Shown here piece by piece: positions 1 through 64,000 of a DNA stretch of 64,000 nucleotides. A program made the translations under genes and the position numbers. How positions within the stretch are numbered: position 1 is the first letter of the stretch; every line of letters begins with the position of its first letter. This DNA comes from Pelovirga terrestris. Lineage in GTDB: Bacteria; Desulfobacterota; Desulfuromonadia; Desulfuromonadales; Geopsychrobacteraceae. The notes beneath the pieces were generated by a model, which saw only the letters and a program-made list of their open reading frames with translations, ran no database searches and was not told the origin of the DNA. Location of the stretch: positions 62,001-126,000 of the forward strand of contig NZ_JACWUN010000010.1 of NCBI RefSeq assembly GCF_014773365.1, in the 5' to 3' direction.

Positions 1-900
1 ACCGAGTGTGACCTGCTGATTGCTATCGGCTCACGTTTTGATGATCGGGTCACCGGCCGTATCGACAGTTTTGCCGAAAAGGCAAAAATTATCCATGTCG
101 ATGTTGATCCCACCTCGATCAAGAAAAACGTTGCTGTTGATCTGCCGATTGTGGGCGATTTGCTCGATGTTTTGAGCAAGTTGAACGATTCCCTTGACCA
201 GAAGACCGAACACCTCGGGGTGTTCCGTGAGCAGCTGCGCGCGTGGCAAGCACACATTGCGACATGGCAGGAACGCCACCCCATGGCTTATCAGCCCTCC
301 GATACGGTGATCAAGCCACAGTACGTGATTCAGACGTTGCGGGAACTTTCCCAAGACGATGCGATCATTACCACCGAAGTCGGTCAGCACCAGATGTGGA
401 CCGCGCAGTTCTTCAGTTTCACCCAGCCCCGGACCTTTTTGACTTCCGGTGGCCTCGGAACCATGGGGTTCGGCCTACCGGCAGCGTTAGGGGCCCAGGT
501 TGCCTTCCCCGAGCGGCAGGTGATTGATATTTCCGGTGATGGATCATTTCAGATGAATTCACAGGAGCTGGCGACCCTGGTGCAGTACCAGTTGCCGGTG
601 AAGATTGTCATTTTGAATAATAATTATCTGGGGATGGTGCGCCAGTGGCAGCAGATGTTTTTCAACAAGCGTTACAGTCAAACCGTTATGGAACTGCCGA
701 TCGATTTTGTTAAGCTGGCGGAAGCTTATGGCGCGGTCGGATTTAATGCCACTCAGGTTGATGAGGTAGAAACGGTTATCCGGAAAGCTTTCGCTACCCC
801 GGGTCCGGTGCTGATGAACTTCAAGATATCACGTGAAGAAAATGTGCTACCGATGGTACCGGCCGGTAAGGCGATCCACGAAATGGTACTGGCTTCCTGA
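1..900 (+). CDS. ilvB: Acetolactate synthase large subunit, 3' part (5' end outside window)
   Basis: The reading frame is open from base 1 to the TGA at 898-900, so about 299 C-terminal codons of a protein of usually 550-600 residues are present. The enzyme condenses two pyruvates, or pyruvate with 2-oxobutyrate, in valine, leucine and isoleucine synthesis, using ThDP, Mg and FAD. The visible part starts in the central domain (an IGSRFDDRVTG stretch) and includes the C-terminal ThDP-binding domain, with the GDGSF...NN metal/diphosphate motif followed by NNYLGMVRQWQ. It is followed 49 bases later by the small regulatory subunit ilvN, the usual order. An internal ATG at 151 gives a shorter frame but is not a real start, because the homologous sequence continues upstream without a break. 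Confidence 0.95.
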   Translation, partial: TECDLLIAIGSRFDDRVTGRIDSFAEKAKIIHVDVDPTSIKKNVAVDLPIVGDLLDVLSKLNDSLDQKTEHLGVFREQLRAWQAHIATWQERHPMAYQPSDTVIKPQYVIQTLRELSQDDAIITTEVGQHQMWTAQFFSFTQPRTFLTSGGLGTMGFGLPAALGAQVAFPERQVIDISGDGSFQMNSQELATLVQYQLPVKIVILNNNYLGMVRQWQQMFFNKRYSQTVMELPIDFVKLAEAYGAVGFNATQVDEVETVIRKAFATPGPVLMNFKISREENVLPMVPAGKAIHEMVLAS

Positions 901-949
901 TGGATTATTGATGAAATGGGTTCAATGCCTCTGAGGAGAGTAAACGAGG

Positions 950-1441
950 ATGAGACATACAATTTCTGTGCTGGTTGAGAATGAATTTGGAGTGCTTTCA
1001 CGCGTGTCGGGGCTTTTTTCCGGGCGGGGATTTAACATCGAAAGCCTTTCTGTTGCCCCGACCCTGGAACCCAATACCTCACGGATGACAATTGTCACTA
1101 CGGGTGACGATCGGGTCCTCGAACAGATTACCAAGCAACTGAACAAACTGATTTCAACCATCAAGGTTGTCGATTTTACTAGTAAAGATTTTATCGCCAG
1201 AGAGTTGGCACTGATTAAGGTCGCGACAGAGGCTGATACCCGTGCCGAAGCGTTACGGATCGTTGATATCTTTCGCGCCAAGGTCATTGACGTTACGCCC
1301 AAAACCTATACCATTGAAATTACCGGCGCGCCCGCCAAGATTAATGGTATATTGGAATTGTTGCGCCCCATGGGAATCAAGGAGGTGGTGCGCTCCGGGC
1401 CGGTTGTTATTGGCCGTGGTGCCAAGGGTGTTAGTGGCTGA
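950..1441 (+). CDS. ilvN: Acetolactate synthase small (regulatory) subunit
   Basis: This 163-residue protein is full length for the family. The N-terminal ACT domain (residues about 2-75) starts with HTISVLVENEFGVLSRVSGLF, the classic ACT strand-helix segment with the GVL/GLF turn that binds valine, and NIESLSVAPT follows. The C-terminal half carries the IlvN-specific domain ending near GPVVIGRG. It binds the ilvB product, activates it and confers feedback inhibition by branched-chain amino acids. A GAGGAG ribosome-binding site and a second purine-rich stretch precede the ATG. It lies just downstream of ilvB and is probably in the same transcript. ilvC, which often follows in this position, is replaced here by psd. 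Confidence 0.96.
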   Translation: MRHTISVLVENEFGVLSRVSGLFSGRGFNIESLSVAPTLEPNTSRMTIVTTGDDRVLEQITKQLNKLISTIKVVDFTSKDFIARELALIKVATEADTRAEALRIVDIFRAKVIDVTPKTYTIEITGAPAKINGILELLRPMGIKEVVRSGPVVIGRGAKGVSG

Positions 1442-1475
1442 TAGTAACTAAAAACCGTTCTTTACAGGGAGTATT

Positions 1476-2120
1476 ATGTATAAAGCAGACCAGTTTATTG
1501 CTCGTGAAGGGTATCCTTTTATTGTCCTGTTTGGCTTTGTGACCCTCGTCTTTGCCTTGTTGGGTTGGACCTTTGTCACCCTGATCCTGTTGTTCCTGAC
1601 CCTTTTTACCGCGTATTTTTTTAGAGATCCGGTGCGGGTCGTTCCAGTGGAAGAGGGGGTTCTTGTGGCTCCTGCCGATGGCAAGGTGATTTTTGTCGGG
1701 GAGGTTGATGAAGAGCGGTTCTTCAATGCCCGTGTCACCAAGGTCAGTATTTTTATGTCGGTGTTTGATGTCCATATTAATCGGGCGCCCTGTGCCGGCA
1801 AGGTTGTTGATATGTTTTACAATAAAGGAGAATTCGTCAACGCTTCCTACGACAAGGCCAGTGAAAGCAACGAGCAGTCCGGGATTCTGCTCGAAACCGG
1901 TGCCGGCCCCAATATTCTTTTTGTCCAGATTGCCGGTTTGATTGCCCGGCGGATTATAACTTATCCGGTCATCGGTGATATACTTGAGCGCGGTGCCCGC
2001 TATGGGCTGATCCGTTTTGGTTCACGGGTGGATCTCTATCTGCCCAGTCGGATTGATGTCAGTATTACCCTGGGTGAGCGAACGGTCGCAGGAGAAACCA
2101 TTGTGGGACGTTTTAACTAA
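1476..2120 (+). CDS. psd: Phosphatidylserine decarboxylase proenzyme, short type
   Basis: The 214-residue protein converts phosphatidylserine to phosphatidylethanolamine in the inner membrane. The length and layout match the short bacterial/archaeal Psd class rather than the about 320-residue E. coli type. A hydrophobic N-terminal hairpin (residues about 12-48) ends in the AYFFRDP motif. The core has VLVAPADGKV and SVFDVHINRAP. Near the C-terminus RFGSRVDLYLP holds the Gly-Ser pair where self-cleavage would make the pyruvoyl group. AGGGAG precedes the ATG. The stop overlaps the pssA start (TAATG), so substrate-making and substrate-using enzymes are translationally coupled. Confidence 0.94.
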   Translation: MYKADQFIAREGYPFIVLFGFVTLVFALLGWTFVTLILLFLTLFTAYFFRDPVRVVPVEEGVLVAPADGKVIFVGEVDEERFFNARVTKVSIFMSVFDVHINRAPCAGKVVDMFYNKGEFVNASYDKASESNEQSGILLETGAGPNILFVQIAGLIARRIITYPVIGDILERGARYGLIRFGSRVDLYLPSRIDVSITLGERTVAGETIVGRFN

Positions 2121-2890
2121 TGGTAGACGAAAAGTTGCGGAACGAAAAGCGTGAGAATCTACGCAAAGGTGTTTATCTGCTGCCGAACCTGATCACTGCA
2201 GCAGGGATCTTTGCCGGCTTCTATGTCATCATCTCGACGATTGACGGTAATTACAGTCGTGCTGCCTGGTTTATTCTGCTGGCCGCTATTTTTGATGGCC
2301 TGGATGGTAAGGTTGCACGCCTGACCGGTACGACCAGTAAGTTTGGCGTTGAGCTTGATTCCCTCGCCGATGTGATCTCTTTCGGTGTTGCTCCGGCGGT
2401 TCTGCTTTACGACTGGGCACTGCGTCCTTATGGCAAGTTGGGCTGGCTGGCAGCGTTTCTTTTTGTTATCTGCGGGGCCTTGCGGCTGGCCCGCTTTAAT
2501 GTCCAGGTGACCACGGTTGAATCGCGGCGCTTTGTTGGTTTGCCGATTCCGGCCGCCGCCTGTATCGTAGCAACCTGCGTCCTGTTGTTTTATCAGCTTG
2601 GTGGAACCGGTACCATCCGTATGGTGTCGATGGTGCTGTTGGTATTTGTCCTGGCATTTCTTATGGTCAGCAATGTTCCCTATATCTCCTTCAAGGATCC
2701 GGAACTCTTCAAACGTCAGCCCTTTCGGATGCTGGTTTTGTCGATCATGCTGTTGATCGTGATTATTGCCAAACCAGAAGTCATGCTGTTCTTGATCGGC
2801 ATGGTCTATCTTGTCTCGGGGCCGGTCGTTTATTATTATTCCCGTCGTAACAAGCCACACCAGGATCCTCCTCCTGCGGTTGACTCTTGA
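2120..2890 (+). CDS. pssA: CDP-diacylglycerol-serine O-phosphatidyltransferase
   Basis: A 256-residue integral membrane protein that makes phosphatidylserine from CDP-diacylglycerol and serine, the substrate of the Psd encoded just upstream. The CDP-alcohol phosphotransferase signature DGxxARxxxxxxxxGxxxDxxxD is complete, from DGLDGKVAR to GVELDSLADVISFG at about residues 53-84. About seven or eight hydrophobic segments follow or flank it. The start ATG overlaps the psd stop codon by one base. The C-terminus is hydrophilic and proline-rich. No terminator was seen directly after it; the next feature is the promoter and leader of leuA. Confidence 0.94.
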   Translation: MVDEKLRNEKRENLRKGVYLLPNLITAAGIFAGFYVIISTIDGNYSRAAWFILLAAIFDGLDGKVARLTGTTSKFGVELDSLADVISFGVAPAVLLYDWALRPYGKLGWLAAFLFVICGALRLARFNVQVTTVESRRFVGLPIPAAACIVATCVLLFYQLGGTGTIRMVSMVLLVFVLAFLMVSNVPYISFKDPELFKRQPFRMLVLSIMLLIVIIAKPEVMLFLIGMVYLVSGPVVYYYSRRNKPHQDPPPAVDS

Positions 2891-2939
2891 TTGTCTCAGG
2901 GGAAAAAATGAGAAAATCAGAACGTGATTATAAAACTTC

Positions 2940-2968
2940 TTGACTTGATTAACGCTTTTAGGTTGAAT
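2940..2968 (+). promoter_or_regulatory. Probable promoter of the leuA T-box transcript
   Basis: TTGACT at 2940-2945 and TTGAAT at 2963-2968 are 17 bases apart. The predicted start near 2975 falls just before the first T-box stem, which is where a promoter is needed. The -10 box is only a partial match, so this is an inference supported mainly by position. Confidence 0.5.
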
Positions 2969-2974
2969 CTGACG

Positions 2975-3234
2975 ATAGATGTTATGGCAAAAGCGATGAA
3001 GAGGAGTAGTAGGCGTCGCATCCGTTCGTGAGAGCCGGTGGTGCTGAGAACCGGTACGGAAAAACGCTGAACTCGCCTTGGAGCTGCAGAGATGAATGAT
3101 CAGTAGTCTTTGCCGTGACCCTGCGTAAAGGGGAAAACAAGGTCTGTCCGGCAACAGCGACAGATGAATCAGGGTGGTACCGCGAAGCTTTTGAGGCTCT
3201 CGCCCCTGTTGGTTACGGGGGGGAGAGTTTTTTT
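2975..3234 (+). promoter_or_regulatory. T-box leader with leucine (CTC) specifier, upstream of leuA
   Basis: A tRNA-sensing leader. The invariant T-box sequence AGGGTGGTACCGCG is exact at 3171-3184; its TGG pairs with the free NCCA end of uncharged tRNA. Stem I features are visible: GCGATGAAGAGGAGTAGTA near 2993-3011, then the AGAGCCGGTGGTGCTGAGAA-type distal part from about 3031, and a specifier loop reading GAACTCGCC...GGAGCTG. The CTC at 3072-3074 is a leucine codon, fitting leuA downstream. Known mechanism: uncharged tRNA(Leu) stabilises the antiterminator and leuA is transcribed; charged tRNA lets the terminator at 3197-3234 form. T-boxes are mostly a Gram-positive device, but leucine ones are known in some deltaproteobacteria. 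Confidence 0.93.
3197..3234 (+). terminator. Regulated terminator of the leucine T-box
   Basis: CTCTC(G)CCCC at the left arm pairs with GGGG(G)GGAGAG at the right, followed by seven T residues (3228-3234). It competes with the antiterminator, whose conserved part starts at 3171. leuA begins about 150 bases downstream. Confidence 0.9.
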
Positions 3235-3382
3235 ATGCCTGATTTTTCATCGAAAAGGGGGTGGTTCGGGGGTGGAATCGGACCTGGGTGAGCTTGTGTT
3301 GATCAGATTTCCTGAACAAAATAAAACATTAATGAACCGTCCCGCAGATCTCTGCAGGATCGATACTGACAAGGAGTGAGCA

Positions 3383-4924
3383 ATGGCACAGGCAGATAGA
3401 ATTATTATTTTCGATACCACCTTGCGCGATGGCGAACAGTCTCCCGGCGCGAGCATGAACATTGAAGAAAAGATCCGGATTGCCCAACAACTCGAACGGC
3501 TTAATGTTGATGTCATGGAGGCGGGGTTTCCGATTGCTTCAGATGGTGACTTTGAGGCGGTAAAAAAGGTGGCACAGACGGTTAAAACGGCCCAGGTTGC
3601 CGGACTGTCACGGTCTAATAATATGGATATTGATCGCGCCTGGGACGCCCTCAAATACGCCGGTGAACGCGGGCGGATCCACACCTTTATTGCGACCAGT
3701 GATATTCACATGCAGTACAAGCTGAAGATGAGTGAGCAGCAGGTTCTTGATACTGCCGTGGCTGCCGTCAAGCGTGCGGCCGGCTATACGCCCAATGTTG
3801 AATTTTCGGCAGAAGACGCTGTACGTACCCGCCTGCCGTTTCTCGCCAAGGTGATCAAGGCGGTGATTGAAGCCGGAGCGACCACTGTGAATATTCCTGA
3901 TACGGTTGGTTACACTATCCCTTCAGAATATTCAGAAATCATTCACTATTTAAAGGAACATGTCAGCAATATTGATAAAGCCATTATTTCGGTTCACTGC
4001 CATAACGACCTCGGCCTGGCCGTTGCTAATTCCCTTGCGGCGGTGCAGGCCGGCGCACGTCAGGTCGAGTGTACCATCAATGGAATCGGTGAGCGGGCCG
4101 GTAACTGTTCGCTGGAAGAGGTCGTCATGACTCTGAAAACCCGCCAGGATATTCTCCCCTTTGAGACGGATGTGATTACCGAGCATATCACTCCGACCAG
4201 TAAGCTGTTGTCGAATATTACCGGTATCCTGGTCCAGCCTAACAAGGCGATTGTCGGTGCTAATGCTTTTGCCCACGAGGCCGGTATTCATCAGCATGGG
4301 GTGTTAATGGAAAAAACGACTTATGAAATCATGACGCCGGAATCAGTTGGTTTGACTCAGAACAAACTGGTGCTCGGCAAACACTCCGGCCGTCACGCCT
4401 TTATCGATCGCCTCAAGCAGTTGGGACATGACCTGACCCGAGAAGAAATCGAAAAAGCGTTTGTGCGCTTTAAGACCCTGGCGGACATGAAGAAGGAGAT
4501 CTTTGACGAGGATCTTGATGCCATTATTGCCGATGAGGTGTTGCGCGTACCTGAGACCTTTGTGTTGCAGCAGATGAATGTCAGCTCCGGCTCTTTTGCA
4601 GCACCAACGGCAACGGTTGAACTGGTGATTAATGGCAAGCCGAAAAAGACGGCGGTCATGGGTGATGGGCCGGTCGATGCAACCTTCAAGGCGATCAAGA
4701 AATTGACCAAAAGTAATGCACCGCTGTTAAGCTTCTCTGTCGGGGCCATTACCGGCGGTACTGATGCTCAAGGCGAATGTACTGTGCGTCTACAGTCCGA
4801 AGATGGGCGTGAGGTGCTGGGCCAAGGGGCACATCCGGACATCATTGTTGCCAGTGCCAAAGCTTATTTGAATGCACTGAATAAAATAGCCGGCCACACG
4901 AAAAGGACTCACCCCGCCCTTTAG
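3383..4924 (+). CDS. leuA: 2-isopropylmalate synthase
   Basis: A 513-residue enzyme that condenses acetyl-CoA with 2-oxoisovalerate, the committed step to leucine. The TIM-barrel catalytic domain starts with DTTLRDGEQSPGASM, which carries the metal-binding Asp and catalytic Arg, and includes the metal-binding HCHNDLGLAVANS and the GIGERAGN segment. The C-terminal part from about residue 390 is the LeuA dimer regulatory domain, where leucine feedback acts. AAGGAG sits 8 bases before the ATG. It is controlled by the T-box leader and is the first gene of leuA-leuC-leuD. Homocitrate and citramalate synthases are related, but adjacency to leuCD and the leucine specifier favour LeuA. Confidence 0.97.
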   Translation: MAQADRIIIFDTTLRDGEQSPGASMNIEEKIRIAQQLERLNVDVMEAGFPIASDGDFEAVKKVAQTVKTAQVAGLSRSNNMDIDRAWDALKYAGERGRIHTFIATSDIHMQYKLKMSEQQVLDTAVAAVKRAAGYTPNVEFSAEDAVRTRLPFLAKVIKAVIEAGATTVNIPDTVGYTIPSEYSEIIHYLKEHVSNIDKAIISVHCHNDLGLAVANSLAAVQAGARQVECTINGIGERAGNCSLEEVVMTLKTRQDILPFETDVITEHITPTSKLLSNITGILVQPNKAIVGANAFAHEAGIHQHGVLMEKTTYEIMTPESVGLTQNKLVLGKHSGRHAFIDRLKQLGHDLTREEIEKAFVRFKTLADMKKEIFDEDLDAIIADEVLRVPETFVLQQMNVSSGSFAAPTATVELVINGKPKKTAVMGDGPVDATFKAIKKLTKSNAPLLSFSVGAITGGTDAQGECTVRLQSEDGREVLGQGAHPDIIVASAKAYLNALNKIAGHTKRTHPAL

Positions 4925-4933
4925 GGTGGGGTG
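4910..4933 (+). other. Intercistronic hairpin spanning the leuA stop codon
   Basis: The arms CACCCCGCCCT (4910-4920) and AGGGTGGGGTG (4923-4933) pair over 11 positions with one G-U pair and only a two-base gap, so the innermost pairs must open to form the loop. No T tract follows, so it is not a standard terminator. It contains the leuA TAG and ends 14 bases before the leuC ribosome-binding site. It could stabilise mRNA ends or tune the leuA:leuC ratio. Confidence 0.7.
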
Positions 4934-4957
4934 ACCACTAATGGAACAGGAGTGTAC

Positions 4958-6238
4958 ATGGGCAAGACCTTAGCAGAAAAAATATTTGACAGTCACTTGC
5001 GTGACGAGCCGTTTCCGGGCACCAAGGTGCTCAATATTGATCGGGTTCTCTGTCACGAAATTACGACACCAGTCGCTATTGCTGATCTGGTCTGGCGTGA
5101 TAAGGATCGCGTGTTTGATCGAACCCGGATCAAAGCGGTTATTGATCACGTCACCCCGGCCAAGGACAGCAAGACCGCAACCCAGGCTAAAATGTTGCGC
5201 GATTGGGCGCGGCGCCATGACATTCCTGATTTTTTTGATGTCGGTCACAATGGCGTCTGTCATGCCCTCTTTCCGGAAAAAGGCTTCATCCATCCGGGCC
5301 ATACCGTCATCATGGGGGACAGCCACACCTGTACCCACGGTGCCTTTGGTGCCTTTGCCGCGGGAGTCGGTACCACTGATCTCGAAGTGGGAATCCTCAA
5401 AGGGGTCTGTGCTTTTCGGGAACCGGCAACGATTCGAGTCAATCTTGACGGCGTCCTGCCAAACGGAGTTTTTGCCAAGGATGTTATCCTTTACGTCATC
5501 TCCCGTCTGGGGGTTAATGGGGCAACGGATAAAGTTATTGAGTTCCGTGGTGCCGTGGTTGACCAGATGAGCATGGAAGGGCGCATGACCCTGTGCAATA
5601 TGGCGATCGAGGCCGGAGGTACCTCCGGGGTCTGCATGCCCGATCAGGTGACGGTCGACTATCTCTGGCCCTTCATCAACAGTGAGTTTTCAAGCAAGGA
5701 AGCGGCCCTGGCGGAGTTCAGTCAGTGGTGCTCGGATGAGGATGCCCGATACGTCGAGGTGCTGGATATCGATGTGTCGACCCTCGTTCCACAGGTGACC
5801 TACGGTTACAAGCCTGACTGTGTTAAGCCGGTGAGCGAAATGGCCGGGACCCCGGTTGACCAGGTTTATATCGGCACCTGTACCAATGGGCGGATTGAAG
5901 ATTTGCGGCAGGCCGCCGAGGTATTGCGTGGCCGTCAGATAGCAAAGACGGTGCGCGGAATCGTATCGCCTGCGACCCCGAAAATATTCAATGATGCATT
6001 GGCTGAAGGGATTATCCAGGTGTTCATGGATGCCGGTTTCTGCGTAACCAACCCGACCTGTGGCGCCTGTCTGGGCATGAGTAACGGCGTGCTGGCCGAA
6101 GGAGAGGTTTGTGCTTCCACCAGCAACCGTAATTTTAACGGTCGCATGGGGAAAGGTGGCATGGTTCATCTGATGAGTCCGGCCACCGCCGCCGCGACAG
6201 CCCTGACCGGTGTCATTACTGATGCCAGAACCCTTTAG
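4958..6238 (+). CDS. leuC: 3-isopropylmalate dehydratase large subunit
   Basis: The 426-residue subunit carries the 4Fe-4S cluster that isomerises 2-isopropylmalate to 3-isopropylmalate together with LeuD. The aconitase-family cysteines are seen in YIGTCTNGRIEDLRQA and in NPTCGACLGM, and the substrate-binding segment is GDSHTCTHGAFGAFAAGVGT. The size fits the shorter leuC/HacA subgroup (about 420 residues) rather than the about 465-residue E. coli type. The ATG at 4958 is chosen because AGGAG lies 5 bases before it; an in-frame GTG at 4931 would extend the protein by nine residues but lies in the hairpin and has no ribosome-binding site. Confidence 0.96.
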   Translation: MGKTLAEKIFDSHLRDEPFPGTKVLNIDRVLCHEITTPVAIADLVWRDKDRVFDRTRIKAVIDHVTPAKDSKTATQAKMLRDWARRHDIPDFFDVGHNGVCHALFPEKGFIHPGHTVIMGDSHTCTHGAFGAFAAGVGTTDLEVGILKGVCAFREPATIRVNLDGVLPNGVFAKDVILYVISRLGVNGATDKVIEFRGAVVDQMSMEGRMTLCNMAIEAGGTSGVCMPDQVTVDYLWPFINSEFSSKEAALAEFSQWCSDEDARYVEVLDIDVSTLVPQVTYGYKPDCVKPVSEMAGTPVDQVYIGTCTNGRIEDLRQAAEVLRGRQIAKTVRGIVSPATPKIFNDALAEGIIQVFMDAGFCVTNPTCGACLGMSNGVLAEGEVCASTSNRNFNGRMGKGGMVHLMSPATAAATALTGVITDARTL

Positions 6239-6257
6239 CTCGGCAGGAGATTGTCTG

Positions 6258-6788
6258 ATGCAGAAAGAATTTGGCGGTCGCGCTATTGTGCTTGACCGTT
6301 CTGATATTAATACCGATGAGATTATTCCGGCTAAGTACCTGACCGAAGTGACCAAGGAAGCGCTCAAGCCATACCTGTTGGAGGATCTCAAGCTGGAAGG
6401 TTTTGACCCCAATGGCGAGGCGTTGGCTAATGCCAGGGTGGTGATCTCGCGGGAGAATTTCGGCTGCGGATCGTCGCGTGAGCATGCTCCCTGGGTGTTC
6501 GAAGTGAATGGTATTTATACCATCATTGCCCAAAGTTATGCGCGCATCTTCCGCCAGAACATGTTTAATTGTGGCATGCTGGCGATTGAGCTGCCCCGGG
6601 CAGCGATTGATGCCCTGATCGCGCTGGCGACAACAGCACCACTGGAAGTAACTGTTGATCTGAAAGGGCAAAAAATGACGGCTGCGGCTGCCGGCCAGAC
6701 CTTAAACTACGACTTTGATATCAGCCCCTTTGATCAGGCCCTGGTCCTTGCCGGCGGCTGGGTTGAGTTTGCCGACGCCCGCTATTAG
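6258..6788 (+). CDS. leuD: 3-isopropylmalate dehydratase small subunit
   Basis: The 176-residue swivel-domain subunit works with LeuC. Typical motifs are DINTDEIIPAKYL near the N-terminus and ENFGCGSSREHAPW in the middle. AGGAG is 8 bases before the ATG at 6258. An in-frame ATG at 6210 lies inside leuC and is not supported. The size matches the short leuD subgroup that pairs with 420-residue leuC. It is the last gene of the leuA-C-D unit and is followed by a terminator; leuB lies 1 kb away, separated by a minus-strand gene. Confidence 0.96.
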   Translation: MQKEFGGRAIVLDRSDINTDEIIPAKYLTEVTKEALKPYLLEDLKLEGFDPNGEALANARVVISRENFGCGSSREHAPWVFEVNGIYTIIAQSYARIFRQNMFNCGMLAIELPRAAIDALIALATTAPLEVTVDLKGQKMTAAAAGQTLNYDFDISPFDQALVLAGGWVEFADARY

Positions 6789-6816
6789 GAGCAGTTGATT
6801 CAATCCACTGACACCC

Positions 6817-6857
6817 AAAAAAGCCGACACCCCATCAGCAGGTGCCGGCTTTTTTTG
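6817..6857. terminator. Bidirectional terminator between leuD and the dsbC-like gene
   Basis: AAAAAAGCCG and CGGCTTTTTTT flank a CACC/GGTG inner stem with one mismatch and an eight-base loop. A run of A on the left and a run of T on the right allow termination of both converging transcripts. Confidence 0.85.
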
Positions 6858-6889
6858 AACAGGTTTGGAGGACTCGCGTTACCGGTTGA

Positions 6890-7639
6890 TCAATAGGCCG
6901 CCGAAGCTGAATTCTCTTTAATCAGTTTGAGCAGGTCATCAACAGGACGATACCCGGCATGGATCTGACCATTCGGCAGGATCAGGGTCGGGGTCCCGGT
7001 AATCTGCAGCGATTGAGCAATTTCCTGGTTTTTGCGCAGGACGTCTGTATCGCAGTTTGGTTCGGGCAGGGCTGTGCCGGCAAAGGCTTGCTCTAACTGC
7101 TCCATCGACTTGTTACAGATAATGGTTTGCGAAATGCGCTGTGAGTTCGGTTGCATGGGCAACAGGACGATCTGGAACAGCAGATCAGGCTCTTTTTCAA
7201 GGGCCTGGTAGAGGACCTTATGCAACTGGCTGCAGTAGGGGCAAAGGGGATCGGTGAAAACAATCACCTGCTGTTGTGCCTGCGGGTTGCCAAGAGCCAG
7301 GGCGTCATCGAGGGGGATCGCTGACACATCAACCGGGTTGAGGCGGCGGAACAGGTCCTCCGTGAGGTTACGGCGTTGTTTGAGGTCAATGACGTTGCCG
7401 GAGAACATGTAGGTGCCGGTAGCATCAAGATAAAGAGGAATATTCCTACCCTGCATTTTTACGCTGACCAGATAGAGGCCGGGGATGTCGGAAGGAGAGA
7501 CCGCCAGGACCTCACCTTGAATCTCTTTAAGGGCTTCGATAGCGGCTTCTTTCGTCAGGGTGGGCGTTGTTGCGGCAGCCAGTGTCGTCATCCCGGTCAA
7601 TAACAACAGTGTCAACACTGTTAAAAATGGTTTGTGCAC
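6890..7639 (-). CDS. dsbC: Thiol:disulfide interchange protein, DsbC-like
   Basis: The 249-residue periplasmic protein starts with a clear signal peptide (hydrophobic LTVLTLLLLTG core, AAA near residues 21-23). The following about 70 residues look like the DsbC/DsbG dimerisation domain. The thioredoxin-like domain has the active site CPYC at residues 133-136 in a FTDPLCPYCSQLH context, and a cis-proline loop TGTPTLILPNG. Family role: isomerisation of wrong disulfides in secreted proteins. The start codon is GTG (CAC on the plus strand at 7637-7639) with AGGAG seven bases upstream. It is transcribed against the leu genes and separates leuD from leuB. DsbG is less likely because the site is CPYC. 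Confidence 0.9.
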   Translation of the reverse strand: MHKPFLTVLTLLLLTGMTTLAAATTPTLTKEAAIEALKEIQGEVLAVSPSDIPGLYLVSVKMQGRNIPLYLDATGTYMFSGNVIDLKQRRNLTEDLFRRLNPVDVSAIPLDDALALGNPQAQQQVIVFTDPLCPYCSQLHKVLYQALEKEPDLLFQIVLLPMQPNSQRISQTIICNKSMEQLEQAFAGTALPEPNCDTDVLRKNQEIAQSLQITGTPTLILPNGQIHAGYRPVDDLLKLIKENSASAAY

Positions 7640-7754
7640 GGTTATGCTCCTGTCATAGGTAGGGGGTTGTTTCGATCATTTTGCTGCCCACTTTAACATG
7701 AATTCCCTGCATTTGTCAGGCACTCTGGTGTCGTTTGGGATCAGGAGAATTAAT

Positions 7755-7783
7755 TTGACAAATCTTCTCCCCCTTTTTATAGT
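7755..7783 (+). promoter_or_regulatory. Strong sigma-70 type promoter of leuB
   Basis: TTGACA (7755-7760) and TATAGT (7778-7783) are separated by 17 bases, close to consensus. The expected start near 7790 gives a leader of about 65 bases before leuB. Confidence 0.85.
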
Positions 7784-7798
7784 CCCAGCGACTTCGAT

Positions 7799-7822
7799 GC
7801 CCTTAATTCTGAGGGCTTTTTT
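7799..7822 (+). terminator. Promoter-proximal terminator-like hairpin before leuB
   Basis: GCCCT (7799-7803) pairs with AGGGC (7812-7816) and six T residues follow. The hairpin would end only about 33 bases after the predicted start site, so a terminated transcript would be very short. It may be an attenuator or a weak terminator that leuB transcription must cross. Confidence 0.6.
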
Positions 7823-7851
7823 ATTGATGCAGAAAAAATCAGGAGACATGA

Positions 7852-8946
<1,095 letters not shown>

Positions 8947-8966
8947 GGTTAGAAGGGCCCTGGTTG

Positions 8967-9722
8967 ATGACCGAAAGAATCAAGCTGACTGTTGCCTATG
9001 ACGGCAGCGCTTACGTCGGCTGGCAGTTGCAGCCCAACGGCATATCGATTCAACACTGCCTGGAGCAGGCATTGTTACAGCTCTCCGGTCAACAGCTGCG
9101 GGTCCATTCATCCGGGCGTACTGATGCCGGGGTTCATGCCCGAGGCATGGTTTGTCATTTTGATAGTGAACGGGTGCTGCCCCTGACCGCCTGGCGCGAT
9201 GGGTTGAATCGATTTCTGCCGGCAGATATAGCGGTGCGGGCGGCAGAAAAAGTAACTGATGACTTCCACGCACGCTATTGTGCTACCGGCAAACATTACC
9301 GCTATACTTTGTTGCGTGACCCGGTACGATCACCACTGGAGCGGCGGACCTGTTGGCGGGTAAAGGCTTCTCTCGATCTTGACCTGATGACGCAGGCCTG
9401 CAAAATCCTGACGGGCGTTCATGATTTTGTGGCGTTTCGCAGTGCCGGTTGCAGTTCCACAGTGACGCAAAAAGAGATCTACGCAATCAACCTGACCGAA
9501 GCGGATGCGCTGTTGTACGTCGATGTCTATGGTAGCGGTTTTTTGCGCCACATGGTGCGCATGATGGTAGGAACCCTGGTCGAAGTCGGGCGTGGTCGTC
9601 GGCCGGTTGAATGCCTGAAGTTGATGCTGGAGGATCCTGCCCGCGCCCCTGCGGCCATCACCGCCCCACCCCAGGGACTGTGCCTGATGTCTGTCGATTA
9701 TGCTATGTGTCAGTCAGTTTGA
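8967..9722 (+). CDS. truA: tRNA pseudouridine(38-40) synthase
   Basis: The 251-residue enzyme isomerises uridines 38-40 in the anticodon stem. The catalytic Asp is in the SSGRTDAGVHA motif near residue 50. Other conserved segments are YDGSAYVGWQ at the start and FLRHMVRMMVGTL near the end. The ATG at 8967 follows an in-frame TTG by one codon; the ATG is preferred. The gene is 20 bases after leuB and is probably co-transcribed. The following 110 bases contain the ribosomal-protein promoter. Confidence 0.95.
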   Translation: MTERIKLTVAYDGSAYVGWQLQPNGISIQHCLEQALLQLSGQQLRVHSSGRTDAGVHARGMVCHFDSERVLPLTAWRDGLNRFLPADIAVRAAEKVTDDFHARYCATGKHYRYTLLRDPVRSPLERRTCWRVKASLDLDLMTQACKILTGVHDFVAFRSAGCSSTVTQKEIYAINLTEADALLYVDVYGSGFLRHMVRMMVGTLVEVGRGRRPVECLKLMLEDPARAPAAITAPPQGLCLMSVDYAMCQSV

Positions 9723-9744
9723 CAAAGGATAGGCGAAAATTACC

Positions 9745-9773
9745 TTGACAGGGGTGATTTACTCGGATAAATT
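9745..9773 (+). promoter_or_regulatory. Promoter of rplM-rpsI
   Basis: A consensus TTGACA at 9745-9750 is followed after 17 bases by TAAATT at 9768-9773. The leader to rplM is about 50 bases. Confidence 0.75.
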
Positions 9774-9831
9774 TACCGCTTTGTGAGCCCCAAAACCCTT
9801 TTAATACGTCAGATGTTCAGAGAGGAACGCG

Positions 9832-10278
9832 ATGAGTACTGCAATCGCAAAAGAGCAGGATATCAATAGAGCCTGGTATGTCGTTGATCTGGAAGATGTT
9901 GTTCTGGGTCGCGCTGCTACAGAAATAGCCCGTATTTTGCGCGGCAAACACAAGCCGATCTACACGCCCAGTGTCGACACCGGCGATTTTGTCGTTGTTC
10001 TCAACGCCGACAAGATCAAGTTGACCGGTAATAAGCTGGCCGATAAGAAGTATTATCGGCACACGGGGTACCCGGGTGGTATCAGAGAAATCAATGCCGA
10101 AAAACTGCTTGCCAAAAAGCCGGAGATGCTGGTTCAGGCCGCGGTTAAAGGGATGTTGCCGAAAAACAAACTCGGACGCAAGATGTTCACTAAGATGAAG
10201 GTCTATGCCGGCAGCGAACATCCCCACATGGCGCAGCAACCCAAAGAATTGAAGATCGCATCAAGGGAGAATAGCTAA
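9832..10278 (+). CDS. rplM: 50S ribosomal protein L13
   Basis: The 148-residue protein binds 23S rRNA early in 50S assembly. Recognisable segments are [40 protein letters not shown] and [14 protein letters not shown]. The C-terminal [19 protein letters not shown] is the family signature. The order rplM-rpsI with one base between the stop and the next ATG is conserved in most bacteria. Confidence 0.98.
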
Positions 10279-10279
10279 C

Positions 10280-10672
10280 ATGGCAGAGCAGAAGTATTAT
10301 GCAACCGGTAAAAGAAAAACCTCTATTGCCCGGGTCTGGCTGACTCCAGGTAGTGGTGTTATCACTGTCAACAAGCGCCCGCTGGATGTATTTTTTGGTC
10401 GCGAAACATCCAAAATGGTTATTCGTCAACCGTTGGAGCTGACCGATAACCTCGGTAAATTCGATGTTTCTGTCAATGTTGTTGGCGGCGGTATTTCCGG
10501 TCAGGCTGGTGCCATCAAGCATGGTATTACCAAGGCCTTGCTTGAAGTTGATCCGGCCCTGCGCGGACTGTTGAAAAAAGCCGGTTTTATTACCCGTGAC
10601 AGTCGCATCAAGGAGCGGAAAAAATACGGTCGTGCTGCTGCCCGCCGGAGCTTCCAGTTCTCCAAACGTTAA
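10280..10672 (+). CDS. rpsI: 30S ribosomal protein S9
   Basis: The 130-residue protein has the family start [16 protein letters not shown], the [15 protein letters not shown] core and the basic tail ending SFQFSKR, which reaches the P-site tRNA. It follows rplM with a one-base gap and ends at a terminator 33 bases downstream. Confidence 0.98.
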
Positions 10673-10704
10673 TCAAGATTTTTGCTTTTATTTTTATTGC
10701 CGAC

Positions 10705-10740
10705 AAAAAGGGAAGCCCGTTTATGGGTTTCCCTTTTTTT
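10705..10740 (+). terminator. Terminator of rplM-rpsI
   Basis: AAAAAGGGAA.CCC and GGG.TTCCCTTTTTTT form a long stem with a short loop and a run of seven T residues. Confidence 0.9.
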
Positions 10741-10893
10741 GCTGAGGCTGGCAGTTTGCTCCTTAGATAGCGTAAGATGGTCCAAGTTTAAGTGATTCGG
10801 GTTGTCGTTGTGCTGGCTTAACAGGGAAAGAACGGTTATGCCATGCTGACTTTGTCGTAATTTTTCATCCTTCCCCTGTCGATGGAGTGTGAC

Positions 10894-11931
10894 ATGGTAA
10901 AAGTTGCTGTTGCCGGTGCCAGCGGTTATACCGGGGTTGAGTTGCTGCGCTTGCTGGTCGGGCATCCCCAGGTCGAAATTTGTGCAGTTACTTCGCGTCA
11001 GCACGAAGGGGTCCAAGTCAATAAGGTCTTCCCATCGCTGAACGGTTTTTGTGATCTGGTATGTGAGCCGCTGGATGTTGCTGCGATTGCGAAAAAGGCT
11101 GATCTGGTTTTTACCGCGCTCCCTCATCAATCAGCCATGGCTGTGGTGCCTGGATTCCTTGCAGCTGGTTGTCGGGTTGTCGATCTGTCTGCCGACTACC
11201 GTCTTAACGATCAAGCCGTCTATGAGCACTGGTATCAACCCCATACCAGCCCGGAACTTTTTTCAGAGGCGATTTATGGTTTGCCTGAACGCTACCGTGA
11301 ATCGATTAAAACGGCTCGGTTGGTCGCCAATCCGGGTTGTTATCCCACCAGTGTCATTCTCGCCCTGGCACCATTATTGGAACAACAATTGGTTGATGCC
11401 CGCAGTTTGATCATCGACAGTAAATCCGGTGCCAGCGGTGCCGGGCGTGGTCTTAAGGAAGGTTCGTTGTTTTGCGAGGTCAATGATGGTTTCAAGGCGT
11501 ATGGTGTCGGCAATCACCGCCATACCCCGGAAATAGAGCAGGAGTTGAGTCAGGTGGCAGGTTTCGAGGTGTGCATCAATTTTACTCCACACCTGTTGCC
11601 GGTGAACCGCGGCATTCTCTCGACCTGCTATGCGACCTTGCTTAAGGGGCAGTCAGCAGCTGAGTTGCTGGCTTTTTACCAGCAGCGTTATGCTGATGAA
11701 CCTTTTGTCCGGGTTCTGCCGGAAGGCGAATTGCCTAATATTGCCTATGTGCGCGGTACCAATTTTTGCGACATCGGTCTGGTTGTTGATGCACGCACCG
11801 GGCGGGTGATTGTCGTTTCTGTCATTGATAACCTGGTCAAAGGGGCCGCGGGGCAGGCACTGCATAATATGAATCTGATGTATGGGTTTAACGAGACCCA
11901 TGGATTGGGAATCGTACCGACCTTTCCCTGA
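10894..11931 (+). CDS. argC: N-acetyl-gamma-glutamyl-phosphate reductase
   Basis: The 345-residue NADPH-dependent enzyme catalyses the third step of arginine (ornithine) synthesis. The Rossmann start [18 protein letters not shown] and the catalytic Cys149 in [10 protein letters not shown] are present, with KSGASGAGR and [13 protein letters not shown] later. Residue count fits the long single-domain ArgC class. The start at 10894 has GGAG six bases upstream; an ATG at 10882 overlaps that site. No other arginine gene is near. It stands alone between the S9 terminator and the pseudokinase gene. Confidence 0.95.
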
Positions 11932-12041
11932 GATGTGACTTTTGCTATTTGTGACGTTTTAGCTGTAATTCATGGCGCAGCGTCGGTGATCCTGTGACCA
12001 AGATGAAACGAAAGAATTCAGTTCTTTAAGCAGGTGATATC

Positions 12042-14177
12042 ATGTTGGATCAGGGACAAACAATTGCTGATTGCACGGTGATCCGTCTGTTGGCGCAGTT
12101 CGATTCGCATCTGGAGTATCTGGTTGCGACCGGGTCGGTTGAACAGAAGCTGGTCCAGTTCACCACTGCCCCTGACTGGAGTCGTGCGCAGCGTCAGGCC
12201 TTTCATCATCAGATGGAAACCCTGTGCGGGTTAAAAATTCCTGCCGTGGGTGTGCCGGTCAGGGCCGTCGAATATGAAAGCGCACTGTTTTGCCTGTACC
12301 CGCTGCCGCCAGGAGAGCCGCTGCAGAAGACCTTGAGCGCCGAACATTCGGTACGGTCGTCACTGGAGCTGATCCACACTCTCACCACGTTGCTCGAACC
12401 GGCTCACCGGCAGCAACTTTTTCATGGGGCCCTGTCGCCCCATAGCCTTTATCTGGACAACGGTCAGCCCTACCTAGCCGATTTTTCTCTGGCTTCCCTG
12501 GTAGTGTTTGATTATCGCACGGCGGTTGAAGCAGAGTATGCCAGTCCTGAACAGATACGTGGTGAGCCTCCTGGAACAGCATCAGATATTTATAGCCTCG
12601 GCTGTTTGTTTTATGCATTGTTGACCGGGCGCCCACCTTTTTTGGGCAGTGATGCCTTTACGGTCGGGATGCAGCATCTGAATGACGGCTTTCCTGAGTT
12701 GCCCGCCCCCCTGGTATTTTGTGCCGAACTGTTAAAGGGGATGACGGTAAAGCCGGCGTCAGAACGCTTGTCTCTTGCCCAGGTCAGGTCACAATGTGAG
12801 GAACTGCTCAGCCTTGAGGCGCTGGATCAGATTCCCGCTCGTATTGATGCCTTGCCACCTGCGTCTGATGAAGAAACCAGGATTCAGCTGGACGAGCAGG
12901 ATGCGATGGCAATGGTGGCCCGCATTGAGGATCAGTTGCGCGCTATCGAAGCCAAAACGACTGATGATGCTGCAACGACACAAAGCCAGGCAGAAGAAGA
13001 GCTCTCTCTGTCCTTCTCTGCGTCACCGCCATCGAAGATATCGTCACCGCGTCGGTTTTTTTTCATGTTGGTTGGCCTGGTTGTCGGTTTCTGTCTGGGT
13101 GCCCTGTTTTTTGACTTTTTTCTTGCTCGGTCCAGTGACGCGCCGCCTCCACCTGTGTTTGCGGTTGAAGCCGTGCCCCCTGACTATACGAACAGTACCC
13201 GGTTGTGGCTTGAGGGTGATCTGGAGGGAGCCCAGCGTGACCTGAAGCGTTTGCTGGAAAATTTTCCTGATCATCCCCAGATTCATAATAACCTGGCAGC
13301 TGTCGCTGCCGCCCGGGGTGATATAGAATCCGCTCGAGAATGGCTGGAACAGGCGATTGTCCTCGATGCCCAAACGGCAACAATTTATCGCAATCTGGGG
13401 TCGGTTTATGCTGAGATCGCTCGGGGTTCTTACGGACGTGCCTTGCAGTTTGATTATGAGCAGCATATGCCATTACAGTTGAATTTTTTCACCAACCAGG
13501 GGGTTGCTTCCATGCCATCAGGAGTTGATCCTGACAGCGTCCCGGTCATAGCGGCCTCTAATGAAGGGGGTGCCACCCAGACAGAGGCTGAATCTGTTGT
13601 CCCCCTGTCTGCGAAGTCCCGGCCCGAAGAATCGATGGATAGAACTTCTGTCCCCGCCGGCGTTCCTGCTGGCGCTGATCAAGTCGACACGGCTATGGCA
13701 GAATCAACCGTTATTCTAAGTCAAAAGGCCGCAGATAGTCCCATTCCTGTCGTTGAACCACAACCAGGTCCAGCCGGCGAGGAAGTTGTCCCTGGTGATG
13801 TTGCCGCCGCTGCGGTCGTTTCTTTGCCGGAAGACCCTGTCCGCTTTCTTCAGCGCTGGGCTGCCACCTGGTCAGCGCAGGATATCGAGGGATATCTGGC
13901 ATTTTACAGTGACGAGTTTGAGCCCGCAGGTGGTCTCGACTATGAAGAATGGATCAGACAACGACGTCAGCGGTTAGGGCAGCCCGAAGAAATTCTGGTG
14001 ACGCTGGGAGAGGTCGATTTGCGCCGTGAAACTGAGAGCTTTGTCCAGCTCGAGGTCATTCAGGATTATCATAGTGAACGCTATTCTGATCGTACCCGCA
14101 AGCTGTTTGAGCTGCGGCGGCAGGGTAGCAGCTGGGCAATTGAGCGCGAGCGTGCCCTGGAGCTGATGTATCGATGA
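12042..14177 (+). CDS. Membrane pseudokinase with TPR and C-terminal NTF2-like domain
   Basis: A 711-residue protein of unusual build. Residues about 10-255 resemble a Ser/Thr protein kinase fold: the activation-segment end YASPEQIRGEPPGTASDIYSLGCLFY and LLTGRPPF are clear. The catalytic residues are missing: the HRDLKPxN loop reads HGALSPHS (128-135), the DFG motif reads DFS (147-149) and no glycine-rich loop is seen, so it is predicted to be inactive. Residues about 339-361 form one membrane segment. A periplasmic part has TPR-like repeats (about 385-475), a long low-complexity linker rich in Pro, Ala, Glu and Ser, and an NTF2-like domain (about 600-709) like the C-terminal domain of Cds6-type L,D-transpeptidases. 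Its stop overlaps the start of the L,D-transpeptidase gene, which suggests the two proteins act together. Confidence 0.8.
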   Translation: MLDQGQTIADCTVIRLLAQFDSHLEYLVATGSVEQKLVQFTTAPDWSRAQRQAFHHQMETLCGLKIPAVGVPVRAVEYESALFCLYPLPPGEPLQKTLSAEHSVRSSLELIHTLTTLLEPAHRQQLFHGALSPHSLYLDNGQPYLADFSLASLVVFDYRTAVEAEYASPEQIRGEPPGTASDIYSLGCLFYALLTGRPPFLGSDAFTVGMQHLNDGFPELPAPLVFCAELLKGMTVKPASERLSLAQVRSQCEELLSLEALDQIPARIDALPPASDEETRIQLDEQDAMAMVARIEDQLRAIEAKTTDDAATTQSQAEEELSLSFSASPPSKISSPRRFFFMLVGLVVGFCLGALFFDFFLARSSDAPPPPVFAVEAVPPDYTNSTRLWLEGDLEGAQRDLKRLLENFPDHPQIHNNLAAVAAARGDIESAREWLEQAIVLDAQTATIYRNLGSVYAEIARGSYGRALQFDYEQHMPLQLNFFTNQGVASMPSGVDPDSVPVIAASNEGGATQTEAESVVPLSAKSRPEESMDRTSVPAGVPAGADQVDTAMAESTVILSQKAADSPIPVVEPQPGPAGEEVVPGDVAAAAVVSLPEDPVRFLQRWAATWSAQDIEGYLAFYSDEFEPAGGLDYEEWIRQRRQRLGQPEEILVTLGEVDLRRETESFVQLEVIQDYHSERYSDRTRKLFELRRQGSSWAIERERALELMYR

Positions 14178-15511
14178 TCAGAATCGCTGTTACTGCTCTG
14201 TTTTTTGTCCTGCTGATTGTCGCTACTGTGGTACGGGTTGTTGCCCTGTGGCCACAACCCTCTTCTGAGGTTGTTCAGCCACTGCCGCTCGCGGGTGTTG
14301 CTGCTACCACACCCGGGTCCTTATCTGTTGCGCCGCCGGCAGGACTGTTTGAACGGCTGCAGGGGCGTTTTGACGACTCAGACAATCACTATGAATCCTT
14401 GCTGTTGCAAGGACTACTGCTGTTTCACCATGGTCATATTGACCAGTCGATCTCCCGGATCGAGCTGCTGACCCGCCAGGCCCCCCGCTTTGAACTTGCC
14501 CACCTGGTCCTTGGCGACTTGTTGCTGGCACGCTTTACCCCGCTTAAGACCATCGGTGGGGCGGTACCACAGTTCGAGGGTCAAGATTATCATCAGCGCC
14601 TGGATGAATTACGCAGTGAAGCGCGGGCCCGTCTGCACGGCTACTTGTCGCGAATGGATGACCATCAGAGCCCTCGTGCATTGGTATCGCTGGGAGAGAA
14701 AACTCCCTATGCCCTGGTGATTGATAAAAGTAAAAACCGCCTTTATGTGTTCCGTAATCAGGGAGAGGGGGTGCCGCCACGGCTTGTCGATGATTTCTAT
14801 ATTGTTCTCGGACAACAGGTGGGAGACAAAATGATCGAAGGGGACCTTAAAACCCCCACTGGAACCTATTTTGTGACCAGCTATATCGACCCGGAAAAAC
14901 TCCCCCCCATGTATGGTAGTGGTGCCTTTCCCATTAATTATCCCAACGAATACGACCGTCGCCGTAATAAAAGCGGATTTGGTATCTGGCTGCACGGAAC
15001 CGATCGCTCACTCTTCAGCCGTCCTCCGCTGGATAGTGAGGGCTGTGTCGTGTTAACCAACGAAGAGTTTGAACACATTCGTGAATATGTTCAGATTGGC
15101 CGGACTCCGGTGGTCATCACTGAAGGGCTGGAGTGGCTACCCCCTGGCGACTGGCAAAGACAGAATCAGGACGTTAAGGATTTTATCGAAGAGTGGCGCC
15201 ACCAGTGGGAAGAGGGCGATCTGCAGGGGTATCTTAACCTGTATGCAGATGATTTCTGGTCAGCCGGGCACGATTATCATAGCTGGAGCCGTTATAAGCA
15301 GCAGGTGTTTTCATCAAAAACCTATCAGCAGATCGCCGTAAGTGACCTGTCGCTGTACGAGTATCCCCGTCAGGACAACGAGCCGGCGATGATTGTTGCC
15401 AATTTTGTTCAGCACTATCGTTCCAATAATTTTAACGGCGATATGCGAAAACGTCTGTACCTGGTAAAGCAACAGAATCAATGGCAGGTGTTATACGAAG
15501 GAGGGCAATAG
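14174..15511 (+). CDS. Periplasmic L,D-transpeptidase (YafK/Cds6-like) with C-terminal NTF2-like domain
   Basis: The 445-residue protein has an N-terminal membrane anchor or signal segment (residues about 4-26), a helical, possibly TPR-like region (about 55-160) and a YkuD-type catalytic domain (about 175-310). The active-site pattern HGTD...SEGCVVLT has His274 and Cys291 in the expected HG(x)nSxGC order. Such enzymes make 3-3 peptidoglycan cross-links, attach lipoproteins to the wall or cleave such bonds. Residues about 335-443 form an NTF2-like domain similar to the one closing the upstream pseudokinase. The ATG overlaps the upstream stop (ATGA), which implies coupled translation. Confidence 0.88.
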   Translation: MIRIAVTALFFVLLIVATVVRVVALWPQPSSEVVQPLPLAGVAATTPGSLSVAPPAGLFERLQGRFDDSDNHYESLLLQGLLLFHHGHIDQSISRIELLTRQAPRFELAHLVLGDLLLARFTPLKTIGGAVPQFEGQDYHQRLDELRSEARARLHGYLSRMDDHQSPRALVSLGEKTPYALVIDKSKNRLYVFRNQGEGVPPRLVDDFYIVLGQQVGDKMIEGDLKTPTGTYFVTSYIDPEKLPPMYGSGAFPINYPNEYDRRRNKSGFGIWLHGTDRSLFSRPPLDSEGCVVLTNEEFEHIREYVQIGRTPVVITEGLEWLPPGDWQRQNQDVKDFIEEWRHQWEEGDLQGYLNLYADDFWSAGHDYHSWSRYKQQVFSSKTYQQIAVSDLSLYEYPRQDNEPAMIVANFVQHYRSNNFNGDMRKRLYLVKQQNQWQVLYEGGQ

Positions 15512-15712
15512 CACAGAACCATCATGGCAGAACCGTCGGTTGCCCCTGACTATGGTTTGACACTTAAATGTCGCAGAGAGTTATGTTTCATGTCTTTACT
15601 GCTGCAGCAAAAAACAGCGCTCGGAAGTCGTGTCGACTCGGCGAAAGCAATTGACAACAGGGATCAACTATGATTTTCTTAGCCGCTATTTGAACGATTC
15701 TGGATTGGTTTG

Positions 15713-17888
<2,176 letters not shown>

Positions 17889-17956
17889 TGACTGATCCCG
17901 CATCTGTATTTTAAACAAAGATTGCTATCTGTCCAACAAAAAACAAGGAGAACAAC

Positions 17957-18259
17957 ATGATTTCAAATGCTTACGCAATGGCTGAAGGCGCCTCCCAGCA
18001 AGGCAACCCATACTCCGGCATCATTATGCTGGTGGCTATGTTTGCCATCTTTTATTTTCTGCTCATTCGTCCGCAGCAAAAACGCGCCAAGCAGCACCGT
18101 GAACTGATCTCCAATTTGAAATCTGGAGAATCTGTGGTCACTGCCGGTGGTATCCATGGCAAGATTACTGCCGTAGAAGACGCGGTCGTTACCCTTGAAG
18201 TTGCTAATGGGGTGAAAATCAAACTGAATCGTGGCTCTATTACTGAGGTACGGCAGTAA
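17957..18259 (+). CDS. yajC: Preprotein translocase accessory subunit YajC
   Basis: A 100-residue single-span membrane protein. The hydrophobic segment IIMLVAMFAIFYFLLIRPQQKR at residues about 22-43 ends in the conserved RPQQKR, then a cytoplasmic part contains VVTAGGIHGKI. It is part of the SecDF-YajC complex that helps SecYEG during late export. AAGGAG precedes the ATG. secD follows after about 100 bases. Confidence 0.95.
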   Translation: MISNAYAMAEGASQQGNPYSGIIMLVAMFAIFYFLLIRPQQKRAKQHRELISNLKSGESVVTAGGIHGKITAVEDAVVTLEVANGVKIKLNRGSITEVRQ

Positions 18260-18267
18260 CTCGGTGC

Positions 18268-18289
18268 CGCAACTAAAAAACGAGTTGCG
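18268..18289 (+). other. Intercistronic hairpin between yajC and secD
   Basis: CGCAACT and AGTTGCG form a seven-base-pair stem around an A-rich eight-base loop. There is no T tract, so termination is unlikely; it may mark processing or affect secD translation. Confidence 0.45.
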
Positions 18290-18363
18290 TATCCATTGTG
18301 ACATTCAGATGGATAAGATGGAAAGTATTCACGTTGTCATTGCTCAAGGGAGATACGACACAG

Positions 18364-19962
18364 ATGTCTAATAGTCTTAAGACCCGCGGCCTGGTGGTTT
18401 TGTTCTGCCTGCTTCTGTCGCTGTTCGCACTTGTCCCGACGCTGCTGCGCGGTAATGTGCCGTCATGGTGGCCGGAAACTTTCGGGCCGATACAGCTTGG
18501 ACTGGATCTGCAGGGAGGGATGCATCTGGTGCTTGGCGTCGATGTCGACAAGGCCGTTGAGAGCCGCGTTGATACGATCATCGACCAGACTGATATCCGT
18601 TTGAAAGAAGAGGATATCATCTACAAACGGATAGAGCGCAGACAGGGTGATCGACTGGTTGTCCAGGTCTACGATGAAGATGAAGGGCGTAAGGTTGAGG
18701 CTCTGATGAAGAGCGAATTTCCTGCCCTTGAGCCGGCGACTATTACCGGCGCAGGCGGTTACATCGAAAAGCATTTTCGTTTGAGTGATGATGAGATTGA
18801 AAACATCAGGGACTATGCGGTTCGTCAGGCGCTGGAAACTATGCGTAATCGAGTTGACCAGTTTGGCGTCAGCGAGCCGACTTTGCAGCGTCAGACCGGC
18901 AATCGGATTCTGATCCAGCTGCCGGGGGTCGCGGATCCGGATCGCGCTATCTCCCTACTGGGCAAAACCGCGCGGCTCGAATTCAAAATGGTCGATGAAA
19001 CCGCCAATATTCAAGAGGCACTGGCTGGACGAGTGCCGGAAGGCAGTGAACTACTGTACGAGCGAAGCACTAATCGTGCTACCGGAGTGGAGACGGAAAT
19101 TCCCCTGGTCGTGTCTAGACAGACGGTTCTTACCGGCGATTTGCTGGCCGATGCCAATGTCCGTATTGATTCTCGTTTTAACGAACCCTACGTCTCGATC
19201 GATTTTAACGCTGTCGGAGCACGTCGTTTTGATCAGATCACCGCTGCCAACGTAGGCCGCCGCATGGCCATTGTCCTTGATGACACGGTTTACTCCGCGC
19301 CGGTGATCCGTGAGCGGATTGCCGGGGGCAGTGCCCAGATTTCGGGCTCTTTTACCTCGCAGCAGGCGACCGATCTGGCCATTGTTTTGCGGGCCGGCTC
19401 CTTGCCGGCACCGGTTGAAATACTTGAAAATCGTACCGTCGGGCCCTCTTTGGGACAGGATTCGATTGATAGCGGAATCCAGTCGATCTGGGTCGGCGCC
19501 CTGATGGTTCTGGTGGTTATTGTCGTCTATTACCAGCTGTCCGGTTTAGTTGCCATCAGTGCCCTGCTGATGAACCTGTTTTTCATCGCCGGCATGTTGT
19601 CGATGTTCGGTGCGACCCTGACCCTGCCCGGCTTAGCCGGGATTGTCCTGACGGTTGGTATGGCGGTTGATGCCAATGTCCTTATTTTTGAGCGCATCCG
19701 CGAAGAATTGGCGCTGGGGCGAGCGCCCAAACTGGCCATAGAGTCAGGTTATAGCAAAGCCTTTTCAACCATTATTGACGCCAACCTGACGACTCTGCTG
19801 GCCGCTCTTGTATTATTCCAGTTTGGTACCGGGCCAGTGCGTGGATTTGCCGTTACTCTCTCGATCGGGATTATTGCTTCGTTGTTTACCGCGATCTTTG
19901 TCTCCCGTTTCATCTTTGATTTTTACTTGAAAAACCGCAATGTTAAGCGGTTGAGTATATAA
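18364..19962 (+). CDS. secD: Protein translocase subunit SecD
   Basis: The 532-residue protein has one N-terminal membrane helix, a large periplasmic domain and five further helices. The D1 motif GLDLQGGMHLVLGVD lies near residue 42, and the D4-type segment GLAGIVLTVGMAVDANVLIFERIREEL lies in the membrane part. With SecF it uses the proton gradient to pull translocating proteins into the periplasm. The ATG at 18364 follows AAGGGAG; an upstream in-frame ATG at 18298 would place a basic leader before the first helix and is not preferred. secF follows after 13 bases. Confidence 0.96.
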   Translation: MSNSLKTRGLVVLFCLLLSLFALVPTLLRGNVPSWWPETFGPIQLGLDLQGGMHLVLGVDVDKAVESRVDTIIDQTDIRLKEEDIIYKRIERRQGDRLVVQVYDEDEGRKVEALMKSEFPALEPATITGAGGYIEKHFRLSDDEIENIRDYAVRQALETMRNRVDQFGVSEPTLQRQTGNRILIQLPGVADPDRAISLLGKTARLEFKMVDETANIQEALAGRVPEGSELLYERSTNRATGVETEIPLVVSRQTVLTGDLLADANVRIDSRFNEPYVSIDFNAVGARRFDQITAANVGRRMAIVLDDTVYSAPVIRERIAGGSAQISGSFTSQQATDLAIVLRAGSLPAPVEILENRTVGPSLGQDSIDSGIQSIWVGALMVLVVIVVYYQLSGLVAISALLMNLFFIAGMLSMFGATLTLPGLAGIVLTVGMAVDANVLIFERIREELALGRAPKLAIESGYSKAFSTIIDANLTTLLAALVLFQFGTGPVRGFAVTLSIGIIASLFTAIFVSRFIFDFYLKNRNVKRLSI

Positions 19963-19975
19963 GGAGAAAGACGGC

Positions 19976-20881
19976 ATGCAACTCATTAAGCCGGGTATTA
20001 ATATTGATTTTATCGGCAAACGCAAGTTTGCGCTCATTATATCGCTGGTGCTTATCCTGGCCGGTTTTGCTTCGTTGGTTCGCCACGGCGGCCCTCATTA
20101 CGGGATCGATTTTGCCGGAGGGACCCTGGTTCAGGTCCAGTTTGAACGCCAGACCCATGCTGCAGAAATCAACGCTGCTCTTGCCGATGTTGATCTGGGA
20201 GTTCCTGTTGTCCAGCGTTTTGGCGAAGACACTAATGAATTTTTGATTCGTGTTGAGCGTTCTACTGGCGAATTACAGGGCATTTCGATGCTGATTACAG
20301 AAAGCCTCGAACAATCATACGGAGCCGGACAGGTTGAGGTGCGCCGGGTGGAAATGGTTGGTCCCCAGGTCGGCAAGGATTTACGTAACAAGGGGATGTG
20401 GGCTATTTTTTATGCCATGCTGGGGATTCTGGCCTACATCTCATGGCGTTTTGAGTTTCGTTTTGCGGTTGGTGCTATTATTGCTCTGGTTCACGATGTG
20501 GTGATTACCCTGGGGATGTTCAGTCTCTTTGCCAAGGAAATTGATCTGCCCATTATTGCGGCTTTTCTTGCCATTATCGGCTATTCCCTGAATGATACGA
20601 TCATTGTCTATGACCGGATTCGTGAAAACCTCGGTAAACATAACAAGGAAAGTTTCACCTTCATTCTCAATCGCAGCATCAATGAAACCCTTTCCCGTAC
20701 CATTATCACCTCAGGCACAACCTTGTTGGTTGTTCTGTCGTTGTTTGTTCTGGGCGGCGGGGTCATTCATAACTTTGCCTTCGCCATGCTTGTCGGGGTT
20801 CTGGTAGGTACTTACTCCTCTATTTTTGTTGCCAGTCCGCTGCTGCTGTTGTGGCAGAAAAAAACGGCTAAGGCAGCCTGA
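19976..20881 (+). CDS. secF: Protein translocase subunit SecF
   Basis: The 301-residue partner of SecD. The first helix is followed by GIDFAGGTLVQVQF, the SecF form of the D1 motif. Five helices in the C-terminal half include GYSLNDTIIVYDRIRENL and a region TLSRTIITSGTTLLVVL, typical for SecF. AAGGAG lies ten bases before the ATG. The gene ends the yajC-secD-secF set. Confidence 0.97.
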   Translation: MQLIKPGINIDFIGKRKFALIISLVLILAGFASLVRHGGPHYGIDFAGGTLVQVQFERQTHAAEINAALADVDLGVPVVQRFGEDTNEFLIRVERSTGELQGISMLITESLEQSYGAGQVEVRRVEMVGPQVGKDLRNKGMWAIFYAMLGILAYISWRFEFRFAVGAIIALVHDVVITLGMFSLFAKEIDLPIIAAFLAIIGYSLNDTIIVYDRIRENLGKHNKESFTFILNRSINETLSRTIITSGTTLLVVLSLFVLGGGVIHNFAFAMLVGVLVGTYSSIFVASPLLLLWQKKTAKAA

Positions 20882-20913
20882 TTATACCATCGTCACCAGC
20901 AAATGGAGTAACA

Positions 20914-21501
20914 ATGAAAAAAGAAACCATCGTGTTTGCCGTTGTGGCCCTGATCATTGGAGTGCTGGGCGGGATCATCTACTCGAACTGGCAACGTGAC
21001 ACGGCACAACCTGCCGCCGGCGGTGGCGCCCCTCCTTCAGCAGCAGGGGTTCCTCTGGTTAATTATCAGCAGCAGATTAACACCCTCGAAGGGATCCTCG
21101 CGCGTGAGCCTGAAAACCGCAATGCCTGGGTGCAACTGGGGAACAATTACTACGGCTCTGATCAGGCGATTAAAGCGATTGAAGCTTATGACAAGGCGCT
21201 TGAGCTCGGTCCTGATGACCCCAATGTGTTAACCGATCAGGGTACCATGTTTCGTCGGGTCGGCTGGTATGATCGCGCCGTCAATAACTTTCAGCGCGCC
21301 GCTGAGCTCGACCCTAATCACGTACAGAGCCGTTACAATATGGGTGTTGTGTATCGCTATGATCTCCAGGACTTCCCCAAAGCGATCGCGGCATGGGAGA
21401 GTTTTCTGGCGTTGAATCCCGGTGGCAATGTGGAACAAATTCGCACTGAAGTCGATTTCATGAAGAATCATCCACCCATGCCGCAGGCACCTCGTCCCTA
21501 G
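20914..21501 (+). CDS. Membrane-anchored TPR protein
   Basis: A 195-residue protein with an N-terminal hydrophobic helix (residues about 5-24) and a periplasmic or cytoplasmic domain made of three to four tetratricopeptide repeats (residues about 50-175; for example AWVQLGNNYYGSDQAIKAIE and NVLTDQGTMFRRVGWYDRA). A Gly/Ala/Pro linker separates helix and repeats. It resembles small CcmH/NrfG-like or general TPR scaffold proteins. No enzyme domain is present, so its role is unknown. It is 32 bases after secF and may share its transcript; a hairpin follows. Confidence 0.85.
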   Translation: MKKETIVFAVVALIIGVLGGIIYSNWQRDTAQPAAGGGAPPSAAGVPLVNYQQQINTLEGILAREPENRNAWVQLGNNYYGSDQAIKAIEAYDKALELGPDDPNVLTDQGTMFRRVGWYDRAVNNFQRAAELDPNHVQSRYNMGVVYRYDLQDFPKAIAAWESFLALNPGGNVEQIRTEVDFMKNHPPMPQAPRP

Positions 21502-21520
21502 TTTTTCTCAGTTCTATTTA

Positions 21521-21558
21521 AGTCCCCGATCCTTTTTTATGCATCGGGGACTGTCTTT
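21521..21558 (+). terminator. Probable terminator between the TPR gene and recJ
   Basis: AGTCCCCGAT and ATCGGGGACT form a perfect ten-base-pair stem around a 12-base T-rich loop, followed by GTCTTTT. The T tract is interrupted, so efficiency is uncertain. Confidence 0.65.
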
Positions 21559-21570
21559 TCCAGGGTTCTT

Positions 21571-23298
21571 ATGCAGCCTGTCCACCAACGCCGTTGGCTA
21601 TCACGGGCCACTCCCCCCGAACCACAGATGGTACAGCAACTGGCTGAATCGTTAGAGATCAGCACTCTGCTCGCGACAATCCTCTGCCGGCGAGGTTATC
21701 CCACCGCTGAAGAGGCTCAATTGTTTTTGCATTCGGTGCTGACAACGCTGCCTGATCCTTATCTGTTGCCGGACATGGACAAGGCCTGTCGACGCCTGCA
21801 AAAAGCCTTGAACTGTGGGGAAAAAATCAGTATTCATGGCGATTACGATGTCGACGGCATCAGTGGTTGCGCAGTGTTGGTAGAGGGTCTGCGCGCATTT
21901 GGCGGTCAGATCGATTACCATATCCCCTTACGTTTAAAGGATGGCTATGGCTTGTCTGCCGATGCCATCCGTCAGGTTGCCGAAGATGGCTGCCGACTGA
22001 TGATATCCGTCGATTGTGGTATCAGTGCCCACATTGAAGCGCAGTTGGCTCAGGATCTGGGTATTGATCTGATTATTACCGACCACCATCAACCGGGCGA
22101 TTCCCTGCCCCCGGCAATTGCCTTGATCAACCCGCAACTGTCAGCAAATCGTTTCCCCTATACCTCACTGGCCGGGGTTGGCGTGGCCTTTATGTTGCTC
22201 GTGGCCCTGCGTAAACGTCTGCGCGACGCAGGATCTTTTCAGTACGCTAAAGAGCCGGATCTGCGCCATACCCTCGACCTGGTAGCGCTGGGAACCATTT
22301 CCGATATCGCACCCTTGACCGGGGTCAATCGGACCCTGGTGAAAACCGGATTGCGTCTTCTCGATAAAGAGAGCCGCCCCGGTGTCGCCGCATTGAAAAA
22401 GGTAGCCGGTGTTTCTGCTGTGACCAGTGGCAGTGTCGGCTTTCAACTGGCGCCGAGACTCAACGCCGCAGGGCGCCTGGAAGATGCTGCCTTAGGGGTC
22501 AAGTTATTACTTGGCGAGACTGAAATCGATGTGCAAGCGGTAGCGCAACAGCTAGACCAATTGAATCAGCAGCGTCAAGCCTTGGAAAAGAAGGTGCTGG
22601 CAGACGCCGTTTCCCGTGTTGAGAGAGACCCTCAAGATCGTCGCTCGATCGTTCTGGCCAGTGCTGACTGGCATTCGGGAGTGATCGGGATTGTCGCCAG
22701 TCGTCTGGTCGAACGCTATCATCGTCCAACGTTTCTGATTGCTTTGGACCATGGCGTGGGGAAGGGGTCAGGCCGCTCGATCAAGGGGTTTGATCTCTAT
22801 CAGGCGCTCAAGGAATGTGGTCCCTTGCTCGAAGGCTATGGTGGCCATACCATGGCGGCGGGCTTGAGCATCGCGGAAGCTCAGCTGGAGGCCTTTTCCC
22901 AGCGCTTTGAGGAGGCGGCAGGTGCGCGCCTGACCGATGAACTCTGTACCCCCGCCATTGAACATGATGGTGAATGTCTCCTGAGTTTTTGGTCCATCGC
23001 TGCGGTAGAGGAACTCAGCGTGCTGGAACCCTACGGCGTCGGCAATCCCCAGCCGCTTTTTTTAGGCCGCCGCTGTACGGTAAAAAGTTGTTCCCTGGTT
23101 GCCGAAAAACATCTCAAATTTGACCTCGAACAGCAGGGAACCCGATTAAGTGCTATTGCTTTTGGTTGCGGTGAGCGCTTAAGCGAGTGCTCAGGCGAGG
23201 TGGATGTTCTCTATCGGCCACAAATCAACCATTGGCGGGGCACAACCAAGGTGCAACTTCAGGTGGTCGATTTTTGTCGGGTGGGAGAGCCGGAATAA
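21571..23298 (+). CDS. recJ: Single-stranded-DNA-specific 5'-3' exonuclease RecJ
   Basis: The 575-residue DHH-family nuclease acts in recombination, mismatch and base-excision repair. Metal-binding motifs are visible: HGDYDVDGISG (Asp 91, 93, 95), SVDCGIS (Asp 148), TDHHQPGD (171-173), and the DHHA1 part with GGHTMAAGLSI. A C-terminal OB-like domain includes VEELSVLEPYGVGNPQPLF. No strong ribosome-binding site is seen before the ATG. The stop overlaps the murB ATG (TAATG). Confidence 0.96.
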   Translation: MQPVHQRRWLSRATPPEPQMVQQLAESLEISTLLATILCRRGYPTAEEAQLFLHSVLTTLPDPYLLPDMDKACRRLQKALNCGEKISIHGDYDVDGISGCAVLVEGLRAFGGQIDYHIPLRLKDGYGLSADAIRQVAEDGCRLMISVDCGISAHIEAQLAQDLGIDLIITDHHQPGDSLPPAIALINPQLSANRFPYTSLAGVGVAFMLLVALRKRLRDAGSFQYAKEPDLRHTLDLVALGTISDIAPLTGVNRTLVKTGLRLLDKESRPGVAALKKVAGVSAVTSGSVGFQLAPRLNAAGRLEDAALGVKLLLGETEIDVQAVAQQLDQLNQQRQALEKKVLADAVSRVERDPQDRRSIVLASADWHSGVIGIVASRLVERYHRPTFLIALDHGVGKGSGRSIKGFDLYQALKECGPLLEGYGGHTMAAGLSIAEAQLEAFSQRFEEAAGARLTDELCTPAIEHDGECLLSFWSIAAVEELSVLEPYGVGNPQPLFLGRRCTVKSCSLVAEKHLKFDLEQQGTRLSAIAFGCGERLSECSGEVDVLYRPQINHWRGTTKVQLQVVDFCRVGEPE

Positions 23299-24281
23299 TG
23301 TCAGCCGGGATGCTCAGGAACTTTCAAGAATTGTTGGCAGACAAGGTAGCTCGGGTAGCTATCAACGAACCCCTTGGTCATCACAACAGCTGGCAGATCG
23401 GTGGTCCGGCAGATCTGTTAGTCGAGCCGGAAAACCAGACCCAGGTCGTTGAAGTTATGCGTTTTATCCAGGATCAGCAACTGCCGTTGGTGGTGATCGG
23501 ACAGGGGACGAATCTGCTGTTTGATGACGCCGGGGTACGTGGAGTGGTGATAAAAATCGGCGCCCGGATGGGCTCCATTGACATTGCTGATACCCGGATT
23601 GTGGCCGGAGGTGGCGCCTGGGTGCCGCAGTTGGCTCGCCTTGCCATGCGCGCCGGCTTGAGCGGTCTGGAACATTGTATCGGCATTCCCGGCACCCTGG
23701 GAGGGCTGGTGATGATGAATGGCGGCAGCCACCGGCACGGCATCGGTGAGCATGTCGTTCGTGTCACCATCGTTGATCTGGACGCCACCATTCATCAGTT
23801 AAGTGCGGCAGAGTGCCGGTTTGATTATCGCTACAGTGCCCTGCAGGAACGCGGCGCGGTGGTTGTCGAGGTAGAACTGGAATGCCCTGCGGGACATCGT
23901 GCGGAAATCCGTCGGGAGATGCTGCGTGACCTGCGCGAACGCCGCCGCAAGTTTCCGCGCAAACAGCCCAACTGCGGTTCGGTGTTCTTAAGCACCAGTG
24001 CCATGCATGCCAGCGTTGGCCCGCCCGGGAAAATTATCGAAGAGGCCGGCCTGAAGGGGTTGCGCTGCGGAAGGGCAGAGGTGTCACAGCAGCATGCCAA
24101 CTTCATTGTCAATCGTGGTGGTGCCACGTCTGCCGACGTCCTGCAGGTGATTTCCCGGATTCGTTCCGCAGTGCGGCAGCAGCTAGATTTTGATCTGCGT
24201 TGTGAGGTGCGGTATGTCAGCCCCACCGGGAAGATCTGTCCGGTGGATCAGGTGGCGGATCGGATGTTTCCAGCAGGGTAG
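23298..24281 (+). CDS. murB: UDP-N-acetylenolpyruvoylglucosamine reductase
   Basis: The 327-residue FAD enzyme reduces enolpyruvyl-UDP-GlcNAc to UDP-MurNAc. FAD-binding segments are seen in NSWQIGGPADLLVEP, VIGQGTNLLFDDAGVRGVVI and GIPGTLGGLVMMNGG. The active-site Tyr is in FDYRYSAL and the proton-donating Ser228 in PNCGSVF, with a Glu in IIEEAGLKG. The pattern fits type II MurB enzymes. The gene overlaps the recJ stop and is away from the usual mur-fts cluster. A reading frame starting at 23187 would extend 37 residues into recJ and is not supported. A short dispersed-type repeat overlaps the stop codon. Confidence 0.95.
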   Translation: MSAGMLRNFQELLADKVARVAINEPLGHHNSWQIGGPADLLVEPENQTQVVEVMRFIQDQQLPLVVIGQGTNLLFDDAGVRGVVIKIGARMGSIDIADTRIVAGGGAWVPQLARLAMRAGLSGLEHCIGIPGTLGGLVMMNGGSHRHGIGEHVVRVTIVDLDATIHQLSAAECRFDYRYSALQERGAVVVEVELECPAGHRAEIRREMLRDLRERRRKFPRKQPNCGSVFLSTSAMHASVGPPGKIIEEAGLKGLRCGRAEVSQQHANFIVNRGGATSADVLQVISRIRSAVRQQLDFDLRCEVRYVSPTGKICPVDQVADRMFPAG

Positions 24282-24354
24282 GGGCGACGCACGCGGCGCC
24301 GATAGTTTAAGATCAACATCAACACCGCGGGGTTGCTGCCCCGCCCGCTGCGTC
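24278..24354 (+). repeat. Short palindromic repeat unit, copy 1 (GTAGGGGCG type)
   Basis: It starts with GTAGGGGCGACGC, overlapping the murB stop codon, and includes a second hairpin GCGGGG/CCCCGC at about 24327-24344. The GTAGGGGCG start recurs at 24382. Similar GTAGGGGCGC... palindromes are common intergenic repeats in many bacterial genomes, which is general knowledge and was not searched here. Confidence 0.5.
24315..24332 (+). repeat. Left copy of an edge direct repeat of the accessory patch
   Basis: AACATCAACACCGCGGGG matches the segment at 25775-25798 apart from five extra bases in the latter. The two copies bracket the stretch holding the FRG remnant and the toxin-antitoxin pair. Confidence 0.5.
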
Positions 24355-24381
24355 ACAATGGGAGGAAGATCAAGTGCAAAG

Positions 24382-24405
24382 GTAGGGGCGCAATTCATTG
24401 CGCCC
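24382..24405 (+). repeat. Short palindromic repeat unit, copy 2 (GTAGGGGCG type)
   Basis: GTAGGGGCGCAATTCATTGCGCCC contains the perfect palindromic arms GGGCGCAAT and ATTGCGCCC. It shares its first nine bases with the unit at 24278, 104 bases away. Confidence 0.6.
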
Positions 24406-24428
24406 TGGTTTTCCTCAGCTGAATATCA

Positions 24429-24470
24429 AACGCCACCGTGTCGGCATTATGCCGGTCGGTGGCGTTTTTT
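24429..24470 (+). terminator. Strong terminator downstream of murB
   Basis: AACGCCACCG and CGGTGGCGTT enclose an inner CGGC/GCCG stem; six T residues follow. The A-rich left side also allows some function on the minus strand. It probably ends the recJ-murB transcript. Confidence 0.85.
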
Positions 24471-24499
24471 GTTGAAGCGCCAAAACGACAATGATTTAC

Positions 24500-24716
24500 A
24501 TGTAAGTATTAAACCGTGACCCCGCAGCTGTGCGCAGCCCGATGGACGGACTGTAAGGGTGCTATATCAGGATCCGTATAAAAAAACCAAGCTAGGTACA
24601 GTGAAATCCCATAGGTGTCTGTAGCTATGATGATTTCATGGGTAACTGAGCCGAGACAGTTGAATATCAGGCACGACAGGTAATCCGGTTGTTTTCTCCT
24701 GTCCGGTAATAGGGGG
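24500..24716 (+). other. Possibly structured, unassigned intergenic stretch
   Basis: No reading frame of note is present. Several stems can be drawn: GTGAAATC (24601-24608) with GATTTCAT (24632-24639) enclosing CATAG/CTATG; AACTG with CAGTT near 24644-24662; and GACAGG with CCTGTC near 24675-24703. The compact series suggests a folded RNA or the remains of one, such as part of a group II intron or an unknown ncRNA. I cannot assign it to a known family, and strand is a guess. Confidence 0.3.
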
Positions 24717-24965
24717 ATGAAGATCGCTGACATCTTGAGTAGTACCGTTTATGAGGGGTGTGCTTTCACTCAGTTTGTTTTTCCCGGTAAATTATACGAA
24801 CCCCTTTTCGCATTGCTCAGAAAGATGAACATCAACAGCAAAAGCATATATGGACACCTACAGGGACTGGCCCATTCATTGCGGATGGAGATATCAATAT
24901 ATTCAGCTCTAACAAGAGCATTGACCAGTACGTTTCATACCGCGCCGCTTCGCGTCCCGGCCTGA
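24717..24965 (+). pseudogene. Apparent C-terminal remnant of an FRG-domain protein
   Basis: An 82-codon frame whose middle part (KLYEPLFALLRKMNINSKS then IYGHLQGLAHSLRM) resembles the tail of FRG-domain proteins, where a helix is followed by a GI(N/D)xxxLFPDLxGLAxxL pattern. The domain body with its Arg-rich start and QHYGxPTRLLDW core is absent, so this looks like a 3' fragment of a decayed gene. FRG proteins often occur in mobile or defence-linked regions. The similarity is judged by eye; the frame could also be chance. Confidence 0.4.
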
Positions 24966-25019
24966 AACGACGGTCATGCTTATCGTTATGCGGTAACAAT
25001 TTGAAGCCTTTTCTGTACC

Positions 25020-25047
25020 TTGACACAGACTAAATAGGGTATATACT
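25020..25047 (+). promoter_or_regulatory. Promoter and likely operator of the toxin-antitoxin operon
   Basis: TTGACA (25020-25025) and TATACT (25042-25047) are 16 bases apart. The perfect palindrome GTATATAC (25039-25046) overlaps the -10 box and is a candidate site for the HTH antitoxin. The expected start lies at about 25053-25055, directly before the toxin ATG at 25057. Confidence 0.75.
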
Positions 25048-25056
25048 AAATTTGAT

Positions 25057-25335
25057 ATGTGGAAAATATTCGAACATAAACGTGTTGATAAGGCCTTGGC
25101 TTCCGCGCCGGTTGAGGTTCTGCAACGTTATGAGAAGTGGAAGGATATTGTAAAGATCTCAGGTCCTCAAGGATTGAAGCTGATTCTGGGGTTTCACGAC
25201 GAGGCATTGTCCGGCAATTGGAAAGGTTTTCGATCTTCCCGTTTGAATATTCAGTATCGGGTGATTTATAGGGTGCAAAAAGACCAGGTGTTGGTAGAGG
25301 TTGTACGAGTGACACCCCACGACTATCGGAGGTGA
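25057..25335 (+). CDS. higB: RelE/HigB-superfamily toxin
   Basis: The 92-residue basic protein has the RelE/ParE fold pattern: an N-terminal helix pair (RVDKALASAPVEVLQRYEKW), a GPQGLKLI stretch, and strands with LSGNWKGFRSSRLNIQYRVIYRV followed by VEVVRVTPHDYRR. These are hallmarks of ribosome-dependent mRNA interferases of the HigB/YafQ/MqsR-like group. The toxin gene comes first and the HTH antitoxin second, the HigBA order. No ribosome-binding site precedes the ATG, and the promoter would give an almost leaderless mRNA. Gyrase-targeting ParE is a weaker alternative because HTH-partnered, toxin-first operons are typical for HigB. Confidence 0.85.
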   Translation: MWKIFEHKRVDKALASAPVEVLQRYEKWKDIVKISGPQGLKLILGFHDEALSGNWKGFRSSRLNIQYRVIYRVQKDQVLVEVVRVTPHDYRR

Positions 25336-25338
25336 TGA

Positions 25339-25599
25339 ATGAGTGAATATCGTAAAGCGATCAAAAGAATTGATGTTTCGACTGGTGAATCGGTTCGTAT
25401 CTTGCGGGAGTTGCAGGAAATGAGTCAGAACGATTTGGCAGCGCTGACCGGCGTTCCGCAATCAACAATATCAGCCATCGAAAATGGTCGTGTACGCCTT
25501 GGTGTTGATCGCGCCAAAGTATTAGCCAAAGCATTGCGCTGTCACCCAGCTGTGTTGGTTTTTCCTGGCTGGGATGTAGAGCAAGAATCTGCAGCATAA
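25339..25599 (+). CDS. higA: XRE-family HTH antitoxin
   Basis: The 86-residue protein has a helix-turn-helix at residues about 20-72: SVRILRELQEMSQNDLAAL, then TGVPQSTISAIENGRVRLGVDRAKVLAKAL, a clean XRE/Cro signature. It should neutralise the upstream toxin and repress the operon through the palindrome at the promoter. A strong GGAGGTGA lies just before the ATG and overlaps the toxin stop, so antitoxin translation should be much more efficient than toxin translation. Confidence 0.87.
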   Translation: MSEYRKAIKRIDVSTGESVRILRELQEMSQNDLAALTGVPQSTISAIENGRVRLGVDRAKVLAKALRCHPAVLVFPGWDVEQESAA

Positions 25600-25713
25600 C
25601 CATTAATGACATGTGACCAGCTACGCTGTCGCGTGAATATGGGCGTTAGACCAACCCGGCCGCAATACACGTAAGGCAATTATATCGGTCTGCTGTTGAG
25701 GAAAAAATCAAGG

Positions 25714-25746
25714 GGGACAGCTCCTCTACATCGGAAGAGCCGTCCC
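25714..25746. terminator. Possible terminator between the antitoxin gene and the aminotransferase gene
   Basis: GGGAC.GCTC and GAGC.GTCCC form a stem with one mismatch and a 13-base loop. GATTCGTTTT follows on the plus strand, and a TTGATTTTTTCC stretch follows on the minus strand, so it may serve either convergent gene. Confidence 0.4.
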
Positions 25747-25774
25747 GATTCGTTTTAATGTTTATATCGTAGTT

Positions 25775-25798
25775 AACATCAACATCGAGACCGCGGGG
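25775..25798 (+). repeat. Right copy of an edge direct repeat of the accessory patch
   Basis: AACATCAACATC, GAGA and CCGCGGGG: the same as the copy at 24315-24332 except for five added bases in the middle. It ends 19 bases from the aminotransferase stop codon. Confidence 0.5.
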
Positions 25799-25817
25799 CG
25801 TGGCCTCAGCTACCGCC

Positions 25818-27008
25818 TCAACCCGCAACCATCCCCAGCTCTGCTGCCAGCTTTTCCCAGGCCGGCAGGCTGCGTATGATCATCTCATCCTCAAAACAGT
25901 AGGCAATGCGAAAAAAGCCGGGAGCGCCGAAACCGCTGCCGGGCACCAGCAGAATCCCATGCTGTTGGGCGCGACGGACAAATTCGATTTCATCGGGCAG
26001 GGGCGAGCGCGGGAACAGATAAAAGCCGCCACCAGGTTTGACCACCTCAAAGCCCAGTTCGACCAGCTTGTTGTAGAGCAGATCGCGTTTGACCCGGTAT
26101 TGCGCGACATCGACACTGACCCGCTGCAGGCGGGTGATCAGCCGTTGCATCAGCGCCGGAGCATTCACAAAGCCCAGAACCCGGTTGGCAAAGACGGCGC
26201 CCTGCATAAACAGGGTGACATTCTTCAGGGCGGGTGATGCGGCCAAATAGCCGATGCGATCCCCCGGCAGGGCCAGATCTTTGGAGTGAGAGGTAACGAT
26301 AACGGCGTTGGTGATGGCGGTAAAGATGCAGGGAACCTCTTCACCGAAACTGATACGGGCATAGGGTTCATCGGAAATGGCGACGATGGTGGTGCCGTAT
26401 TCCTGCTCTTTTTGCGCCAGCAAATCGCCGAGTTCCTTCAACGCCGCAAAGGGGTAAATCACCCCGGTCGGATTGTTGGGGGAGTTGATGATGATCGCTT
26501 TGGTGCGCGCGGTAATGGCTGCAGCGATGGCGTTCACATCCGGTTGAAAGTCGGGGAGGGTGGGGACCACAACCGGAACCCCGCCATGGTTGTCGATGTA
26601 AAAATTGTACTCAACAAAGTAGGGGCTTAAGATGATCACCTCATCGCCCGGGTTGAGCAGGGTTTTCATCACCACATTCAGCGCCGCTCCGGCGCCACAG
26701 GTCATGACGATGTGGGCCGCACTGACCGGCAGGGCACAATTCTCGGCAATCACCTCGGCCACCGCTGCGCGCGTTTCTTCGTAACCGGCATTGTTCATGT
26801 AACGATGCATGCCGGGAATCGGAGTGGCGGCGATTCTCTGCAACTCCTGCTGCAACTCCAGCGGTGGTTCCATGGTCGGGTTGCCAAGGGTGAAATCAAA
26901 GATATTTTCGGCGCCACGTTCTTTACGTAGTTTGTCCCCTTCTTCAAACATCTTGCGAATCCAGGAAGAACCTTCAAGGCATTTTTTTACTTTGGCGGCA
27001 ACGGGCAT
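25818..27008 (-). CDS. Class I/II PLP-dependent aminotransferase
   Basis: The 396-residue fold-type I enzyme has the conserved segments FTLGNPTMEPP, MTCGAGAALNVVMKTLL, the PLP-binding NSPNNPTGVIYP, SDEPYARI and the Schiff-base lysine in SHSKDLALPGDRIGYLA. Family members act on aspartate, aromatic amino acids, alanine or related substrates. Its position divergent to pheA-tyrA-aroA makes a role in Phe/Tyr synthesis or another amino acid pathway plausible, but substrate cannot be read from the sequence. The start at 27008 has AAGGAT seven bases upstream; a longer frame to 27116 adds 36 residues of low-complexity sequence and is rejected. Confidence 0.9.
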   Translation of the reverse strand: MPVAAKVKKCLEGSSWIRKMFEEGDKLRKERGAENIFDFTLGNPTMEPPLELQQELQRIAATPIPGMHRYMNNAGYEETRAAVAEVIAENCALPVSAAHIVMTCGAGAALNVVMKTLLNPGDEVIILSPYFVEYNFYIDNHGGVPVVVPTLPDFQPDVNAIAAAITARTKAIIINSPNNPTGVIYPFAALKELGDLLAQKEQEYGTTIVAISDEPYARISFGEEVPCIFTAITNAVIVTSHSKDLALPGDRIGYLAASPALKNVTLFMQGAVFANRVLGFVNAPALMQRLITRLQRVSVDVAQYRVKRDLLYNKLVELGFEVVKPGGGFYLFPRSPLPDEIEFVRRAQQHGILLVPGSGFGAPGFFRIAYCFEDEMIIRSLPAWEKLAAELGMVAG

Positions 27009-27194
27009 GGTTGATATCCTTTGTTTGGTTGTAGCAAGGCTGTTGTTTCTATTTTTGTAGCTATTCTCGCGTCCCTTGACATCGGATCCGAAGATCCGGT
27101 GCTGAACAGATACCAATTTTTTAACTGCCGGAGTTTAGCTTCACGCCTCAACCGGGTCAAGGCAGATCCGTCTTCACTTTCTGCCGGCGGCAAA

Positions 27195-27223
27195 TTGATT
27201 TCTGCCGGTCTTTAGGCTACATT
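27195..27223 (+). promoter_or_regulatory. Probable promoter of pheA-tyrA, with flanking direct repeats
   Basis: TTGATT (27195-27200) and TACATT (27218-27223) are 17 bases apart. TTTCTGCCGG occurs at 27178-27187 and again at 27199-27208, two helical turns apart, one of them inside the spacer, as expected for a regulator-binding pair. The regulator is unknown. Confidence 0.6.
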
Positions 27224-27270
27224 GCTGCTCCCGCACCCAACTGTACTGACCACCGTCAATGGAGTAAATA

Positions 27271-28374
27271 ATGACGACAGCCGATAAACTCCAAAAACTC
27301 AGGGAGCAGATTGACCGGATCGATGATCAGTTGCTCGATTTGCTCAATCAGCGGGCCGGAATTGTTCTTGATGTCGGACACCTCAAGGAGCGCGATGATG
27401 GCCTTTTTTATGTCCCGAGTCGGGAGAAGAAAATCTATGAGCGCCTGACCGGAAGCAATCCGGGGCCTTTCCCGAATGACGCGGTGCGCAAGGTTTTTCG
27501 CGAGATTATTTCTGCTTCGCTGAATATGGAAATGCCGCTGCAGGTGGCTTTTTTAGGCCCCCAGTCAACCTTTACCCACCAGGCGGCGATGCAGCAGTTC
27601 GGTTTGTCAGCATCCCTGGTGCCGCTCAAGAGTATACCGGCGGTATTTGAAGAGGTCGAGCGTGGGCGTGCCCACTACGGCGTCATCCCGGTGGAAAATT
27701 CCACCGAGGGGGTGGTCAACCATACCCTGGATATGTTCATCAATTCGGAGTTGAAGATCATCGCCGAAATCATGCTGGAAATATCCCACCATCTGCTGTC
27801 GAAGTCAGGACGTCTCGAGCAGATCACCAAGATCATTTCCCACCCTCAGCCTCTGGCTCAATGTCGTCACTGGCTGGAAACCAATCTGCCCGATATCCCC
27901 CTGGTTGACGTCTCAAGTACCGCCGCCGCTGCCCAGATGGTAGCTGAGGATGAGAGTGCCGCCGCTATTGCCAGCTCGGCTGCTGCGGTACAATATGGGC
28001 TGCAGGTGGTCAAGGCCAGGATTGAGGATAATCCGCATAATTTCACCCGTTTTCTGGTGGTCGGTAAAAAATCGCCAGGCAAGGGGGGGGATGACAAGAC
28101 CTCGATCATGTTCAGCATCAAGGATGAACCGGGAATCCTCTACCGGATGCTTGAGCCCTTCAGCAAACGCCAGATCAACCTGACCAAGATTGAAAGTCGG
28201 CCGATGAAACAAAAGGCCTGGGAGTATGTGTTCTTCCTTGACCTGATGGGGCATTGTGATGATGAACAGATCGCCGCCGCGATTGAGGAATTGCGTCCCC
28301 ACTGTCACTTTCTCAAGATTCTCGGGTCCTATCCGCAGGCTCATATTGGTGCCACGCAGACGGAGCTTGGCTGA
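27271..28374 (+). CDS. pheA: Bifunctional chorismate mutase/prephenate dehydratase (P-protein)
   Basis: The 367-residue protein has three parts: an AroQ-type chorismate mutase (residues about 5-90; LREQIDRIDDQLLDLLNQRA and the basic SREKKIYERL helix), a prephenate dehydratase (about 92-270; VAFLGPQSTFTHQAA, VIPVENSTEGVVN, and a C-terminal TRFLVVGK) and an ACT domain (about 280-357; SIMFSIKDEPGILYRML and NLTKIESRP). It leads from chorismate to phenylpyruvate, with Phe feedback through the ACT domain. The stop overlaps the tyrA ATG (TGATG). Confidence 0.97.
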   Translation: MTTADKLQKLREQIDRIDDQLLDLLNQRAGIVLDVGHLKERDDGLFYVPSREKKIYERLTGSNPGPFPNDAVRKVFREIISASLNMEMPLQVAFLGPQSTFTHQAAMQQFGLSASLVPLKSIPAVFEEVERGRAHYGVIPVENSTEGVVNHTLDMFINSELKIIAEIMLEISHHLLSKSGRLEQITKIISHPQPLAQCRHWLETNLPDIPLVDVSSTAAAAQMVAEDESAAAIASSAAAVQYGLQVVKARIEDNPHNFTRFLVVGKKSPGKGGDDKTSIMFSIKDEPGILYRMLEPFSKRQINLTKIESRPMKQKAWEYVFFLDLMGHCDDEQIAAAIEELRPHCHFLKILGSYPQAHIGATQTELG

Positions 28375-29243
28375 TGTCTGATCATCTGTTGATTAAACGC
28401 ATGGCGATCATGGGGGTTGGTCTGATTGGTGGTTCATTGGCATTGGCGCTTAAAGAGGCCGGCGCTGTTGGTGAGGTGATTGGCTGCGGCCGCGGCAAAC
28501 CGAATCTGGAAAAAGCAGTGGAGCTCGGCATTATTGATCGCTATACCCGTGATCCCCGTGAGGCGGTTGCAGATGCTGACCTGATTTTTCTCGCCACACC
28601 GGTAAAAACCCTGGGAGCGGTGGTCGAGCAGTGTCTGCCGGCGATCAAGGCGGGAGCGATCATTACCGATGGAGGCAGTGTCAAGGCAGAGGTGGTGCGC
28701 CACATCGAACCCCTATTGCCTGATGTGATCCATTTCGTGCCCGGCCATCCCATTGCCGGTACCGAACAGAGCGGTGCTGAGGCAGCATTTGCCGGCCTCT
28801 ATCGGGGCAAGCGCTGTATTCTGACACCAACCGCAAAAACCGATCCGCAGGCCCTTGCTCTGATCGAACAGATGTGGCAGCTGGCCGGAAGTATCGTCGT
28901 TAAGATGCCGATGGACAAGCACGACCGGATCCTGGCAGCGATCAGCCATCTTCCCCATATGGTCGCCTACTCCCTGGTCAACGCGGTTGGTTCTTATGAT
29001 CACTACGAGGAAAATATTCTTGAATATTCTGCGGGGGGATTTCGCGATTTTACCCGCATTGCCTCCTCTGACCCGACTATGTGGCGCGACATCGCTGAGA
29101 CCAATCGAGAGGCTTTGCTGGAGATGATGGAACAGTTCGAGGTGTTTTTTGCTGAACTCAAAGCCGATGTTGCAGCGGGTGACGGCGACAAACTGTTTGA
29201 ATTCTTTCTGCGCTCCAAGCAGATGCGCGACGCAATTCTGTAG
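28374..29243 (+). CDS. tyrA: Prephenate (or arogenate) dehydrogenase
   Basis: The 289-residue NAD(P)-dependent enzyme starts with a Rossmann motif MGVGLIGGSLALAL. Conserved active-site segments are TDGGSVKAEVV, PGHPIAGTEQSGAEAA and ISHLPHMVAYSLVNAV, and GGFRDFTRIASSDPTMW is a family signature. There is no chorismate mutase domain; that function is supplied by pheA just upstream. It is translationally coupled to pheA. Confidence 0.96.
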   Translation: MSDHLLIKRMAIMGVGLIGGSLALALKEAGAVGEVIGCGRGKPNLEKAVELGIIDRYTRDPREAVADADLIFLATPVKTLGAVVEQCLPAIKAGAIITDGGSVKAEVVRHIEPLLPDVIHFVPGHPIAGTEQSGAEAAFAGLYRGKRCILTPTAKTDPQALALIEQMWQLAGSIVVKMPMDKHDRILAAISHLPHMVAYSLVNAVGSYDHYEENILEYSAGGFRDFTRIASSDPTMWRDIAETNREALLEMMEQFEVFFAELKADVAAGDGDKLFEFFLRSKQMRDAIL

Positions 29244-29297
29244 TAGCCCGTTAGTGTTCTGTCGCCGCCCTGGTTTTTTTATAAAGGACAATTAGCT

Positions 29298-30599
29298 ATG
29301 GAAAAATTAGAAAAAAGGACTCTTAAGGCCGGTACCAACTTGCGTGGCGAGGTTCGTGTGCCGGGGGATAAATCAATTTCGCACCGGGCGTTGATGTTCG
29401 CCTCCCTGGCGCGAGGTAAAAGCCAGATCAGCGGCCTGCTACAGGGGGAGGACTGCCACGCCACTTTGAACGCTTTTCGTGCCCTGGGGGTCCAGATTGA
29501 CAGTCGGGACAACTCCCATCTCTGCGTTCATGGAGTCGGGCTTAGCGGACTGCAAGAGCCAGCTAATGTGATTGATTGCGGTAATTCCGGCACCACCATG
29601 CGCCTGATCAGCGGGATTCTTGCCGCCCAGCCGTTTTTTTCGGTGCTGACCGGCGATCAGTATCTGCGCAAGCGCCCGATGCGGCGCATCGTCGAACCTT
29701 TGACCCAAATGGGAGCCCGGATTTACGGGCGCGACCAGCATAGCCGTGCCCCGCTGGCAATTGTCGGCGGGGCCCTCAAGCCGATTGACTATTCTTCTGC
29801 CATCGCCAGTGCCCAGGTGAAATCGGCCGTGTTGCTGGCCGGCATGCAGACCCGGGGCACTACTACGGTTTTTGAGCCACATCTGTCGCGTGATCACAGT
29901 GAGCGCATGTTGCGTTATTTCGGGGTGCCCTTGGAGTCCTTCCCCGGTGGTGCGCGGGTAACAGGACCGGTTGAACTTGAAGGGCGCGACCTGGTGGTGC
30001 CTGGTGATATCTCCTCGGCGGCTTTCTTTCTGGTTGCCGGACTGATTGTTCCTGACGCCGAACTGTTGCTGAAAAATGTCGGGATCAACCCGACCCGCAG
30101 CGGTATTATCGATATTTTGCGGCTGATGGGTGGGTCGATTGAATTGCTTAACGAACGTGAGCAGTGTGGCGAACCGGTAGCTGATCTGCTGGTCAAAAGC
30201 AGTTCATTGACGGGGATTGACATCAATGGAGAGCTGGTGCCGCGGGCCATTGATGAGTTTCCGGTGATCAGCGTTGCCGCGACCTTTGCCACCGGGGTAA
30301 CGGTTATTACCGATGCTGCCGAGTTGCGGGTCAAGGAAACCGATCGCATTGAGGCCGTCTGCAGCTGCCTGAATCAGCTTGGGGGGCGAGCGGAGCCGCT
30401 GGCTGACGGGATGATGATTACCGGGACCGGGCATCTATCTGGCGGGCAGGTGACTTCCTATGGCGACCATCGCATCGCCATGAGTATGGCGATTGCGGCG
30501 CTGGTTGCCGACGGCCAGGTGACTATTGAAGACACCAGCTGCACTGAAACCTCCTTTCCGGGCTTCTGGGATCTACTTAACCAGATCCGTCAGGACTGA
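29298..30599 (+). CDS. aroA: 3-phosphoshikimate 1-carboxyvinyltransferase (EPSP synthase)
   Basis: The 433-residue enzyme joins phosphoenolpyruvate and shikimate-3-phosphate, the sixth shikimate step. Seen: VPGDKSISHRALMFASLA at the N-terminus (Lys and Ser of the active site), LIDCGNSGTTMRL-like stretch (IDCGNSGTTMRLISG), ASAQVKSAVLLAG, and RVKETDRI near the C-terminus. The residue after GNSG is Thr-Thr-Met, the class II-like form. AGGAC precedes the ATG. It is followed by cmk, a common order. Confidence 0.97.
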   Translation: MEKLEKRTLKAGTNLRGEVRVPGDKSISHRALMFASLARGKSQISGLLQGEDCHATLNAFRALGVQIDSRDNSHLCVHGVGLSGLQEPANVIDCGNSGTTMRLISGILAAQPFFSVLTGDQYLRKRPMRRIVEPLTQMGARIYGRDQHSRAPLAIVGGALKPIDYSSAIASAQVKSAVLLAGMQTRGTTTVFEPHLSRDHSERMLRYFGVPLESFPGGARVTGPVELEGRDLVVPGDISSAAFFLVAGLIVPDAELLLKNVGINPTRSGIIDILRLMGGSIELLNEREQCGEPVADLLVKSSSLTGIDINGELVPRAIDEFPVISVAATFATGVTVITDAAELRVKETDRIEAVCSCLNQLGGRAEPLADGMMITGTGHLSGGQVTSYGDHRIAMSMAIAALVADGQVTIEDTSCTETSFPGFWDLLNQIRQD

Positions 30600-30603
30600 T
30601 ATC

Positions 30604-31335
30604 ATGACCCATGACAAACACCCCAAAGCGACCTCAGCCCGAGGGTTGGTCGTAGCGATTGATGGCCCGGCCGGTGCCGGCAAGAGCACGATCAGTACCC
30701 GTTTGGCCGAGAATTTAGGGTATCTTTATGTTGATACCGGAGCCATGTACCGTGCTGTCGCCTGCCTGGTAGCACAACGCAGGCTAAACCCTGACGATGA
30801 AGAATCATTAAAAAAATTATGTAGTGATGTGCGTATCGATCTGGTTGCAACGGCTGCGGGACTGAAAGTTTATGCCATGGGGGAAGATGTTACGCAGCAA
30901 ATCCGGACACCGGAAATCAGTAAATTAACCCCCCTGGTTGCCGCGTCACCTGCCGTTCGCGCAGCCATGCTGCTGCTGCAGCGCCAATTGGGGGCATCCG
31001 GCGGGGTGGTCCTTGAGGGGCGCGATATCGGCACGGTGGTTTTTCCCGAGGCGCAGGTGAAATTCTTTCTCAGTGCTTCGGCCGAAGAACGTGGTCGCCG
31101 GCGCTACACCGAACTTCAACAAAAAGGAATAAACGTTGATCTGCACGAAACGATAGCTGCAGTGCGTGAGCGAGATCAGGCCGATATGAATCGCACCCAG
31201 GCTCCCCTGAAACAGGCGGCGGACGCGGTTGTTGTTGATTCAACCCGGATGACGATTGATGAGGTCCTGGTGCTGATGGAAGATCTGGTCAGGGCGCGTG
31301 AAAAAAACCAAAACAAATCAGGAATCCCTGAATAA
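30604..31335 (+). CDS. cmk: Cytidylate kinase
   Basis: The 243-residue enzyme phosphorylates CMP and dCMP. The P-loop is in IDGPAGAGKSTIS, followed by YVDTGAMYRAVA; the LID/CMP-binding part has LEGRDIGTVVFP, FFLSASAEERGRRRY and the family motif RDQADMNRTQAPLKQA. The start is at 30604, four bases after the aroA stop, with AGGA in the end of aroA; the in-frame ATG at 30526 lies inside aroA. It precedes rpsA, as in many proteobacteria. Confidence 0.96.
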   Translation: MTHDKHPKATSARGLVVAIDGPAGAGKSTISTRLAENLGYLYVDTGAMYRAVACLVAQRRLNPDDEESLKKLCSDVRIDLVATAAGLKVYAMGEDVTQQIRTPEISKLTPLVAASPAVRAAMLLLQRQLGASGGVVLEGRDIGTVVFPEAQVKFFLSASAEERGRRRYTELQQKGINVDLHETIAAVRERDQADMNRTQAPLKQAADAVVVDSTRMTIDEVLVLMEDLVRAREKNQNKSGIPE

Positions 31336-31460
31336 TAAGAATAACTGCTTGAAAAATATTGGTTTGTTTTTTTTTAAATGCTGTGCTAACTTGCGCATTC
31401 TCAAATTTTGAGTCCGCCGTCGCAAGGCGTCGGAAAATTCGCAAGGGGGTAACATCTCCA

Positions 31461-33179
31461 ATGGTAGAAGACAAAGACATGTTTGACGAGAATGAAATGC
31501 AGGATCTGGAAGGTGAGGAAAATTTCGAAGAACTGCTTAAGGACTATGAGCAGGGTGGCTTCGAGCTGAAGCGTAACGACGTTGTTCAAGGAACGATTGT
31601 CCAGGTAACACCTGATGCGGTTGTTGTTGATGTCGGTTACAAATCGGAAGGGATGATTCCCTTGCGGGAATTTGCTGACGAAAAAGGGGAGATCAACGTC
31701 AAGGTAGGCGACGTCTACGATGTTCTCTTTGGCGGTGGCGAGAGCGACAGTGGTCTGATTGTCCTCTCCAAGGAAAAAGCCGATCGTCAGAAAATCTGGA
31801 ACTCTCTTGAAGAAGGGGCTGTGGTCGAAGGCCGTATTGTCAGTCGCATCAAGGGTGGTCTGTCAGTTGACATCGGTGTTAATGCCTTTTTACCTGGTTC
31901 TCAGGTTGATTTGCGCCCGGTACGCAATCTTGACAAGGTGATCGGCCAGAATTTCGATTTCAAGATTATCAAGCTGAACAAGCGTCGCGGCAATATTGTC
32001 CTGTCACGTCGGGTTCTGCTCGAAAACGAGCGTGAATCACAGCGTGGCGAAACGCTCAAAACCCTTGAAGAAAACCAGGTTGTTGAGGGTATTGTTAAAA
32101 ATCTTACCGACTATGGTGCCTTTATTGACCTGGGCGGTATTGACGGTTTGCTGCACATTACCGATATGTCCTGGGGACGCGTCAAGCATCCTTCGGATAT
32201 CCTCGCGGTCGGCGACAAGATCAATGTCAAGGTGCTTAAATTCGATCGTGATAAAGAGCGTGTGTCTCTGGGGCTTAAGCAGATTGCGCCGGATCCATGG
32301 CTCGATGTTGCAGCAAAATACCCGATCGGATCCAGGGTAGTCGGCAAGGTAGTCAGTCTGACCGATTACGGTGCGTTTGTTGAACTGGAAGAGGGAGTTG
32401 AAGGGCTGATCCACGTCTCTGAAATGAGCTGGACCAAGCGGATCAAGCATCCGAACAAGGTATTAAACATTGGTGATGAAGTTGAGTCCGTAGTGCTTGC
32501 CCTTGATTCAGATAATCGTCGTATTTCTCTGGGACTGAAGCAGATTGAACCCAACCCCTGGGAAGTGATCGGCGAGAAATTCCCGATTGGTACGATTATC
32601 GAGGGTCAGGTCAAAAATATTACCGACTTTGGTGTGTTTGTCGGGGTTGATGAAGGGATTGACGGTCTGGTTCATATCTCAGATCTGTCCTGGACCAAGC
32701 GCATTAAACATCCTTCCGATGCCTTTAAAAAGGGTGATCTGGTCAAGGCGGTGGTTCTTAATATCGATCGCGAAAACGAGCGCTTTTCTCTGGGAATCAA
32801 ACAGTTAAGCTCTGATCCATGGGAATCGGTACCGGTACGCTATGCCCGTGGCACGATTATCAAAGGGAAGGTTACCTCGGTTACGGATTTCGGCATCTTC
32901 ATTGAACTCGAAGAAGGCATTGAGGGTCTGATCCACGTTTCCGAACTGAGCAAGGAAAAGATCGACAATCCGAAAGATTTTGCTGAAGTCGGAACCGTTC
33001 TTGAAGCGGCTGTCCTGCAGGTTGATACGGTTGATCGCAAGATTGCCCTGTCGGTTAAAAACATTGATGAACAGAAAGAAAAGGCTGAAGTCAATGAATT
33101 CATGGGTGCGCAGAAGCAGGCGACCTCAAGCCTTGGTGCGTTGCTTCAGGGAGCAATGGGCCGTAAAAACGACGACTGA
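31461..33179 (+). CDS. rpsA: 30S ribosomal protein S1
   Basis: The 572-residue protein has six S1 (OB-fold) repeats from about residue 30 to the C-terminus; repeats 3-6 are well conserved, each with a form of VTDYGAFVELEEGVEGLIHVSEM. It binds mRNA and helps start translation on structured messages. AAGGGGGT precedes the ATG at 31461; the in-frame ATG at 31359 adds a non-homologous 34 residues and is rejected. The leader of about 125 bases has short hairpins such as CGCC/GGCG; S1 autoregulation is known in E. coli, but no matching site can be proven here. Confidence 0.96.
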   Translation: MVEDKDMFDENEMQDLEGEENFEELLKDYEQGGFELKRNDVVQGTIVQVTPDAVVVDVGYKSEGMIPLREFADEKGEINVKVGDVYDVLFGGGESDSGLIVLSKEKADRQKIWNSLEEGAVVEGRIVSRIKGGLSVDIGVNAFLPGSQVDLRPVRNLDKVIGQNFDFKIIKLNKRRGNIVLSRRVLLENERESQRGETLKTLEENQVVEGIVKNLTDYGAFIDLGGIDGLLHITDMSWGRVKHPSDILAVGDKINVKVLKFDRDKERVSLGLKQIAPDPWLDVAAKYPIGSRVVGKVVSLTDYGAFVELEEGVEGLIHVSEMSWTKRIKHPNKVLNIGDEVESVVLALDSDNRRISLGLKQIEPNPWEVIGEKFPIGTIIEGQVKNITDFGVFVGVDEGIDGLVHISDLSWTKRIKHPSDAFKKGDLVKAVVLNIDRENERFSLGIKQLSSDPWESVPVRYARGTIIKGKVTSVTDFGIFIELEEGIEGLIHVSELSKEKIDNPKDFAEVGTVLEAAVLQVDTVDRKIALSVKNIDEQKEKAEVNEFMGAQKQATSSLGALLQGAMGRKNDD

Positions 33180-33194
33180 TTCTTGTTGAACTCT

Positions 33195-33230
33195 AAAAAA
33201 AAGGGCCCAGCCTGTACTGGGCCCTTTTTT
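33195..33230 (+). terminator. Terminator of rpsA
   Basis: GGGCCCAG and CTGGGCCC form a perfect eight-base-pair stem with a six-base loop, preceded by A8 and followed by T6. sppA starts only 12 bases beyond it. Confidence 0.92.
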
Positions 33231-33241
33231 GTGGGCAAGAA

Positions 33242-34132
33242 ATGAAAAAACGTCCATTTTTTCTTGCAACCATGCTGATTGGCGGCATCTTTTTGTTTTT
33301 TCTGCTGGTATTCGTCGCCGCCGGTTTTTTTCGTAGTGGCACATTCCTGCCGACCTCATCCAGTCGCATTGGTGTCCTGGACATTTCCGGCATGGTCAGC
33401 AATGAGCGGTTGATCATCAAACAGATAGATACTTTCAGGGACGATAAGTCGGTTAAGGCGATTGTCCTGCGTATCGATTCTCCGGGGGGTGCGGTAGGTC
33501 CCTCGCAGGAGATTTATCACGAACTGAAGAAGCTGGCGCAGGAAAAGCCCCTCATTGTCTCGTTCGGCGCCGTTGCTGCTTCAGGCGGCTACTATCTGGC
33601 GATGGCGGGGGAGTGGATCTTTGCAAATCCCGGCACAATTACCGGCAGTATCGGCGTCGTGATGAGTTTTCCTGACTACCAGGAGTTGATGGGCAAGGTC
33701 GGGATCAAATCTGAGGTTATCAAGAGTGGTCCCTTTAAGGATATCGGTTCTGCATCCCGTAACATGACCGATGATGAGCGTTACCTGCTGCAGGGTATGA
33801 TCGCTGACGTTCATCTTCAGTTTGTGGAAGCTGTCAGTGACGGTCGTCATATCCCGGTTGCAGAACTTGCGCCCTACGTTGATGGCCGAATTTTTACCGG
33901 ACGTCAGGCTCTGAACTTTGGCTTGATTGACCAGCTTGGCAGTTTTAATGACGCTGTTGATCATGCTGCACTGCGTGTCGGCATCGTCGGCAAGCCTGAC
34001 CTTGTTTATCCGCCACCGGAAAGACAGGAATTTTTACAACGCTATTTAAATATTCTACTGAAGCGTTTCGGCGGAGTCGACCTGGGGTTCAAGGATACCT
34101 TGGGGCCTAAGTATCTATGGACTGGGCCGTAA
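33242..34132 (+). CDS. sppA: Signal peptide peptidase SppA, short form
   Basis: The 296-residue membrane protease degrades cleaved signal peptides. One N-terminal membrane helix (residues about 8-30) is followed by a ClpP-like domain with LRIDSPGGAVGPSQEIYHEL, the catalytic Ser in GAVAASGGYYLAM, and the catalytic Lys probably in IKSGPFKDIGS. The length fits the half-size, 36K-type SppA. No clear ribosome-binding site is seen and the start is 11 bases after the rpsA terminator, so expression may depend on read-through. The IHF gene follows after 37 bases. Confidence 0.92.
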   Translation: MKKRPFFLATMLIGGIFLFFLLVFVAAGFFRSGTFLPTSSSRIGVLDISGMVSNERLIIKQIDTFRDDKSVKAIVLRIDSPGGAVGPSQEIYHELKKLAQEKPLIVSFGAVAASGGYYLAMAGEWIFANPGTITGSIGVVMSFPDYQELMGKVGIKSEVIKSGPFKDIGSASRNMTDDERYLLQGMIADVHLQFVEAVSDGRHIPVAELAPYVDGRIFTGRQALNFGLIDQLGSFNDAVDHAALRVGIVGKPDLVYPPPERQEFLQRYLNILLKRFGGVDLGFKDTLGPKYLWTGP

Positions 34133-34169
34133 ATCAGTGACCAGCACTTACCTATGTGGAAGGTTGATA

Positions 34170-34451
34170 ATGACTAAAAGTGAATTGATTGAAAAGCTTT
34201 CGGAAGAGCATGAATTGTTGACAAAAAAAGAGGCAGAAGCAGTTATTAACGTCATTTTTGACGGGATTGGTTCGGCATTGGCTCAAGGTGATCGGGTTGA
34301 AATTCGCGGTTTTGGCTCTTTTTCTGTGCGCGAGCGCAGTGCCCGTGAGGCCAGAAACCCAAAGAGCGGTGAAGTGGTTGAAATTGCTTCACGCAAAACA
34401 CCTTTCTTTAAAACCGGCAAAGAGTTGCGTGAGCGGGTGGATTCTCTTTAA
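34170..34451 (+). CDS. ihfB: Integration host factor beta subunit
   Basis: The 93-residue DNA-bending protein of the HU/IHF family. It has MTKSELIEKL at the start and the signature EIRGFGSFSVRERSAREARNP with the Pro that intercalates in DNA. IHF-beta style residues and the neighbourhood after rpsA support ihfB rather than HU. AAGGTTGATA lies before the ATG at 34170; an upstream in-frame start at 34137 is not supported. A strong terminator follows. Confidence 0.9.
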   Translation: MTKSELIEKLSEEHELLTKKEAEAVINVIFDGIGSALAQGDRVEIRGFGSFSVRERSAREARNPKSGEVVEIASRKTPFFKTGKELRERVDSL

Positions 34452-34480
34452 CGCATTTCTGTCGTCGTCCCACAAACGGG

Positions 34481-34513
34481 AAAAAGCCCTGAATCACTGA
34501 TTCAGGGCTTTTT
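34481..34513. terminator. Terminator downstream of ihfB
   Basis: AAAAAGCCCTGAATC and GATTCAGGGCTTTTT form a fifteen-base-pair inverted repeat with a three-base loop. It can work on both strands. Confidence 0.93.
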
Positions 34514-34769
34514 ATCTGATGGTTTCCAGGATGACGGGTTGGTACCGGGCTATGACCTTCAGCAAGCTTTGTCTGTGGTGGCTACTTCAGGCTTCCGGCT
34601 TGAGAGTCGGCTTGCTCACCATAACCACACGAACAGATTAAGGTCATCAGAAAACGTTGGTCAAAGTCTCGGCACACTTCCCGCGCATCCCAGAAAACTT
34701 GATTGCGCTCTTTGTTGTCATACTACCATTCGCGCTTATTCTGTCAATAGATTTAATCTTTATTTGTAG
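34514..34769. other. Non-coding gap between ihfB and the pseudouridine synthase gene
   Basis: About 255 bases. A 76-codon frame (34539-34769) has no recognisable features and a composition unlike nearby genes, so I do not call it. The promoter of the next gene presumably lies here, but no convincing box pair was found. Confidence 0.5.
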
Positions 34770-35720
34770 ATGCTAAATCACATGAATAACGTAACCAAAA
34801 AATGGGATATTTATCGTCTGACGGTTGATGCTGTCCATTCTGGAATGCGACTCGATCAGTTTTTGCCGCAGGGGGTGGCTGCGTTGTCACGCTCTCTGGT
34901 CCGCAAGGTCATTGACATCGGCGGAGTCCATGTCAATGGTCAGCGCATTCGGACAGCTTCAAGAATGCTCGCAAGTGGTGATCTGGTTGAACTGTACCTT
35001 GATCATCTACCTCTGGTGCCCTGGCGGATCAGCTCACAGGATGTGGTTTTTCAGGATAACTATCTGATTGTTATCAATAAACCGGCTACAATTGAAACCC
35101 AGCCGACCCATGCCCGTTACAAGGGGACCCTCTATGAAGCCCTGCAGGTGTATTTGCAGGACCCTTTTCGTCCCCATCAAAAACCAGAGATAGGTATGGT
35201 TCAGCGTCTTGATCGCTCGACCTCCGGGCTTATCGTCTTTTCCATTCACCCTAAGGCCCATAAAAAAATGACGGAGCTGTTTAAAGACGGTCATGTGGAT
35301 AAAATCTATCTGGCACTGGTGTCTGGACAGCCCGCTTCTGCCCATGGCGAAATCCGTTCATTGTTGGCGCGCTCGCGGCGGGAAAATCGAGTCCATAGCG
35401 TCACCACAGGTGGTAAGCCGGCCATTACCCGGTACCGGATGAAATCCCGGCTCAACAGCTGTTCGTTACTGGAGGTGCAGATATTGACCGGGCGCTCTCA
35501 CCAGATTCGGGCTCACATGGCAGAGTTGGGATGTCCCTTGCTTGGGGACCAGCGCTATGGCGGCCCCATGGTGCTCGATGGTATGATGATAAGCCGTCCC
35601 ATGCTGCACGCGCAGCGGCTTAAGTTTTTACACCCGCTTTCCGCACAACCGCTTGAAGTGTCTGTGCCGATGCCGGCAGACATGGATCAGGCTCTGCAAT
35701 TTTTAAAAGAGGTCAAGTAA
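34770..35720 (+). CDS. RluA-family pseudouridine synthase
   Basis: The 316-residue protein has an S4 RNA-binding domain at the N-terminus (GMRLDQFLPQGVAALSRSLV, then IGGVHVNGQRI) and an RluA-type catalytic domain with the Asp motif GMVQRLDRSTSGLIVF, where RLDRSTSG replaces the usual RLDKDTSG, and LTGRSHQIRAHMAELG. RluC or RluD-like enzymes modify 23S rRNA; which site is modified here cannot be told. A second ATG lies at 34782; neither has a clear ribosome-binding site. The stop overlaps the lgt start (TAATG). Confidence 0.9.
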   Translation: MLNHMNNVTKKWDIYRLTVDAVHSGMRLDQFLPQGVAALSRSLVRKVIDIGGVHVNGQRIRTASRMLASGDLVELYLDHLPLVPWRISSQDVVFQDNYLIVINKPATIETQPTHARYKGTLYEALQVYLQDPFRPHQKPEIGMVQRLDRSTSGLIVFSIHPKAHKKMTELFKDGHVDKIYLALVSGQPASAHGEIRSLLARSRRENRVHSVTTGGKPAITRYRMKSRLNSCSLLEVQILTGRSHQIRAHMAELGCPLLGDQRYGGPMVLDGMMISRPMLHAQRLKFLHPLSAQPLEVSVPMPADMDQALQFLKEVK

Positions 35721-36508
35721 TGATAGCAGCTCAAATTGATCCGATTATTTTTACCATAGGCCCACTGGCTGTACGCTGGTATGGCATGATGTACCTGCTG
35801 AGCTTTGTCGGTGGTTATTTCATGATGGTGCATATCTGTAACCTGCGCCGCTATCCGCTCAATCGTGAGGCGGTAGCCGATCTGCTGTTTTATGCGGTTA
35901 TCGGAGTAGTAGCCGGTGGTCGCCTGGGATACACACTCTTTTACCAGCCGGCATACTACCTTGAGCATCCCCTTGAAATATTTTATATCTGGCAAGGGGG
36001 GATGAGTTTTCATGGTGGCCTGATGGGGGTTTTTATTGTCCTGTTCTGGTTTGCCAGACGGCGCAATATACCGCTGCTGCAACTTGGTGATCTGACTGTT
36101 GCGGCTGTGCCCATTGGCTTAGGACTGGGACGCATAGGCAACTTTATCAACGGAGAATTATGGGGACGGCCTACCGAGTTGCCCTGGGGGATGGTTTTTC
36201 CTGCCGCCGACTTGCAAGCCCGCCACCCCAGTCAACTATATGAGGCGTTTCTCGAGGGATTTGTGCTGTTGCTGGTGATTTATGGTCTCCATCGCTTCGG
36301 CGTTAAGCGTGGTGTCCCGGTGGCCGTTTTTTTGCTGGGTTATGGTCTTGCCCGTTTCATCGTTGAATTTGTTCGTGAACCCGATATCCACCTGGGTTTT
36401 TTATGGGGCGGTGCAACTATGGGGCAGCTGTTATCCCTGCCGATGATGGTCGTTGGTGGGTTCTTGTTGTTATGGCTATTAAAAGGGCAGAACGATGAAA
36501 GAAATTGA
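35720..36508 (+). CDS. lgt: Prolipoprotein diacylglyceryl transferase
   Basis: The 262-residue membrane enzyme attaches diacylglycerol to the lipobox Cys of prolipoproteins, the first step in lipoprotein maturation. Conserved motifs: VRWYGMMYLLSF, GGMSFHGGLMGVF, and GLGRIGNFINGELWGRPT with the Arg and the Asn-Gly-Glu. Seven hydrophobic segments are seen. It overlaps the start of the next gene by 14 bases. It fits with the many lipoproteins further along the window. Confidence 0.96.
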   Translation: MIAAQIDPIIFTIGPLAVRWYGMMYLLSFVGGYFMMVHICNLRRYPLNREAVADLLFYAVIGVVAGGRLGYTLFYQPAYYLEHPLEIFYIWQGGMSFHGGLMGVFIVLFWFARRRNIPLLQLGDLTVAAVPIGLGLGRIGNFINGELWGRPTELPWGMVFPAADLQARHPSQLYEAFLEGFVLLLVIYGLHRFGVKRGVPVAVFLLGYGLARFIVEFVREPDIHLGFLWGGATMGQLLSLPMMVVGGFLLLWLLKGQNDERN

Positions 36509-37145
36509 AGCCATTATCTACGATTGCGACGGGGTCCTGTTTGAAAGCCACGCTGCCAATCTGGCCTATTATAATCAAATTTTTTCAGCTTTTGGCTATC
36601 CTCCGATCACCGTAGACCAACAGGAAAAGGCCTATCTGTGCCATACCGCCAGTTCGCCCGTGGTATTAGCCGGTTTGATGCGAGCAACTGATGTGCCTGC
36701 TGCACTCAGCTTTGCGGCAGAGATCGATTATCGGGAATTTATTCCGTTGATGAAGCCGATGCCTCATCTGCATCAGGTCCTTGAGGTTGTCGCTAATCAC
36801 TATCCCCTGGCGATTGCTACTAATCGTGGGGGCAGCGTTATGCCGATTTTAGAGCATTTTGGCCTCGATCAATTTTTTTCTGCGGTGGTGACCAGCCGTG
36901 ATGTAAAAAAGCCCAAGCCGGCGCCGGATATGCTTCTGCTGGCGGCTCGCCAACTCGGTTACCAGCCATTCACCTGTCTTTTTATCGGTGATTCAGAGCT
37001 GGATCAGGCTGCAGCTGCGGCCGGGTCATTTCATTTTGCCGGCTATGGAGAGCGGTTTGTGCGGGAAAAAAGCGTTGCTAAGGTGTTGAGCCATCATCTG
37101 GATCTGCTCCAGCATTTGAACCTGTCGGATTCTATTAATCAATGA
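36495..37145 (+). CDS. HAD-superfamily phosphatase (Gph/PpaX-like)
   Basis: The 216-residue hydrolase has motif I DCDGVLFES (nucleophile and acid Asp), motif II ATNRG (Thr/Asn), a Lys in VKKPKPAPDMLL, and motif IV FIGDSELDQAAA. Subclass IA cap helices lie at residues about 20-85. Likely substrates are small phosphates such as phosphoglycolate, but the sequence does not say. It overlaps lgt by 14 bases and converges with the RsbW-like gene, overlapping its end by 7 bases. Confidence 0.88.
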   Translation: MKEIEAIIYDCDGVLFESHAANLAYYNQIFSAFGYPPITVDQQEKAYLCHTASSPVVLAGLMRATDVPAALSFAAEIDYREFIPLMKPMPHLHQVLEVVANHYPLAIATNRGGSVMPILEHFGLDQFFSAVVTSRDVKKPKPAPDMLLLAARQLGYQPFTCLFIGDSELDQAAAAAGSFHFAGYGERFVREKSVAKVLSHHLDLLQHLNLSDSINQ

Positions 37146-37561
37146 AACGTTTTTGTCATTTCCAGCACATTAGCCCCGTTTTCTTGTAAATACTTCACAT
37201 TGTCCATCAGTTTCAGAATAATGTTGATACCTCGCCCACCCTCATCGCAGGGGTGGGCTTTTGTTTTTCTGCGGGCGCTGATATCAAAACCCGGACCCTG
37301 GTCATAAATTCTGATGACCAGGTCATCATCGGAGGCCGAGATGCTGATGTGGACATCCTTATCCGGGTCGGAGTTGTTGCCGTGGCAGATGGCATTGGTC
37401 AACCCTTCTGTCAAACAGAGGTTAAGATGATAGGCCAGTTCACGCCGGTTTCCCTGGTAGTTGTTCAAGGAGAAAGCCAGGCTTTCACCTATCTGACCTA
37501 TCAGGGCGAGATAGCGAGTCTGGCTGGGTACCTTGATGTTGAGTTCTACCCGCTTAGGCAT
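37139..37561 (-). CDS. RsbW-like serine kinase (anti-sigma factor type)
   Basis: The 140-residue HATPase-domain protein has the N-box ELAYHLNLCLTEGLTNAICHGN, the G1 box YDQGPGFD and the G2 box GGRGINIILKLMD. Such kinases phosphorylate a STAS partner and bind a target, often a sigma factor. It lies 46 bases after the STAS gene and behind the SpoIIE phosphatase, completing a partner-switching set. The start at 37561 has AAGAAGG upstream; a longer frame reaching 37654 overlaps the STAS gene and is not supported. No sigma factor is nearby, so the target is unknown. Confidence 0.9.
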   Translation of the reverse strand: MPKRVELNIKVPSQTRYLALIGQIGESLAFSLNNYQGNRRELAYHLNLCLTEGLTNAICHGNNSDPDKDVHISISASDDDLVIRIYDQGPGFDISARRKTKAHPCDEGGRGINIILKLMDNVKYLQENGANVLEMTKTFH

Positions 37562-37607
37562 AAAAACCTTCTTTACAACAGGGTTGTGGCAGGGTTGTGG
37601 CGATAGC

Positions 37608-37946
37608 TCAGGACTGGCTGTCAAGCGCCTCTTGCAGGGTCGAAAAAATTTCAAAAACGCGATGCAGGCGAGTCAATTCAAACATGGATCGCACCTGTGG
37701 TTGCAGGCAGCAGAGTTTGAGACTGCCGTCACGGGCGCTGGCATTCTTGAAGCCGGAAACCAGGGCCCCAAGGCCGGAGGAGTCAATGAAGCGAACGGCG
37801 GTCAGGTCGATGACCAGCTGGTATTTCCCCTCATCAAAAAGCTGCAACATCCGTTCTTTTAGGTTGCCGCTGTTATGAGCGTCCATCCGTTCTTCTTCCA
37901 CAGTGATAATGACGTTGTCTTCCTGTTCGTTGATTTTTAATTGCAT
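37608..37946 (-). CDS. STAS-domain anti-sigma factor antagonist
   Basis: The 112-residue protein has the STAS fold with VIDLTAVRFIDSSGLGALVSG, in which the Ser of DSSG is the residue phosphorylated by RsbW-type kinases and dephosphorylated by SpoIIE-type phosphatases. AAAGGAG lies eight bases before the ATG. It sits between the phosphatase and kinase genes, in the same direction, and is the expected switch protein of the set. Confidence 0.92.
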   Translation of the reverse strand: MQLKINEQEDNVIITVEEERMDAHNSGNLKERMLQLFDEGKYQLVIDLTAVRFIDSSGLGALVSGFKNASARDGSLKLCCLQPQVRSMFELTRLHRVFEIFSTLQEALDSQS

Positions 37947-38041
37947 TGCATAGACTCCTTTTTTGCCGGTTGCGAAAAAAACTCATGTTGATAGTGGTCA
38001 CATTATACCTCAGTTTGTGAGATGGCTGGTGACCCCTGGTG

Positions 38042-41000
38042 TCATTTCAGGATTTTCATCGCCAACAATGTAACATCATCATTGAAGTGGCGATAGCCTG
38101 TGAAAAGCCTGACTTGAGTGAGAATCTGATCGATCAGTTCCTGTGGCGTTGACTGCTGCTCTTCGCTGAGCAATTTTTCCAGGCGTTCCTGGCCAAACAA
38201 GTTCTGATGGCTGTCTTCCGCTTCGACAATGCCATCGGTGTAAAGCAGCAGGATGTCGCCTGGCTCCAGCCGGGTATTTTTTTGTTCAAAATTGATTTTT
38301 TTATGGATGCCAAAAATCAGACCTTCTGCATCCAGTGGTTCAATCTGCTGCACCTTCTGGCGCCAGAGTAGTGGCGGATTGTGGCCGGCATTACTGTAAA
38401 TCAGTTGATGGTCATCCAGATTGTACTGCAGATAAAACATGGTGACAAACAGATCAGAGCGATCAAGATCCTTAAGAAAATAATCGTTGAGGGCCTGGAG
38501 CATGGCTGCCGGATTGTTAATACCATCAACCCTGGAATGGATAAAGGTGCGGGTTTCTGCCATGATCAGTGCCGATCCGATATTGTGTCCGGAGACATCG
38601 GCGATGACAACATCATAGCGACCATCCTTGCGGATAATAAAGTCGTAATAGTCACCGCCGACCTGATGGGCTGGGACGCAGAGACCAGCGACCTGGATAT
38701 CTTCCAGGGACGGCAAAGATGCAGGCAAAAGAGCCATCTGAATCTCTTTGGCAATCTGCATCTCCCGTTCCTGCTCACGTACCAGCACCAGTCGCCCGAT
38801 CTGTTGTTCATTACGCCGGGCAATACCAATCTGTCCGGCAATGTTTTCCAGTAAGGCAATAAACTCGATGGTAAACAGCCCTTTGCCGGAACGTGAAAAA
38901 GCCGACAGAATGCCCACCGGTTCCCCTTCAAGGACAATCGGCAGATGCGCAAAGCAGGTAATGCCCTCGGCCTGAATAATGGCTGATGATGCCGGTTTTT
39001 CCAGCTCATCCGTGTCATTGACAACCATGGTGACATTCGAAAGGAAGGCCTGGCCGATATAGGTTTCGTTGGAGAGATTGCGCTCAGATTTGCCGAAATG
39101 ATTGAAGGTTTCCCCAACCAGACTTTTGACCAGCAGGGTGCGGGTTTTAGGTTCTAAAAAGCGGATGACACAGAGATCAAATTTAAACTGTTCTGCCAGC
39201 AGTTCAAGGATGCGGTCGAGCTTTGATTGAAAACTGTCACCACTGGAAACCAGCTGAGATACATCATACAGGACGCTTAAGTGTTCACGACTGATTGCCC
39301 CATCGATGGTTACAGAGCCGAAGATATCAAAAATATTTTCCATCTCACTGCCGCGCGCCGCGAGGTAGTTTTCCAGGATTATGCGGGCCGAACCAGCCCC
39401 GACGTGACCGGCCAGAGTCCGTTCGGTAAAGGTTTTCAGACTGAAAATATCCTGGTCATTGAGACTGCCGCGATGATCGATTTCCTTGTCGGCCAGAAAG
39501 GCTGAAATGGCTGTTTGGGCCGGTTTTTCTCCGATAAATTTTGACATCAGATCGACAAATTCGACAATCGTTGGAGCCTTACTGATGCGGGTCAGGCGTT
39601 CGTCGGGTTGGTCCTGATCAACAAACACATCAACAAACATGATCGCCCGTTTTTTTTCTGCATCACTTTGTCGGGTCAGAATCGATACCATGCAATAAAC
39701 GCCCAGATTGAACATCAGACTCCAGAACAGGGAGTGGGTATACATGTCAAAACCACTTAAGCCAAACAATTCAAGAGGCTTAAGTAGTGAGATGCCAAGG
39801 GGGCCATATTGGAGCAGGTCGGAGCTGATCCAGCCTGAGCGGGCAAAAGAGGGGATCAGCAAGGTATACACCCAGACCGCAAACCCCAGACTGATCGACC
39901 AGGTGGCGGCATATTTGTTGGCGCGTTTCCAATAGATAGCACCAATCATGGCGGGGGCAAACTGGGCCGCGGCCATAAACGAGATCAGGCCGATATTAAC
40001 CAGAGCGTAGGAATCACCAATGACGATAAAGTAAAGGTAGCCCAACAGAACGACACCAACGATGCCAAGACGTTTGATGTTGATCAGGATGCCGGAAAGA
40101 TCCTGTGCCCGCAGTTTTAATTTGAGAATCACCGGCATGACCAGGTGGTTGAGGATCATGGTAGCCAGAGTCACTGAAGAAACCATGACCATGCCGGCCG
40201 CAGCTGAAAGTCCACCAATAAAGACCAGCAAGGCCAGCCAGGGCTGGTTGGCGCCTAATGGCAGGGTCAGGACAAAATAATCGGCCTGGGTGGTGTCGCC
40301 ATGATTAAGCAGCAAGCCCCCCATAGCGATAGGCAGGACGAAAAGGTTGATCAGAAACAGATAGGCAGGAAAGCGCCACATGGCTTTTTTGATATGTTCC
40401 TCGTTGGCGTTTTCCGTCACCATGATATGAAACTGACGCGGCAAAAACATGATCGCTGCCATGGAAATAATGATCAGAGTGAACCATTTGGTGTAGGGTA
40501 CCTCGGCTGTGCCAACGGCAAAGAGATAGCTGCGATCAGGGAAGCGTTGATGAAATTGCTGGAACAGATCGATAAAACCGTCGAACAGCCCGTAGGTGAC
40601 AAAGATGCCAACGGCCACAAAAGCTACCAGCTTGACCAGGGACTCCAGGGCCACGGCGACCACCAGTCCTTCATGCCGTTCTGAAGAGTCGAGATGACGG
40701 GCCCCAAAGAGGATACCGAACAATCCCAGCAGCAGAGTGATGATAAAGGCTGAGTCGATTTGTCCCGGCAGATAAGGGATCAGGCCGGAGGTTGGTTCCG
40801 GCAGGCTTTTCAATGGTAAAAAGAGAATATCCAGCGTTTGCGCGATGGCTTTGAGCTGCAGGGCAATGTAGGGCGTGATGCCGAAGACCGCAAACAGGGT
40901 CACAATGGCACCAAGGACGGCAGAGCGGTCATAGCGGCTGGCTAGAAAATCAGCAAGGCTGGTAATATTTTGTTCTTTGCTGACGCGCACCATTTTGCGT

Positions 41001-41275
41001 AACAGGAACCACCAGCCAAAGGCGATCAGGGTCGGCCCCAGGTAGATGGGCAGATAATCAAGTCCGGAAGTAGCGGCCTTGCCAACACTGCCGTAAAAGG
41101 TCCAGCTGGTGCAGTAAATAGCGATTGACAGGGTATATATGTGGGGGTTGGACAGCAGGCTGCGCCCCATCCTGCGGCGCCGGTCGGCATAATAGGCTAC
41201 AAAAAAAATCAGGGCGAAGTAGCACAGGGAGACGATAATGATTTTTTCTGCTGAAATAACCGTCATGGTGTCCAT
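38042..41275 (-). CDS. SLC5-like transporter/STAC/GAF/SpoIIE phosphatase fusion
   Basis: A 1077-residue fusion. Residues 1 to about 530 look like a sodium:solute symporter (SLC5) with 12-13 membrane segments, similar to the transporter part of CbrA-type histidine kinases. Residues about 545-645 match the STAC linker (FTERTLAGHVGAGSARIIL). A GAF domain (about 665-825) and a short coiled coil (about 815-850) follow. The last about 220 residues are a PP2C/SpoIIE phosphatase with intact metal motifs GGDYYDF, DVSGHN, SNAGHNPP, LYTDG and DDVTLLA. In CbrA the STAC leads to a histidine kinase; here it leads to a phosphatase. Substrate binding could thus control dephosphorylation of the STAS protein encoded next. 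A second in-frame ATG lies three codons in. Confidence 0.9.
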   Translation of the reverse strand: MDTMTVISAEKIIIVSLCYFALIFFVAYYADRRRRMGRSLLSNPHIYTLSIAIYCTSWTFYGSVGKAATSGLDYLPIYLGPTLIAFGWWFLLRKMVRVSKEQNITSLADFLASRYDRSAVLGAIVTLFAVFGITPYIALQLKAIAQTLDILFLPLKSLPEPTSGLIPYLPGQIDSAFIITLLLGLFGILFGARHLDSSERHEGLVVAVALESLVKLVAFVAVGIFVTYGLFDGFIDLFQQFHQRFPDRSYLFAVGTAEVPYTKWFTLIIISMAAIMFLPRQFHIMVTENANEEHIKKAMWRFPAYLFLINLFVLPIAMGGLLLNHGDTTQADYFVLTLPLGANQPWLALLVFIGGLSAAAGMVMVSSVTLATMILNHLVMPVILKLKLRAQDLSGILINIKRLGIVGVVLLGYLYFIVIGDSYALVNIGLISFMAAAQFAPAMIGAIYWKRANKYAATWSISLGFAVWVYTLLIPSFARSGWISSDLLQYGPLGISLLKPLELFGLSGFDMYTHSLFWSLMFNLGVYCMVSILTRQSDAEKKRAIMFVDVFVDQDQPDERLTRISKAPTIVEFVDLMSKFIGEKPAQTAISAFLADKEIDHRGSLNDQDIFSLKTFTERTLAGHVGAGSARIILENYLAARGSEMENIFDIFGSVTIDGAISREHLSVLYDVSQLVSSGDSFQSKLDRILELLAEQFKFDLCVIRFLEPKTRTLLVKSLVGETFNHFGKSERNLSNETYIGQAFLSNVTMVVNDTDELEKPASSAIIQAEGITCFAHLPIVLEGEPVGILSAFSRSGKGLFTIEFIALLENIAGQIGIARRNEQQIGRLVLVREQEREMQIAKEIQMALLPASLPSLEDIQVAGLCVPAHQVGGDYYDFIIRKDGRYDVVIADVSGHNIGSALIMAETRTFIHSRVDGINNPAAMLQALNDYFLKDLDRSDLFVTMFYLQYNLDDHQLIYSNAGHNPPLLWRQKVQQIEPLDAEGLIFGIHKKINFEQKNTRLEPGDILLLYTDGIVEAEDSHQNLFGQERLEKLLSEEQQSTPQELIDQILTQVRLFTGYRHFNDDVTLLAMKILK

Positions 41276-41294
41276 CGCCTGGCCATTATGAATG

Positions 41295-41552
41295 TCAGCG
41301 GGTGATCAGATCATTATTGTTGTTGTTTTGTTGTGCCTGACTTTCCTGCTCAAGGCGCCGGACGAAGAGCCAGATAACAGCAATAGAAGCCGGCCAGCCG
41401 TACATGAAATAGACAACCAGTCTGGGAATGCCTAAGAGGGACATGTCGCCATTAAATATATGGATAAAGGGGAAATTAATCATAATCATTCCAAGGATCA
41501 TAAACAGGATCCAGGCTTCGCGCAGGGTGTTGTCAGGACGATGCTGTTTCAT
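41295..41552 (-). CDS. Small two-span membrane protein, probable symporter partner
   Basis: The 85-residue protein has two hydrophobic segments (residues about 13-32 and 42-63) and a polar, Asn/Gln-rich tail. Small proteins of this shape (DUF485, DUF997/YhdT or DUF4212-like) are often encoded directly before SLC5 transporters. GGGGGGAAGG precedes the ATG and the gap to the fusion gene is 19 bases. It is probably the first gene of the sensor cassette. Family assignment is by context and shape only. Confidence 0.75.
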   Translation of the reverse strand: MKQHRPDNTLREAWILFMILGMIMINFPFIHIFNGDMSLLGIPRLVVYFMYGWPASIAVIWLFVRRLEQESQAQQNNNNNDLITR

Positions 41553-41619
41553 GGTGATGCCTTCCCCCCGTCAGGGGTGCGAGCCTTACAATCTTCCTGG
41601 GTTGGGTTTAGCTCATGAT

Positions 41620-41648
41620 TTTACAGACTAACTCCCCCCATCTATAAT
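41620..41648 (+). promoter_or_regulatory. Promoter of the TPR lipoprotein operon
   Basis: TTTACA (41620-41625) and a perfect TATAAT (41643-41648) are separated by 17 bases. The start would be near 41655, leaving a leader of about 97 bases. Confidence 0.8.
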
Positions 41649-41751
41649 TACAACCGGCAATAAAAGTCGGCCGTTTTGGGGCTGCAGGGTTTCTGATCCT
41701 GATTGACGGTTTTCCCTTTGCGCCTTCTTTTGTAATCTCCAGGCATATGGT

Positions 41752-43557
41752 ATGAGTAAGGGCAAGAACATCTTTGTCAGAAACAGTTATTTTAAGGATT
41801 GCCACTTGAACGATCGAAGCATTGCCCGACTTGTTTATTTTACCACAATGTTCCTTGTGTTTTTGCTGCCTTTGGCCGGTTGTGGCGCTGTTTTGTCGAC
41901 ATCCGGGGGACAAAGTCAGGCTGCTCTAGGGGCAACGGTTGATCACGACACAGACCATTCGTTACGAACTGCCGGTTCGCAAGCGCTTTTGGCTTTTGCC
42001 CAGTTTCGTCTTTATAGTGCCGATAATAACTGGGAGGCTGCTCTTGGTGCTCTGGAACGTGCTTTGGCCTTTGACCCGCAATCTACCTATTTACAACTGC
42101 TGCTGGCGCGCGTCTATCTGCATCTGGAGCGCCCTGATGCTGCCGAGATATTACTGACCCAACTGATTAACCAGCCCCCTTTTGTCCCTGAACCACATCT
42201 GTTGCTTGGCGATATTTACCTGATGCAGCAACGTGGACTTGATGCTGTCGATCACTTTAATCAGGCACTTGAGTTGGCTCCGGACAACGAATCTTTACAC
42301 TTGCGCCTTGCCATGGCGTTTGTCCAGCTTGGACGGGTTGAAGAAGCCCTGGCTACCCTGGAAGAATTACTGCAGAAACGCCCGGATGCCGATCAGGCCA
42401 TGCTGTCTCTGGCCCGCATTTATCGTGACAGCCGGCAACCGGATGCAGCTATCCGGGTGTATCGCCGCTATCTGGAGACATATCCGGTGCGTTTGCCGGT
42501 AGTGTTGGAGTTGGGACAGGTATTGCAGGAACATGACCCGGCCAGTGCTGTCAGTCTGTACCTGAAAACCCTTGACCAAGTGTCCTTTGCCCCATCAATT
42601 CGCCAACAGCTGGCGCAGCTTTATCTTGCCCGCCAGCAGCCACAGTTGGCTCTTGAACAGCTGTTAATCGTGCGTGAGCAGTTGCCGTCACTGCTGGGAG
42701 GTAATCAGATCGGTCTGCTCTATCTGCACTTGAATCAGTGGCAGCAAGCCAGTGAAGAGTTCCGCCGGCTGGTCGACAGAGGGGATGCGGCCGGTAACAA
42801 TCGATACTTTCTTGCCCTTGCCCTGATCGGTCAGTCGCGCTATCCGGCGGCGATAGAGCAGCTGCAACAGGTGCCACCCGAAGCAACCATATATCGAGAC
42901 GCCATGCTGCAATTGTCTTACCTGCAACTGCAGGAAGGAATGGTGGACGAGGGGACACGGTTATTGCAAGATCTGCTGGCACAGGGGATCGATGATAGCG
43001 AGGTTTATTACTATCTGGTTGCCTTTTATCAGGAGCAGCAGGATCTGACATCGGCACTGAACTTTGCCCGGGAAGGGATTTCTCTCCACCCCGAGGACGC
43101 GCGCCTGTTATACCAGCAGGGCCTGATATTCGAGGCCCGGAAGAATCATCAGGCGGCTCTGGAGGTCATGGAGAGGGTTTTGTTGATTGATGCTGAACAT
43201 GCCGATGCCTTAAATTTTCTGGCCTATTCCCAGGCAGAAGCCGGCCTTAATCTCCCCTTGGCGCTAGAGCGCGCAAAACTGGCGCTGCAGTTGAAACCTG
43301 CCGGCTATATTGAAGACACTCTTGGCTGGGTCTATTTTAAACTTGGAGATTATTCCCGAAGTCGTATTCACCTAGAGCGCGCCACCGCTACGCAGCCGGA
43401 TGATCAGGTCATCCTGGAGCATCTGGGAGATCTCTATCAAGTGATGGAGCTTTATGCTGAAGCCATCCAGGCTTATCGTGATGCTCTGGCGGTCGACCCC
43501 GAGGCGCAAGGGGTGCAGGAGAAACTCGACCAACTGCAGCGGGAGTTTAGACCATGA
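41752..43557 (+). CDS. TPR-repeat lipoprotein
   Basis: The 601-residue protein begins with a basic stretch and a hydrophobic segment ending in the lipobox LAGC (Cys44), so it should be lipid-anchored. Tetratricopeptide repeats fill most of the rest (residues about 75-595), e.g. AALGALERALAFDPQSTYLQ and AVDHFNQALELAPDNESLHL. Family members act as scaffolds for envelope complexes. An internal ATG at 41848 would give a normal-length signal peptide (MFLVFLLPLAGC), so the true start is uncertain. The stop overlaps the next ATG. Confidence 0.85.
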   Translation: MSKGKNIFVRNSYFKDCHLNDRSIARLVYFTTMFLVFLLPLAGCGAVLSTSGGQSQAALGATVDHDTDHSLRTAGSQALLAFAQFRLYSADNNWEAALGALERALAFDPQSTYLQLLLARVYLHLERPDAAEILLTQLINQPPFVPEPHLLLGDIYLMQQRGLDAVDHFNQALELAPDNESLHLRLAMAFVQLGRVEEALATLEELLQKRPDADQAMLSLARIYRDSRQPDAAIRVYRRYLETYPVRLPVVLELGQVLQEHDPASAVSLYLKTLDQVSFAPSIRQQLAQLYLARQQPQLALEQLLIVREQLPSLLGGNQIGLLYLHLNQWQQASEEFRRLVDRGDAAGNNRYFLALALIGQSRYPAAIEQLQQVPPEATIYRDAMLQLSYLQLQEGMVDEGTRLLQDLLAQGIDDSEVYYYLVAFYQEQQDLTSALNFAREGISLHPEDARLLYQQGLIFEARKNHQAALEVMERVLLIDAEHADALNFLAYSQAEAGLNLPLALERAKLALQLKPAGYIEDTLGWVYFKLGDYSRSRIHLERATATQPDDQVILEHLGDLYQVMELYAEAIQAYRDALAVDPEAQGVQEKLDQLQREFRP

Positions 43558-44309
43558 AGTGGCTGCTGTTGCTGGTGCCGTTGCTGTTTAATGCCTGCGC
43601 CCGTCCACCCGAGCCTCTCTGGACTGAGGTGCCTGCGGCAAGCGAACTGGTGGAGATTCTACAGGCTCGGGTCGGCAGCAACAGCCGACTTGACACTGCG
43701 GCTTCGGTCTCCATTACTGCCCAGGGGAAACATTTTTCCACCCAGCAGTTTATTCTGGCCGAGCAGCCCGACCGCGTTCGCGTAGACGCCTTGACCGGTT
43801 TCGGGCAACTGGTCATGCAATTGACCAGCGACGGTGAGATTCTGTCGGTTCTGTTGAACACGACCAGCCCGCCACGTTTCTATCGGGGCAGCGCCACGCA
43901 AGAAAACTTTTCGCACTTTGTCAGGTTGCCGCTGCCACCGCAGTTACTGGTGGCTTTGTTGCTCTATGAACCGCCGATTGTTGATTATCAACAGGCCCAG
44001 GTACAGCAGCGGGGTGACCTGCTGGAGTTGCTGCTGGTTGATGGCTTCTTCAGCCAGACCTTCTATTTTGATGGCCAGCTGCGATTGACCGGCAGTAAAT
44101 ATGTGCATCATCAACAAACCCGACTGGCCGTTAATTATTCGCGTTTTTCATCAACTGACGGTTTTCCCCGGCGCATCGCATTGCATATGCCCGAGGAAGA
44201 TGTCAGTCTGGCGCTGAACATTAACGATCTGACCCTTAATGGCGATATCCCGGCTGAGCGATTTTCTTTGCAAGCGCCAGAGAACATCGCTATTGAGCCG
44301 ATTCCCTGA
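43554..44309 (+). CDS. LolB/LolA-like outer-membrane lipoprotein
   Basis: The 251-residue protein has a short signal peptide with lipobox FNAC (Cys15). The rest is beta-rich, with QFILAEQPDRVRVDALTGFGQLVMQLTSDGE and GFPRRIALHMPEEDVSLAL typical of the LolA/LolB half-barrel superfamily, including DUF4292. It may bind lipid or lipoproteins at the outer membrane. It is translationally coupled to the TPR lipoprotein (ATGA overlap). A true LolB is possible, since lolC/E and lolD lie in the window, but motifs do not settle it. Confidence 0.7.
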   Translation: MKWLLLLVPLLFNACARPPEPLWTEVPAASELVEILQARVGSNSRLDTAASVSITAQGKHFSTQQFILAEQPDRVRVDALTGFGQLVMQLTSDGEILSVLLNTTSPPRFYRGSATQENFSHFVRLPLPPQLLVALLLYEPPIVDYQQAQVQQRGDLLELLLVDGFFSQTFYFDGQLRLTGSKYVHHQQTRLAVNYSRFSSTDGFPRRIALHMPEEDVSLALNINDLTLNGDIPAERFSLQAPENIAIEPIP

Positions 44310-44329
44310 CAATAAACAGGAGGCTCGAT

Positions 44330-45961
44330 ATGTTGCATATGTTATTTAGATTGGGTGTCGTTGCAGCACTACTGCTATTGCTGGGAGCCTGTGAGCGCCA
44401 GTCGGAGGTGTCACTACCCGGGATGTCTGAGGCGCTGGCCCCGGAATATGGTGATACCTTCATTGAGGCGTCCATTGGTGATGCCAGCAATCTGCTGCCG
44501 GTACTTTCGTCAGATTCTGCTTCCAGTGCCATCAACAGTCTCGTCTACAATGGTCTGCTGCGCTACAACGGTCAACTCGAGCTGGAGGGTGAGTTGGCCG
44601 AACGCTGGGAGGTATCAGATGACAACCGGATTCTGACCTTTTATCTGCGTCGTGATGTTCGCTGGCACGACGGCAGCCCCTTTATCTCTGACGATGTCAA
44701 GTTTACTTACCAACTGTATATTGACCCCGAGATCCCGACCGCCTATGCCGAGTCGTTCAGTCAGGTGACCCGGGTCGAAACGCCCGATCCCTATACCTTT
44801 ATTGCCTATTACGATACCCCTTATGCGCCGGCCCTCTTGAGTTGGGCGACGGCCATTCATCCCCGGCATCTGCTTGAAGATACAGATATTTTGCGCAGCC
44901 CCCTGTCACGCAGCCCGGTTGGCACTGGTCCCTATCGCTTTAGTGAATGGGTCAGTGGCGAGAAGATTGTGCTGGAGGCCAATCCGGACTATTTCGAGGG
45001 GTCACCCTATATCCGCCGGGTGGTTTATCGGATTATTCCCGATGTCTCGACTCAGTTTCTTGAATTGCAGACCGGTAGCCTGGATTTTATGGGCTTGACG
45101 CCGCTGCAGTTTGATCGTCAGACCGATACCCCGGCATTCCGCAGAAATTATAATAAATACCAATATTTAAGTTTTGGCTATACCTACCTTGGCTATAATT
45201 TACGGCGGCCGTTGTTTGCCGATAGGCGGGTGCGACAGGCCCTGGCTTACGCGATTGATAAACAGGAGTTGATTGATGGCGTCCTGCTCGGTTATGGTGT
45301 CGCTGCTACCGGTCCCTATAAACCTGATACCTGGGTGTATAATCCGGAGGTCATGCCGTATCATTATAACCCTGAAAAAGCGCGGCAACTGCTGGCAGAG
45401 GCCGGCTGGCATGATGCAAACGGCGACGGTATTCTCGAAAAAGATGGTAAGCCCCTGGCGTTTACCATTGTGACCAATCAGGGGAATGATCTGCGCATCA
45501 AAACCGGGGAAATTATCCAGCGGCGTTTTCGCGAAATAGGGGTGGATGTGCGTTTGCGGGTGATTGAATGGGCGACATTCCTTAAAGATTTTATCAACCC
45601 GGGCAATTTTGACGCGACCATCCTCGGGTGGAGCGGTGGACCGGAGCCGGATCAGTACAATATCTGGCATTCCAGCAAGACCGCCCCAGGGCAATTGAAT
45701 TTTATCGGCTTTGAGCATCCTGAGATCGATGAACTGCTGGAGCGTGGGCGCCGGGTGTTCGACCAGGAGCAACGCAAGCTCTATTATGATCGTTTCCAGG
45801 AAATTCTCGCCGAGGAGCAACCCTACACTTTTTTGTATGTTTCCGAGGCACTACCGGCGGTGTCCCGACGCTTTCGCGGGATTGAGCCGGCACCGGCGGG
45901 AATTCGTTACAACTTTCAGCACTGGTTTGTCCCTGCGGCCGAACAGAAATACACTCGCTAG
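44330..45961 (+). CDS. Oligopeptide ABC transporter substrate-binding lipoprotein
   Basis: The 543-residue SBP_bac_5 (DppA/OppA) protein has a signal peptide with lipobox LGAC (Cys21). Conserved segments are LVYNGLLRYNG, WHDGSPFISDDVKFTYQ, GTGPYRFSEW and RVRQALAYAIDKQELI. Peptides, nickel or other small ligands are possible. It is followed by two matching permeases, but no ATPase gene of the system is in the cluster. AGGAGG precedes the ATG. Confidence 0.93.
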   Translation: MLHMLFRLGVVAALLLLLGACERQSEVSLPGMSEALAPEYGDTFIEASIGDASNLLPVLSSDSASSAINSLVYNGLLRYNGQLELEGELAERWEVSDDNRILTFYLRRDVRWHDGSPFISDDVKFTYQLYIDPEIPTAYAESFSQVTRVETPDPYTFIAYYDTPYAPALLSWATAIHPRHLLEDTDILRSPLSRSPVGTGPYRFSEWVSGEKIVLEANPDYFEGSPYIRRVVYRIIPDVSTQFLELQTGSLDFMGLTPLQFDRQTDTPAFRRNYNKYQYLSFGYTYLGYNLRRPLFADRRVRQALAYAIDKQELIDGVLLGYGVAATGPYKPDTWVYNPEVMPYHYNPEKARQLLAEAGWHDANGDGILEKDGKPLAFTIVTNQGNDLRIKTGEIIQRRFREIGVDVRLRVIEWATFLKDFINPGNFDATILGWSGGPEPDQYNIWHSSKTAPGQLNFIGFEHPEIDELLERGRRVFDQEQRKLYYDRFQEILAEEQPYTFLYVSEALPAVSRRFRGIEPAPAGIRYNFQHWFVPAAEQKYTR

Positions 45962-45967
45962 GATACG

Positions 45968-46963
45968 ATGTTACCTTATCTCGCCAGACGTCTGTTGCTG
46001 TTAATCCCGCTGCTCTTGGGAATCACCCTGATCTCCTTTGTTGTGATCCATCTGGCCCCGGGGGAGCCGACCGATTTGCAGACCCAGATGAATCCCCAGG
46101 CCAGTGCGGAATTGCAGGAGCGGTTACGCCGTCAATACGGCCTGGACCAGCCGCTATATGTTCAATACGGACAATGGCTTGGTCGTCTGGCCGTGCTCGA
46201 TTTCGGAGAGTCCTTTGCTGGCGATCGGCGTCCGGTGATTGATAAGATTCTTGAACGCCTGCCGGTGACCATTCTGATCAATCTATTGTCGATCGCTTTT
46301 ATTCTGGCCGTTTCCGTTCCCCTGGGGATCCTCTCGGCCGTACGGCGCAACTCCCTGTTTGATCGTGCCACGACGATTCTGGTCTTTACCGGCTTTGCCA
46401 TGCCGTCGTTCTGGCTGGCCCTGCTGTTGATGGACTGGTTTGGCGTGCGTCTGGGTGTGCTGCCGATCTCGGGGCTTAAATCCCTGGGATATGAGTACCT
46501 GAGTTTTTCCGGACAGATTCTGGACCGCATCAGTCACCTGATTCTGCCGGTTTTTGTTTCCGCCATCGGTGGGCTGGCCGGATTTTCCCGTTATATGCGT
46601 TCAAATATGCTCGAGGTGATCCGTCAGGATTATATTCTCACTGCGCGTGCCAAGGGGTTATCAGAACATACAGTGATTTATAAGCACGCCTTGCGCAATG
46701 CCCTGTTGCCGGTTATTACTATCCTCGGTTTGTCGGTACCGGGACTGATCGGCGGCAGTGTGATTTTTGAAACAATCTTTGCCATTCCCGGCATGGGGAA
46801 GCTGTTTTTTGATGGCGTGATGATGCGTGACTATCCCCTGATCATGGGAATTCTGGTCATGGGTGCGGTTTTGACTTTGCTGGGGAATTTGCTCGCTGAT
46901 ATCTGTTATGCCCTGGCTGATCCGCGCATCCGTCATGGCCAACAAACTACGGGAAAAGGTTAA
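45968..46963 (+). CDS. Peptide ABC transporter permease, DppB/OppB type
   Basis: The 331-residue protein has six membrane segments. The start [20 protein letters not shown] and the [13 protein letters not shown] segment are family features, and the EAA loop is seen in [24 protein letters not shown]. It forms the channel with the DppC-type gene at 47599. It starts six bases after the binding-protein stop. Confidence 0.94.
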
Positions 46964-46990
46964 TGAAAGATCTTCGCACACGGGGGCGCT

Positions 46991-47599
46991 ATGGATATTA
47001 AATCGAATATGCTGGGAGATTTGCTGCTGGAGGCAGGACTGATCGATCAATTTCAGCTCGATTCGGCCCTTTCTTATCAGCGCAATCTCGGAGGACAGAT
47101 AGGTGCCGCGCTGGTTAAACTTGGCTACCTGCCACAAGAGACGATAGCCGAGTTTCTTGAAGCACAACAGCTTTATTCACGGGTCGGTCTCGATGAATTA
47201 ACCATCGATCCGGCGTTGATGGAGTTGTTGCCGCTTAAACGAATGGAGCAATTAACGGTTTTTCCGGTTCAGTTGCGCTATCAGGAAAATGAAAAAATCC
47301 TGCGGGTGGCGATGACCGATCCGACCGATCTGCGGTTGATTGAAAACCTGCAATTTATTACCGGCTGTCGGGTTCTGCCGTTGGTGGCAACCGAGGATGA
47401 CATTCTCCACGCCATTCGAATGAACACCGATGATGATCTGCAATTTCAGGAATCAGATCCAGGGTTGGAGGACCTTATGGATAATACCCTGCTTGACTTA
47501 ACTCCGGACGTTGACGTTCGATTTGATCGGCTGTTGCAGATATTAAGAGAAAAAGGGTTGTTGACCAAGACAGATATTGAAAGGATCAATGGCGTCTGA
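46991..47599 (+). CDS. MshEN/GspE N-terminal domain protein
   Basis: The 202-residue soluble protein has two copies of the short MshEN-type motif: MLGDLLLEAGLIDQFQLDSAL and IGAALVKLGYLPQETIAEFL. It then has the GspE_N domain with TVFPVQLRYQENEKILRVAMTDPTD. MshEN domains can bind c-di-GMP. There is no ATPase domain. Usually such domains sit in front of type II secretion or pilus ATPases; here the gene lies between the two permease genes of a peptide transporter and overlaps the next start by one base (TGATG). Confidence 0.85.
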   Translation: MDIKSNMLGDLLLEAGLIDQFQLDSALSYQRNLGGQIGAALVKLGYLPQETIAEFLEAQQLYSRVGLDELTIDPALMELLPLKRMEQLTVFPVQLRYQENEKILRVAMTDPTDLRLIENLQFITGCRVLPLVATEDDILHAIRMNTDDDLQFQESDPGLEDLMDNTLLDLTPDVDVRFDRLLQILREKGLLTKTDIERINGV

Positions 47600-48456
47600 T
47601 GGGATCCTTGCCCCGTAGCAGTTTTTTGCGCGACGTTGTCTGGCGGCGCTTGCTGAATAATCGCATGGCGCTGGCGGGTGCTGCTATTGTGTTGTTCATG
47701 TTTATCATGGCGGTGGCGGCGAGTTTTACCAGCGTCGATCCGGCGGCCATCGATGTCAGTAAGAGCTTACAGCCTCCCAGCTGGGAACATCCCTTAGGAA
47801 CGGACGACCTGGGGCGAGAAGTGCTGGTGCGGATGCTCTATGGCGCGCGCATCTCCCTGCTGGTTGGTTTTGTTGCGGTGGGGATATCGACCCTGATTGG
47901 CATCCTCTGCGGGGCTTTGGCCGGCTATTATGGCGGCTGGGTCGATGCCGTGGTGATGCGCTTTGTTGATATCATGCTGTGTTTTCCGACTTTTTTTCTC
48001 ATTCTGGCGGTCATTGCTTTTCTTGATCCGTCAATCTGGAACATCATGATCGTGATCGGGCTGACCAGCTGGATGGGGGTCGCCCGTCTGGTTCGGGCGG
48101 AATTTTTGAGCCTGCGCCAGCGCGATTTCGTCCTTGCCGCCCAGGTTCTGGGAGCCTCTGATGTGCGCCTGATTTTTCGGCACATCCTGCCCAATGCCCT
48201 GTCACCGGTGCTGGTCTCGGCGACCCTGGGCGTTGCCGGCGCCATTCTTACCGAGAGTGCCCTGTCTTTTTTGGGGATCGGTGTCCAACCGCCCACTCCG
48301 TCCTGGGGGAATATGCTGATTATCGGTAAGCAGACCCTTGGCAGCGCCTGGTGGTTGTCGGTTTTTCCGGGGGTGGCGATACTGATTACCGTTCTTGGTT
48401 ACAATCTGTTGGGGGAAGGGATTCGTGACGCCCTTGACCCACGAATTAAAGAATGA
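47599..48456 (+). CDS. Peptide ABC transporter permease, DppC/OppC type
   Basis: The 285-residue protein has six membrane segments and the DppC hallmarks: HPLGTDDLGREVLVRMLYGARISL at the N-terminus and EAA-like VRAEFLSLRQRDFVLAAQVLG, then FRHILPNALSPVLV. Start ATG overlaps the MshEN gene stop. It partners the DppB-type permease encoded at 45968. Its stop overlaps the next ATG. Confidence 0.94.
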   Translation: MGSLPRSSFLRDVVWRRLLNNRMALAGAAIVLFMFIMAVAASFTSVDPAAIDVSKSLQPPSWEHPLGTDDLGREVLVRMLYGARISLLVGFVAVGISTLIGILCGALAGYYGGWVDAVVMRFVDIMLCFPTFFLILAVIAFLDPSIWNIMIVIGLTSWMGVARLVRAEFLSLRQRDFVLAAQVLGASDVRLIFRHILPNALSPVLVSATLGVAGAILTESALSFLGIGVQPPTPSWGNMLIIGKQTLGSAWWLSVFPGVAILITVLGYNLLGEGIRDALDPRIKE

Positions 48457-48872
48457 CCTCTTTCATGACCCCGACAGCTTGTTTGCGCCGGCGCTTCGAG
48501 GCCCTTCGTCGCGGTGATTACGCTGCCATCTACGCGAGTTATCATCCCCAGGCACCCTTTCTCCAGCATTTTCCTGATCTGTCCAGCTATCTTGTTTTTG
48601 CCCTCGAACAGCTTACTGCCGTCACACTTGTTGCCTGGCAATGTACCCAAAAGCGCCGCCTTGATGGCGGTCAGGTCGAGTGTATTCAGGTCCTGGATTG
48701 TTCTCATGAAGGTACGATCAGCCGCATGGTTGAACTGGCCCTGCTGATAGAAACCAGCCAAGGGTGGCTTTATCACTCAGCCCAGAAGCTCGATGCCCGG
48801 GATGTGTCAGTGCCGGCCGTGCTGGTTGATTTCAGTCATTTTGCTGAGGCTTCTCATAAGGTGCGCTTCTAA
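48453..48872 (+). CDS. YchJ-like (NTF2-fold) protein
   Basis: The 139-residue protein looks like the middle domain of YchJ/UPF0225 proteins: CLRRRFEALRRGDYAAIYASYHPQAPF at the start, then LDGGQVECIQVLDCSHEGT. The N- and C-terminal Cys-rich SEC-C motifs of YchJ are absent. Function is not known. It overlaps the dppC stop by four bases (ATGA) and is followed closely by mutM. Confidence 0.7.
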   Translation: MTSFMTPTACLRRRFEALRRGDYAAIYASYHPQAPFLQHFPDLSSYLVFALEQLTAVTLVAWQCTQKRRLDGGQVECIQVLDCSHEGTISRMVELALLIETSQGWLYHSAQKLDARDVSVPAVLVDFSHFAEASHKVRF

Positions 48873-48874
48873 TT

Positions 48875-49690
48875 ATGCCTGAACTGCCGGAAGTTGAAAC
48901 CGTCTGTCGCGGCATCGCTCCCCACGTCATCGGCAAAGCCATCCAGGAATTGATCCTGCGTGCTCCCAAACTGCGCCTGCCGCTGGATCCCCAACTGTGT
49001 CGGATTCTTCCAGGGCAGACTATTGCCACGGTGTCGCGGCGAGCGAAATATCTATTGCTGGAAACCGATCAGGGTGGACTGTTGATCCATCTGGGGATGA
49101 CCGGAGTGTTGCGTCTTCTTCCGGCAGGAACCACCGAGAACAAGCACGATCATGTCGACCTGATTTTTACCGATGGCACCTGTCTGCGCTTGACCGATCC
49201 GCGCCGTTTTGGCACCTTTGTTTATTCCCCTGACAAACTCCTGAACCATCCTCTGCTTAAAAACCTTGGCCCGGAACCTTTGAGCGACAGCTTTAGCGGG
49301 GAGATGTTGTATCATCTGTCACGCGGCAAAGCGCAGCCAATAAAGGTTTTTATCATGGATCAGAAGGTTGTTGTCGGGGTTGGTAATATCTACGCTAATG
49401 AGGCGTTGTTTCGTGCCGGTATTCATCCCGTGCGTGCGGCCGGACGGATTGGGCGGCAACGCTATCAACGCCTGGTGATAGCTATCCAGGAGGTATTAAG
49501 GGCGGCTATCGATGCTGGTGGTACCACCATCAGCGACTTTGCCGACAGCGAAGGACGCCCCGGTTATTTTCGCCAGGAGTTATTGGTGTATGGTCGACGT
49601 TCCGGCCCCTGTTGTTATTGTGGTCGTGCCATCCACTCCTGTCGCATCGGCCAGCGTTCAACCTTTTATTGCAGTCATTGTCAGAGGTAG
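48875..49690 (+). CDS. mutM: Formamidopyrimidine-DNA glycosylase
   Basis: The 271-residue bifunctional glycosylase/AP lyase removes 8-oxoguanine and formamidopyrimidines. The processed N-terminus PELPEVETV (Pro2 nucleophile, Glu3) is conserved, as are RRAKYLLL, VGNIYANEALFRAGIHP and the C-terminal zinc finger of four Cys in CCYCGRAIHSCRIGQ...CSHCQR. Start ATG is two bases after the previous stop. Confidence 0.97.
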   Translation: MPELPEVETVCRGIAPHVIGKAIQELILRAPKLRLPLDPQLCRILPGQTIATVSRRAKYLLLETDQGGLLIHLGMTGVLRLLPAGTTENKHDHVDLIFTDGTCLRLTDPRRFGTFVYSPDKLLNHPLLKNLGPEPLSDSFSGEMLYHLSRGKAQPIKVFIMDQKVVVGVGNIYANEALFRAGIHPVRAAGRIGRQRYQRLVIAIQEVLRAAIDAGGTTISDFADSEGRPGYFRQELLVYGRRSGPCCYCGRAIHSCRIGQRSTFYCSHCQR

Positions 49691-49695
49691 CGGTT

Positions 49696-50103
49696 ATGGA
49701 GCAGTTTTCTTATTCCTATCGGGTTGGCATCGGTGATATCAATGTTGGCGGACATGTCAGTAATGCCGCCGTTCTAACCATCTTTCAGGATGCCAGGCTG
49801 GCTTTTTTAGCACAGCTGGGCCCATTTTCCGAAACGGAGGTGGGTGGCTGTGGGCTGATCATGCCGGAAGCGCACATTTATTATCGGCAGGAGATGTTCC
49901 ATGGCGATCAGTTGCAGATCGGCGTCCGGGTGGCCGGCCTCAAGCGTGCCGCCTTCACCCTGGAATATCAGATCACCCGCGCCGGTGAGGTGACTGCAGA
50001 AGGCACTACGGTGATGGTTTGTTTCGATTATCAGCAGCGCAAACCCTGCAGGATGCCGCCACAACTTCGCGCTGCCTTGGAAAGCCTCCCCCTGGTCGGT
50101 TAA
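49696..50103 (+). CDS. Acyl-CoA thioesterase, YbgC/hotdog fold
   Basis: The 135-residue protein has a hotdog fold with the 4-hydroxybenzoyl-CoA thioesterase-like pattern: IGDINVGGHVSNAAVLTIFQDARLAFL (the YbgC Asp is at GDINVGGHV) and EAHIYYRQEMFHGDQLQIGV. Substrates could be short or medium acyl-CoAs. The start at 49696 is preferred over an upstream in-frame start at 49612 that lies inside mutM. It is a possible read-through partner of mutM. Confidence 0.85.
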   Translation: MEQFSYSYRVGIGDINVGGHVSNAAVLTIFQDARLAFLAQLGPFSETEVGGCGLIMPEAHIYYRQEMFHGDQLQIGVRVAGLKRAAFTLEYQITRAGEVTAEGTTVMVCFDYQQRKPCRMPPQLRAALESLPLVG

Positions 50104-50149
50104 ATGCTTTTGGTTCGGCGTGGTTAGGGTTTTAGCTCCGGTTTCCTGC

Positions 50150-50178
50150 TTGACGCACCAGTGTACAAGCGCTATTGT
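50150..50178 (+). promoter_or_regulatory. Promoter of lysS
   Basis: TTGACG (50150-50155) and TATTGT (50173-50178) are 17 bases apart, with a start near 50185 and a leader of about 33 bases. Confidence 0.7.
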
Positions 50179-50217
50179 TCCTCTCTTAATTTTTTTGATC
50201 AGTTAAGGATGAAACTC

Positions 50218-51705
50218 ATGGAAGAACTAAACGATCTGCTGCAACAGCGCAGAGCGAAAATCGATACCTTTATCAGCGCCGGGGTTAATCCCTTTGCCAA
50301 TGATTTCAAAGTACTGCATAACGCCGGCCAGATTAATGACAATCACCAGCAGGAATCGCGTGAGGACCTCGAAGGCTCCACTGTCGAATATCGTTTTGCC
50401 GGCCGGATTATGGCTCGACGTGATTTCGGCAAGGCTGCTTTTCTCCAACTGCAGGACGGCAGCGGCCGGATTCAGGTCTACGTTGCCAAAAAAGAAATTG
50501 GCGATGACGCCTTCGATTATTTCAAGAAATTGGATATCGGCGATATTGTCGGGGTTTGTGGTGTTCCCTTTCGCACCCAGACCGACGAGCTGTCGATCCG
50601 CGCCGGCGAAGTCAAGCTGCTGACCAAATCATTACTGCCCCTGCCGGAGAAATGGCACGGTCTGACCGATGTCGAAACCCGCTACCGCCAGCGTTATCTG
50701 GATCTGATGGTGAATCCCGAGGTGCGCGAGGTTTTTCGCAAGCGCAGCCGTATCGTTAATCTGATCCGTGACTTCATGCTTGAGCACGATTATCTTGAAG
50801 TCGAAACCCCGATGATGCATCAGATTGCCGGTGGTGCAACCGCCAAGCCCTTTGTCACCCGTCACAACACCTTGAAGATGGATCTGTTTCTGCGGATTGC
50901 TCCGGAACTGTATCTAAAACGACTGGTGGTTGGTGGTTTTGACCGGGTGTTTGAAATCAATCGCAACTTTCGCAATGAGGGGATATCGATTCAGCATAAC
51001 CCCGAATTTACCATGATGGAATTTTACCAGGCCTATGCTACGTACGATGACCTGATGGATTTTTCCGAACAGCTGATTTGTCATGTGACTCAACAGGTGT
51101 GCGGTTCGCTGGTGATTCCTTATGGTGAAAAGACGGTTGACCTGACTCCACCATGGGAGCGGCTGACCCTTAAGGATGCTATCGTCAAGTATGGCGAGGT
51201 TGAGCTGGAATTACTCAATGATCGTGATCGTTCCCTGGCGTATGCCACCGATACCTTGGGGCTGGAACTTGACGGCCACATCGGCCATGGCAAACTGCTG
51301 GCAGAGATCTTCGATGAGGTGGTGGAGCCGAAGCTGTGGAATCCGGTGTTTATTACCCAATATCCCACTGAGATTTCACCCCTCTCGCGCAAAAACGATG
51401 AAAACCCGGATGTCGTTGATCGTTTTGAGCTGTTTATCGTCGGTCGTGAGCTGGCTAACGCCTTCTCCGAATTGAACAACCCCATCGATCAGAAACAGAG
51501 ATTTCTTGATCAACTCAAAGAAAAGGCGGCCGGCGACGAAGAAGCACATGCCATGGACGAAGATTATATCCGTGCGCTGGAGTACGGTCTGCCGCCGGCG
51601 GCTGGTGAAGGGATTGGCATAGACCGTCTGGTGATGCTGCTGACCAACTCCGCCAGTATCCGCGATGTCATTCTCTTTCCGCAAATGCGCCCCGAGGCAG
51701 GATAA
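50218..51705 (+). CDS. lysS: Lysyl-tRNA synthetase, class II
   Basis: The 495-residue enzyme has an N-terminal OB-fold anticodon-binding domain (about residues 60-140; RIMARRDFGKAAFLQLQDGSG) and the class II core: motif 1 region (HGLTDVETRYRQRYLDL), motif 2 (RNEGISIQHNPEFTMMEFYQAY) and motif 3 (GIGIDRLVMLL). The start at 50218 is nine bases after AGGA; an ATG at 50209 is too close, and one at 50161 is upstream of the transcription start predicted here. Confidence 0.97.
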   Translation: MEELNDLLQQRRAKIDTFISAGVNPFANDFKVLHNAGQINDNHQQESREDLEGSTVEYRFAGRIMARRDFGKAAFLQLQDGSGRIQVYVAKKEIGDDAFDYFKKLDIGDIVGVCGVPFRTQTDELSIRAGEVKLLTKSLLPLPEKWHGLTDVETRYRQRYLDLMVNPEVREVFRKRSRIVNLIRDFMLEHDYLEVETPMMHQIAGGATAKPFVTRHNTLKMDLFLRIAPELYLKRLVVGGFDRVFEINRNFRNEGISIQHNPEFTMMEFYQAYATYDDLMDFSEQLICHVTQQVCGSLVIPYGEKTVDLTPPWERLTLKDAIVKYGEVELELLNDRDRSLAYATDTLGLELDGHIGHGKLLAEIFDEVVEPKLWNPVFITQYPTEISPLSRKNDENPDVVDRFELFIVGRELANAFSELNNPIDQKQRFLDQLKEKAAGDEEAHAMDEDYIRALEYGLPPAAGEGIGIDRLVMLLTNSASIRDVILFPQMRPEAG

Positions 51706-51718
51706 GGCTTAATATTTC

Positions 51719-52966
51719 ATGTCCTATGAATGGTTTATCAGCCTGCGCTATCTGCGTGCCAAGCGCAAGCAGACCTTTATTTCGGTCATTTCGTTTATTT
51801 CAATTGCCGGGGTTACCCTGGGCGTTGCCGCGTTGATTCTGGTCCAGGCAGTGATGACCGGATTTACCGACGGCGTGCGCCAGCAAATTCTCGGTAATGT
51901 CCCTCATGTCCTGATCCAGCGCTATGGTGAAGGTATTGATAACCCGCGTGAACTGGTTAACGCGGCAAGGCAACTTCCCCATGTGATCTCGGCGACCCCG
52001 TTTGTTTCCCGTGAGGCTATGTTGCTGGCCGGCGGCAATGTTGCTGCCGTCAGTGTCAAAGGGGTGGACGAAGACCACAAAATCCTTGCTCAGTCGCTTA
52101 GAACCTGGGAAGGTAACCAGATCAACCAGCTGTTTTTTGACTCGGAGGACCGTCCCGGCATTATCATTGGAATGGATACGGCGACAACCCTTGGTGTTGA
52201 TGTGGGCGGGTTGGTGAACGTTATTCCCCCATTATTTAACGTCACTCCTTTTGGGATGATGCCGAAAATGAAACCCTTTCGGGTGGTTGCTGTGTTTGAC
52301 AAGCAGAGCAGCCTGATCGACAGTTTTTATGCCTATATCCCCTTGCCGGAAGCTCAGGTGTTTTTTGAGTCTGAAGGTGTCGTTAGCGGCATTGAAATTG
52401 AGGTTGATTTGTTTGAACGCGCCCCTGCTGTCGCTGATCAGCTTTCCGGGCAGTTTGCTTTCCCTACGGTTGTACGCCCCTGGCAGAGTCTCTACGGCTC
52501 TTTTTTGTCGGCACTCAAGCTGGAAAAACTCGGACTTTTTATTGTTCTGGCGATTATTGTCCTGGTCGCTGCCTTTAATATTGCTACGACTCTGATTATG
52601 GTTGTGATGGAAAAAACTCGTGATATTGCTATCTTGCGTGCCATGGGTGCTAATGCTCGCAGCATTATGAAAATCTTTTTGTTTGAAGGACTGATTATCG
52701 GCACCATGGGGACCCTGTTGGGCACAGGGTTGGGGGTGGCTCTGGCCCATTATGCCGACGCTCTGATCAAGGGGGTCGAGGGTATGTTTGGTATTCAGAT
52801 CTTTGATCAATCGGTCTACGGCATGGAGCGCTTCCCTTCAGAGATCGTTGTGGTCGAGGTGATAGCAGTGGTGGTGATGGCTATGACCATCTCGTTGCTG
52901 GCCACCATTTATCCCGCCTGGCGCGCTTCACGTATGGATCCGGCAGAGGCCCTGCGTTATGACTGA
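51719..52966 (+). CDS. lolE: Lipoprotein-releasing ABC transporter permease LolC/LolE
   Basis: The 415-residue protein has four membrane helices and a large periplasmic domain. It starts WFISLRYLRAKRKQTFISVISFISIAGV, the family start, and has a C-terminal set with KTRDIAILRAMGANARSIMKIF, the coupling region, and YPAWRASRMDPAEALRYD at the end. It extracts lipoproteins from the inner membrane. Only one copy is present; Lol systems with a single LolF-like permease dimer exist. It overlaps lolD by eight bases. Confidence 0.94.
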   Translation: MSYEWFISLRYLRAKRKQTFISVISFISIAGVTLGVAALILVQAVMTGFTDGVRQQILGNVPHVLIQRYGEGIDNPRELVNAARQLPHVISATPFVSREAMLLAGGNVAAVSVKGVDEDHKILAQSLRTWEGNQINQLFFDSEDRPGIIIGMDTATTLGVDVGGLVNVIPPLFNVTPFGMMPKMKPFRVVAVFDKQSSLIDSFYAYIPLPEAQVFFESEGVVSGIEIEVDLFERAPAVADQLSGQFAFPTVVRPWQSLYGSFLSALKLEKLGLFIVLAIIVLVAAFNIATTLIMVVMEKTRDIAILRAMGANARSIMKIFLFEGLIIGTMGTLLGTGLGVALAHYADALIKGVEGMFGIQIFDQSVYGMERFPSEIVVVEVIAVVVMAMTISLLATIYPAWRASRMDPAEALRYD

Positions 52967-53657
52967 TGTTCACATGGTCGCAGTGCATCAACTGCACAAA
53001 TCCTTTCAGACGCCGGGTGGGGTTATCGAGGTGCTCAGAGGGATTGATCTGCAGATTAAACGCAATGAACGGGTGGCGGTGGTCGGAACCTCCGGAGCAG
53101 GGAAAACCACGCTGATGCATATCCTCGGTGGGCTTGATGCACCAACGTCCGGAGACGTCAGGGTTGAAGGCGAAAGATTATTTGCCCTGCGCGGGCACGC
53201 CCTTGATGCTTTTCGCAATCGTACCGTCGGGTTTGTCTTTCAGTTTCACCAACTGCTGCCGGAATTCAGTGCCCTGGAAAATGTCATGATGCCGCGTCTG
53301 ATTGCCGGTGAGACCCGCAAACTGGCCGGCGAAAAAGCTGCTGATATCCTTTCCGAGGTCGGTCTGGCTCATCGTTTGACCCATAAGCCCGGTGCCTTGT
53401 CCGGCGGGGAACAGCAACGGGTGGCTATCGCTCGTGCTCTGGTCAATGAACCCCAATTGTTGTTGGCCGATGAACCAACCGGTAACCTGGATACCGGCAC
53501 CTCCGATGAGATTGTTGCCCTGTTAAATCGCATGCACGCCAGTAAAGGCCTTACCATGGTGATTGTGACCCACAACCTGCCTCTAGCCGCCGGTCTTGAC
53601 CGTATTCTCAGGATCGAGGACGGGGTACTGGCGGGGGATGTTTTAAATTGCAGTTGA
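52959..53657 (+). CDS. lolD: Lipoprotein-releasing ABC transporter ATPase LolD
   Basis: The 232-residue ATPase has Walker A VVGTSGAGKTT, Q-loop FVFQFHQLLPEF, signature LSGGEQQR, Walker B LLLADEPTG, and H-loop VTHN. The LolD-specific FQFHQLLPEFSALENVMMP stretch is clear. It overlaps the end of the permease gene. The bamA promoter lies at its 3' end. Confidence 0.96.
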   Translation: MTDVHMVAVHQLHKSFQTPGGVIEVLRGIDLQIKRNERVAVVGTSGAGKTTLMHILGGLDAPTSGDVRVEGERLFALRGHALDAFRNRTVGFVFQFHQLLPEFSALENVMMPRLIAGETRKLAGEKAADILSEVGLAHRLTHKPGALSGGEQQRVAIARALVNEPQLLLADEPTGNLDTGTSDEIVALLNRMHASKGLTMVIVTHNLPLAAGLDRILRIEDGVLAGDVLNCS

Positions 53658-53676
53658 TATCACACTCTTTTATAAT
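53648..53676 (+). promoter_or_regulatory. Promoter of bamA operon
   Basis: A perfect TATAAT at 53671-53676 with TTGCAG at 53648-53653, 17 bases upstream. The -35 box is a partial match and lies over the end of lolD. The start would be near 53683. Confidence 0.65.
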
Positions 53677-53717
53677 CTACAGTTTGCTTATCCCCACTAG
53701 AGCTGAGGTTTTTTTTG

Positions 53718-55961
53718 ATGTCTAGATCACTTATGGTTGCGCTTTTTCTGGTCTTTGTAGCGACTTTTTCGCTGGCGGCAGAAGAATTCAGGGTAGCGCA
53801 GGTGCAGATAGAGGGGAACCGTCGAGTGGCAACGGCAGCTATCCGTGGAGCGATTACAATCAATCCCGGTGATGTGGTCAGTTATGCTCAGGTCGATGAA
53901 AATTTGAAAAACATCTTTGCCCTGGGTGGTTTTCACGATGTGACGGCTCGGATCGCTGAGGTTCAGGGGAGCACTATTCTGGTTTTTGAACTGGAAGAGC
54001 AACCCCTGGTCAGAACTTTAGAGTTCCGTGACAATAAAAAACTGTCAGATCAGAAACTACGTGACAACACGACGCTAAAGCCGCCGTTTATTTTTGATCA
54101 TAACCGCGTACGCAATAGTGTTCAGGAGTTGAAAAACGTTTACATCAAAGATGCTTACCATGCGGTGGACATCAATACCCAGTTGAACATTGACAATCGT
54201 GGTGAAGCAACTTTGGTCTACCTGATCGACGAAGGTCGCAAAATCCGCGTCAAGAATATTAATTTTATTGGGAATGAGGTGTTAAAAAAACGGGCGTTAC
54301 TCAAAAGCATCGAAACCAAGGAACGCTGGTTTTTGTCCTGGCTGACGGGGCGAGGAGTTTATCTTGAAGAGGTCATAGAGATCGATATTGAACGCATCAA
54401 AATGGCTTATTACGATATCGGCTATCAGGACGTAATCGTTCAGCAACCCCAAGTGACCCTGATCGATAACAAATATCTGAATATTGACATCGAGATTGAC
54501 GAAGGCCCGCAATATCGAGTTGGGGCTTTAAGGGTCAGTGGCGATCTGCTTTTTCCCGAAGATGAGCTGTTAAAACAGGTGCAGCTTAAAGAGGGGGAGG
54601 TGTTCAGCCGTCTGCAATTGCGTGACAGTATCCTTGCCCTGACTGACCTGTACGCCGATCGTGGTTATGCCTACGTTAATGTCGTGCCATTGACCGCCAG
54701 AAAAGCTGATGAGTTACTCTTTGATATCGAGTTGGAGATCGAGCAGGGGGTGCAGGTATCAATCGAGCGGGTTGATATCAGCGGTAATATTCGCACTCGA
54801 GACAAGGTGATTCGGCGTGAAATTCCGGTGATTGAGGGAGAGCTGTACAGTTCCAGTAAAATGAAGGAAGCTAACCGGCGGGTACGTAACCTCGGTTTTT
54901 TTGAAGAGGTTCAGATCACAGATAAACGCGGCTCAGCTGAAGATTTGAGTGTCGTTGAGGTAGCGGTTGAGGAGCGACTGACCGGAACCTTTTCCATCGG
55001 GCTAGGTTATTCTTCAGTCGACAAGTTGATGGCGCAAGGGTCGATCTCCCAGGAGAACTTTCTTGGTCGCGGGTTAACTCTCAATTTAAGCGGTTCCGTC
55101 GGTTCCAAAAGCAATACCTATTCACTGGCGGTCACTGATCCTTATTTTCTTGATACTGACTGGACTCTTGGCGGCGAAGTGTACCGTTCACAACGCGAAT
55201 TTCGTGACTACGATGATGAACGTACCGGTGGTGCAATTCGCGCCGGTCATTCGGTCAGTCGTAATTCTCGCGTGTTTTTGACTTATCGCTATGAGCAAAA
55301 AGAAATTACTAACCTCAGTGCTGTTGCCCTGGCAAATCAGTTCATCGCAGATCAGGAAGGCCGATCAACCCTGTCATCAATTACTACCCAGTGGGTGCGT
55401 AACAGTACTGATTTTTTTGAGGATCCCAGTCGTGGCGGGGTTACCCGCATCAGCCTTGAGTATGCAGGCCTAGGTGGCACCGAGCATTTCTTGCGGCCAA
55501 TTGCTTCGCACCGCCATTTCTTCCCATTGTTCTGGGGTACGGTTTTTTCCATTCATGGTGAAATCGGGTACATAACATCGACTCGTGGTGATGAGGTTTC
55601 ACTGAGTGAGCGCTTTTTTCTCGGTGGTATAAGAACGATTCGTGGTTTTAAAACCCGTGAAGTTGGTCCGCGTGGCGACGACGGTATTTATATCGGCGGT
55701 GAAAAGATGGGTTATTTCAATATGGAATATCTCTTCCCCATCTATCGCTCTCTCGGGTTACAAGGTGTCCTTTTTTACGACACAGGAAATGCCTGGCGTG
55801 ATAACGAAGAGTATTTTTCCGATATGCGTCACAGTGCCGGCGCCGGAATTCGCTGGCGCAGCCCCTTAGGTCCGTTACGTTTTGAGTGGGGATATAACCT
55901 CGATCCGCGTGATGATGAGAAACAAAGTGTTTTTGAATTTACCATTGGACGACCATTTTAA
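53718..55961 (+). CDS. bamA: Outer-membrane protein assembly factor BamA
   Basis: The 747-residue protein has a signal peptide (about residues 1-21), five POTRA domains (about 23-410; e.g. EFRVAQVQIEGNRRV) and a 16-stranded barrel. The conserved barrel motif reads IRGF in FFLGGIRTIRGFKTREVGP, equal to the usual VRGF/Y. The C-terminus ends with FEFTIGRPF, aromatic last residue as in outer-membrane proteins. ATG at 53718 is preferred to an in-frame TTG one codon before. It inserts barrel proteins and heads the skp-lpxD-fabZ-lpxA set. Confidence 0.97.
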   Translation: MSRSLMVALFLVFVATFSLAAEEFRVAQVQIEGNRRVATAAIRGAITINPGDVVSYAQVDENLKNIFALGGFHDVTARIAEVQGSTILVFELEEQPLVRTLEFRDNKKLSDQKLRDNTTLKPPFIFDHNRVRNSVQELKNVYIKDAYHAVDINTQLNIDNRGEATLVYLIDEGRKIRVKNINFIGNEVLKKRALLKSIETKERWFLSWLTGRGVYLEEVIEIDIERIKMAYYDIGYQDVIVQQPQVTLIDNKYLNIDIEIDEGPQYRVGALRVSGDLLFPEDELLKQVQLKEGEVFSRLQLRDSILALTDLYADRGYAYVNVVPLTARKADELLFDIELEIEQGVQVSIERVDISGNIRTRDKVIRREIPVIEGELYSSSKMKEANRRVRNLGFFEEVQITDKRGSAEDLSVVEVAVEERLTGTFSIGLGYSSVDKLMAQGSISQENFLGRGLTLNLSGSVGSKSNTYSLAVTDPYFLDTDWTLGGEVYRSQREFRDYDDERTGGAIRAGHSVSRNSRVFLTYRYEQKEITNLSAVALANQFIADQEGRSTLSSITTQWVRNSTDFFEDPSRGGVTRISLEYAGLGGTEHFLRPIASHRHFFPLFWGTVFSIHGEIGYITSTRGDEVSLSERFFLGGIRTIRGFKTREVGPRGDDGIYIGGEKMGYFNMEYLFPIYRSLGLQGVLFYDTGNAWRDNEEYFSDMRHSAGAGIRWRSPLGPLRFEWGYNLDPRDDEKQSVFEFTIGRPF

Positions 55962-55981
55962 ACCAATTATAAGGAGATATC

Positions 55982-56485
55982 ATGAAAAAGATCAGTGTAA
56001 TTGTACTCGCCTTACTGTTGTTTGCTCTGCCTGCCTTTGCCCAGAAAATCGGCTATGTTGACCTTCAACGTGCCCTGAATCTCTCCAAGGCCGGTGTTGC
56101 TGCCAAGCAGCAGATGACCGAAGAGGTCAAAAAATACGAAGGCGAATTCAAGGCAAAGCAGGATGAAGTGCTGAAGATGAAGGCTGACCTGGAAAAGCAG
56201 GCGGCCCTGTTGTCAGATAATGCACGGGCCGAGCGTGAGCGTGAATATCAGCGTCGAGTGACGGATCTGCAGCGTTTTCAGCAGGACATTCAGGAAGATC
56301 TGCAGCGCAAGGATGCTGAATTTACCGGACGGATTATCAATGAGTTGTTTGACGTTATGCAGACGGTGGGTTCCGAGAGAGGCTATGCCATGATCATTGA
56401 AAAAAACGAAGGGGCCATTGTATACGCTGATCCTGAATACGATCTTACCGATGCGCTGATCAACGCCTACGATGCGAAAAACTAA
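55982..56485 (+). CDS. skp: Periplasmic chaperone Skp/OmpH
   Basis: The 167-residue protein has a signal peptide (KKISVIVLALLLFALPAFAQ), a first strand KIGYVDLQRAL, then a long charged helical arm (residues about 45-110) typical of Skp, and a final hydrophobic part EKNEGAIVYADPEYDLTDALI. It carries unfolded outer-membrane proteins to BamA, encoded upstream. AAGGAG lies six bases before the ATG. Confidence 0.93.
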   Translation: MKKISVIVLALLLFALPAFAQKIGYVDLQRALNLSKAGVAAKQQMTEEVKKYEGEFKAKQDEVLKMKADLEKQAALLSDNARAEREREYQRRVTDLQRFQQDIQEDLQRKDAEFTGRIINELFDVMQTVGSERGYAMIIEKNEGAIVYADPEYDLTDALINAYDAKN

Positions 56486-56491
56486 CGACAC

Positions 56492-56658
56492 CTAGTACCC
56501 TGTAACTCGTAGGATTTCGTAAGATTGCGCAGAGATTTTGTGTGCCAGCAAGGCATGATGTTCGCTGCCTAGCCATAGTTAATCAGCGGACATCACAACG
56601 CAGCCGGCGCGCAAAATAGCCAGCAAGATGAGAAAGATTATGGGTTACAGGGTACTAG
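56492..56658. mobile_element. 167-bp hairpin-forming element with 15-bp terminal inverted repeats (MITE-like)
   Basis: CTAGTACCCTGTAAC (56492-56506) and GTTACAGGGTACTAG (56644-56658) are perfect inverted repeats. The inner sequence is an imperfect palindrome too: ATTTTGTGTGCCAGC pairs roughly with GCCGGCGCGCAAAAT, and ATGATGTTCGCTG with CAGCGGACATCACA, so the whole unit can fold in one long hairpin. It has no coding capacity. The CTAG at each end resembles a YTAR target duplication of IS5-family elements. It lies between skp and lpxD, ending just before the lpxD ribosome-binding site. Confidence 0.85.
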
Positions 56659-56673
56659 ATGGCAGGAGACCGA

Positions 56674-57720
56674 ATGATGGCAACCTTGGCGGAATTAGCG
56701 ACACTGGTTCAGGGTGAGGTACGGGGCGATCCGACTGTTCAGGTTGAACGGGTTGCCTCGATCGACCAGGCTACCGAGGGTGATATCACCTTTGTAGCGA
56801 ACCCCAAGTATCTTGCGCGGTTAAAAGATTGTCGCGCCTCAGCGGTGATCGTTGCTCCGGGGGTGGCAGTCGGCGACCGTGATGTTCTTGTTGCGGCCAA
56901 CCCGTATTTGGCCTTTGCCAGGGTTTTGGCCTTTTTGCATGGCAGCAGCGAGCAGAACCCAGGGGTAAGGCCGGGAGCGCAGGTTGCTGACAGTGCTACC
57001 ATCGATTCAACGGCAACAATTTATCCTGGTTGCGTCATCGGTGAGCGAGTTGTGGTGGGGCCCAGATCCGTTGTCCATCCCGGCGTTTGTCTTTATGCGG
57101 ATGTAGTTATCGGCTCTGATTGTCTTCTCCATGCTCAGGCGATAGTGCGCGAAGGTTGTCAACTGGGTGATCGGGTCATTCTTCAACCGGGTGCAGTAAT
57201 TGGTTCCGATGGTTTTGGTTTTGCTCCTGATGGCTCAGGTTATTTCAAAATCCCCCAGATCGGGATTGTCGTCCTTGAAAACGATGTTGAAATCGGGTCT
57301 AACTCCTGTGTAGACCGTGCGACCCTGGGGGAAACCCGCGTACGACGCGGCACAAAAGTCGATAATCTGGTACAGATTGGTCATAATGTCGATCTGGGTG
57401 AAGATTGCATTATTGTTGCCCAGGTTGGACTTGCCGGCAGTTCGCGTATTGGCAACCATTGTACCTTCGGGGGGCAATCGGCTGTTGCTGGGCACTTGAA
57501 GGTGGGAGACCATATTACCATTGGTGCCCGAGGCGGTATCAGTGGCAATCTTGAAGCGCCTCACCAAGTGTTGTCAGGTGTTCCCTTGATGCCCCATAAG
57601 GAATGGTTGCGTTCTGCTATGACCCTGCCCAAGTTGCCGGAGATGCGTAAAAATTTACAACAATTGAAAAAACGCGTAACAGAGTTGGAAACCCTGCTGA
57701 AGGAGGATGGCTGTGCTTAA
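56674..57720 (+). CDS. lpxD: UDP-3-O-acylglucosamine N-acyltransferase
   Basis: The 348-residue enzyme adds the second hydroxyacyl chain to the lipid A precursor. It has an N-terminal uridine-binding domain (about residues 3-95), a left-handed beta helix of hexapeptide repeats with the catalytic His in IGSDGFGFAPDGSGYFKIPQIG region and QIGHNVDLGE, and a C-terminal helix pair. AGGAG precedes ATGs at 56674 and 56677; both give near-identical proteins. An ATG at 56659 touches the inverted repeat and has no ribosome-binding site. It overlaps fabZ. Confidence 0.96.
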   Translation: MMATLAELATLVQGEVRGDPTVQVERVASIDQATEGDITFVANPKYLARLKDCRASAVIVAPGVAVGDRDVLVAANPYLAFARVLAFLHGSSEQNPGVRPGAQVADSATIDSTATIYPGCVIGERVVVGPRSVVHPGVCLYADVVIGSDCLLHAQAIVREGCQLGDRVILQPGAVIGSDGFGFAPDGSGYFKIPQIGIVVLENDVEIGSNSCVDRATLGETRVRRGTKVDNLVQIGHNVDLGEDCIIVAQVGLAGSSRIGNHCTFGGQSAVAGHLKVGDHITIGARGGISGNLEAPHQVLSGVPLMPHKEWLRSAMTLPKLPEMRKNLQQLKKRVTELETLLKEDGCA

Positions 57721-58150
57721 ATTGAATATCCAGCAGATTATGGAAATTCTTCCTCACCGTTTTCCGTTTTTGCTGGTGGATCGGATTGAGGAAGTCGACC
57801 CGGGGAATAAGGTCAATGGCTACAAAAACGTGACCATCAATGAGCCTTTTTTTCAGGGGCATTTTCCAGGGCACCCGATCATGCCCGGTGTGCTGATCCT
57901 CGAAGCGATGGCACAGGTTGGCGGCGCATATGTTACGGTTGTCGATAAGATTGAAAAAGATCGTGTCACCTACTTTGTCGGTATCGACAAAGCCCGTTTC
58001 CGTAAACCGGTCATGCCTGGCGATGTCCTGCGTATGGAGATGGATCTGCTGTCGCGTCGACGTGGTATTTATCAGTTTCAGGGCAATGCCTATGTCGGTG
58101 ATACCCTGGTTGCAGAGGCAGTACTGAAGGCAACCTTCGCTAAAAAATAA
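57713..58150 (+). CDS. fabZ: 3-hydroxyacyl-ACP dehydratase FabZ
   Basis: The 145-residue hotdog enzyme dehydrates 3-hydroxyacyl-ACP in fatty acid synthesis. Motifs: ILPHRFPFLLVDRI and FFQGHFPGHPIMPGVLILEAMAQ with the catalytic His and Glu. The likely start is GTG at 57713, six bases after AGGAGG; the ATG at 57707 directly abuts that site and is too close. It overlaps the end of lpxD by eight bases. It sits beside the lpx genes because both use 3-hydroxyacyl-ACP. Confidence 0.95.
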   Translation: MLKLNIQQIMEILPHRFPFLLVDRIEEVDPGNKVNGYKNVTINEPFFQGHFPGHPIMPGVLILEAMAQVGGAYVTVVDKIEKDRVTYFVGIDKARFRKPVMPGDVLRMEMDLLSRRRGIYQFQGNAYVGDTLVAEAVLKATFAKK

Positions 58151-58169
58151 TTTTGCAATGGAGTTATCC

Positions 58170-58943
58170 ATGATCCATCCTACAGCCATCATCGCGTCGG
58201 GAGCCAAACTCCATCCAAGCGTTACCGTTGGCCCCTATTCCGTGATAGGTGAGCATGTCAGTATCGGTGCAGGGACAACCGTGGCCGCCCATGTGGTGCT
58301 TGAAGGACGAACAGAGATCGGGAGCTTTAACCAGATTTTTCAGTTTGCGTCGATTGGTGCTGTCCCGCAGGATCTGAAATTCAAAGGGGAAGAATCAACC
58401 CTGAAGATTGGTGACCGTAATCGCATCAGGGAGTTTACTACCATCCATCTGGGCACAGAGGATGGCGGCGGCGTGACGACTATTGGTAACGACTGTCTGT
58501 TGATGGCTTATTCCCATGTTGCGCATGATTGCATTGTTGGTAATCATGTGATTCTGGCCAACGCTGCGACCCTGGCCGGCCATGTCCAGGTCGATGATTA
58601 TGCTATTCTCGGGGGCCTCTCTGCCGTTCATCAATTCACCCGGGTGGGCTGTCATGTTATGGCCAGTGGTGGCTCGATGATTGCCCAGGATGTTGCCCCA
58701 TTCTCCATTGTTCAGGGGGATCGGGCAAAGACCGTAGGGCTTAATACCACCGGTCTCAAACGTCGTGGTTACAATGATGATGCCCTGGCAACCATCAAGA
58801 GGCTTTATAAGCTGGTTTTTCGCTCCAATCTTAAACTGGAAGAAGCAATTACGACCATCGAAACCGAATTTGACCTGAATGCTTCCGTGGTTGCAACGTA
58901 TCTGAATTTCCTGAAATCAAGTGAGCGCGGGCTGGCCCGCTAA
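58170..58943 (+). CDS. lpxA: UDP-N-acetylglucosamine O-acyltransferase
   Basis: The 257-residue enzyme starts lipid A synthesis by 3-O-acylation of UDP-GlcNAc. Hexapeptide repeats begin with IHPTAIIASGAKLHPSVTVG; the catalytic His is in LLMAYSHVAHDCIVG. The C-terminal helical part has GLNTTGLKRRGY, typical of LpxA. GGAG is seven bases before the ATG at 58170; an in-frame ATG at 58158 overlaps that site. No lpxI or lpxH gene lies between lpxA and lpxB. Confidence 0.96.
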   Translation: MIHPTAIIASGAKLHPSVTVGPYSVIGEHVSIGAGTTVAAHVVLEGRTEIGSFNQIFQFASIGAVPQDLKFKGEESTLKIGDRNRIREFTTIHLGTEDGGGVTTIGNDCLLMAYSHVAHDCIVGNHVILANAATLAGHVQVDDYAILGGLSAVHQFTRVGCHVMASGGSMIAQDVAPFSIVQGDRAKTVGLNTTGLKRRGYNDDALATIKRLYKLVFRSNLKLEEAITTIETEFDLNASVVATYLNFLKSSERGLAR

Positions 58944-58957
58944 ATCATCAACCTTTT

Positions 58958-59009
58958 AAAAAACAGAAGTAGTAAGGACCTGTTCCGGGGCCATGCCTTC
59001 TGTTTTTTT
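58958..59009 (+). terminator. Possible terminator between lpxA and lpxB
   Basis: AAAAAACAGAAG and CTTCTGTTTTTT pair over twelve bases around a loop of 27 bases that can itself pair (GGACC with GGGCC-like). T7 follows. It may end part of the lpx transcript. Confidence 0.7.
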
Positions 59010-59014
59010 GTCGG

Positions 59015-60202
59015 ATGCACATTTTGAGTATCTCTTCAGCCACATCGCGAGTCATGATTGTTGCCGGAGAATCGTCCGGCGACCTCCATGGCAGCAACTT
59101 GCTCAAAGCCGCAGCGGAGAAATACCCAAATATCCGTTTCTTTGGGGTTGGCGGCCGTCGCATGCAGGCAAATGGCTGTGATATCCTGATCCCTTCAGAT
59201 GAGCTTTCAGTGATGGGGGTAACCGAGGTGTTGGGGCGATTGCCGGGTATTATCCTGCGCTTTCGTCGGTTAGCGGCGATTCTGAAATCGTCCCAGCCAC
59301 CGGATCTGCTGGTGCTGGTGGATTTCCCTGATTTTAACCTGCGCCTGGCCAAGGTGGCAAAGCACGCCGGGGTGCCGGTTCTTTATTACATCAGCCCCAA
59401 GGTCTGGGCCTGGCGTTCCGGCCGGGCACGTACTATTGCCGAGCGTGTCGATCGTCTGGCATTGATCTTTCCTTTCGAACCCGAAATTTATGCGCCATTT
59501 AAGGTGCGCGCCGAGTATGTCGGAAATCCGCTGCTGGATGAATTTGCCGTACGTCCCCAAGGACTGAATATCCGAAAACAATTGCACTTATCTGCTGATG
59601 CGAAGGTTGTTGGCATTTTCCCTGGCAGCCGTCAGAGCGAATTGAACTATATTTTTGCCACCCTGGTGATGGCAGCAAAAAAACTGCACGAGGAAGATCC
59701 GCGCATTGTCTTTATCATGCCGGTGGCTCCTTCCTTGCAACGCAGTGAACTGGAAAACCGCATAAATGCTGTTGGTGTTACGTTGCCGATTTATCTGGTT
59801 GAAGAGGATATTTATGCGGTTGCTGATTCCTGTCAGGCGGTCTTGACCGTGTCGGGTACGGTGACCTTGCAACTGGCCCTGGTTGGTACGCCCATGGCGA
59901 TTGTTTATAAGGTTGCGCCCTTGAGCTACGCCATTGGCCGACGACTGATCAAGATTCCCTTTGCCGGCCTGCCTAATATTATTGCCGGTCGCGACATTGT
60001 CCGCGAATTTATTCAGGATGATGCGCAGCCTGAGGCACTTAAAGATGAATTGTTACGGTTGCTGGATGATGTTGCTTATATTCAACAGATGCGTGACGAT
60101 CTGGTCCTCGTACAAAAACGGCTGGGTGCTCCTGGATGCTCCATCAGGGTCGCCGATATGGTTGCCGAGATGGTTGGCCTCGAACTGAAAGAGGGCGCGT
60201 GA
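59015..60202 (+). CDS. lpxB: Lipid-A-disaccharide synthase
   Basis: The 395-residue GT19 glycosyltransferase joins UDP-diacyl-GlcN and lipid X. Signatures: AGESSGDLHGSNLLKA, VDFPDFNLRLAK, YYISPKVWAWRSGRA, FPGSRQSELNY and SGTVTLQLALVGTPMAIVYK. The start is not certain: ATG at 59015 is six bases after the T tract of the hairpin, and ATG at 59054 gives MIVAGESSGD, the common N-terminus; neither has a strong ribosome-binding site. msbA follows after four bases. Confidence 0.95.
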   Translation: MHILSISSATSRVMIVAGESSGDLHGSNLLKAAAEKYPNIRFFGVGGRRMQANGCDILIPSDELSVMGVTEVLGRLPGIILRFRRLAAILKSSQPPDLLVLVDFPDFNLRLAKVAKHAGVPVLYYISPKVWAWRSGRARTIAERVDRLALIFPFEPEIYAPFKVRAEYVGNPLLDEFAVRPQGLNIRKQLHLSADAKVVGIFPGSRQSELNYIFATLVMAAKKLHEEDPRIVFIMPVAPSLQRSELENRINAVGVTLPIYLVEEDIYAVADSCQAVLTVSGTVTLQLALVGTPMAIVYKVAPLSYAIGRRLIKIPFAGLPNIIAGRDIVREFIQDDAQPEALKDELLRLLDDVAYIQQMRDDLVLVQKRLGAPGCSIRVADMVAEMVGLELKEGA

Positions 60203-60206
60203 CGGA

Positions 60207-61937
60207 ATGAATAAAGAAAGAAACATCTATTTAAGGATTTTTTCCTACGCGGCCCCCTACAAGTGGATTATCGCCCTGTCGATGGGGGCGTCCCTCGGAG
60301 TGGCCGGTTCTGATGCCTTGATCGCCTACCTGGTGAAGCCATTTGTGGATGATCTGATCATCGCCGGAGACCTGGCTCTTGCTCAGTTGGTTCCCTTTCT
60401 GGTAGTTGGTATTGCTACGTTCAAAGGTGGCTCGCGTTATGTGCAGGAATATTATGTGCGTATAGCTGGGCAGCGTGCAATTCAAGATATTCGCAACGCA
60501 CTTTTTGGACATACCATGCAGTTGTCCATGCGTAATTATGTGACCACATCATCGGGCAACTTGATGTCTCGCATCCTCAATGATGTAAATATGATGCAAT
60601 CAGTACTCGCTGAGGTACTGATAACATTGCTGCGAGAACTGGTTACTCTTATCGTTTTGATCGGCTACGCTTTTTACCTTGATTGGCGGATGACGATATT
60701 CGCCTTTGTAGTGATTCCAGCGGCTGTTGTTCCTGCTGCGGCAATCGGCAGACAGATCAAAAAATACTCGCGCCGAGGACAGGCGGCAATGGGTGACCTG
60801 ACTGCCGTGTTGGAACAAAGCTTTTCCGGTATCAAAGTGATCAAAGCTTTTGGAACAGAAAGTCAGGAAGTAAATAAGTTTGTCCGCGTCAATTCTAGAT
60901 ATTACTCTTTTATTCGCAGGACAATTCGTTATGCGGCGGCAACCTCACCCCTGATGGAAATTATGACATCTATCGGGGTGGCATTTGTTCTTTGGTATGG
61001 ATTGAATCGGGTGATGGTAGGAGCCATTACCCCAGGTGAGATGTTCTCGTTGTTAACTGCGATTGTTTTGCTGTATACCCCCTTAAAACGTCTGACAAAA
61101 GTGAATAATACTATCCAACAGGCTCTGGGCGCTGCAGAAAGGGTATTTGAAGTGCTCGACAACGCCCCGGAAGTCGTTGATGCGCCGGATGCCGTTGAGT
61201 TGATCGAATGCCATGGCCAAGTAACCTTTGACAGGGTGACCTTTGCCTATGAAGAAGATCCGGTGCTGCGCGATTTTTCTGCGTCAGCCAGTCCTGGTGA
61301 GGTCATTGCTCTGGTCGGTCCCAGTGGCGCCGGCAAAAGTACCTTTATCGGTCTGCTCAACCGTTATTACGACCCGCAGCAGGGGAGCGTCCTGATCGAT
61401 GGCATTGATCTGCGTAGCCTGACCCAGGAAAGTTTGCATCAGCATCTGGCCCTGGTGGATCAGGAAACCTTTCTGTTTAACGACACCCTGGCGAATAACA
61501 TCCGTTATGGTAGCCCTGATGCTGATATGGCAGCGGTTAAAGAGGCGGCCAGACAGGCCTATGCCACCGACTTTATTGATGAGCTGCCTGATGGTTATGA
61601 CACCATGATCGGCGATCGTGGAATACGTTTGTCTGGTGGCCAGCGTCAGCGCATCTGTATCGCCCGGGCGATTTTACGTGCAGCACCGATTCTGCTTCTT
61701 GACGAAGCAACCAGCGCCCTTGATACGGAAAGCGAGGCGATGGTCCAAAAAGCCTTAACCAACCTGATGAAGGATCGGACCACCTTTGTGATTGCCCATC
61801 GGCTTTCGACGATTATGTATGCCGACCGGATTCTGGTGCTGGAGCGCGGCTGCATTGTTGAAGAGGGGACGCATCAGGAGCTGCTGGGTCATAACGGCCT
61901 TTATTCCCGGCTCTACGAAGCACAATTCAGGAATTAA
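60207..61937 (+). CDS. msbA: Lipid A export ABC transporter MsbA
   Basis: The 576-residue half-transporter has a six-helix membrane domain (about residues 10-315) and an ATPase domain with Walker A VGPSGAGKST, signature LSGGQRQR, Walker B ILLLDEATSALD and H-loop IAHRLSTI. It flips lipid A-core across the inner membrane. Neighbours lpxB, waaA and lpxK support MsbA over other ABC exporters. The next gene starts five bases after its stop. Confidence 0.95.
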   Translation: MNKERNIYLRIFSYAAPYKWIIALSMGASLGVAGSDALIAYLVKPFVDDLIIAGDLALAQLVPFLVVGIATFKGGSRYVQEYYVRIAGQRAIQDIRNALFGHTMQLSMRNYVTTSSGNLMSRILNDVNMMQSVLAEVLITLLRELVTLIVLIGYAFYLDWRMTIFAFVVIPAAVVPAAAIGRQIKKYSRRGQAAMGDLTAVLEQSFSGIKVIKAFGTESQEVNKFVRVNSRYYSFIRRTIRYAAATSPLMEIMTSIGVAFVLWYGLNRVMVGAITPGEMFSLLTAIVLLYTPLKRLTKVNNTIQQALGAAERVFEVLDNAPEVVDAPDAVELIECHGQVTFDRVTFAYEEDPVLRDFSASASPGEVIALVGPSGAGKSTFIGLLNRYYDPQQGSVLIDGIDLRSLTQESLHQHLALVDQETFLFNDTLANNIRYGSPDADMAAVKEAARQAYATDFIDELPDGYDTMIGDRGIRLSGGQRQRICIARAILRAAPILLLDEATSALDTESEAMVQKALTNLMKDRTTFVIAHRLSTIMYADRILVLERGCIVEEGTHQELLGHNGLYSRLYEAQFRN

Positions 61938-61942
61938 AACGG

Positions 61943-62608
61943 ATGAAGCTTAAGGATAAATTGTTCATAGCCATTGTGCCCTGGTTGGGAGCCAAGCTGA
62001 TCCGGTTCGTTGCGTTTACCCAACGGTCTGAGGTTTGTGGTGAGGATACTGTTCAGGAATTTTGGCAGCATGGAAAGCATGTCATCCTCTGTGCCTGGCA
62101 TGATCAATTATTAATGATGGTTACTATTTACCAGGGGCCGGGAGCCAAAATACTGATCAGCCGTTCGCGCGATGGCGAGCTGATCGCACGTACCGTGTCA
62201 TATTTTGGTCAGGGATCTGTGCGAGGTTCTTCTTCACGAGGGGGCCGTGAAGCTTTTCGTGAAATGTTGAAGTTCGCAGAACTTCCTGTCGATCTGGCCG
62301 TCACTCCAGATGGACCTAAGGGCCCACGTCGGCAGATAAAGGACGGAGTGCTCCAGTTGGCGCGGATCAGTGGTCGTCCAGTTGTTCCGCTGAATTATGT
62401 TTGCAGTCGCGGGCATCGTTTTCGTTCATGGGATCGTTTTCTTTTGCCTTCCCCTTTTGCGCGGTCGGTCTATTGCTACGGCTCACCGCAGTTTTTTTCA
62501 CGTGATCAGCCGCTGGACGAATGTCGCCAACGATTGCAGCAGGCAATGGACGAAAACCAGCAACGGGCCGAGACCCATTTGGAGACTTACGGTGTATCTG
62601 CTGTATAA
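61943..62608 (+). CDS. DUF374 lysophospholipid acyltransferase-like protein
   Basis: The 221-residue protein belongs to the LPLAT superfamily, DUF374 group: the catalytic pair lies in CAWHDQLLMM (HxxxxD-like) and the conserved TPDGPKGPRRQIKDGVLQLAR segment follows. DUF374 members are usually found with msbA, waaA and lpxK and are thought to acylate lipid A or a lipid A precursor. The exact reaction is not shown by sequence. It overlaps the waaA start. Confidence 0.88.
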   Translation: MKLKDKLFIAIVPWLGAKLIRFVAFTQRSEVCGEDTVQEFWQHGKHVILCAWHDQLLMMVTIYQGPGAKILISRSRDGELIARTVSYFGQGSVRGSSSRGGREAFREMLKFAELPVDLAVTPDGPKGPRRQIKDGVLQLARISGRPVVPLNYVCSRGHRFRSWDRFLLPSPFARSVYCYGSPQFFSRDQPLDECRQRLQQAMDENQQRAETHLETYGVSAV

Positions 62609-63887
62609 CCTGGTTCTTTTTATTTCAGGTCTGGTTTTAATTCCTTATTATTGGCTTTATGGTTTTCGCCATGGTCGAAGCCACAGAAGCATAAGAGCAC
62701 GTCTTGGATATTACACTGCTGATCAACTGAAGCATTTCGAACAAGCAATTATCTGGATTCATGCGGCCTCAGTTGGTGAGGCTCGGGCAGTGTTTCCGCT
62801 CCTGGAAAAGATTCGTCAGAAGCACCCGGAATATCAGATCTTGATGACCAATATGACGGAAAACGGGCACGCAATAGCTCAGAGTCATCCTGATATTGAT
62901 ATTTGTATTTTCCCACCCTTTGACCTAGCCTGGACTGTCGACAGGGCGCTTCGACAGATCAAGCCCGTAGCAATCTTGATTGCCGAAACAGAACTTTGGC
63001 CGAACTTTTGCCGTCAGGCCAGCCGATTTGATATCCCCTTGCTTTTGGTTAATGGCCGTATCTCGGACCGGTCTTATTCGCGCTACCGGTTAATCCGGTA
63101 CTTTTTGAAATCATTATTTGATTCATTTTCTGTGCTTTGTATGCAATCGCAGGCAGATAAGGAAAGAATTGTAAGTCTCGGGGCGGATCCAGACAAAACT
63201 CTGAATACCGGCAATCTGAAATATGATCAAGAAATAATATCTGTTAATAGTGAACAGGTTTTTAATCTTAAACAACGCTACCGGGTACCTGAACAAGCCT
63301 TGTTGCTGGTTGCCGGGAGTACCCACGCCGGCGAAGAAAAACTTCTTATTCAGTCTTACTTGAATATTCGTTCAAGATTGGACAAAGATCTTTGTCTGAT
63401 ACTCATTCCCCGCCACCCTGAGCGACGACGAGAGGTCAGGAGTGTGATCAGGGACAGTGGGCTGGAATGTCGCTATCGGAACGATTTAACCGCAACAACT
63501 CCATTGCAATCTGCAAATGAGGTGCTGATTGTTGATACGGTGGGGGAAGTTCTTGATCTATATTCAATGGCTGACCTGGTTTTTATTGGCGGCAGTCTGG
63601 TTCCAGTGGGCGGTCACAATCTTTTGGAGGCGCCTCTGGTTGGAAAACCGGCGCTGTTTGGTTTGTACGTACAGAACTTTAAGGAGATAGCCAATAAGTT
63701 AATAAAATCAGGAGCTGGTATGCAGGCAACTTGCCCTGCTGAGCTCGAAAATATATGTATCAGACTGCTCAATGACCCGGTAACGCGTATGGCTATGGGT
63801 ACCGCAGGGCAGGCGCTGATATTGGAAAATGCCGGAGCTGTTGAGCGTACACTGGAGCAGATAGACCGTACTGTGTCACTCACATGA
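62592..63887 (+). CDS. waaA: 3-deoxy-D-manno-octulosonic acid (Kdo) transferase
   Basis: The 431-residue GT30 enzyme adds Kdo to lipid IVA. It has an N-terminal membrane helix (YLLYNLVLFISGLVLIPYYW), then IWIHAASVGEARA with the catalytic Glu region and FPPFDLAW; the C-terminal domain has VAGSTHAGEE, LILIPRHPERR and FIGGSLVPVGGHNLLEAP. The start is GTG at 62592 with TTTGGAG seven bases upstream; the open frame reaching 62397 overlaps the previous gene. The stop overlaps the lpxK ATG. Confidence 0.95.
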   Translation: MYLLYNLVLFISGLVLIPYYWLYGFRHGRSHRSIRARLGYYTADQLKHFEQAIIWIHAASVGEARAVFPLLEKIRQKHPEYQILMTNMTENGHAIAQSHPDIDICIFPPFDLAWTVDRALRQIKPVAILIAETELWPNFCRQASRFDIPLLLVNGRISDRSYSRYRLIRYFLKSLFDSFSVLCMQSQADKERIVSLGADPDKTLNTGNLKYDQEIISVNSEQVFNLKQRYRVPEQALLLVAGSTHAGEEKLLIQSYLNIRSRLDKDLCLILIPRHPERRREVRSVIRDSGLECRYRNDLTATTPLQSANEVLIVDTVGEVLDLYSMADLVFIGGSLVPVGGHNLLEAPLVGKPALFGLYVQNFKEIANKLIKSGAGMQATCPAELENICIRLLNDPVTRMAMGTAGQALILENAGAVERTLEQIDRTVSLT

Positions 63888-64000
63888 GCCGATTGATTTC
63901 TTTTCATCAGAAGTTATTGTCTGATCCAACAGGCACTTTTCTGACGGGTCTGGTCTTTTCTTTCCTGATTCCGTTTTCTTTGCTCTATGGCGTTGGTAAT
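63884..64000 (+). CDS. lpxK: Tetraacyldisaccharide 4'-kinase, N-terminal 39 codons (cut by window end)
   Basis: The frame begins with ATG overlapping the waaA stop (ATGA) and stays open to base 64000. The hydrophobic segment GLVFSFLIPFSLLYGVGN fits the membrane-anchoring start of LpxK, and waaA-lpxK is a common order. Only the N-terminus is visible; the P-loop that would confirm it lies outside. Confidence 0.75.
   Translation, partial: MSRLISFHQKLLSDPTGTFLTGLVFSFLIPFSLLYGVGN

Follow-up and report, generated by a model that had tools for sequence, protein, structure and literature searches.

In the 64,000-nucleotide stretch of Pelovirga terrestris DNA analysed here (the window), four genes on the minus strand (37139-41552) probably form a partner-switching module with a transceptor as its input phosphatase, in which, judging from the sequence, the state of an SLC5 pocket would set the dephosphorylation of a STAS serine. 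All four open reading frames claimed in an earlier note are present, and the domain order that it gave for the large fusion protein (SLC5-STAC-GAF-SpoIIE) is borne out by Pfam, by an alignment with CbrA and by an AlphaFold2 model. Chance open reading frames were ruled out, as the same order and flanks recur in many relatives. The features are the following.

41295-41552, minus strand: small membrane protein, 85 aa (open reading frame; two hydrophobic helices; possible CbrX counterpart)
38042-41275, minus strand: SLC5-STAC-GAF-SpoIIE fusion, 1077 aa (transceptor-phosphatase)
39671-41275, minus strand: SLC5 (LeuT-fold) domain, residues about 1-535 (CbrA alignment, residue comparison, AlphaFold2 model matches)
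40631-40633, minus strand: K215 codon (aligns with the CbrA Na2-site lysine K196)
39326-39601, minus strand: STAC domain, residues about 559-650 (CbrA alignment, predicted helices, STAC-only profile)
38819-39289, minus strand: GAF domain, residues about 663-819 (Pfam, solved-structure match)
38729-38869, minus strand: long helix between GAF and phosphatase, residues 803-849 (model)
38051-38626, minus strand: SpoIIE/PP2C phosphatase domain, residues 884-1075 (Pfam, motifs)
37608-37946, minus strand: STAS anti-anti-sigma-type protein, 112 aa (Pfam; DSSG with S56/S57)
37139-37561, minus strand: RsbW/SpoIIAB-type serine kinase, 140 aa, probable ATG start (Pfam, profile, orthologue starts)

The best solved sequence match of fusion residues 8-641 is the SLC5-STAC chain of the Pseudomonas transceptor CbrA (10ed_A; one continuous alignment, E 6.7e-75). 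Of the domains claimed earlier, a domain search recovered SpoIIE, GAF, STAS and HATPase_c_2, but Pfam SSF did not match the 1077-residue fusion at E<=1, nor did its Pfam or NCBIfam output contain a STAC model. A match to SLC5 and STAC does exist in the CbrA alignment, and Pfam SSF was found in a paralogue of the fusion (L036, 7.3e-9; L144, with no open reading frame of 700 aa, was left out of this comparison). The AlphaFold2 model of the fusion matched SGLT1 (Z 29.6, rmsd 2.9, 471 residues), CHT1 (Z 29.3, rmsd 3.4, 463 residues) and NIS (Z 28.0, rmsd 3.8, 466 residues); CbrA 10ed is absent among the structural-search matches listed. The STAC region (559-650) is 23% identical to CbrA and has four predicted helices in the model (570-581, 583-594, 607-625 and 627-640), and the best PDB match of a STAC-only profile was the CbrA STAC region (E 0.02, weak by itself). 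Alignment and model together indicate that the fusion has an SLC5 transmembrane domain and that STAC joins it to the predicted cytoplasmic part.

Residues were compared across 48 full-length fusions (40 cassette copies, 6 orphan copies and 2 ungrouped ones whose contigs end early). K215 is found in 40/40 cassette copies, 6/6 orphans and 20/20 relatives classed as lacking SpoIIE (five of these 20 were checked with Pfam and all five are histidine kinases; the remainder was classed by length and match). The equivalents of CbrA Y51, W55 and F406 are kept in all 40 cassette copies, whereas F248 and A56 of the CbrA pocket are replaced by S271 and T59, so that the ligand need not be histidine. CbrA positions 531, 579 and 582 were not used; the letters at 531 and 579 do not fit the numbering of the paper.

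The obvious competitor for the role of sensor is the GAF domain. In CbrA the SLC5 domain was reported to be non-essential for signal perception and sensing was placed in the cytoplasm (PMC9100948 and PMC6591292, in their available parts), and therefore GAF could be the main sensor of the fusion, SLC5-STAC serving to anchor the protein in the membrane or transporting independently, and a cytoplasmic metabolite acting as the signal for the phosphatase; the strong match to GAF_2 in Pfam fits such a role. We nevertheless consider this rather unlikely. Mean identity to the cassette relatives is highest in SLC5 and STAC (68.6% and 66.7%, against 61.3% for GAF and 59.5% for SpoIIE), although structural constraints often keep membrane domains conserved, several SLC5 pocket residues are fixed in the cassette copies, and the small membrane protein is encoded in 36/36 cassettes with both flanks available and in 0/6 orphans.

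In the output half of the transceptor-phosphatase, Pfam places GAF at residues 684-819, and the GAF domain is 43% identical to a solved GAF domain of Geobacter sulfurreducens (2qyb). SpoIIE was found at 884-1075 (E 2.5e-53), with the motif GGDYYDF starting at residue 873, just ahead of the Pfam range, and followed by ADVSGH, YTDG and DD. That the phosphatase metal motifs are intact, as claimed before, agrees with their conservation in 48 relatives (the last DD in 47, with one gap), and a degenerate phosphatase was ruled out as these motifs are fixed. Pfam found neither HisKA nor HATPase_c within the fusion chain: its output is SpoIIE rather than a HisKA/HATPase histidine kinase, and the kinase is a separate gene.

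Pfam and alignments likewise confirmed the STAS protein with its DSSG switch serine (Pfam E 4.4e-24) and the RsbW-like kinase (HATPase_c_2, E 2.8e-22), of which the profile matches RsbW and SpoIIAB best. The N, G1 and G2 boxes of the kinase are in place, and the core residues of both proteins are invariant in the aligned rows (29 for STAS and 26 for the kinase, the kinase alignment A4 excluding rows with a misjudged start). S56 of the DSSG motif is presumably the phosphorylation site, by analogy with SpoIIAA and RsbV. The kinase gene stands, but its start needed correction: the 171-aa frame from TTG 37654 is less likely than the 140-aa frame from ATG 37561, because most orthologue frames start at the latter. 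Its stop overlaps a convergent HAD-type gene (36495-37145) by 7 bp.

As stated in the earlier note, no sigma factor gene adjoins the cassette. The Pelovirga genome encodes three sigma-70 proteins (PF04542), none on the contig of the window, with RpoD, RpoS and FliA as best models and none of the SigB or SigF type. This would fit a STAS protein or kinase that acts on a non-sigma partner, e.g. a diguanylate cyclase or a flagellar regulator, as would the better conservation of STAS than of the kinase (mean column identity 79% vs 61%). We regard such a partner as possible but less expected, since the kinase resembles RsbW and SpoIIAB most and since a kinase of this type targets the primary sigma factor in Chlamydia, according to the available part of PMC4552016. 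A sigma factor is the most probable target, with RpoS as first candidate, followed by FliA or RpoD. The flanking genes (labelled by eye, e.g. as lgt, sppA and rpsA) were rejected as targets, as the flanks change in Geobacter-type loci.

The small membrane protein has hydrophobic segments at residues 9-35 and 42-65 (hydropathy) and agrees with CbrX in position, size and helices, making it a possible counterpart, but no PDB chain matches its sequence (best E of its profile against PDB 0.24, no convincing relative). Pfam gave weak, scattered matches for its family members, most commonly DUF3311 and DUF2852 (4/33 each). The gene lies upstream of 42/48 full-length fusions, being absent upstream of the six orphans; it overlaps the fusion by 4 nt in 21 of the 42 relatives and is separated from it by 19 nt in the window. 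In Thalassospira, 12 of 13 loci also encode a homologue upstream of the SLC5-STAC protein. CbrX was described as dispensable for growth on histidine (PMC13022988) and explained through translational coupling (PMC6591292), and therefore, as far as the available parts of these papers go, the small protein need not function as a subunit. Neither a promoter scan (6 sites vs 5.0 expected) nor a search for RpoN-type motifs (12 vs 12.1 expected, chance level) gave a minus-strand site ahead of the small gene.

The cassette is conserved across the class far beyond chance. All four genes occur in the same order in 36 of the 42 relatives with DNA on both flanks (the 48 minus 6 lacking downstream DNA), with STAS and kinase beside the fusion, as the earlier note had supposed; the other six are the orphan paralogues. 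Among 244 Desulfuromonadia genomes the kinase was found in 225 and the fusion in 206 (both in 204, kinase only in 21, fusion only in 2, neither in 17; Fisher p 7e-14, a value that ignores relatedness and joint loss of neighbours). Up to three candidates were scored per genome, so copy numbers are lower bounds. Among the matches listed with both positions, fusion and kinase adjoin in 121/127 genomes and lie on different contigs in the remaining 6. Relatives of the fusion outside the class were covered by a six-pattern scan of genome contigs only, for the best 80 of 108 relatives.

The transporter-shaped sensor is dispensable in some lineages. In 3/3 sampled genomes of one genus (g63) the same position is taken by a SpoIIE protein of 266-276 aa (Pfam run on one of the three) that lacks SLC5-STAC-GAF and adjoins STAS and kinase, and in one family (f11) the kinase occurs without a full-length fusion in 12/12 sampled genomes, with no phosphatase alongside STAS-kinase in 4/4 sampled loci. 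In another genus (g52), 7 of 9 scanned genomes without kinase and fusion nevertheless encode 1-4 SpoIIE proteins, so the STAS-kinase pair cannot be the partner of every SpoIIE protein. Geobacter sp. AOG1 (G007) has one SpoIIE protein, one PF01740 match and one kinase, all within the cassette, and the Pelovirga genome has one PF01740 match, two SpoIIE proteins and a single HATPase_c_2 match in a short frame (22 further matches lie in frames of 363-870 aa). Several relatives have extra PF01740 proteins, some short (frames of 124-187 aa), so a lone STAS partner can be claimed for these two genomes only.

We infer that nutrient binding or transport sets STAS phosphorylation, as the earlier note suggested; this step is strengthened by the conservation of the CbrA-type lysine and several pocket residues and by genus g63, which shed the sensor half and kept phosphatase, STAS and kinase together. 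A small solute would enter the CbrA-type pocket, and the SLC5 cycle may respond to protons rather than Na+, because a lysine (K215) occupies the Na2 site. The conformational state could then pass via the docked STAC domain to the long helix before the phosphatase, with GAF adding an intracellular input, and dimerisation or ordering of this helix would activate or silence the SpoIIE domain in the manner reported for RsbU (linker mechanism in the available part of PMC12143880). SpoIIE would dephosphorylate the STAS serine phosphorylated by the RsbW-type kinase, and unphosphorylated STAS would capture the kinase and free the kinase's target. Geobacter-type bacteria, across which the gene set is kept, may thus use a receptor built like a transporter to throw a regulatory switch. 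The second phosphatase of the Pelovirga genome, or orphan fusion copies in some relatives, may feed the same STAS-kinase pair.

STAS domains are also found in SulP transporters, which would suit a flow of information in the reverse direction, with STAS phosphorylation or kinase binding controlling SLC5 transport. Regulation of solute flow has indeed been proposed for STAC (PMC4834066 and PMC9100948, in their available parts), but a catalytic SpoIIE domain sits on the same chain as SLC5, and genus g63 keeps phosphatase, STAS and kinase together without a transporter, making this reversal very improbable.

Compared with CbrXA, the Pseudomonas SLC5-STAC histidine kinase transceptor (PDB 10ed; available part of PMC13022988), the cassette shares the SLC5 fold, the Na2-site lysine, several pocket residues, STAC after the last helix and, immediately ahead of the fusion gene and in many relatives overlapping it, a gene for a small two-helix protein as possible CbrX counterpart. 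It differs in the pocket (Ser and Thr for F248 and A56), in its output (GAF and a SpoIIE phosphatase instead of a PAS-DHp-CA histidine kinase) and in its neighbours (STAS and a serine kinase instead of a response regulator). With RsbU/RsbV/RsbW and SpoIIE/SpoIIAA/SpoIIAB it has in common the SpoIIE-type PP2C, the DSSG STAS protein, the RsbW-type kinase and the pre-phosphatase helix; unlike in those switches, the signal would enter through a transporter-shaped domain combined with STAC and GAF, and no SigB/SigF-type gene is nearby. Chlamydia, to our knowledge a cell without SigB, offers a further parallel. Its RsbU-RsbV1-RsbW system likewise has a membrane-spanning SpoIIE phosphatase, a STAS protein and a kinase, but RsbU has a predicted periplasmic domain rather than an SLC5 fold, and the gene numbers place the genes apart (PMC4552016, available part). 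Both halves of the fusion are already known, and a review noted SSS proteins with HATPase_c, GAF and PP2C_SIG in Actinobacteria (Streptomyces and relatives); these share SSS, GAF and PP2C_SIG in one protein, but are reported to have the kinase-type ATPase on that chain too and are described, in the available part of the review, without STAC, a STAS gene or a cassette (PMC7918813).

Geobacter and related bacteria serve as model organisms for metal respiration and the production of electric current. Nearly the whole class has the module (kinase 225/244, fusion 206/244), yet among the papers listed in a literature search no title points to a study of a partner switch in these bacteria. How the SLC5-STAC state is transferred to the enzyme is still open for CbrA, whose structure shows a disordered kinase part (PMC13022988, available part); the fusion has as output a phosphatase with its likely substrate encoded next door, and sensor-less natural versions serve as controls. 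More tentatively, a class-wide STAS-kinase hub that sets RpoS or FliA activity might take its input from several proton-linked transceptor-phosphatases, each for a different solute. The hub copy, with a CbrA-like pocket, would be joined in some genomes by orphan copies that lie beside other genes and have altered pockets. If true, this would be a nutrient-sensing network of transporter-shaped phosphatases.

All four minus-strand genes that an earlier note had claimed in this region were found as open reading frames, and the probable transceptor-phosphatase is the second of them:

37139-41552, minus strand: cassette of four genes
first gene, minus strand: small membrane protein, 85 aa
second gene, 38042-41275, minus strand: SLC5-STAC-GAF-SpoIIE fusion, 1077 aa
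third gene, minus strand: STAS protein, 112 aa
37139-37561, minus strand: RsbW-type kinase, the start at ATG 37561 being favoured by orthologue alignment

With this kinase start, the intergenic gaps along the cassette are 19, 95 and 46 bp. A HAD-type gene (36495-37145) is convergent with the kinase gene (37139-37561), the two overlapping by 7 bp at their stops. The host assembly comprises 3.1 Mb in 47 contigs and the nearest named relatives, among the best 80 of 108, are MAGs (Deltaproteobacteria, 91% identity; Desulfuromonadales, 90%), which suggest Desulfuromonadia as the class.

Pfam matched GAF and SpoIIE in the fusion and STAS and HATPase_c_2 in one downstream protein each, supporting that part of the domain order proposed earlier; the SSF profile gave no match to the fusion at E<=1, so the SLC5-STAC assignment required other evidence. 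It was upheld by a phmmer search against the PDB, in which residues 8-641 formed one unbroken alignment to 10ed_A, the cryo-EM structure of CbrA (the SLC5-STAC histidine kinase transceptor of Pseudomonas). An AlphaFold2 model (40-row alignment, mean pLDDT 78, pTM 0.57) displayed SLC5 helices, four helices at 570-640, a GAF fold, a single helix at 803-849 and a PP2C fold. In structure comparisons, for which Foldseek was also run, the model resembled SGLT1 (Z 29.6, rmsd 2.9, 471 residues), CHT1 (Z 29.3, rmsd 3.4, 463 residues), NIS (Z 28.0, rmsd 3.8, 466 residues), SiaA-PP2C (Z 27.0, rmsd 2.6, 242 residues) and the GAF domain 2qyb of Geobacter sulfurreducens (Z 22.8, rmsd 2.4, 145 residues, 43% identity). 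2qyb is described as belonging to a putative membrane protein and may therefore come from an orthologue.

The CbrA residues named in PMC13022988 were mapped onto an alignment of relatives (40 cassette copies, 6 orphan fusions lying outside a cassette and 20 non-SpoIIE proteins). The Na2-site lysine K196, K215 in the window fusion, was identical in all three groups (40/40, 6/6 and 20/20). Cassette copies also retained Y51, W55 and F406 (CbrA numbering; 40/40), Y75 (39/40) and F71 (F in 37, Y in 3, including the window fusion), and carried T at A56 (40/40), T (39) or S (1) at S53 and S (34) or A (6) at F248. Orphans had Y at the Y51 position in 3/6 and at Y75 in 2/6. The pocket is therefore similar to that of CbrA but differs at some of these residues, and the ligands of the orphans may not be the same. 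The phosphatase metal motifs, earlier described as intact, proved conserved: GGDYxD, DVSGH, GH and TDG were present in 48/48 sequences and DD in 47, with one gap.

A genome scan returned 79 loci, among the best 80 of 108 relatives. We obtained 48 full-length fusions, 42 of which had enough DNA on both sides; the small protein, STAS and kinase genes all lay beside the fusion in 36 of these, as the earlier neighbourhood proposal implied for STAS and kinase, and all three were absent in the same 6. Many of the loci shared similar flanking genes, labelled by eye; these were reduced in the loci of Geobacter type. An SLC5-STAC tree rooted on CbrA united all 49 SpoIIE fusions in a single clade with support 0.995, separate from the 20 other relatives; within it the 6 orphans did not group together. 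Among 244 sampled genomes of the class, the kinase profile matched 225 (77/79 genera) and the fusion 206 (71/79 genera, E<=1e-250): 204 had both, 21 the kinase alone, 2 the fusion alone and 17 neither. The Fisher p of 7e-14 for co-occurrence is optimistic, since the genomes share ancestry and neighbouring genes can vanish together. Fusion and kinase adjoin in 121 of the 127 genomes with both positions among the matches listed. The cassette is real, nearly class-wide and coherent. Three full-length fusion matches (G122, G175, G115) carry one in-frame TAG or TAA each and are broken copies or assembly errors.

Some lineages have only part of the cassette. All 12 genomes sampled from family f11 are among the 21 that have the kinase alone; four fetched f11 loci had STAS and kinase at the usual place and neither fusion nor small protein was detected; six of six scanned f11 genomes had 2-5 SpoIIE proteins, none adjoining STAS-kinase in the loci seen. 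In genus g63, all three fetched genomes had a 266-276-aa SpoIIE protein (Pfam on one), STAS and kinase at the cassette place, with the SLC5-STAC-GAF part and small protein undetected there; phosphatase, STAS and kinase are here a unit kept together. In genus g52, 7 of 9 scanned genomes lacking kinase and fusion had 1-4 SpoIIE proteins (2 had none), as did 8/8 with the fusion (1-4), which speaks against strict pairing. A gene of about 530 aa between a TPR gene and the phosphatase/STAS genes (L111:5319-6926, L112:4193-5782, L113:5065-6657, L110:6027-7607) is absent from that place in the window.

We also surveyed 8 genomes reached via 9 loci (7 with a fusion not adjoining STAS in the DNA examined, 2 cassette comparisons). 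Exactly one kinase match was found in 7/8 (none in G004), and in all five fetched loci the kinase lay in a cassette, complete in four and truncated by a contig end in the fifth. Geobacter sp. AOG1 had one SpoIIE, one PF01740 and one kinase match, and the transceptor is therefore the sole SpoIIE phosphatase found there; the other genomes had 2-4 PF01740 matches, some in long frames and some in frames of 124-187 aa. The window's genome has one PF01740 match and one short-frame HATPase_c_2 protein. It also encodes another SpoIIE protein, which carries dCache and HAMP domains (L091, 8323-10485) and may give the same STAS protein a second input. Two genomes of the class encode kinases (L145:1132-4314, L146:1146-4535) that share the SLC5-STAC-GAF front end but differ in output, which is HisKA-HATPase. 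At two loci (L032, L054) the genes following an orphan fusion resemble, by eye, a TRAP transporter set, and the fusion might report the solute of that system.

The small protein resembles CbrX, which is encoded directly upstream of CbrA and forms a helical hairpin on the SLC5 domain (PMC13022988), in position, size and two hydrophobic stretches only. CbrX is dispensable for growth on histidine (PMC13022988) and its effect was put down to translational coupling (PMC6591292). In 21/42 relatives there is a 4-nt overlap between the small protein gene and the fusion gene. The small protein is related to a small protein encoded upstream of the SLC5-STAC protein in 12/13 Thalassospira loci (27-34% local identity; 24-28% across the alignment with five homologues).

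The transceptor and partner-switch halves were each already known, and SSS with GAF and PP2C_SIG, together with HATPase_c, has been noted in Actinobacteria (PMC7918813). Literature on STAC/SLC5/SpoIIE and PP2C transceptors yielded no other report of SSS-GAF-PP2C, which the founding STAC paper might mention, and none was found on solute symporters with SpoIIE or on transceptors in Desulfuromonas. Among the papers listed on partner switching or anti-sigma factor antagonists with Geobacter, no title indicated a study of such a switch in these bacteria. Deltaproteobacterial RsbU/P orthology-group transcripts respond to acetate in soil microcosms, which abundance may explain; the available portion of that report (PMC12234377) does not describe the fusion, and those of PMC9237108 and PMC11109978 hold nothing bearing on it. 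The union of these two halves in a conserved module of four genes seems not to have been described in the literature searched.

The window's genome encodes three sigma-70 proteins (PF04542), best matching RpoD (602 aa, above cut-off), FliA/WhiG (above cut-off) and RpoS (under the models' cut-offs, with a LysM-type gene upstream, by eye). All three lie off the window's contig, in agreement with the earlier remark that no sigma factor adjoins the cassette. In Chlamydia, a kinase of comparable type sequesters the primary sigma factor (PMC4552016); RpoS is our first guess for the target, on general grounds only. The analysis established the anatomy, motifs and linkage of the cassette, and its signalling is inferred. 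STAC docks beneath the SLC5 domain in CbrA (PMC13022988), and in RsbU a coiled-coil linker dimerising the PP2C domains is the switch, a mechanism suggested to apply generally, to GAF as to other sensors (PMC12143880). Helix 803-849 is suitably placed for such a linker switch, and ligand may turn the fusion phosphatase either on or off.
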